From: an uncultured Oscillospiraceae bacterium
Lineage (GTDB): Bacteria; Bacillota_A; Clostridia; Oscillospirales; Oscillospiraceae
Assembly (NCBI GenBank): GCA_944387755.1
Contig: CALXGC010000139.1
Span: forward strand, 1 to 24,282
Length of the DNA stretch: 24,282 bases
Direction of reading: 5' to 3'
Translations under genes and position numbers: made by a program
Shown: positions 1 to 24,282 of the stretch, one piece after another
Position numbering within the stretch: position 1 is the first letter of the stretch
Layout of the letters: every line of letters begins with the position of its first letter
Notes under the pieces: model-generated
Seen by the model: only the letters and a program-made list of their open reading frames with translations
The model's database searches: none
What the model was told of the DNA's origin: nothing

Positions 1-951
1 AACGACATGCGCTTCTACACCGAGCGGTGCGAGGCCATGCGCAACTTCGCCAACAAGATCTGGAACGCCAGCCGCTTCCTGATGATGAATCTCACCATCG
101 ACCGCTGCGAGCTGCCCGAGAAGCTGGAGCTGGAGGACCAGTGGATTCTCTCTAAGCTGAACCGGGCCATCCGGGAGATCACCGAGAACATGGACCGGTA
201 CGAGCTGGGAGTGGCCGCCCAGAAGATCTATGACTTCATCTGGGACGACTACTGCGACTGGTATATCGAGCTCACCAAGACCCGCCTCCAGGGGGAGGAC
301 GAGGACAGCAAGGTCCGGGCCCAGCAGGTGCTGTGCTGGGTGCTCACCCAGATGCTCAAGCTCCTCCACCCCTTCATGCCCTTCCTCACCGAGGAGATCT
401 GGCAGGCCCTGCCCCACGAGGGGGACTTCCTCATGACCTCCAGCTGGCCCGTGGCCGACGAGAAGCTGGACTTCCCGGAGTCGGAGAAGGCCATGGAGCT
501 GATCATGGACCTGATTCGGGCGGTCCGCACCCGCCGCAGCGAGATGAACGTGCCCCCCTCCAAGAAGGCCCACCTCACCGTGGCCGCCGCGCCGGAGAAC
601 GAGAAGTTCTTCCGGCTGGGTATTCCCTTCCTGAAGAAGCTGGCCTACGCCAGCGACGTGACCTTTGTGGCCCCCGGCGCCGCGCCGGAGGCGGGCTCCG
701 TCACCGTGGTCACCCACGCCGCCCAGGCCTCCATGCCCATGGCTGAGCTGGTGGACCTGGAGAAGGAGAAGGCCCGCATGGAGAAGGAGCTGAAGAAGAA
801 CAGTGCCGAGCTGGAGAAGCTGGACAAGAAGCTCCAGAATCCCGGCTTCCTGAACAAGGCCCCCGAGCACGTGGTCAAGGCCGAGCAGGAGCGCTCCGCC
901 CAGCTGCGGGAGCTGGTGGCCAAGCTGGAGGACCAGCTGAAGAATATGTAA
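1..951 (+). CDS. valS: Valine--tRNA ligase, C-terminal part (5' end outside window)
   Basis: The reading frame is open from base 1 (Asn-Asp before the first Met) and ends in TAA at 949-951, so this is the tail of a longer gene. The start, with RCEAMRNFANKIWNASRF, is typical of the class Ia anticodon-binding helical domain of ValRS. The next 150 or so residues continue this domain (WYIELTKTRL, LLHPFMPFLTEEIWQ). The last 70 residues, rich in Lys and Glu (LVDLEKEKARMEKELKK onward), match the C-terminal coiled-coil arm found on ValRS that contacts the tRNA. The complete enzyme charges tRNA-Val in the cytoplasm and edits mischarged threonine; the catalytic HIGH and KMSKS parts lie upstream of the window. 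An intrinsic terminator follows. Confidence 0.95.
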   Translation, partial: NDMRFYTERCEAMRNFANKIWNASRFLMMNLTIDRCELPEKLELEDQWILSKLNRAIREITENMDRYELGVAAQKIYDFIWDDYCDWYIELTKTRLQGEDEDSKVRAQQVLCWVLTQMLKLLHPFMPFLTEEIWQALPHEGDFLMTSSWPVADEKLDFPESEKAMELIMDLIRAVRTRRSEMNVPPSKKAHLTVAAAPENEKFFRLGIPFLKKLAYASDVTFVAPGAAPEAGSVTVVTHAAQASMPMAELVDLEKEKARMEKELKKNSAELEKLDKKLQNPGFLNKAPEHVVKAEQERSAQLRELVAKLEDQLKNM

Positions 952-984
952 ACCCAATCCCGATTTTGCTATCCTGAACCACGA

Positions 985-1027
985 CCGTCCCGGTCTCTGC
1001 GTCCTGCGGAGCCGGGGCGGTTTTTTT
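985..1027 (+). terminator. Rho-independent terminator of valS
   Basis: An imperfect GC-rich hairpin (left arm CCGTCCCGGTCTCTGC, right arm GCGGAGCCGGGGCGG) is followed directly by seven T residues, 34 bases after the valS stop codon. Confidence 0.85.
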
Positions 1028-1035
1028 GAATGCAG

Positions 1036-1222
1036 AATGCAGAATGGGGCGGGACGGGGCGATAACATGGGGTCTCCCCCAGCCGCCTTTCAAAGCCTCC
1101 CCCCTTGCGGGGGAGGCGCCCCGAAGGGGCGGAGGGGGGAACCTGTGTAGGGGCCGGCCTCTGTGCCGGCCATTTTTCAAGCTTTCCCCCAGGGAAAGGC
1201 TTGTCCTGCCCATTCTGCATTT
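1036..1222. repeat. MITE/REP-like palindromic intergenic element
   Basis: About 20-base imperfect inverted repeats, centred on ATGCAGAATGGG (left 1036-1055, right 1203-1222), bound a 187-bp non-coding block. Just outside the left arm, the GAATGCA unit is tandemly repeated. Inside are a hairpin of CCTCCCCC/GGGGGAGG type, a GCGCCCCGAAGGGGC block, and a further hairpin with GGCCGGC and GCCGGCC arms. No convincing gene is present. Such G-run/C-run palindromes recur between genes in Oscillospiraceae genomes, as far as I recall; copy number here cannot be judged from one window. Confidence 0.6.
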
Positions 1223-1237
1223 TTTCCCGGCTCCCTC

Positions 1238-1289
1238 TTGACAACTGTGTATCTTCCATATATACTGTGCATATAGTATATATACACTA
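1238..1289 (+). promoter_or_regulatory. Promoter and palindromic operator of the ytrA-type operon
   Basis: TTGACA at 1238-1243 and TATACT at 1261-1266 are 17 bases apart, a near-consensus sigma-A promoter. Two dyads overlap it. ATATATACT (1258-1266) pairs with AGTATATAT (1275-1283). TAGTATATATACACTA (1274-1289) is a palindrome with one mismatched pair. YtrA-family regulators bind AGTGTA/TACACT-like half-sites, and the downstream gene encodes such a regulator, so autorepression is a reasonable inference. Confidence 0.75.
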
Positions 1290-1361
1290 TACCAAGAAAG
1301 GCAGGCCGCCCCGGCGGCGCCGGACCCGTGCGCAGGGCCGGCAGCTCTCCGGGCGGTTTAC

Positions 1362-1754
1362 ATGGTGCGCCATATGGACATTATTTTAAGCAATTCCAGC
1401 GGAAAACCCATTTACGAACAGATCACCGACCAGGTCAAGGCACAGATCCTGGACGGCACCCTGGCGGCGGGGGACGCCCTGCCGTCCATGCGGGTGCTGG
1501 CCCGGGAGCTGCGGATCTCGGTGATCACCACCAAGCGGGCTTACGAGGAGCTGGAGCGGGAGGGGTTTCTGGAGACCGTACCCGGCAAAGGCTGCTTCGT
1601 GGCCCCTCAGAACCGGGAGCTGCTGCGGGAGGCCCAGCTGCGCCGGGTGGAGGACATTCTCGCCCAGGCGGTGGAGGAGGCCCAAAAGGGCGGCTTCTCC
1701 CTGGAGGAACTGCGGGAGCTTCTGGATCTACTCTATAAGGGTGACGAACTATGA
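1362..1754 (+). CDS. GntR-family transcriptional regulator, YtrA subfamily
   Basis: A protein of about 130 residues. The N-terminal winged helix is clear: SGKPIYEQITDQVKAQIL, then AAGDALPSMRVLARELRIS, then TTKRAYEELEREGFLETVPGKGCFV, the classic GntR DNA-binding domain. The remaining 50 or so residues form a short helical tail, as in YtrA, which lacks the large effector domain of other GntR proteins. ATG at 1362 or ATG at 1374 could be the start; neither has a strong ribosome site, and 1374 gives the usual family N-terminus (MDIILSNSSGKPIYEQI). It overlaps the ABC ATPase gene by four bases (ATGA), so the two are translationally coupled. By family it should repress its own operon through the palindromes at 1258-1289, probably responding to cell-envelope stress or peptide antibiotics (inferred). 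Confidence 0.88.
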   Translation: MVRHMDIILSNSSGKPIYEQITDQVKAQILDGTLAAGDALPSMRVLARELRISVITTKRAYEELEREGFLETVPGKGCFVAPQNRELLREAQLRRVEDILAQAVEEAQKGGFSLEELRELLDLLYKGDEL

Positions 1755-2611
1755 AAAATTGTTTGGAAGTAAAGGACCTGTGCAAGTCCTATCCGGACTT
1801 TGCCCTGGACCATGTGAATCTGACCATACCCGGGGGGACCATCATGGGCCTCATCGGGGAGAACGGGGCGGGCAAGACCACCCTCATCAAGTGTATTCTG
1901 AACCTGACCCGCCGGAAGAGCGGGGAGATCACCGTCCTGGGATACGACAGCGAGCGGGAGGAGCGCCAGGCCAAGCTGGAGGTGGGCGTGGTGCTGGACG
2001 AGTGCTTCTTCCACGACTCCCTGCGGCCCAAGGATTTGAAGCGTATTCTGGGCCCCGTGTTCCCCACCTGGGACGACGGGCTGTTTGAGGACTATCTGGA
2101 GAAGTTTCGCCTGCCCCCCAATAAGCGCGTCAAGGAGTTCTCCCGGGGTATGAAGATGAAGCTGTCCCTGGCCGCCGCTCTGGCCCACCGGCCCAAGCTG
2201 CTGATTCTGGACGAGGCCACCGCCGGGCTGGACCCGGTGGTGCGGGACGAGATTCTGGACGAGTTTCTGCGCTTTATCTCCGACGAGGACCACGCCGTTT
2301 TGATCTCCAGCCACATCACCAGCGACCTGGAGAAGGCGGCGGACTACATCACCTATATCCATCAGGGGAAAATCGTCCTGTCCGAGGCCAAGGACGATAT
2401 TCTGGACCGCTACGGCCGGGTAGGCTGCACCGCCGCCGACCTGGCGGCCGTGGACCCGGCGGACCTGCTGGCGGTGCGGAAGGGCTCCTTCGGCTGTGAG
2501 GCCCTGGTGGCCGACCGGGGAGAATTTCACCGGACATACCCCAAGCTGATGGTGGAGCCCATCAAGCTGGAGGACATCATGCTGTTTCTGGGAAGGGGGG
2601 AGGAGGCATGA
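1751..2611 (+). CDS. ABC transporter ATP-binding protein (YtrB-like)
   Basis: A 286-residue nucleotide-binding subunit. Walker A is GENGAGKTT near residue 37. The signature region is FSRGMKMKLSLAAALAHRP, with SRGMK in place of LSGGQ, as is common in this YtrB/EcsA-like group. Walker B with D-loop is LLILDEATAGLDP, and the H-loop is in ISSHITSDLE. The C-terminal 70 residues are a family-specific extension. It starts inside the stop region of the regulator gene (ATGA) and its own stop overlaps the start of the permease gene, so the three genes form one tight operon. The product powers the adjacent ABC-2 permease at the cytoplasmic membrane. The substrate cannot be read from sequence; related operons act in antibiotic or cell-wall stress response. 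Confidence 0.93.
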   Translation: MKNCLEVKDLCKSYPDFALDHVNLTIPGGTIMGLIGENGAGKTTLIKCILNLTRRKSGEITVLGYDSEREERQAKLEVGVVLDECFFHDSLRPKDLKRILGPVFPTWDDGLFEDYLEKFRLPPNKRVKEFSRGMKMKLSLAAALAHRPKLLILDEATAGLDPVVRDEILDEFLRFISDEDHAVLISSHITSDLEKAADYITYIHQGKIVLSEAKDDILDRYGRVGCTAADLAAVDPADLLAVRKGSFGCEALVADRGEFHRTYPKLMVEPIKLEDIMLFLGRGEEA

Positions 2612-3264
2612 CCGGCCTGCTCTGGAAAGACGTTCTCATCATGGGGAAGAACCTCCGGTTCTACGCCCTCTTTTTGTTGGCTTATTTCGGCCTGGCCCTG
2701 CTGGGGGTCTTTGACGTGACCTTCGTGATCACATTTTCTACCGTCATCATTATGATGCTGCCCATCTCCTGCTTCTCCATGGACGAGGCGGCCAAGTGGG
2801 ACCGGTTTGCCCGGTCCTTCCCCCTGGAGCCCCGGACCATCGTGGGGGCCCGATACCTGTTCACCCTGCTGGTCCTGCTGGCCCTGCTCGCCTTCAGCAG
2901 TGTGTGCGCCGTGTTGATTGATCTGCTGCACATCGGGGACGGCACCCTGGCGGAGTACCTGGGGGCCATGCTGGGTTCCCTGGGAGTGGGCCTGCTGATT
3001 GTAGACATTTTGCTCCCCCTGTGCTACAAGCTGGGGCCAGAGCGGGCCCGGCCCTATCTGCTCGCCGTGCTGTTCATTCCCTTCATCGCCGTTTTCCTGC
3101 TGCTGCGGTTTGGGAAGGACCTGGGCCTGAGCCTGGCGTTTCTCGATCAGATGCCGGAGTTAAATGCCCTGGGGCTGATCGGGCTGTTCCCCCTGGCGGG
3201 GCTGCTTGGGCTGGCCGTCTCCTTCCTGATCTCCTGCCGCATTTTGGACCGGAAGGAGTTTTGA
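2608..3264 (+). CDS. ABC-2 type transporter permease
   Basis: A 218-residue hydrophobic protein with about six predicted membrane segments, for example FYALFLLAYFGLALLGVF, ITFSTVIIMMLPISCF, LFTLLVLLALLAFSSVCAVL, LLAVLFIPFIAVFLLLRF and LIGLFPLAGLLGLAVSFLI. The central MDEAAKWDRFARSFPLEPRTIVGARY stretch is typical of the small ABC-2 permeases paired with YtrA-regulated ATPases. It starts with ATG four bases before the end of the ATPase gene, after a GGGGAGGAGG ribosome site. It should form the membrane channel of the transporter together with the ATPase; export is more likely than import because no binding protein is encoded. Confidence 0.9.
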   Translation: MTGLLWKDVLIMGKNLRFYALFLLAYFGLALLGVFDVTFVITFSTVIIMMLPISCFSMDEAAKWDRFARSFPLEPRTIVGARYLFTLLVLLALLAFSSVCAVLIDLLHIGDGTLAEYLGAMLGSLGVGLLIVDILLPLCYKLGPERARPYLLAVLFIPFIAVFLLLRFGKDLGLSLAFLDQMPELNALGLIGLFPLAGLLGLAVSFLISCRILDRKEF

Positions 3265-3266
3265 CT

Positions 3267-3422
3267 GTGAGAGGACGGCTTCTCCTGTGGGCTGGGCGGG
3301 GAGCGGCGGCGTGCTCCGCCCTGCTCCCCTTCACCGGGGCCATCCGGCCCGCCGGTCCGGCGGCCTGGGCCCTGCTGGTGCTGGCGGCGGTTTTTTGGGC
3401 GGCCGGAAGCCCGTCCCGGTGA
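3267..3422 (+). CDS. Possible 51-residue membrane peptide at the end of the ABC operon
   Basis: The frame starts with GTG three bases after the permease stop codon, behind GGAAGGAG (3251-3258) at a spacing of eight bases, and ends with TGA at 3420-3422. The product (VRGRLLLWAGRG onward) has two hydrophobic stretches, one near residues 5-25 and a stronger one near 32-46 (AAWALLVLAAVFWAAG). Position and ribosome site support translation, perhaps as an accessory to the permease. The high GC content makes chance frames common, and I recognise no family. Confidence 0.4.
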   Translation: MRGRLLLWAGRGAAACSALLPFTGAIRPAGPAAWALLVLAAVFWAAGSPSR

Positions 3423-3440
3423 ACATTTCTCCTCTGGCGC

Positions 3441-3470
3441 TTGCGCCTCTCCCTCTGGTTGTGCTATAAT
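3441..3470 (+). promoter_or_regulatory. Extended -10 promoter for the 61-residue gene
   Basis: TATAAT at 3465-3470 is preceded by TGC, forming an extended -10, and by TTGCGC at 3441-3446 with an 18-base spacer. Transcription would begin near 3477, just ahead of a ribosome site and ATG at 3503. Confidence 0.75.
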
Positions 3471-3502
3471 TTCAATAGAAAATCAGAGAGGGGGTCCCAT
3501 CT

Positions 3503-3688
3503 ATGACCGCGCAATATGCTATTCACGAGCTGAAACAGGTCCGTCAATACTGCTCCGCCCGGGCCATTCCCGCCATCGACTACGCCATCCAGGTGCTCCA
3601 GGGGCTGGCCGAGCGGGAGCGGCAGGTGGAGGAGAGCAAGGCCAACGGCCCCCAGGGCCCCGCGCCTCAGGAGAGCTTCCCGGATTGA
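3503..3688 (+). CDS. Small hypothetical protein (61 aa)
   Basis: The ATG follows GAGAGGGGG at a suitable distance and a strong promoter at 3441-3470. The product begins MTAQYAIHELKQVRQY and reads as a helical, charged cytoplasmic protein (ELKQVRQY, AIDYAIQVLQGLAERERQVEE) with a disordered Pro/Gly tail. There is no membrane segment or signal peptide. I do not recognise a family. It may be cotranscribed with the HD-domain gene 98 bases downstream, although a hairpin at 3708-3748 lies between them. Confidence 0.7.
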   Translation: MTAQYAIHELKQVRQYCSARAIPAIDYAIQVLQGLAERERQVEESKANGPQGPAPQESFPD

Positions 3689-3707
3689 ACGGGACGGACA
3701 GAGTTTG

Positions 3708-3748
3708 GGGACGGTTTCTTTGCCCAAGGGGGGCGGAGAAGCCGTCCC
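3708..3748 (+). terminator. Hairpin between the small gene and the HD-domain gene
   Basis: A 12-bp stem (GGGACGGTTTCT 3708-3719 with AGAAGCCGTCCC 3737-3748, one G-U pair) with a 17-base loop. No T-run follows, so it may be an mRNA processing or stability element rather than a terminator. Confidence 0.45.
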
Positions 3749-3786
3749 TATAAGCGCCAAACAACCAACAACAGGAGGAATCAGCT

Positions 3787-4374
3787 ATGGCAATGACCCG
3801 AGAGCAGGCCTGGGACCTGCTGACGAAATACAATCAGGAGCCCTTTCACCTCCGCCACGCCATCACGGTGGAGCATGTGATGGGGTGGTTCGCGGACAAG
3901 CTGGGCTATGGGGAGGAGAAGGCGTTCTGGTCCCTGGTGGGCCTGCTCCACGACCTGGACTACGAGCGCTGGCCGGAGGAGCACTGCGTCAAGTCCCAGG
4001 AGCTTATGCGTGAGGCCGGGGTGGACGAGGCCCTCATCCGCTCCACCGCCAGCCACGGCTGGGGCCACCGGGTGGATATTCAGCCGGAGCATGAGATGGA
4101 GAAGGTGCTCTACGCCACCGACGAGCTCACCGGCCTCATCGGGGCGGCGGCCCTCATGCGCCCCTCCAAGAGCGTGTCCGATATGGAGCTCAAGTCCCTG
4201 AAAAAGAAGTTCAAGGACAAGAAGTTTGCCGCCGGCTGTTCCCGGGACATCATCGCCAAGGGGGCCGAGCTGCTGGGCTGGGACCTGGACAAGCTGCTGG
4301 AGCTGACCCTGTCCGCTATGCGGGACGAGGAGGGGGCCATTGAGGCGGCGGTGGAGGCCGCCGGAGCCCAGTGA
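3787..4374 (+). CDS. HD-domain hydrolase
   Basis: A 195-residue cytoplasmic protein with an HD phosphohydrolase domain. Visible metal-ligand candidates are the His residues in HLRHAITVEHVM (residues 21-30), the paired H55-D56 in GLLHDLDYE, and the later His of STASHGWGH. The C-terminal half, with KSVSDMELKSLKKKFKDKKFAAG, is characteristic of the small HDIG-type family widespread in Clostridia. The start is set by AGGAGG at 3773-3778, eight bases before ATG 3787; an in-frame ATG at 3793 is the alternative. HD proteins hydrolyse phosphate esters of nucleotides or related metabolites; the substrate here is unknown. A yybP-ykoY leader and its own promoter follow, so the next gene is separately transcribed. 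Confidence 0.88.
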   Translation: MAMTREQAWDLLTKYNQEPFHLRHAITVEHVMGWFADKLGYGEEKAFWSLVGLLHDLDYERWPEEHCVKSQELMREAGVDEALIRSTASHGWGHRVDIQPEHEMEKVLYATDELTGLIGAAALMRPSKSVSDMELKSLKKKFKDKKFAAGCSRDIIAKGAELLGWDLDKLLELTLSAMRDEEGAIEAAVEAAGAQ

Positions 4375-4445
4375 AGCGGTCCGGGAATTTGGCCGGAACG
4401 CCGGGAAAGAGTGTTAAGATGAGATAAATTTTTGTGTCGGCATCC

Positions 4446-4475
4446 TTGACAATCGGCCGAAAATTGTGTTACGAT
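4446..4475 (+). promoter_or_regulatory. Promoter driving the yybP-ykoY leader and oadB
   Basis: TTGACA at 4446-4451 and TACGAT at 4470-4475 are separated by 18 bases. TG at 4467-4468 gives an extended -10. Transcription would begin about where the riboswitch aptamer starts. Confidence 0.75.
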
Positions 4476-4478
4476 GGG

Positions 4479-4607
4479 CGGGCTAAGGGGAGTAGTCGGC
4501 ACAGTATCTGCTGTGTGGCAGGGCCAACATTCCTGAAGGAGTTTCCTTCGTGGTTTTGCCTGAAATGACCAGACCTGTGTTCTGATGGGGGAACGCAGGT
4601 CTTTTTT
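4479..4607 (+). promoter_or_regulatory. yybP-ykoY (manganese) riboswitch with terminator platform
   Basis: The leader opens with CTAAGGGGAGTAG, the hallmark 5' side of the yybP-ykoY aptamer. It continues through GCCAACATTCCTG and GGTTTTGCCTGA to TGACCAGACCTG, the conserved 3' side. The terminal AGACCTGTGTTC (4571-4582) pairs with GAACGCAGGTCT (4591-4602), followed by a T-run to 4607, forming an intrinsic terminator. In characterised members, Mn2+ stabilises pairing of the AGACC segment with the AAGGGG side and prevents this terminator, so metal turns expression on. That logic fits the sequence here. The assignment is from recalled consensus, not a covariance search. Confidence 0.82.
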
Positions 4608-4681
4608 GTCATGCCTGCGGAGATGATGCAGGCGGCTTCCCAAAAAGTTGCAAAAGAGAAAGAGTAAAGGGAGGAAATTAC

Positions 4682-5818
4682 ATGGATTTTTCGTTTCTGA
4701 TTAGCGGCATCCTCTCCATTACGTGGCAGCAGGCTGTCATGTACGTGGTGGGTGCGGTGCTGATCTACCTGGCCATCGAGAAGGGGTTCGAGCCCTCTCT
4801 GCTGATGCCCATGGGCTTCGGCGCCATCCTGGTCAACCTGCCCCTGTCCGGCGTTATCGACCAGGTCAGTGCGGGCGTGGGCGAGACCCACGGCATCATC
4901 GACTGGCTGTTTGACGTGGGCATCGAGGCCAGCGAGGCCATGCCCATCCTGCTGTTCATCGGCATCGGCGCCATGATCGACTTCGGCCCCCTGCTGGCCA
5001 ACCCCAAGCTGTTCCTGTGCGGCGCCGCCGCCCAGGCCGGCATTTTCCTGACCATCATCATCGCCTCCGCCATGGGCTTTGAGCTCAAGGACGCCGCCTC
5101 CATCGGCATCATCGGCGCGGCGGACGGCCCCACCTCCATCCTGGTGTCTCAGACCCTGGGCTCCACGTATGTGGGCGCCATCGCGGTGGCCGCCTACTCC
5201 TATATGGCTCTGGTGCCCATCATTCAGCCCTTCGCCATCAAGCTTGTTACCACCAAGAAGGAGCGCGCCATGCGGATGCCCTACCGTCCCCAGGGCGTCA
5301 CCCGTCAGATGCGCCTGCTGTTCCCCATCATCGTCTCCATCATCGCCGGCCTGGTGGCCCCCTCCTCCGTGGCTCTGGTGGGCTTCCTCATGTTCGGCAA
5401 CCTGATCCGTGAGTGCGGCGTGCTGGAGTCCCTGTCCCGCACCGCCCAGAACGACCTGGCGAACCTCATCACCCTGCTGCTGGGCATCACCATCGCCGCC
5501 TCCATGAAGGCGGAGCAGTTCGTGCAGCCCCAGACCATCATGATTATGTGCCTGGGCCTGGTGGCCTTCGTGCTGGACTCCATGGTGGGCGTCCTCTTCG
5601 TGAAGGTTCTGAACATCTTTACTCCCCACAACAAGATTAACCCCATGGTGGGCGCGGCCGGCATCTCCGCCTTCCCCATGTCCTCCCGTGTCATTGAGAA
5701 GATGGGCCAGGAGGCCGATCCTCAGAACCACCTGCTGATGCACGCGGTGGCCGCCAACGTGTCCGGTCAGATCGCCTCTGTGGTGGCTGGCGGCGTGGTG
5801 CTCCAGTACTTCGCCTGA
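4682..5818 (+). CDS. oadB: Sodium ion-translocating decarboxylase subunit beta
   Basis: A 378-residue polytopic membrane protein of the OadB/GcdB/MmdB family, the sodium-pumping subunit of biotin-dependent decarboxylases. The family signature GAADGPTSI is present at about residues 145-153; D148 matches the essential membrane aspartate (Asp203 of Klebsiella OadB). FIGIGAMIDFGPLL and the C-terminal NPMVGAAGISAFPMSSRV region with its Asn/Ser residues are also typical. The length fits the shorter GcdB-like members. AGGGAGG sits just before ATG 4682. A small gamma-like gene follows 31 bases later, but no alpha (carboxyltransferase) or biotin-carrier gene is nearby, so the complex must use subunits encoded elsewhere. 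The decarboxylated acid (oxaloacetate, methylmalonyl-CoA or glutaconyl-CoA) is not decidable. Control by a Mn2+ riboswitch is unusual for this family. Confidence 0.92.
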   Translation: MDFSFLISGILSITWQQAVMYVVGAVLIYLAIEKGFEPSLLMPMGFGAILVNLPLSGVIDQVSAGVGETHGIIDWLFDVGIEASEAMPILLFIGIGAMIDFGPLLANPKLFLCGAAAQAGIFLTIIIASAMGFELKDAASIGIIGAADGPTSILVSQTLGSTYVGAIAVAAYSYMALVPIIQPFAIKLVTTKKERAMRMPYRPQGVTRQMRLLFPIIVSIIAGLVAPSSVALVGFLMFGNLIRECGVLESLSRTAQNDLANLITLLLGITIAASMKAEQFVQPQTIMIMCLGLVAFVLDSMVGVLFVKVLNIFTPHNKINPMVGAAGISAFPMSSRVIEKMGQEADPQNHLLMHAVAANVSGQIASVVAGGVVLQYFA

Positions 5819-5849
5819 GCAGCCTGAGAAAAAGGAGGATATTTAGGAT

Positions 5850-5978
5850 ATGAACGTTGAAAATATCGTCATCGCCGCGGAAATGATGCTCCAGGGTATG
5901 GTGGGCATCTTCGTGGTGCTGGGCCTTATCGCCCTCATTGTCTGGGGCATGGGCAAGATGGGCAGCAAGAAGAAGTAA
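5850..5978 (+). CDS. OadG-like gamma subunit, very short (42 aa)
   Basis: The ATG follows AAAGGAGG (start near 5831), 31 bases after oadB, and the frame ends with TAA at 5976-5978. The product has one membrane segment (residues 16-35, GMVGIFVVLGLIALIVWGMG) and a Lys-rich tail (GKMGSKKK). The MLQGMVGIFVVLGLI segment resembles the GMG-x-VF core of OadG/MmdE-type gamma subunits, which anchor and stabilise the alpha and beta subunits. Usual gamma subunits have about 80 residues with a soluble tail, so this one is a minimal form. Assignment rests on the membrane-segment motif and its position behind oadB. Confidence 0.7.
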   Translation: MNVENIVIAAEMMLQGMVGIFVVLGLIALIVWGMGKMGSKKK

Positions 5979-5996
5979 ATTACCAGAAAGTGTTTT

Positions 5997-6038
5997 AAAA
6001 CCGGAGCCGGGGGCCGATGGGTCCCGGCTCCGGTTTTT
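5997..6038 (+). terminator. Terminator of the oadB operon
   Basis: An 11-bp perfect stem, CCGGAGCCGGG (6001-6011) with CCCGGCTCCGG (6023-6033), is extended by AAAA/TTTT and followed by a T-run. Confidence 0.9.
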
Positions 6039-6044
6039 CTTCGC

Positions 6045-6073
6045 TTGTTGCGGAGGGGCATTTGTGGTATACT
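6045..6073 (+). promoter_or_regulatory. Promoter of the thioesterase gene
   Basis: TTGTTG (6045-6050), a 17-base spacer, and TATACT (6068-6073) with an upstream TGG extended -10. The gene starts 40 bases downstream. Confidence 0.72.
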
Positions 6074-6113
6074 AAGTCCCAAATCATAAAACAGACGAAA
6101 GGAAGCGCCGCTT

Positions 6114-6521
6114 ATGGACCACTCCGCTGAAAACTCTATTCTCTGCCGGGTAAACCGCCCCCATCAATTTGCCTATGAAAACGGAATTCTGATCACCCGC
6201 ATAGAGCCCGGCCGGGCGGAGGGGATACTGAAGGTGAACGAGAACAGCTTCAACCCCCACGGGCAGGTGCACGGAGGGGCGCTGACGGCGCTGGCGGACA
6301 CGGTGGGCGGGTGCTGCGCCTGCGCCCGCGGGCGCAGCTGCGTGACGGCCAACAGCTCCATGGAGTTCCTGCGCCCGGCGGGAGGACCGGAAATTTTCTG
6401 CGCCGCCACCCCGAAGAAAGAGGGGCGCGCCCTGTCCGTCATCCAGGTGGAGCTCACCGACGCGGCGGGGAAGCTGGTGGCCACAGGGACGTTTACCTTT
6501 TTTATGATGGACAGGCCGTGA
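6114..6521 (+). CDS. PaaI-family hotdog thioesterase
   Basis: A 135-residue single hotdog domain. The active-site helix is in NPHGQVHGGALTALADTVGG, residues 47-66, with N47, the HGG at 53-55 and D62 at the positions expected for PaaI/YbgC-like acyl-CoA thioesterases. The strand-rich second half (GPEIFCAATPKKEGRALSVIQVEL, KLVATGTFTFF) is also typical. Such enzymes hydrolyse aryl- or acyl-CoA esters as homotetramers in the cytoplasm; the substrate here is unknown. AGGAAGCG precedes ATG 6114. It has its own promoter and lies between two riboswitch-controlled transport operons without overlap, so it is probably monocistronic. Confidence 0.88.
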   Translation: MDHSAENSILCRVNRPHQFAYENGILITRIEPGRAEGILKVNENSFNPHGQVHGGALTALADTVGGCCACARGRSCVTANSSMEFLRPAGGPEIFCAATPKKEGRALSVIQVELTDAAGKLVATGTFTFFMMDRP

Positions 6522-6530
6522 AAGATTTGC

Positions 6531-6559
6531 TTGCACATCTGTCAAAACTGTGCTAAAAT
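6531..6559 (+). promoter_or_regulatory. Promoter of the lysine-riboswitch leader
   Basis: TTGCAC (6531-6536), a 17-base spacer and TAAAAT (6554-6559), with TGC forming an extended -10. It begins ten bases after the thioesterase stop codon. Confidence 0.75.
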
Positions 6560-6579
6560 ACGACGTAATCAATGCGATA

Positions 6580-6823
6580 GGATAGAGGCGCGGCGCTCAT
6601 GCGTACCGGGGGACAAGGCCAGGCAGCCGTCCCGCGGGAGAGGGTGCGCCGCCGAAGGAGCGTCTGGTCTGCCTGGACGGCGCCCCTGGGCCGCAGGAGA
6701 ACATGCTGCGGACTGTCACAGGATTTGTGGAGCGCTATCCAGAGGCCTTTTCCGGACCGCCGGTTGTCCGGGAGGGCGTTTGGTGCTGCCATGGGCGCGT
6801 CCGCGTTCATGGCATTTTTGTTT
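6580..6823 (+). promoter_or_regulatory. Lysine riboswitch (L box) with terminator
   Basis: The aptamer runs from GGATAGAGGCGCGG (6580 onward) to CTATCC (6735-6740). The terminal stem GGATAG/CTATCC encloses conserved elements seen in order: GATAGAGGCGCG, a downstream AGAGGGTGCGCCGCCGAAGGAGC block, CCTGGGCCG, and CTGTCAC plus GTGGAGCGCTATC. These match the lysine-class consensus and the order in Bacillus lysC. The expression platform contains a hairpin, TGCCATG (6787-6793) with CATGGCA (6808-6814), followed by TTTTTGTTT, so lysine should terminate transcription before the transporter. A long reading frame runs through the leader but has no ribosome site and is not coding. Confidence 0.88.
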
Positions 6824-6886
6824 GCGCAGAGCCGGACGGTGCGGATCCGGAAAAATTTTAAGGGATATAAAAATGGAGGGAAAAAC

Positions 6887-8527
6887 ATGAGAAAAACAAG
6901 AACCTGGCTGCTGCTGGCCGTTATGATTTTGACGGTGACGGCGCTGGCCACGAGCGTCTTTGCGGCGGGGGAGGAGGCCGGGTACGTCAGCCCCTTCTAT
7001 GCCACGCCTCTGGCGCTGCTGCCGCCGGTGGTGGCCATCGGGCTGGCGCTGATTACCAAAGAGGTGTACTCCTCTCTGTTTATTGGAATTCTGGTGGGCG
7101 GACTGCTCTACTCCGGGTTCCAGTTTGAGGGGACCGTGCTGCACGTGTTTGAGGACGGCATTGTCTCGGTGCTGTCCGACTCTTACAACGTGGGCATTAT
7201 CATCTTCCTGGTGATTCTGGGCGCCATGGTGTGCCTGATGAATAAGGCGGGGGGCTCCGCTGCCTTCGGCCGCTGGGCAGCGCAGAACATCAAGAGCCGG
7301 GTGGGGGCGCAGCTCGCCGCCGTGGTTCTGGGCGTGCTGATCTTTATTGACGACTACTTCAACTGCCTCACTGTGGGCTCGGTGATGCGCCCCATTACCG
7401 ACAAGCACAATGTGTCCAGAGTGAAGCTGGCCTACATCATTGACGCCACCGCCGCCCCGGTGTGCATCATCGCCCCCATCAGCTCCTGGGCGGCTGCGGT
7501 CTCCAGCTATGTGCCCGACGGACAGGGGCTGCGGGTGTTCATTCAGGCCATTCCCTATAACTTCTACGCCCTGTTTACCATTGTGATGATGATTGCCATG
7601 GTGCTGATGAAGGTGGAGTTCGGCCCCATGCTCAAATTTGAGCGCAACGCCGTTCAGACCGGGGACCTGTTCTCCGGCTCCAACCCCTACGCCGGCCTGC
7701 TGGAGGACGACCCGGACGACACCAAGGGCAAGGTCATTGATCTGGTGCTGCCCATTGTGGTGCTGATTGTGGCCTGCGTCATTGGAATGCTCTACTCCGG
7801 CTCCTTCTTTGACGGCTCCAGTGAGAACTATCTGAATATCCCCGCCGCCTTCTCCAACTCGGACGCCTCCATCGGCCTGATGCTGGGCTCCTCCTTCGGC
7901 CTGCTGTTTGCCCTGGTGTTCTACTGGGGCCGGAAGGCCATGACCTTCCGGCAGATGATGGAGTGCATTCCGGAGGGCTTCAAGGCCATGGTGCCCGCCA
8001 TCCTGATTCTGACGTTTGCCTGGTCCCTGAAGGCCATGACCGACTCCCTGGGCGCCACGCCCTTCGTGGAGTACTTTGTGGACACCTATGCCCGGAACGT
8101 GCAGTTCTTCCTGCCCGCCATTGTGTTCGCCATCGGCTGCCTGCTGGCCTTTGCCACCGGCACCTCCTGGGGTACCTTCGGCATTCTGATTCCCATCACC
8201 ATGGCCATCTTCCCCCTGGACAACCCCCTGGGCATCATCTGCATCTCCGCCAGCATGGCCGGCGCGGTGTGCGGCGACCACTGCTCCCCCATCTCGGACA
8301 CGACGATTATGGCCTCCGCGGGGGCCCAGTGCGACCATGTGAATCATGTGTCCACCCAGCTGCCCTACGCCATCATGTGCGCGGTGATCTCGTTTATCTC
8401 CTATGTGGCGGCCGGCCTGCTGGTCCACTTCGGCGCGCCGGGCATTCTTGCGCTGCCCTTCGGCCTGATTGTGCTGCTGGTCACGCTTGCCGTTCTGAGG
8501 CGGATGGGAGACGACGTGACGAAATAA
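6887..8527 (+). CDS. NhaC-family transporter under lysine riboswitch control (probable lysine transporter)
   Basis: A 546-residue polytopic membrane protein. It starts at ATG 6887 behind TGGAGGG (6874-6880); longer upstream starts fall inside the riboswitch. The N-terminus (residues 1-27) is hydrophobic and may be a cleaved signal or a first membrane helix. NhaC/COG1757 signatures include LIFIDDYFNCLTVGSVMRP, IIDATAAPVCIIAPISSWAA, ATGTSWGTFGILIPI and SAMAGAVCGDHCSPISDTT-like text near residues 455-475. NhaC homologues are usually annotated as Na+/H+ antiporters. Members preceded by L boxes (LysW) are proposed lysine transporters, and lysine-dependent repression here favours uptake. A strong terminator follows directly, so it is monocistronic. 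Confidence 0.9.
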   Translation: MRKTRTWLLLAVMILTVTALATSVFAAGEEAGYVSPFYATPLALLPPVVAIGLALITKEVYSSLFIGILVGGLLYSGFQFEGTVLHVFEDGIVSVLSDSYNVGIIIFLVILGAMVCLMNKAGGSAAFGRWAAQNIKSRVGAQLAAVVLGVLIFIDDYFNCLTVGSVMRPITDKHNVSRVKLAYIIDATAAPVCIIAPISSWAAAVSSYVPDGQGLRVFIQAIPYNFYALFTIVMMIAMVLMKVEFGPMLKFERNAVQTGDLFSGSNPYAGLLEDDPDDTKGKVIDLVLPIVVLIVACVIGMLYSGSFFDGSSENYLNIPAAFSNSDASIGLMLGSSFGLLFALVFYWGRKAMTFRQMMECIPEGFKAMVPAILILTFAWSLKAMTDSLGATPFVEYFVDTYARNVQFFLPAIVFAIGCLLAFATGTSWGTFGILIPITMAIFPLDNPLGIICISASMAGAVCGDHCSPISDTTIMASAGAQCDHVNHVSTQLPYAIMCAVISFISYVAAGLLVHFGAPGILALPFGLIVLLVTLAVLRRMGDDVTK

Positions 8528-8528
8528 A

Positions 8529-8567
8529 AAATGCGCCGGGCAGTCAGCCGCCCGGCGCATTTCTGTT
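8529..8567 (+). terminator. Terminator of the lysine-regulated transporter
   Basis: A 13-bp perfect stem, AAATGCGCCGGGC (8529-8541) and GCCCGGCGCATTT (8550-8562), is followed by CTGTTT. It begins two bases past the stop codon. Confidence 0.88.
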
Positions 8568-8619
8568 TCAGCTTTTTCCGTAATACAGTAAAAAACAGAT
8601 AAAAAGATGAAATATTGTA

Positions 8620-8648
8620 TTGTTTTACGGAGCCGGGTGCTGTAAACT
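8620..8648 (+). promoter_or_regulatory. Promoter of the 54-residue gene
   Basis: TTGTTT (8620-8625) and TAAACT (8643-8648) have a 17-base spacer, in an AT-rich patch that contrasts with the surroundings. It may also drive the large three-gene operon that follows. Confidence 0.6.
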
Positions 8649-8681
8649 AAAGAAGAGCACCGAACAGAAAGGAGGCGCGCT

Positions 8682-8846
8682 ATGGGCAAGTACGACGAGA
8701 ACGAGGACCTGCGCCAGGAGCTGCTGTCCAATGTGTATGCCGGGGCGTTTTCCGGTCTGGGGGCCATGCTGCTGGACGAGGACCGCATCCGCAAGGCGGA
8801 TTCGGAGGAGCTGAAGCAGATCGCCAGACAGTACGGCTACCGCTGA
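8682..8846 (+). CDS. Small acidic hypothetical protein (54 aa)
   Basis: ATG 8682 follows AAAGGAGG at ideal spacing and a recognisable promoter. The product begins MGKYDENEDLRQELLSNV, and the middle YAGAFSGLGAMLLDEDRI plus the helical tail ADSEELKQIARQYGYR give it a compact, conserved look. There is no signal peptide. I recognise no named family. It ends 73 bases before the alpha-CTD/sigma-like gene; the intervening palindrome leaves it open whether the two are cotranscribed. Confidence 0.75.
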   Translation: MGKYDENEDLRQELLSNVYAGAFSGLGAMLLDEDRIRKADSEELKQIARQYGYR

Positions 8847-8870
8847 GCAGCCGCGAATCCACGGGAGAAA

Positions 8871-8896
8871 GGCCGCCGGAGAGCTCTCCGGCGGCC
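8871..8896. repeat. Perfect 26-bp palindrome upstream of the three-gene operon
   Basis: The half-site GGCCGCCGGAGAG is followed directly by its exact reverse complement with no spacer. As RNA it would form a hairpin; without a T-run it is a weak terminator candidate. As DNA it could be a binding site for one of the operon's own DNA-binding proteins (inference). Confidence 0.8.
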
Positions 8897-8898
8897 TC

Positions 8899-8913
8899 TC
8901 CCCGCAAAGGGGA
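8899..8913 (+). promoter_or_regulatory. Small hairpin covering the ribosome site of the first operon gene
   Basis: TCCCC (8899-8903) and GGGGA (8909-8913) enclose GCAAA. The right arm is the only purine-rich ribosome-site candidate ahead of ATG 8920, so the hairpin could restrain translation. Confidence 0.5.
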
Positions 8914-8919
8914 AGAATT

Positions 8920-11574
8920 ATGACCTATATTCTCAGAGAGGACGGAATTGAGCGCCTCTCTTTTTCCACGCGGACCTATAACTGCCTGCGGCGGGCGGGC
9001 GTTGAGACGGTGGGCCAGCTTCTGGACTTCCCGCCGGAGCGCTGGCCGGAGGTCCACAGCCTGGGCCAGAAGAGCCGGCAGGAGATTGTCCAGCGGGTGG
9101 ACCAGCTCCGGAGCGGCGGAGGCCCCTATGTCCTCACAGACGTCCGGCCGGAGGCGGGACAGCCCCGGCGTCCGGAGCCGGAGCGCTTTAGCCTGCCGGT
9201 TGAGCGCCTGGGCCTGTCTCCCAGGGCGGTCAACTGCCTGAAGGGGGCGGAGATCCACACCCTGCGGGAACTGATGGGGGAGACGGAGCGGTCCCTGAAG
9301 CAGATTCCCCGCATGGGGACGAAGACCCTCCAGGAGGTGCTGGACAAGCTGGAGGAGCTGGCCTGGGAGTGGAGGACGGACGCCCAGAGCTCCGGAGACG
9401 CCAGAGCGGAGCGGCTGGGCCGGCTGGCAGAGGAATTTGCCCAGTTTCTCCCCATATCCAGGGGGGAGCTGCTGCGGATGGCCGCGGCCTGTCAGGAGGC
9501 GTGCCCGGAGGGGAACGCCTGCGCGGTGGCGGAGCAGCTCTACCGGCAGGACGCTGTCCGGACGGCGGCCCGGAAGGCGCTGACGGAGCTGCTGGAGAAG
9601 CGGCAGGAGGGCATGAGCCGCGCCGCCCTGCTGGCGGCGCTCCCCGGAAGGCCCGGCCCGGAGGTGCTGGACGGCCTGCTGGAGGAGCTGCTCCGCCGGG
9701 AGGCGGTCTCCTGCCAGGGAGAACTGGTCACGCGCCGGTATCCCACCGCCCTGGAGTTTGTCCAGACGCTCTCCAACCAGCGGGAGCGGGACATGCTTCT
9801 GGCGCGCCTGGAGGGCGAGACCCTGGAGAGCGTGGGGCAGCGCTACCATGTGACGCGGGAGCGGGTGCGTCAGATTACGGCGCGGGCCCTGGAGCACCGG
9901 CCCCGCCTGCGGGAGGACCGGTACCGGGATATGTTCGACCGCTATGAGTTTACCAGGGAGGATTTTTTCCTGTCCTTTGACGAGCCGCCGGAGACCTATG
10001 AGTATCTGGAGATGCTCCGGCCCCGGCGGGAGCGGCGGCCTCTGGCGGAGCTGCTGGAGGATGAGTCTGTCTCCGTGGCGGACCGGCGCAGGGTGGAGCG
10101 GGCGGTCTATAAGCGCTTTGTCACCCTGGACGGGGCGCGGGTGGAGAGAAGCCGCCCGGCTCTGGCCCGGTATGTGGTGCAGACCCGCTGCCAGGAGATG
10201 ACCACCATGGACGAATTTATGCAGCGCTACCGGGAACTGCTGGAGTCCATCGGCCTGGAGGGGGAGGCCTCCCTGACCATTGACGCCCGTACCTATGAGA
10301 ACAAGCTGAGCGCCTGCGGCTATGTGCTGTGGAGCCAGTGGCACCGCTTCCGCTACTACCCCATCCGGCAGCGGGAGTACGGCCCCCTGCTGGAGGAGCT
10401 GGAGCTGGAGCAGTATGAGGACCTGGAGATCTCCGCCCGGAAGCTGTTTCGGGACTCCCCGGCGCTGATGGAGGAGTACGACGTCCGGGACGAGTATGAG
10501 CTGCACAACCTGCTGAAAAAAATCTGGCCGGAGTCCGGGCGGAGCGGCCGGGTTCAGTTCAAAAAAATGCCGACCATCGAGATTGGAACGCCGGACCGGG
10601 ACCAGCAGGTGAAGGACCTGCTGCTGGAGTACGCCCCCATCTCCAACACGGAGCTGGCCCAGCGGTATGAGGAGCGCTATGGGGCCCGCAGCGCCACCGT
10701 ACTGGCCAACTACTTCTCCTGCATCGACCGGTATCTGTACAACGGCGTGTACCGCATCGACCGGCCCCACCTGGCTCCGGAGCAGCGGGAGCGGCTGCTC
10801 CAGGTGCTGGACGGAGATTTTTACCGCTTCGCGGAGCTGCGCCGCATCTATCAGCGGGAGTTTCCCGGCGAGAAGCTGGAGCAGCTGAACGCCTACACTC
10901 TGAAGGACCTGGGGTTTCACGTCTACGGGGACTATGTGGTCGGCGGCCGCTTCTCCGGGGCGGCGGACTACTTCCGCTCTGTGCTGCTGGGGGATGGAAT
11001 CTCCGACCTGCGGGAGATGGGGAAGCGGCTGGCCGGCCTCCCCAGCTACGCCGCGCTGCTGATGAAGATGAAGGGGGCGCGGGAGATTGTGGAGTTCTCC
11101 CCCAACCAGTACATCTCTCAGGCGCGGCTTCAGGAGGGGGGCGTTGCCCCGGAGGATTTGGAGGGCTTCTGCGCCGCCGTCCGGCGGCAGGTGAAGCCGG
11201 GAGAGTACTTTACCGTCGCCTCCCTCCGGCGGGAGGGCTTTACAGACCCCCTGGAGGACACCGGATTTGACGACTGGTTCTATGGCTCTCTGCTGGCGGA
11301 GGACCGGGACCGCTTCTCCTGCCGCCGGATGGGGGGGACGCGGGTGTTTTTCTGCGGGAAAAAAGAGGTCTACCTGATCGACTTTTTGCGCTGGGTTGTG
11401 GAACCGGAGGGCCACTGGGACCTGTATGACCTGAAGGAATACCTGGAGGAGCACTACGGCGTGGCGCTGCCCACAGAGAAAATTATAGAGAACGTCCGGG
11501 AATCCGACCTCTACTACGACTCCATCATGGAGGCGGTCTACCTGGACTACGACACCTATTTTGAGGAGATTTGA
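8920..11574 (+). CDS. Tandem alpha-CTD / sigma region-4-like protein, first gene of putative three-gene system
   Basis: An 884-residue protein. Residues about 9-64 (ERLSFSTRTYNCLRRAG, VGQLLDFPPERW, LGQKSRQEI) and 90-147 (VERLGLSPRAVNCLKGAE, MGTKTLQEVLDKL) both match the helix-hairpin-helix fold of the RNA polymerase alpha C-terminal domain. Residues about 286-330 resemble sigma-70 region 4, with a recognition helix VTRERVRQITARALEH almost identical to RpoD region 4.2. The rest, about 550 residues, is charged and helical with no family I recognise; it contains repeated winged-helix-like segments (for example PISNTELAQRYEERYG). No catalytic motif is evident. The gene has Arg/Glu-rich, GC-rich codons like its neighbours and is followed by a ParB-like gene two bases later, so the products probably work together. 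It may bind promoter or polymerase targets and recruit the partners; function is unproven. Confidence 0.85.
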   Translation: MTYILREDGIERLSFSTRTYNCLRRAGVETVGQLLDFPPERWPEVHSLGQKSRQEIVQRVDQLRSGGGPYVLTDVRPEAGQPRRPEPERFSLPVERLGLSPRAVNCLKGAEIHTLRELMGETERSLKQIPRMGTKTLQEVLDKLEELAWEWRTDAQSSGDARAERLGRLAEEFAQFLPISRGELLRMAAACQEACPEGNACAVAEQLYRQDAVRTAARKALTELLEKRQEGMSRAALLAALPGRPGPEVLDGLLEELLRREAVSCQGELVTRRYPTALEFVQTLSNQRERDMLLARLEGETLESVGQRYHVTRERVRQITARALEHRPRLREDRYRDMFDRYEFTREDFFLSFDEPPETYEYLEMLRPRRERRPLAELLEDESVSVADRRRVERAVYKRFVTLDGARVERSRPALARYVVQTRCQEMTTMDEFMQRYRELLESIGLEGEASLTIDARTYENKLSACGYVLWSQWHRFRYYPIRQREYGPLLEELELEQYEDLEISARKLFRDSPALMEEYDVRDEYELHNLLKKIWPESGRSGRVQFKKMPTIEIGTPDRDQQVKDLLLEYAPISNTELAQRYEERYGARSATVLANYFSCIDRYLYNGVYRIDRPHLAPEQRERLLQVLDGDFYRFAELRRIYQREFPGEKLEQLNAYTLKDLGFHVYGDYVVGGRFSGAADYFRSVLLGDGISDLREMGKRLAGLPSYAALLMKMKGAREIVEFSPNQYISQARLQEGGVAPEDLEGFCAAVRRQVKPGEYFTVASLRREGFTDPLEDTGFDDWFYGSLLAEDRDRFSCRRMGGTRVFFCGKKEVYLIDFLRWVVEPEGHWDLYDLKEYLEEHYGVALPTEKIIENVRESDLYYDSIMEAVYLDYDTYFEEI

Positions 11575-11576
11575 CC

Positions 11577-12788
11577 ATGAATTTATTGCAGGACGGCGTG
11601 GCGCAGCACGCTGTGATTCCCACCAGTCTGACCCGAAAGCTGACCATCGACGGCATCACAGAGGCCTATCCAGTCTATAAAATCCGTCTGGACTGGCTGT
11701 ACTACAACGACCAGAACGACCGCATCGCCACCTGGATCAGCCAGTACCGCTCCCAGCACGGCGGGCAGGCCCCGGACCCGGAGGACCGGGAGGCCTATAA
11801 CACCGTCATTGAGCGCTTTATTGTGGAGAGCAACCCGGAGGCCCTGCGGAAGACCCGCGCCAACATCAAGCTGGTGGACCAGCGGGAGCCCGGCGTGGCG
11901 CTCAACGACGGCCGGATCATCGACGGCAACCGCCGCTTCACCTGCCTGCGGGAGCTGGCGCCCTCCAGCCCGCGCTTTCAATTCTTCGAGGCGGTGATTC
12001 TGGACCGGAGCCTGGAGACCAGCGCCAAGGAGATCAAGCTGCTGGAGCTGTCCATCCAGCACGGCGAGGAGAGCAAGGTGGACTACGACCCCATCGACCG
12101 GCTGGTGGGCCTCTATCAGGACATCCTGAAGACCCATCTTCTCACCGTGGAGGAGTACGCCCGGAGCACCAACGAGACGGAGCGGGACGTGAAGAACCGC
12201 CTGGAGCTGGCCCAGCTTCTGGCGGAGTTTTTGGAGTTTATCAACGCCCCGGAGCAGTTCTACATCGCCCGGGATCTGCAGATTTACTACCCCCTGGACG
12301 AGCTGCAGAAGCTGCTGCGCAAGTGCCGCACCGAGGACGAGCGGGAGGATTTGAAGAACAGCGTGTTCGTCAACATCCTCATGGAGCCCACCGGGGATAT
12401 GACCCGGTTCGTGCGGGAGTTTAAGAAAATTATGGGCAGCGAGTACCAGGAGGAGTTTCTGGCCGAGCAGAAGGAGATTGCGGAAAAGGTGCTGGACCGC
12501 CTGCCCCAGACGGGGGAGATGAGCGCCAAGGTAATCCGGGAGCAGGTCCGCACGGACGAGGAGAGCCGGGAGGCGCTGGACCGCTCCAGGGACAGATACC
12601 TGACCCGCACCAAAAAGACGGAGACCCGCAACCGTCCCATCCAGATGGCGGAGAAGGCCACCGACTGTCTGGAGAGCATCGACCAGAATATTCTGAAAAA
12701 GCTCAGCGACAGCGAGCTGCGGCGGATGCACCGGCAGCTGGCCCTGCTGGAGCAGCGTCTGGCGGACATCAAGGCCAGCCTGCCCTGA
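11577..12788 (+). CDS. ParB-like protein, second gene of putative three-gene system
   Basis: A 403-residue protein. ATG 11577 is chosen because GAGGAG (11563-11568) lies eight bases upstream; a TTG at 11571 is too close. A ParB/sulfiredoxin-fold N-terminal domain is suggested by VALNDGRIIDGNRRFTCLRE: D116-G-N-R-R120 corresponds to the GxRR nucleotide-binding box of ParB. The following helical part (LLTVEEYARSTNETERDVKNRLELAQLL) resembles the ParB HTH region. The C-terminal third is helical and charged (ARSTNE to LAQLL, then KKTETRNRPIQMAEKATD), perhaps a coiled-coil partner-binding region. ParB-type domains are CTP-dependent clamps or nuclease-like; which applies here is unknown. It is coupled to the upstream gene (two-base gap) and lies 18 bases ahead of the helicase gene. 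No ParA gene is present, so chromosome segregation is unlikely. Confidence 0.78.
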   Translation: MNLLQDGVAQHAVIPTSLTRKLTIDGITEAYPVYKIRLDWLYYNDQNDRIATWISQYRSQHGGQAPDPEDREAYNTVIERFIVESNPEALRKTRANIKLVDQREPGVALNDGRIIDGNRRFTCLRELAPSSPRFQFFEAVILDRSLETSAKEIKLLELSIQHGEESKVDYDPIDRLVGLYQDILKTHLLTVEEYARSTNETERDVKNRLELAQLLAEFLEFINAPEQFYIARDLQIYYPLDELQKLLRKCRTEDEREDLKNSVFVNILMEPTGDMTRFVREFKKIMGSEYQEEFLAEQKEIAEKVLDRLPQTGEMSAKVIREQVRTDEESREALDRSRDRYLTRTKKTETRNRPIQMAEKATDCLESIDQNILKKLSDSELRRMHRQLALLEQRLADIKASLP

Positions 12789-12806
12789 GTTCCGGGAGGG
12801 GCGGTT

Positions 12807-14678
12807 ATGGACGGATGGACGCTGGACTATGACGGCAGGCTCCGCCTCCGAATGCCGCCGGAGGCGGGGGAGGCGGTGCGCGCCGGAAGCTTTTATAAGC
12901 TCTCCCTCCGGCGCTATATGGATGGATACGCGGACGGAGTGTTCTCCGGCAGGGCGTCTTTGACCTATCTGGACTTCAAGCGGGTGCTGGAGCTGTGCCG
13001 CCGGGAGTGCGGCAGGCGGGGCGTCCCATTTACCGCCGCACCGGCTCTGGAGGCGTATATCGCCGGGCGGGAAAACCGCCTGGAGATCCGCGCCCGTCTG
13101 GGCCTGGAGATCAAAAACCAGGACCCGAAGCTTCAGGAGCGGTTTCAGGCCTACCGCGGCGCGGTGGACAGGGCCATGGTCCGTCCTCTGCGGGAGCGGC
13201 AGATGTGGGACTCCTTCTTCCTGTGCTGGATGCGCCGGGCGGCCAATTTCTCCGTGCCGGGGGCGGGCAAGACCGCCGCGGCGCTGGGCATGTACGCCTA
13301 TCTGAAGGGGGCGGGCAAGGTAAAGCGGATGATTGTGGTCTGTCCCAAGAGCGCCTTCGGCTCCTGGATAGACGAATTTTCCGCCTCCTTCGGGGAGCGG
13401 GAGCCCCTCCGGCTGCTGAATCTCCACGGCCCCCGGTACGGGACCGCCGCCGCCCGCCGGGCGGCGCTGCGGTACGACGGCGGACGGGCCAATTTGATTC
13501 TGGTCAACTATGAGCTGGCGGGCAGCCTGCTGGAGGACCTGATTCCCCTGGCGCAGTCCCAGGCGATGCTGATCTTCGACGAGGTGCACAAGGTCAAGCG
13601 GGTGAACGGGGAGTACGCCGCCGCCGCCCTGGCGCTGGCCAGAGCGGCGGGATACGTCACCGCCATGACGGGTACGCCCATCCCCAACACCTATCTGGAC
13701 CTGTACAACCTGCTGCACATCCTGTTCCCCGACGAGTATGAGGAATTTTTCGGCTTCTCCATCCCCGTCCTCCGGGATCCCACCCCCCTGGAGCGGGAGC
13801 AGATCAACCGGAAGCTCCAGCCCTTCTTCTGCCGGACCACCAAGGAGCAGCTCGCCGTACCCGCCGCCAATCCGGACGCGCTGCTGGCCTGTCCGGCCAG
13901 CGAGCGGGAGAACCGCCTGCTGCGCCTGCTGGAGATGCGGTACCGCCGGAACCGCCTGCCCCTGTTCCTGCGGATTTTGCAGCTGGAGACCGACCCGAAG
14001 CTGCTGCTCCAAAAGCTGGACCTGGGGGAGTTCCGGTGGCTGCTGGACGACCAGGCCCCCGCCGGGGAGATCGACTTTGCCGACTACAGCCAGGAGGTCC
14101 GGCAGCTCATCCTGGACAGTCCGCCCTCCACAAAATTCCTCCGGTGCGTGGAACAGGTGCTCTCGTTGACCCGCCGGGGGAGGACGGCCGTTGTCTGGTG
14201 CGTTTTCCTGGACTCCATCCGCAGTCTGGCCGCCGCCCTGGAGGCGCGGGGCGTCTGCGTCCGCTGCATTTACGGCGCGGTGCCTCTGGAGGAGCGGCAG
14301 CAGATTCTCACAGCCTTCCGCTCCGGCCAGGTTCAGGTCCTGATTACCAATCCCCACACCCTGGCGGAGTCTGTCTCCCTGCACAGCGTCTGCCACGACG
14401 CGGTCTATTACGAGTACAGCTATAATCTGGTCCACCTCCTCCAGTCCAAGGACCGGATTCACCGCCTGGGCCTTCCGCCGGGGCAGTACACCCAGTATAC
14501 CTACCTCCAGGTGGAGTATTGGACAGAAAACGGTCCCTGGTCCATGGAGGGCCAGGTATACCGGCGGCTGCGGGAGAAGGAACAGACCATGCGCAGCGCC
14601 ATCGACCGGCAGGTCCTGGAGGTTCAGCCCACCAGTCAGGAGGACCTGGAGGTCATCTTTGGGGACCTCCGCCCGTAA
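12807..14678 (+). CDS. SNF2-like DEAD/DEAH helicase, third gene of putative three-gene system
   Basis: A 623-residue two-lobed superfamily-2 ATPase. Motif I is PGAGKT (residues 151-156), Ia lies in MIVVCPKSAFGSWIDEF, motif II is DEVH (258-261), and motif III is TGTP (288-291). The second lobe has RTAVVWCVFLDSIRSLAAAL (motif IV), VLITNPHTLAESVSLH (motif V) and SKDRIHRLG with R550 and R553 (motif VI). The order and the PKSAFGSW and RIHRLG sequences place it among SNF2-like translocases rather than DEAD RNA helicases. The N-terminal 130 residues are unassigned. GGGAGGGG precedes ATG 12807. It should use ATP to move on double-stranded DNA and remodel or sense protein-DNA complexes; pairing with a ParB-like and a polymerase-like protein is unusual. 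Confidence 0.85.
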   Translation: MDGWTLDYDGRLRLRMPPEAGEAVRAGSFYKLSLRRYMDGYADGVFSGRASLTYLDFKRVLELCRRECGRRGVPFTAAPALEAYIAGRENRLEIRARLGLEIKNQDPKLQERFQAYRGAVDRAMVRPLRERQMWDSFFLCWMRRAANFSVPGAGKTAAALGMYAYLKGAGKVKRMIVVCPKSAFGSWIDEFSASFGEREPLRLLNLHGPRYGTAAARRAALRYDGGRANLILVNYELAGSLLEDLIPLAQSQAMLIFDEVHKVKRVNGEYAAAALALARAAGYVTAMTGTPIPNTYLDLYNLLHILFPDEYEEFFGFSIPVLRDPTPLEREQINRKLQPFFCRTTKEQLAVPAANPDALLACPASERENRLLRLLEMRYRRNRLPLFLRILQLETDPKLLLQKLDLGEFRWLLDDQAPAGEIDFADYSQEVRQLILDSPPSTKFLRCVEQVLSLTRRGRTAVVWCVFLDSIRSLAAALEARGVCVRCIYGAVPLEERQQILTAFRSGQVQVLITNPHTLAESVSLHSVCHDAVYYEYSYNLVHLLQSKDRIHRLGLPPGQYTQYTYLQVEYWTENGPWSMEGQVYRRLREKEQTMRSAIDRQVLEVQPTSQEDLEVIFGDLRP

Positions 14679-14683
14679 AAATA

Positions 14684-14730
14684 AAAACGCCGGAGCCGCC
14701 CGCCGTCTGGCGGAGGCTCCGGCGTTTTTT
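14684..14730. terminator. Bidirectional terminator between convergent genes
   Basis: AAAAACGCCGGAGCC and GGCTCCGGCGTTTTTT form a long stem with an internal GCCGCC/GGCGG part. The A-run on one side and T-run on the other serve the helicase operon on the plus strand and the flavin-reductase gene on the minus strand. Confidence 0.9.
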
Positions 14731-14734
14731 GCGG

Positions 14735-15295
14735 TTATTTCAGCTTGTTGCCGTCCTCAAAGGCGTTGCCGACCTTCTCGCCGAAGGCGTAGTAGTCGTG
14801 GTGGATGGGGTCGTAGGTAATGGGCTGCAATTTTTTCACGTCCACCAGGCCGTCCTCGCCCAGAATGCGCGCGTCGGCGCAGACGTTGACAATCTCGCCC
14901 ACCAGGCGGCAGGTCTCCGGATCATAGCTGATGAGGCGGCACTCCACCGCCAGGGGGAGCTCGTCGATGAGGGGAGCGTCCACCATTCCGGCGGGGGTTG
15001 TGTGGAAGCCGGCCTTCTCCAGCTTGTTGGGGACGGTGTTGCCGGAGGCGACGCCCACATAGTCGCAGGGCACGACCTGGTCCGCCGTGGCGACGCTGAC
15101 GGTGAAGGCCTTGCGGGCCTGGATGTTTTTGGTGGTCTTGTGTCCCGCGCTGATGCATACGGAGATCTCGTTGGCCTCGCTGATGCCGCCCCAGGCGGCG
15201 TTCATGGCGTTGGGGACGCCGTTTTCGTCATAGGCGGCCAGAATCAGCACCGGCTGGGGATAGATCCAGGTTTTTACCCCGAAATTTTTGCGCAT
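14735..15295 (-). CDS. Flavin reductase family protein (flavoredoxin-like)
   Basis: A 186-residue protein with the FMN-binding split-barrel fold of the flavin-reductase-like family: KTWIYPQPVLILAAYDENGVPNAMNAAWGGI at the N-terminus, then FTVSVATADQVVPCDYVG and NKLEKAGFHTTPA. The start is ATG with its complement at 15293-15295, since GGAGG (15304-15308 complement) sits eight bases upstream; a start 18 bases further out is possible but lacks a site. Such proteins bind FMN and pass electrons, or act as flavoredoxins in anaerobes. Cysteines are few, and the partner is unknown. It has its own minus-strand promoter and ends in the shared terminator. Confidence 0.88.
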   Translation of the reverse strand: MRKNFGVKTWIYPQPVLILAAYDENGVPNAMNAAWGGISEANEISVCISAGHKTTKNIQARKAFTVSVATADQVVPCDYVGVASGNTVPNKLEKAGFHTTPAGMVDAPLIDELPLAVECRLISYDPETCRLVGEIVNVCADARILGEDGLVDVKKLQPITYDPIHHDYYAFGEKVGNAFEDGNKLK

Positions 15296-15348
15296 AGTTT
15301 TTTCCTCCTGCATGATAAACTGGGCGGAAGCGTCCCGCTCTGTCCTCT

Positions 15349-15377
15349 ACTATACACGGGAAGCGGGCGGGAATCAA
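15349..15377 (-). promoter_or_regulatory. Promoter of the flavin-reductase gene
   Basis: On the minus strand TTGATT (15372-15377) and TATAGT (15349-15354) are 17 bases apart. The start codon is 54 bases further on. Confidence 0.68.
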
Positions 15378-15397
15378 CTGCAAATCCGGGAAAAGCT

Positions 15398-16411
15398 TCA
15401 GAGCAGGCGGACGGAGCGGAGAAAGAAAATCCAGAGGAACAGGGTCCCCATGCTCAAAGCGGAGGTCCAGACGACGTACTGCCGGGCCAGCTCGGCGTCG
15501 CCGCCCATCTCCTCCGCCATAACGGCGCTGGCCGCCGCCACCGGGGAGCCGTACAGCCCCACCAGGGCGCTGAGCACGGCGGGCGTCACCTCCAGCACCC
15601 CCAGCGCCTGGGCCAGAAAGGCCAGCCCAAAGCCCACCCCAGGGGCCAGGACCAGGCGCTGCACAATGCCCACGGTCAGCTCCCGCTTCAGATGGCTGGC
15701 GGCGCTGAAGTTGACCCGCGCGCCCAGCAGCACCAGAATCAGCGGCGGGGCCATATCGGCCAGGTCCTCCACCGCGGCATAGAAGAACGTGCAGTCCCTG
15801 GACAGGAGAAACACCGGCTCTCCCTGGGCGTCCAGGGGGATCATGGGCCGGATCACCAGACAGAGCAGCCCCAGGGCCTGTCCCAGAATCATGGGGTTTG
15901 TGGCAATGCTCTTCAAAATACCGCCGAAGCTGACCGCCCGGTCCGGGCGGTCGGAGTATACCGTCAGACATACCACCGCCATAATATTGTAGTAGATGAT
16001 GGCGGGGGCTTGAATGCTGGCGGAGACGGCGCCGCCCGCCGCCCCGCCCAGGGAGAAGGCCAGGGTGGTGCCGATGATGGCAAAGTTGCTCCGGAAGCTG
16101 TTTTGAATCATGATGCCCCGCCGGTTCCGCTGGGAGGTGAACAGCCGGGACTCAACCCAGCCCATCCCCGTCAGCACCGCCACGCTGACCAGAACCACGG
16201 CCATGGCGTTGAGGTGAATTTCCTCCAGCGACCCCAGGGAGTAGATGTTCCGGAACATCATGGCGAGGATGCCGAAGCGGAAGGTGAAGGCGTTCATCTT
16301 CTTCAGCGTGGCGTCGTCGAAAAAGCGCCTGTGCTTCAGCCACGCGCCCAGCAGCATCAGCAGCAGCATGGGCGTGACCGCGTTAAAGGCAAATAAAAAC
16401 GTGTCCCACAT
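15398..16411 (-). CDS. AEC family transporter (auxin efflux carrier-like permease)
   Basis: A 337-residue protein with about ten membrane segments, starting FAFNAVTPMLLLMLLGAWLKHRRF. Family features are the FRSNFAIIGTTLAF segment, MAPPLILVLLGARVNF and AVLSALVGLYGSPVAAASAVMAEEMGGD near the C-terminus, typical of AEC permeases (MdcF/YfdV group). They move organic acids or other small metabolites across the cytoplasmic membrane. The start is supported by GGGGAGAGGAG on the minus strand and by a consensus promoter. It lies upstream of, and in the same orientation as, the flavin-reductase gene with a separate promoter. The substrate cannot be inferred from the neighbourhood. Confidence 0.9.
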   Translation of the reverse strand: MWDTFLFAFNAVTPMLLLMLLGAWLKHRRFFDDATLKKMNAFTFRFGILAMMFRNIYSLGSLEEIHLNAMAVVLVSVAVLTGMGWVESRLFTSQRNRRGIMIQNSFRSNFAIIGTTLAFSLGGAAGGAVSASIQAPAIIYYNIMAVVCLTVYSDRPDRAVSFGGILKSIATNPMILGQALGLLCLVIRPMIPLDAQGEPVFLLSRDCTFFYAAVEDLADMAPPLILVLLGARVNFSAASHLKRELTVGIVQRLVLAPGVGFGLAFLAQALGVLEVTPAVLSALVGLYGSPVAAASAVMAEEMGGDAELARQYVVWTSALSMGTLFLWIFFLRSVRLL

Positions 16412-16446
16412 GCAGATCCGCTCCTCTCCCCATTTTTAACGCTTTT

Positions 16447-16475
16447 ATTATACCGCCCGGCGGAGAGGAGCACAA
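16447..16475 (-). promoter_or_regulatory. Promoter of the AEC transporter gene
   Basis: On the minus strand TTGTGC (16470-16475), a 17-base spacer and a perfect TATAAT (16447-16452). The start codon is 35 bases downstream. Confidence 0.75.
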
Positions 16476-16509
16476 CGGTTTTCCGGGTGAAAAAATTTTG
16501 CTTAGGGGG

Positions 16510-16574
16510 TTGACAAGGGCGGAAGAAGAGCGTATGATGAAGATACAGTTAAAAGATTATTTAATTGTTGATTA
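16510..16574 (+). promoter_or_regulatory. Promoter and AT-rich dyads of the metal operon
   Basis: TTGACA (16510-16515), 17 bases, TATGAT (16533-16538). Two small dyads lie just after it: TTAAA/TTTAA arms (16549-16564) and TAAT/ATTA arms (16562-16574). The patch is clearly AT-rich in a GC-rich genome and sits where an ArsR/SmtB or CopY-type metal repressor would bind; no such regulator gene is in the window. Confidence 0.65.
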
Positions 16575-16608
16575 GAAATACGGGTTTGGAATGAAAGGAG
16601 CGTTTTTG

Positions 16609-16827
16609 ATGAAAAAGACCTACAAAATCGACGTGGACTGCGCCAACTGCGCCAACAAGATGGAGGAGGCCGCCCGGAAGACCCAGGGCGTCCAGTCCGC
16701 GGCGGTGAATTTCATGACGCTGAAGATGAGCGTGGAATTTGCCGAGGGGTGGGACCCCAGGGCCGTGATGGAGCAGGTCCGGAAGAACTGCAAAAAGGTG
16801 GAGTCCGACTGCGAGATTTTCCTCTGA
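16609..16827 (+). CDS. Free-standing heavy-metal-associated (HMA) domain protein
   Basis: A 72-residue single HMA domain. The metal site is CANC in VDCANCANKMEEAARKT (residues 11-14), matching the CxxC of copper and zinc chaperones; the beta-alpha-beta-beta-alpha-beta pattern follows (VQSAAVNFMTLKMSVEF). ATG 16609 is chosen since AAAGGAG (16594-16600) is eight bases upstream; ATG 16591 has no site. It likely delivers metal to, or serves as the detached N-terminal domain of, the P-type ATPase encoded 66 bases downstream, which lacks an HMA domain. Zn2+, Cd2+ or Pb2+ are more likely than Cu+ because the partner resembles ZntA/CadA. Confidence 0.87.
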   Translation: MKKTYKIDVDCANCANKMEEAARKTQGVQSAAVNFMTLKMSVEFAEGWDPRAVMEQVRKNCKKVESDCEIFL

Positions 16828-16836
16828 GCAAGGGAG

Positions 16837-16858
16837 GCGCCCCGATGCGGGCGCTTTT
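16837..16858 (+). terminator. Intra-operon hairpin with short T-run
   Basis: GCGCCC (16837-16842) pairs with GGGCGC (16849-16854), followed by TTTT. It sits between the HMA and ATPase genes and may attenuate ATPase expression relative to the HMA protein. Confidence 0.5.
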
Positions 16859-16893
16859 CCATCTGAAAATAACAACAGATTGGAGAGCTTGTG

Positions 16894-18780
16894 ATGAACA
16901 AGAAGCAGAAGAAAATGCTGGCCAGAATTCTGATTTCGGCGGGCTTGCTGGCGGTTCTGAGCGCTGTGCCGGCGGAGGGCTGGCCGCGCTTTCTGTGCTA
17001 TATGGCGGTGTATCTGCTCATCGGCTATGACATCCTGCTGAAGGCGCTGCGCGGAATCCGGAACGGACAGGTGTTTGACGAGTGCTTCCTGATGGCGGTG
17101 GCCACAGTGGGCGCCGTCGCTCTGGCCCTGTACGAGGGCAGCGGAGATTACACGGAGGCCATCGCCGTTATGCTCTTCTACCAGGTGGGCGAGTGGTTCC
17201 AGTCCTATGCCGTGGGCAAGAGCCGCCGCAACATCAGCGACCTGATGGACATCCGCCCCGATTACGCCAACATCGAGGCGGACGGAAAGCTGGAGCAGGC
17301 GGACCCGGACGAGGTGGCGGTGGGGACGGTGATTGTGGTTCAGCCGGGCGAGAAGGTCCCCATCGACGGCACGGTAGTCCAGGGGGAGTCCACGCTGAAC
17401 ACCGCCGCCCTCACCGGCGAGTCCCTGCCCCGCGAGGTCAGAGCCGGCGACGAGATTATCTCCGGCTGCATCAACATGACGGGGGTGCTCCGCGTCCGGA
17501 CCACCAGGGAGTTCGGAGAATCCACCGTCTCCAAAATTTTGGACCTGGTGGAGAACGCCTCCTCCCGGAAGTCCAGGTCGGAGGACTTTATCTCCCGCTT
17601 TGCCAGAGTATATACCCCGGCGGTGTGCTATGCCGCCTTGGCGCTGGCCGTGCTGCCTCCCCTGGTGCGGATGTTCGCCCTGGACCTGGACGCCGGGTGG
17701 GAGACCTGGATCTACCGGGCCCTGACCTTCCTGGTGGCGAGCTGTCCCTGCGCCCTGGTGATCTCCATTCCGCTGTCCTTCTTCGCGGGCATCGGCGGGG
17801 CCAGCAAGGCCGGCGTGCTGGTGAAGGGCTCCAACTATCTGGAAATTCTGTCCCAGACAAAAATTGTGGTCTTTGACAAGACCGGCACCCTGACCCAGGG
17901 GGTGTTCGAGGTCAACGCCATCCACCACAGCGCGATGGAGGAGCACAAGCTGGTGGAGTACGCCGCTCTGGCGGAGAGCGCCTCCAGCCACCCCATCAGC
18001 AAGAGCCTGCAGCGGGCCTATGGGAAGGAGATCGACCGCAGCCGGGTGACGGACGTCCAGGAGCTCAGCGGGAACGGCGTCATCGCCACGGTGGACGGCC
18101 GGCAGGTGGCCGCCGGAAACGGCAGGCTTATGGAGCACCTGGGCGTGGCCTATATCCCCTGCCGCAGCGCGGGGACGATTATCCACATGGCCGTCGACGG
18201 CAGCTACGCCGGGCATATTGTCATCTCCGACATGGTAAAGCCCAGCGCCAAACAGGCCATCCAGGCCCTGAGGGCGGCGGGCGTTCGAAAGACCGTCATG
18301 CTCACCGGCGACGCCAGGAAAGCGGCGGAGCAGGCGGCGTCTGCTCTGGGGCTGGACGAGGTCTACAGCGAGCTGCTCCCCGCCGGGAAGGTGGAGAAGG
18401 TGGAGGAGCTTTTGAGAGACAAGCCGGAGAAGGCGAAGCTGGCCTTTGTGGGAGACGGCATCAACGACGCGCCGGTGCTCGGCCGGGCGGACATCGGCAT
18501 CGCCATGGGCGCGATGGGCTCCGACGCCGCCATTGAGGCCGCCGACGTAGTGCTGATGAACGACGACCCCATGCAGATTGCCAAGGCGATTCGGATCAGC
18601 CGCAAGTGTCTGGGCATCGTCTATCAGAACATTGTCGTGGCCATCGGCGTAAAGCTGGCCTGCCTGGCCCTGGTAGCCCTGGGCTTCGCCGGCATGTGGC
18701 TGGCGGTGTTCGCCGATGTGGGCGTTATGATTCTCGCCGTCCTCAACGCCATCCGGGCCCTGTTTGTCAAAAATCTGTAA
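16894..18780 (+). CDS. P1B-type heavy-metal translocating ATPase (ZntA/CadA-like)
   Basis: A 628-residue membrane pump. Visible motifs are the actuator GES (AALTGESLPRE), the metal-binding membrane motif CPC in VASCPCALVISIP, the phosphorylation site DKTGTLTQG, the HP dipeptide in SASSHPISKS, and the hinge GDGINDAPVLGRADIGIAMG. The CPC with ZntA/CadA-like flanks points to Zn2+/Cd2+/Pb2+ export, although the metal is not proven. It lacks the usual N-terminal HMA domain, which is encoded just upstream as a separate gene. ATG 16894 has GGAG at eight bases; a GTG three bases earlier is an alternative. The gene converges on a ZIP importer. Confidence 0.93.
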   Translation: MNKKQKKMLARILISAGLLAVLSAVPAEGWPRFLCYMAVYLLIGYDILLKALRGIRNGQVFDECFLMAVATVGAVALALYEGSGDYTEAIAVMLFYQVGEWFQSYAVGKSRRNISDLMDIRPDYANIEADGKLEQADPDEVAVGTVIVVQPGEKVPIDGTVVQGESTLNTAALTGESLPREVRAGDEIISGCINMTGVLRVRTTREFGESTVSKILDLVENASSRKSRSEDFISRFARVYTPAVCYAALALAVLPPLVRMFALDLDAGWETWIYRALTFLVASCPCALVISIPLSFFAGIGGASKAGVLVKGSNYLEILSQTKIVVFDKTGTLTQGVFEVNAIHHSAMEEHKLVEYAALAESASSHPISKSLQRAYGKEIDRSRVTDVQELSGNGVIATVDGRQVAAGNGRLMEHLGVAYIPCRSAGTIIHMAVDGSYAGHIVISDMVKPSAKQAIQALRAAGVRKTVMLTGDARKAAEQAASALGLDEVYSELLPAGKVEKVEELLRDKPEKAKLAFVGDGINDAPVLGRADIGIAMGAMGSDAAIEAADVVLMNDDPMQIAKAIRISRKCLGIVYQNIVVAIGVKLACLALVALGFAGMWLAVFADVGVMILAVLNAIRALFVKNL

Positions 18781-18787
18781 CGCCAAC

Positions 18788-18827
18788 GCCAAGACGGCGC
18801 AGCTTTTTTCAGCTGCGCCGTCTTGGC
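18788..18827. terminator. Hairpin between convergent ATPase and ZIP genes
   Basis: A perfect 17-bp stem with arms at 18788-18804 (starting GCCAAGACGGCG) and 18811-18827 and a TTTTTC loop. No T-run follows on either strand, but its place between convergent genes suggests it ends both transcripts. Confidence 0.65.
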
Positions 18828-18829
18828 CG

Positions 18830-19609
18830 TCATCCCAGAGCCACGTCCAGAATCATCATAAGAAGAAACCCGGCCATAACGCCGAAGGTCCCCCCGCGGC
18901 TGGGGCGGAGATTGGCCTCCGGAATCAGCTCCTCCACCACGACGTAGAGCATAGCCCCCGCCGCGAAGGAGAGCAGCCAGGGCATGAGGGGCTGGACGCC
19001 GCCGGCGGCCAGGACGGTGAGCAGGGCGGCGGCGGGCTCCACCGCCCCGGAGGCGGCGCCCAGCAGAAAGGCGGTTTTCCGGCGCATCCCCGCCTGCCGG
19101 AGCGGGAGGGAGATGGCGGCGCCCTCCGGGAAGTTTTGTATTCCGATGCCCAGGGCCAGAGCCGCCGCCGCCGGAAGAAGGGCGGAGCCGGTCTGGGCCG
19201 CCAGAGCAAAGGAGATCCCCACGGCCATTCCCTCCGGGATGTTGTGCAGGGCGATGGCCAGCACCAAAAGGGCGCCGGAGCGGACCCTCCCCCCGCCGGA
19301 GCGGAAGAGGGCGGGGGTCAGGCGGGGGAGCAGGGCGTTCACCGCCGTAAAAAAGAGAACGCCGAGGGCGCAGCCGCCTGCGGCCGGAAGCCAGCCGGGA
19401 CCGCCGGCGGCCTCCGCGGCCTCAATGGCCGGAATCAGAAGAGACCACATGCTGGCGGCAATCATGACCCCGGCGGCAAAGCCCAGAAGCAGCCGGTACA
19501 GGTGGGGATTGACCCGGTTTTGAAACAGAAAAACTGCGGCCGCGCCCAGGGCGGTCATGAAAAAGGTGAAGCCGGAGCCGCCCGCGGCCCAGATAAGGGC
19601 ATGTGCCAA
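18830..19609 (-). CDS. ZIP family metal transporter (GufA/ZupT-like)
   Basis: A 259-residue protein with about eight membrane segments. Both ZIP metal-binding helices are clear: HNIPEGMAVG (helix IV) and QNFPEGAAIS (helix V), the second with Gln in place of His, as in GufA-type bacterial ZIPs. A weakly conserved loop between helices III and IV contains few His residues. ZIP proteins move Zn2+ or other divalent ions into the cytoplasm, or out of it in some GufA members. AAAGGAA precedes the start on the minus strand. Convergent placement with the zinc/cadmium-type exporter suggests a local metal-homeostasis cluster; the metal is inferred. Confidence 0.9.
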   Translation of the reverse strand: MAHALIWAAGGSGFTFFMTALGAAAVFLFQNRVNPHLYRLLLGFAAGVMIAASMWSLLIPAIEAAEAAGGPGWLPAAGGCALGVLFFTAVNALLPRLTPALFRSGGGRVRSGALLVLAIALHNIPEGMAVGISFALAAQTGSALLPAAAALALGIGIQNFPEGAAISLPLRQAGMRRKTAFLLGAASGAVEPAAALLTVLAAGGVQPLMPWLLSFAAGAMLYVVVEELIPEANLRPSRGGTFGVMAGFLLMMILDVALG

Positions 19610-19712
19610 GACAATATTCCTTTCCCGGCGGGGGCCGGCAGGCTCTCCGCCGCTGTGATGGGGATGCGCTGTCTCAGACTATGCGGGGACGGGAGAGGCG
19701 GTTCCCGCGCAA

Positions 19713-19728
19713 TGTAAAAAATTTTACA
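19713..19728. promoter_or_regulatory. Perfect TGTAAAA-N2-TTTTACA dyad between ZIP and pyrH
   Basis: Seven-base arms with a two-base spacer lie in the divergent intergenic space. This may be an operator for the ZIP gene or for pyrH; I cannot assign the regulator. AT-rich boxes (TATATT, TAAAAT at 19755-19765) downstream may be the pyrH -10 region, but no good -35 box matches. Confidence 0.5.
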
Positions 19729-19806
19729 AGAAGCACTAGGCAAACCGGGAGAATTATATTAAAATAGAAAAGAACCTTTTTCAGATACCGCACAAGGAGG
19801 GTTTCC

Positions 19807-20523
19807 ATGGAGAATCCAAAGTATAAACGCGTGCTGCTGAAAATCAGCGGCGAGGCCCTGGCCGGCGAGGCCTCCAGAGGACTGGACTTCAACGTCATCG
19901 GCAGAGTGTGCGACGTGGTCAAGCGCTGTGTGGAGCTGGGCGTCCAGGTGGGCATTGTAGTGGGCGGCGGCAACTTCTGGCGCGGCCTGAAGGACGGCGG
20001 AGACCGGATGGTCCGCGTCCGGGCCGACCACATGGGAATGCTGGCCACCGCCATCAACGCCCTGGCTGTGGCCGACGTGCTGGAGCAGAAGGGCGTGGAG
20101 GTCCGGGTGCAGACCGCCATTGAGATGCGCTCTGTGGCGGAGCCCTATATCCGCTCCCGCGCCATCCGCCACCTGGAGAAGGGCCGGGTGGTGATCTTCG
20201 GCTGCGGCACCGGCAACCCCTTCTTCTCCACCGACACGGCGGCGGTGCTCCGGGCGGCGGAGATTGACGCGGACGTCATCCTGCTGGCCAAAAATATCGA
20301 CGGCGTCTATTCCGCCGACCCCAGAAAGGTCCCCGACGCGGTGAAGTACGACTCCATTACCTACTCCGACGTGCTGGCCCAGCGCCTTCAGGTGATGGAC
20401 TCCACCGCCACGTCCCTGTCCATGGACAATAAGATCCCTGTGCTTCTCTTTGCCCTGAAGGACCCGGAGAACATCCTCCGGGCGGTGATGGGAGAGAAAA
20501 TCGGAACCATCGTCCAGGGCTGA
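19807..20523 (+). CDS. pyrH: UMP kinase
   Basis: A 238-residue amino-acid-kinase-fold enzyme that phosphorylates UMP to UDP with ATP in the cytoplasm. Typical parts are [15 protein letters not shown] at the N-terminus, [27 protein letters not shown], and [22 protein letters not shown] in the middle, then [15 protein letters not shown]. Length is standard for bacterial PyrH. AAGGAGGG lies seven bases before ATG 19807. It is the first gene of the classical pyrH-frr-uppS-cdsA-dxr order; the usual rpsB-tsf genes are not next to it here, the divergent ZIP gene standing in their place. Bacterial UMP kinases are hexamers inhibited by UTP and activated by GTP. Confidence 0.97.
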
Positions 20524-20566
20524 GCCCGGACATGGGTGTGAACAAAACAGAAAGGAAGATCAGACC

Positions 20567-21121
20567 ATGAGTCCAGAGACAAAAGTCTACGATCAGAAAA
20601 TGATGAAGACCATCGAGGTCGTCAAGGCCAACTTCGCCGCCGTCCGGGCCGGCCGGGCCAACGCCGGCGTGCTGGACCGCATCACGGTGGAGTACTACGG
20701 CACGGCCACCCCCCTCAACCAGGTGGCCGCCATCTCCTCCCCGGACCCCCGCACCCTGATGATTCAGCCCTGGGACGCCTCTCTGCTCAAGGCCATTGAG
20801 AAGGCCATCCAGACCTCCGACCTGGGAATCAACCCCCAGAACGACGGCAAGGTCATCCGTCTGGGCTTCCCCCAGCTCACCGAGGAGCGCCGCAAGGACC
20901 TGACCAAGCAGGTCCGCAAATACGGCGAGGAGGGCAAGGTGGCCCTGCGGAATATCCGCCGGGACGCCATGGAGGATTTCAAGAAAAAGAAGAAGGCCTC
21001 CGAGCTCACAGAGGACGACCTGAAGCAGCTTGAGAAGGAGCTCCAGGACCTCACCGACAAGCGCTGCAAGGACATCGACGAGCTGACCAACAAGAAGGAA
21101 CAGGAACTGATGGCAGTCTGA
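20567..21121 (+). CDS. frr: Ribosome recycling factor
   Basis: A 184-residue protein of normal family length. VRAGRANAGVLDRITVEYYG, TPLNQVAAISSPDPRTLMIQPWD and the Lys-rich helical region GFPQLTEERRKDLTKQVRKYGEEGKVALRNIRRDA are hallmark RRF sequences. It splits post-termination ribosomes with EF-G and is essential. AGGAAGATCAG precedes ATG 20567. It starts 43 bases after pyrH with no terminator between, so the two genes are cotranscribed. Confidence 0.97.
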   Translation: MSPETKVYDQKMMKTIEVVKANFAAVRAGRANAGVLDRITVEYYGTATPLNQVAAISSPDPRTLMIQPWDASLLKAIEKAIQTSDLGINPQNDGKVIRLGFPQLTEERRKDLTKQVRKYGEEGKVALRNIRRDAMEDFKKKKKASELTEDDLKQLEKELQDLTDKRCKDIDELTNKKEQELMAV

Positions 21122-21128
21122 TAGAGGA

Positions 21129-21164
21129 GCGAAAGCCGCCGGGGGGATTCCCTCCAGCGGCTTT
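21129..21164 (+). other. Hairpin in the frr-uppS spacer
   Basis: GCGAAAGCCGC-type left arm pairs with GCGGCTTTC on the right across a G-rich loop, in the 78-base gap between frr and uppS. No T-run follows, so read-through to uppS is expected; it may tune or process the mRNA. Confidence 0.5.
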
Positions 21165-21199
21165 CCCCCAGCATTCCAAAAGAGTAAGGATGTGGCGCA

Positions 21200-21943
21200 A
21201 TGCCCCTGTTTAAAGCCAAGGAGCGGGAAGCTCAGGTGGATTTCGGCCGCCTGCCCCGGCACATTGCCATTATTATGGACGGAAACGGCCGCTGGGCGCG
21301 GAAGCGGGGGCTGCCCCGCACGGCGGGACATGCGGCGGGGGCGGAGAATTTCCGCACCATCGCCACCTACTGCAAGGACATCGGCCTGGAGTATCTCACC
21401 GTCTACGCCTTCTCCACTGAAAACTGGAAGCGCCCGGCGGAGGAGGTGGGGGCCATTATGGGCCTTTTGAAGAAGTACCTCCTGGAGGCCATCGGCCGCA
21501 TGGAGCGGGACAGGGTGAAGATGGAGTTTTTTGGGGACCTGTCCCCTCTGACCCCCGAACTGCGGCAGCTGTGTCAGCGCACGCGGGAGATCTCCCGGCA
21601 CTATGACGGCTGCCAGGTGAACGTCTGCCTGAACTACGGCGGCCGGGACGAGATTTTACAGGCGGCCAGGGCCTATGCCCAGGACTGCCTGGAGGGGAAG
21701 AGCGACCCCAACCACCTGACGGCGGGGCAGTTCTCCGGCTATCTGTTCTCCAGGGGCGTGCCCGACCCGGACCTGGTCATCCGCCCCAGCGGAGAGCTGC
21801 GCCTGTCCAACTTCCTGCTGTGGCAGTCCGCCTACGCGGAGTTTTACTTTACCGACGTGCTGTGGCCCGACTTTTCCAAGGAGGAGCTGCACCGGGCGAT
21901 TGCGGCCTATCAGAGCCGCTCCCGCCGGTTTGGAGGGATTTGA
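21200..21943 (+). CDS. uppS: Isoprenyl transferase (undecaprenyl diphosphate synthase)
   Basis: A 247-residue cis-prenyltransferase. The catalytic HIAIIMDGNGRWA (with the essential Asp) is near residue 20, followed by HAAGAENFR, then AFSTENWKRP, and the C-terminal PDLVIRPSGELRLSNFLLWQSAYAEF with the basic diphosphate-binding residues. It elongates farnesyl diphosphate to undecaprenyl diphosphate, the lipid carrier for peptidoglycan and other wall polymers. AAGGA (21186-21190) is nine bases before ATG 21200. The stop is followed two bases later by the cdsA start, so the genes are translationally coupled. Confidence 0.96.
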   Translation: MPLFKAKEREAQVDFGRLPRHIAIIMDGNGRWARKRGLPRTAGHAAGAENFRTIATYCKDIGLEYLTVYAFSTENWKRPAEEVGAIMGLLKKYLLEAIGRMERDRVKMEFFGDLSPLTPELRQLCQRTREISRHYDGCQVNVCLNYGGRDEILQAARAYAQDCLEGKSDPNHLTAGQFSGYLFSRGVPDPDLVIRPSGELRLSNFLLWQSAYAEFYFTDVLWPDFSKEELHRAIAAYQSRSRRFGGI

Positions 21944-21945
21944 TT

Positions 21946-22764
21946 TTGGTCAAACGGATTTTGGTGGCGGTGGTTCTGGCGCCGCTGTTTCTCGTCATAC
22001 TCCTGTTTCCGAACCCGGCGGGGCTGGCTGTGCTGATGGCGGCCATCTGCGCCCTGGCGTCCTTCGAGCTGCTCCGGGCCACCGGCGTGGCCCACCACAA
22101 CGGCATGTATGCCGTCACCGCGCTCTCCGCGGCGGCCATCCCGATAGGGGTGTGGCTGGGGCGCGGCCATGAGGCGCTTCAAATCTGCGCCCTGGTGCTG
22201 ATGATTGTGGTGTTCTGGATTGCCATCTGCCTGTATGACATGGAGCGGGCCGTGCGCTTTGAGGACGTGCTGGTCTGCCTGTTTGGAGGCGCGATGATCC
22301 CCTGGGCCCTGTCCGCCCTGGTGGAGCTGCGGAACATGGAGCAGGGGCAGTTTCTGGTGCTTCTGCCTGTGATCTGCGCCTTTTTGACCGACGGCGGGGC
22401 CTATTTTGCCGGCGTCTTTTTGGGAAAGCACCGGGGCGTCACCCGCGTCAGCCCCAACAAGTCGGTGGAGGGCTACATCGGCGGCATTCTGTCCGGGGCG
22501 GTCTTTCTGCTGCTCTATGGGGCGGCGCTGCGGCAGTTTGCCGGAATCGACGCGTCCCTGCCTGTGATGGCCGTCTACGGCCTGGTGGGCAGCGCCGTCA
22601 CGGAGCTGGGCGACCTGTCCTTCTCCTTTGTCAAGCGGCAATTCGGCGTCAAGGACTATGGCACGCTGCTCCCCGGCCACGGGGGAATGCTGGACCGGTT
22701 CGACTCCATGGTATTTGCCGCGCCGGCTCTGATGCTTCTGGTGGAGCTGTGTCCCCCCTTCTGA
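21946..22764 (+). CDS. cdsA: Phosphatidate cytidylyltransferase
   Basis: A 272-residue integral membrane enzyme that makes CDP-diacylglycerol from phosphatidic acid and CTP. The family signature is intact near the C-terminus: SFVKRQFGVKDYG, LLPGHGGMLDRFDS, with the metal-binding Asp residues. Several hydrophobic helices precede it. A TTG start at 21946 is chosen since GGAGG (21932-21936) is nine bases upstream and the product then begins MVKRILVAVVLAPLF; the frame also runs open upstream inside uppS, where it is not expected to be coding. Normally dxr follows at once; here an extra segment of about 1.17 kb intervenes. Confidence 0.94.
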   Translation: MVKRILVAVVLAPLFLVILLFPNPAGLAVLMAAICALASFELLRATGVAHHNGMYAVTALSAAAIPIGVWLGRGHEALQICALVLMIVVFWIAICLYDMERAVRFEDVLVCLFGGAMIPWALSALVELRNMEQGQFLVLLPVICAFLTDGGAYFAGVFLGKHRGVTRVSPNKSVEGYIGGILSGAVFLLLYGAALRQFAGIDASLPVMAVYGLVGSAVTELGDLSFSFVKRQFGVKDYGTLLPGHGGMLDRFDSMVFAAPALMLLVELCPPF

Positions 22765-22830
22765 CCTACTTTCTTTGGAAAAGAAAGTAGGCAAAGACAC
22801 TTTCTGCGAAACTGCGTTTCGCCCCTGGAC
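22765..22830. repeat. Double-hairpin repeat, left boundary of the cdsA-dxr insertion
   Basis: CCTACTTTCTTT (22765-22776) pairs with AAAGAAAGTAGG (22780-22791), followed by GCAAAGACACTTTC and a second hairpin GCGAAA/TTTCGC (22806-22822). The same two-hairpin arrangement recurs in inverse orientation at 23860-23923. Confidence 0.65.
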
Positions 22831-22861
22831 CGACCGATATTTTAGATTACAGGAGCAAAAC

Positions 22862-23134
22862 ATGAGAGAAATCCTGAAAAAGACACGCGGGATGCTGATC
22901 GTAGACATTCTGTTTCTTGCTGCGCTTCTTCTCCCGAGAAGTAGGGAGAATGTAACGGCGATGGTGATGTATGCCTGTTGCCTTGCTGTGCTGACGGCTC
23001 TTAGTTTGATCGAGAATGCGAAGAATACCAAGCGTTCGGAAGCGGAACAAGAAGAGAGTACTGGCATGAAAGTCGGGTACTATATTGGAATTCTATTTTG
23101 CATTGCTGGAGGCATTTTTGTAATTCTCGGCTAA
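22862..23134 (+). CDS. Small hypothetical membrane protein (90 aa)
   Basis: ATG 22862 follows AGGAG (22851-22855). The product has three hydrophobic segments (GMLIVDILFLAALLLP, VTAMVMYACCLAVLTALSLI, VGYYIGILFCIAGGIFVIL) and a charged central loop (NAKNTKRSEAEQEES). I recognise no family. Codons end in A or T far more often than in neighbouring genes, suggesting recent acquisition. It lies inside the segment separating cdsA from dxr. Confidence 0.65.
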   Translation: MREILKKTRGMLIVDILFLAALLLPRSRENVTAMVMYACCLAVLTALSLIENAKNTKRSEAEQEESTGMKVGYYIGILFCIAGGIFVILG

Positions 23135-23352
23135 ACTTATCAGAACCAATTTCTTATCCCGTTCTTATGGCAGCTACTGCAGCTGTATGAATGAATGGAA
23201 TATCCCTCAAAACTTCGTTTCTCGAAGGAAAGGGGACCCATCGCGATTCTCACGCGCATTCGATTTTCTTGTCTCATTGGCGTAAAAATGGACCTGTATC
23301 AAGCAAAAGAGAGGTTTGTGCTCTCGTAGTATAAGAAAGGATGGGAGAGGCT
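23135..23352. other. AT-rich non-coding spacer in the cdsA-dxr insertion
   Basis: No gene is seen. A dyad GCAGCT/CAGCTG-type site lies near 23171-23185. CAAAACTTCGTTT near 23208-23220 resembles the second hairpin of the boundary repeats and may be a partial third copy. TATAAG at 23330-23335 is a possible -10 box but is too near the next start codon to be convincing. Confidence 0.45.
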
Positions 23353-23859
23353 ATGCTGGGCTCGACAGGGAACCGGGCGGCCAGGATCGGGAAAAAGGGA
23401 AAAGTCCTCATTGGAATTGCCGTTCTTGCGGCGGCAGCCGCCGTATTTTTTCAGAGCAGACCCATGTTCAGGGAGGAGAACAACCCCCGTGTGGAATTCA
23501 TCCAAGCGGAAATCGGACAGGGCGGGGAGAGCTACTCCTGCGACATTCCGGGAGAGGAGATCTCCGATGAGCTAAGCGACGCTCTGGTCTCCCTGTTCCT
23601 GGATGCGGAGATGAGAAACAGGCTGCTTCCCCGCCCCCAGAACTACTACATAGAGGATGGCTCCGTTTATCTTTTCATCCGTGTGTCTCTGGAGCAGGCA
23701 GAAGATTTGTCCATGATCGTGAATCTCAGCAACCGTCCCGATTTCAGCTCCGCGCAGTTTGGAGACACCCACTACCGCATCGTCGATGAGCAGGCGCTGT
23801 ATCAGGAGGTCTATGACCTGCTGGACGATGTCCTGCCCGCCTATGCGGTCCCGTGGTAA
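23353..23859 (+). CDS. Hypothetical membrane-anchored protein (168 aa)
   Basis: ATG 23353 has GGGAG five bases upstream; ATG 23341, four codons earlier, has AAGAAAGG directly against it, which is too close. The N-terminus is basic (GNRAARIGKKGK), then one hydrophobic helix VLIGIAVLAAAAAVFF, then about 135 mostly acidic soluble residues, so an extracytoplasmic protein with an N-terminal anchor is likely. There is no lipobox or recognised domain. The C-terminal part alternates strands and helices (YYIEDGSVYLFIRVSL, QALYQEVYDLLDDVLPAY). It is GC-richer than the 90-residue protein before it. Confidence 0.7.
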   Translation: MLGSTGNRAARIGKKGKVLIGIAVLAAAAAVFFQSRPMFREENNPRVEFIQAEIGQGGESYSCDIPGEEISDELSDALVSLFLDAEMRNRLLPRPQNYYIEDGSVYLFIRVSLEQAEDLSMIVNLSNRPDFSSAQFGDTHYRIVDEQALYQEVYDLLDDVLPAYAVPW

Positions 23860-23923
23860 GCACAGAAGCAAAACGAAGTTTTGCGCCACAGTTCTTTTGC
23901 TTCTTTTCTTACAAGAAAAGAAG
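23860..23923. repeat. Double-hairpin repeat, right boundary of the cdsA-dxr insertion (inverse orientation)
   Basis: GCAAAAC (23868-23874) pairs with GTTTTGC (23878-23884); then CTTCTTTTCTT (23900-23910) pairs with AAGAAAAGAAG (23913-23923). Read on the minus strand, the order and spacing resemble the repeat at 22765-22830. Confidence 0.65.
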
Positions 23924-23939
23924 AGAGAGGAGGGTGCGT

Positions 23940-24282
23940 ATGAGCAGACGCATTTCGATTTTAGGTTCCACAGGGTCCATTGGGCGGCAGTCACTGGAGG
24001 TGATTGCCGCCTGCGGCATGACCGTGGGAGCTTTGACGGCCAACGCCAGTGTGGAGCGCATGGAGGAACAGGTCCGGCAGTTCCAGCCGGAGCTGGCAGT
24101 CATGATGGACGAGAAGGCCGCCGCCGATTTGAAGGTCCGGCTGGCGGACACCAAGACCCGGGTGGCCTCCGGCATGGAGGGCCTGGTGGAGGCGGCGGAG
24201 CTGCCCTCCGCCGACACGGTGATCACCGCGGTGGTGGGCATGATCGGCCTGCGGCCCACCATGGCCGCCATCCGGGAGGGAA
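23940..24282 (+). CDS. dxr: 1-deoxy-D-xylulose 5-phosphate reductoisomerase, N-terminal part (3' end outside window)
   Basis: AGGAGGG (23928-23934) lies five bases before ATG 23940, and the frame runs open to the window end. The start MSRRISILGSTGSIGRQSLEVI holds the NADPH-binding GSTGSIG of Dxr; TVGALTANASVERMEEQVRQFQPELAVM and SADTVITAVVGMIGLRPTMAAI continue the Rossmann domain. The enzyme makes methylerythritol phosphate, committing carbon to the MEP isoprenoid pathway, whose product feeds UppS encoded upstream. About 114 of roughly 380 residues are present. The ribosome site lies just after the boundary repeat, so the repeat may affect its expression. Confidence 0.95.
   Translation, partial: MSRRISILGSTGSIGRQSLEVIAACGMTVGALTANASVERMEEQVRQFQPELAVMMDEKAAADLKVRLADTKTRVASGMEGLVEAAELPSADTVITAVVGMIGLRPTMAAIREG

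Follow-up and report, generated by a model that had tools for sequence, protein, structure and literature searches.

The operon considered here is probably an unnamed defence system, because some of its relatives lie beside restriction-modification (R-M) systems or are built into them, and on the fuller reading, that it is a defence module related to restriction systems and guided by promoter-like DNA, our judgement is about evenly balanced. The parts of that reading differ in strength, with a defence role being quite likely and the guidance of its targeting by promoters being the half that could go either way. The strongest and decisive clue to the role of the trio appears to be a swap of readers, the C-terminal module of its first protein being joined in other proteins to a restriction-type reader.

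The operon and its predicted proteins

The window, which is the whole stretch of 24,282 nucleotides that was analysed, contains three co-directional genes, g1, g2 and g3 (Table 1), and the tight spacing and single direction that the first-pass annotation had claimed for them hold, with intergenic gaps of 2 and 18 bases. The terminator claimed behind the operon is found as a terminator-like inverted repeat. The palindrome claimed ahead of it is present as well, its conservation is not; it was considered as an operator or parS and rejected, being missing upstream of 10 relatives save for a 10-base one in L002, and it is probably no part of the system because it is absent from relatives.

Table 1. 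Features of the operon, in positions of the window
Feature	Position	Strand	Remarks
Palindrome 5' of g1	8864..8903	none	absent from relatives, probably outside the system
g1	8920..11574	+	884 aa; DNA-reading subunit
alphaCTD copy 1	8941..9117	+	g1 residues 8-66
alphaCTD copy 2	9190..9363	+	g1 residues 91-148
Winged-helix domain	9547..9741	+	g1 residues 210-274
Sigma region 4 domain	9757..9915	+	g1 residues 280-332; -35 recognition helix TRERVRQ
Conserved C-terminal module	10705..11565	+	g1 residues ~596-882
g2	11571..12788	+	403-405 aa; ParB/KorB/Noc-fold clamp-like protein with long C-terminal helix
Likely start of g2 (ATG)	11577		as used by most relatives
DGNRR (GxRR) box of ParB/Srx fold	11922..11936	+	in g2
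g3	12807..14678	+	623 aa SNF2 translocase; no nuclease domain detected
Walker A, GAGKT	13260-13274		in g3
DEVH	13578-13589		in g3
Motif VI, QSKDRIHR	14442-14465		in g3
Inverted repeat, terminator-like, 3' of operon	14683..14729	none	

Two genes flanking the trio were looked up, one of which is flavoredoxin-like and the other a 642-aa ORF that gave no match in a PDB search; a 54-aa upstream ORF has no Pfam family. When an empty site was searched for, relatives of the flavin reductase were present in 127 of 250 genomes and the 642-aa ORF adjoined such a relative in none of the 30 best (up to about 1.5 kb on each side), therefore no empty site was seen.

The label 'polymerase-like' that had been given to g1 is wrong, as g1 is a DNA-reading protein and no polymerase, with its readers joined to a C-terminal module. 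The two alphaCTD domains and the sigma region 4 that had been recognised in it are confirmed by family search and by structure matches, which show g1 to carry predicted readers of the UP element (alphaCTD) and of the -35 element (sigma region 4) with most DNA-contact residues kept. The order of domains is two alphaCTD copies, a winged helix, sigma region 4, a chain of winged-helix-like units and the C-terminal module. The rows of the structure alignment fall mainly on residues 83-149 and in part on residues 210-274, with the C-terminal part left uninterpreted. Among the structure matches is the crystal 3n97, which has alphaCTD and sigma region 4 on UP/-35 DNA and so holds both types of reader domain found in g1 on a single promoter.

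The alphaCTD and sigma region 4 residues that contact DNA are known under their E. coli numbering, and in copy 1 we take R18, N21, G49, K51 and S52 to be the equivalents of R265, N268, G296, K298 and S299. Across 70 alphaCTD copies of relatives (counts that omit L001, L010 and L066 and take in L073, L074 and L076) the equivalent of R265 is arginine in 67, that of N268 asparagine in 63, that of G296 glycine in 61 and that of S299 serine or threonine in 63. The case for a promoter reader is weakened by the equivalents of K298, a lysine in just 43 of the 70, and of C269, a cysteine in 18. In the R-E-R-V-R-Q helix of 35 sigma region 4 domains the first R is kept in 34, E in 33, the second and third R in 33 each and Q in all 35. 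These readers are not universal among relatives of g1, which have between 0 and 3 alphaCTD copies, with none detected in L015, L022, L024, L027 and L077 and a single one in L019. No sigma region 4 was detected in the g1 of L036, L019, L027 and L077, and L013, L014 and L066 each have a second g1 copy with neither type of domain.

No Pfam, NCBIfam, PHROG or PADLOC family matches g2 up to an E value of 1, and its predicted fold is shown to be of the ParB/KorB type, with N-terminal and helix-turn-helix (HTH) parts that have the fold of ParB, Noc and KorB; the ParB-like DGNRR box already reported in it is thus joined by a fold. It shares the N-terminal and HTH fold and the GxRR box with these clamps, but unlike them its partner is an SNF2 protein and not ParA, and its ENxQR is replaced. 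ENxQR is the CTPase motif of ParB, and at its position the g2 family is degenerate, with LSIQH, LAIQH and similar; of the four native ParB proteins aligned in frame, three have ENxQ and the fourth has DNxQ, and L148 is out of frame. A profile-profile comparison of the g2 family with native ParB, L148 excluded, was not significant.

The SNF2 motifs that had been read in g3 are likewise upheld, with Walker A, DExH and motif VI all present (they were also examined in relatives), and g3 is on these motifs shown to carry those of a putative SNF2 motor. A family search of the three proteins found no methylase domain in any of them, no nuclease domain is among the families listed for them (the best 25 in two of the lists), and none of the three genes is a ParA.

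Recurrence and mobility of the trio

That the genes might fail to co-occur elsewhere was the test proposed by the first-pass annotation against its own reading, and the trio is a real gene set that co-occurs across genomes, recurring in 19 loci and on four plasmids. When one genome per species was scanned, relatives of g2 were present at 45 loci (L003 and L010 look like near relatives within this set), 19 of which have the order g1–ParB–SNF2, seven of these with a PLD domain ahead of SNF2. Thirteen loci have HEPN-ParB–g1–HIRAN, one has g1–ParB–HIRAN, ten end at contig ends, and two, L043 with a truncated ParB and L045 at 22% identity, are without partners. Thus g1 adjoins ParB in 37 of the 39 testable loci, and in 35 of those 37 the third gene is SNF2 or HIRAN. 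By Pfam, PLD was identified in L013, the Swt1-type HEPN in L025 and L070 and HIRAN in L025 and L030, and in the remaining loci these domains were called by similarity to the Pfam-identified and other family members. Among the 15 long ParB ORFs, 14 have the HEPN motif Rx4H; only L018, which is without a HEPN match, does not.

By record titles the hosts of these loci include Oscillospiraceae, Clostridium, Paenibacillus, Vagococcus, Butyrivibrio, Selenomonas and Erysipelotrichaceae, together with Coriobacteriaceae (Actinomycetota), giving two phyla overall. In a tree of 56 ParB sequences, which has a midpoint root for drawing only and long branches for L145 and L137, the nine gene contexts need 8 changes, which is the minimum, and the 40 g1-linked rows (including L070, which is without g1) are united by one branch with moderate support of 85/79, this fork being drawn open.

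Relatives of g2 were found in 7 of 250 genomes of one family (three of them seeds) and 4 of 299 of another (one seed), and the C-terminal part of g1 in 5 of 348 genomes of the Paenibacillus phylum (one seed and one weak match) and 2 of 246 of the Collinsella phylum (one seed), so that presence is about 1-3% of the sampled genomes, seeds included. The trio is therefore too patchy for the housekeeping role that had been named as a way for the first reading to fail. Searching from g1 alone in non-seed genomes recovered the known L022 trio (G888), a trio with g1 in pieces (G908), a genome with g1 and ParB–PLD-SNF2 on separate contigs (G556), g1 alone in a genome where ParB is absent (G579) and a weak g1 match with no ParB (G780). 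On the viral contig L127 g1 is found without ParB, and in G462 ParB is found without g1.

A g2 relative is carried by 66 of 72,556 plasmid records, 52 of them from Enterococcus, and among 11 records that were opened four have the trio (E. faecalis, E. casseliflavus and two of E. lactis). The plasmid annotation of g1 is 'sigma factor-like helix-turn-helix DNA-binding protein'. In viral contigs the number of relatives is 0 with query A1, 1 with A4 and 6 with A3.

It is also possible that the trio is a remnant of plasmid or chromosome segregation or an anti-restriction function of a mobile element, as g2 has a ParB fold, Enterococcus plasmids carry the genes, and ParB and SNF2 are both known from the polyvalent proteins that phages and conjugative elements encode, one of which, DarB, protects DNA from restriction (PMC5512222, as far as the available part of that paper goes), yet this is the most improbable of the alternatives, since no ParA stands beside the trio in the tables of the four plasmids (PLSDB tables that are incomplete), ParA is near ParB in only two Exiguobacterium loci among the opened records, and just 4 of 50,697 phage records have a ParB relative, none of which covers over 80% of ParB.

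Relation to restriction-modification and other named systems

The first-pass annotation could not match the trio to a described system, and this stands, as the PADLOC matches of g1 (PglW, MzaA) and g3 (DpdE, ZorD and others) cover single domains only and none of the listed NCBIfam matches (the best 25 of 29 for g1, all 19 for g3) reaches its cut-off. By title and opening of the abstract, no description of the trio was found among the open-literature papers listed; closed journals and preprints could hold one. The parts available of four papers (PMC3710099, PMC12839542, PMC5512222 and PMC10853773) cover HEPN–ParB fusions, an alphaCTD-like domain in PglW, and the occurrence of ParB and SNF2 in conflict systems, and this gene set is not mentioned in them. 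PglW of type 2 BREX, like g1, has an RNA polymerase alphaCTD-like domain followed by winged-helix domains (PMC12839542, in its available part), although g1 is without the kinase or NERD family and only its alphaCTD stretch matches, at 42.4 bits against a cut-off of 990. MzaA of MZA has a sigma-70-like segment as g1 does, with a match of 26.6 bits against a cut-off of 800. The SNF2 helicases DpdE, DrmD, ZorD and PbeA share the SNF2 core with g3, which matches their helicase core only and falls far below the cut-offs (DrmD 31.7 against 610, DpdE 27.6 against 500, ZorD 17.3 against 1500). In the Priestia relative, the PLD half is similar to PbeA (2e-65). HEPN–ParB fusions appear in a survey of HEPN proteins, where the Swt1-like fusion Saro_3948 has the same architecture as the type B g2 (PMC3710099, Table 1), and in the available portion of that survey g1, HIRAN and SNF2 are not mentioned as its partners.

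A Sau3AI-like MutH enzyme and a C5-methylase adjoin the trio in L011, L016, L020 and L022, with a Vsr gene also in the last three (Pfam support in L022 only), and in L019 MutH lies by the trio with a fragment of a C5-methylase at the contig edge. Sau3AI-type R-M, with a MutH-fold endonuclease, C5-methylase and Vsr, therefore stands beside 5 of 19 trios, four of the five being of the PLD type. This linkage is far from chance because the base rate of MutH is 2 in 199 whole genomes of the Paenibacillus phylum (binomial 1e-6, Fisher 6e-5), figures that are rough, as the loci are related yet enter as independent cases, and L019 comes from outside the phylum that gave the base rate.

Other R-M and related genes are found around the family. 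On both E. lactis plasmids the trio is immediately preceded by HsdM–HsdS–HsdR, an MmeI enzyme is upstream in L026, and AAA (MoxR-like) or VWA (DUF2201) genes are near L006, L025 and the truncated L043. ParB–SNF2 also occurs without g1, in the form of more distant relatives of both genes, in the Mod–Res–ParB–SNF2 operons of type III R-M loci (L128-L131, L142 and L144, the last with its Res split by a transposase gene; partial in L132, L137 and L143, with Mod or SNF2 not seen or cut) and in C5-methylase–ParB–SNF2–NOV_C loci (L069, L072 and L133, the C5-methylase and NOV_C being called by Pfam in L072 only). L138 has its methylase on the other side of ParB–SNF2, and L071 has a BanI/DpnII-type enzyme upstream. 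ParB–PLD-SNF2 is accompanied by C5-methylase, Vsr or MutH-like genes in Priestia, in L. plantarum and on one of the two Exiguobacterium plasmids, none of these genes being detected on the second (L139).

A census of flanks began with as many as five of the closest ORFs at each locus (170), those above 900 aa were removed (160) and a random cut left 133, and a control of 220 ORFs of up to 900 aa was cut at random to 131. PADLOC gave 156 families in the flank ORFs against 64 in the control, with type II methylases and endonucleases among the best 25 flank families and not among the best 25 of the control, whose own best 25 hold other defence models (reverse transcriptases, Cas1, SoFic); the Pfam census was of flank ORFs only. 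An enrichment of defence genes around trio loci is from this census suggestive only.

The window itself differs from Sau3AI-type R-M in that no methylase or Sau3AI-type enzyme was found in it, with a putative alphaCTD/sigma region 4 reader and a ParB–SNF2 motor instead. None of the R-M query families matched within it, and neither of the activities that define R-M, methyltransferase and nuclease, was detected in its operon, PLD or HEPN being found only in relatives. The trio family is homologous to components of R-M loci, namely ParB–SNF2 and the C-terminal module of g1. An HMM of that module matches residues 221-508 of a Priestia 'MutH/Sau3AI' protein (2e-47), an Exiguobacterium protein (3e-45) and all nine further proteins retrieved with the Priestia module, eight of which have PF02976 MutH listed and two of which are named, both from Bacillaceae (Peribacillus, Bacillus). 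In these 11 proteins the module is fused to the C-terminal, Sau3AI-type reader domain, as the N-terminal part of the Priestia protein matches the C-terminal half of Sau3AI (7xm0 and 2reu, 2e-17; 4pxg residues 313-475). The D-E-K columns, which we take to be the catalytic residues of the Sau3AI-type enzyme, are intact in 5 of 5 Sau3AI-like cutting halves, and not one of the 11 fusions, which presumably are without two of the three, retains D or E.

With the HMMs used, alphaCTD and sigma region 4 are absent from all 11 fusions, thus the reader joined to this one conserved module appears to be of the restriction type in some proteins and a promoter reader in others. Because the same module is elsewhere fused to a Sau3AI-type reader, the alphaCTD/sigma region 4 half would occupy the reader slot of a restriction enzyme.

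Possible mechanism and alternative explanations

In the proposed mechanism g1 would be the targeting subunit that binds UP/-35-like promoter DNA on an incoming plasmid or phage and docks ParB through its C-terminal module. The ParB-like g2 may then clamp the DNA at the site chosen by g1, and the SNF2 protein g3 could track along the DNA and strip RNA polymerase from it, leading to silencing. In relatives SNF2 would bring a nuclease, by means of the PLD fused to it, or the HEPN fused to ParB would supply an RNase. No effector is detected in the copy of the window, therefore silencing or the stripping of polymerase would be the likeliest outcome there. One guess is that promoters of the cell itself are perhaps spared through their occupancy by RNA polymerase. 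The anti-phage or silencing module that the first-pass annotation had proposed for the operon gains support from the R-M links of relatives, their nuclease and RNase fusions and the carriage by plasmids.

The alternative that survives best, though unlikely, is that the polymerase-derived domains are an integrated decoy, bait for the phage proteins that take over host RNA polymerase (of the type of T4 AsiA, Alt and ModA), with their binding or modification triggering ParB–SNF2 and the HEPN or PLD effector. The alphaCTD and sigma region 4 are parts of polymerase that such proteins attack, the variable number of alphaCTD copies would suit bait, and a HEPN RNase suits abortive infection. However, it is the DNA-contact surface that is conserved, and the slot otherwise holds a Sau3AI-type reader of DNA, which is no bait.

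PrrC guards EcoprrI, and the module could likewise monitor the enzymes of a partner R-M system and act upon their inhibition. The recurrent association with R-M of type I, of the Sau3AI type and of type III and the HEPN fusion are in line with such a guard, which is nevertheless a little less probable than the decoy, as 14 of the 19 genome trios have no match to the R-M queries in the flanks examined (few families were queried, so that others would escape), the window has none, and no active, separate cutting domain of Sau3AI was seen at the Priestia locus.

About equally doubtful is a role outside defence, in regulation of gene expression or in recycling of RNA polymerase by a RapA-like SNF2 with a promoter-binding partner. 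The low frequency of the genes, their carriage by plasmids and the HEPN, PLD and R-M links of relatives speak against such a regulator, even though alphaCTD, sigma region 4 and SNF2 are all linked to transcription and the plasmid annotation of g1 given above is of a sigma factor-like protein.

We return to the reading of the operon as a promoter-guided defence module. Its most specific form, which we hold only tentatively, is that UP element and -35 are read by borrowed RNA polymerase domains, which load a ParB clamp and an SNF2 motor to silence or destroy the DNA, with the reader being exchangeable for promoters, the GATC of Sau3AI-type enzymes or others. On this same reading the reader is exchangeable and ParB–SNF2 with the C-terminal module of g1 would therefore be a general, reprogrammable chassis.

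Known restriction systems read short recognition sequences and usually spare self by methylation. Recognition of promoters, if true, would tie immunity to a feature that the invader needs for the expression of its genes, and it could explain the recurrent fragments of polymerase in defence proteins such as PglW and MzaA. The swap of readers would offer a direct, testable handle on targeting.

ParB–SNF2 in type III R-M operons and other neighbours

The ParB–SNF2 pair is also found without g1, with type III R-M operons extended by these two genes (Mod–Res–ParB–SNF2) at L128-L132, L137 and L142-L144, and part of this set is plasmid-borne, in Enterococcus and Lactobacillaceae. Genes for AAA (MoxR-like), VWA (DUF2201) and LRR or BRCT proteins lie near L006, L025 (HEPN-ParB–g1–HIRAN type) and L043 (truncated ParB).

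The 54-aa ORF matched no family in a Pfam search. Relatives of it lie close to this system at three other loci: one in L002 (7103-6963), three copies in L037, and also in L038.

Positions of the small ORF and of the g1 variants and relatives
Feature	Locus	Position	Remark
54-aa ORF	window	8682-8846	directly upstream of operon
Coriobacterial g1	L027	5259-9995	these two up to 1578 aa
Coriobacterial g1	L024	5147-8821
Second, shorter g1 copy	L013	8013-10004	between g1 and ParB
Second, shorter g1 copy	L014	8022-10004	between g1 and ParB
Second, shorter g1 copy	L066	10294-12285	between g1 and ParB
1054-aa protein	L076	3624-6788	one alphaCTD + sigma-4 match
g1 relative	L127	9821-11665	IMG/VR contig

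Variants and relatives of g1

The genome carrying the 1054-aa protein has no detected ParB of the g2 family, and on the contig with the g1 relative of L127 neither ParB nor SNF2 was found within the 21.7 kb examined. Neither alphaCTD nor sigma-4, the proposed DNA-reading domains of g1, was detected in the second g1 copies, which are perhaps heteromer partners. The same two domains were not detected in either coriobacterial g1, with a Pfam search of the L027 protein giving no domain, and these proteins possibly carry further kinds of reader.
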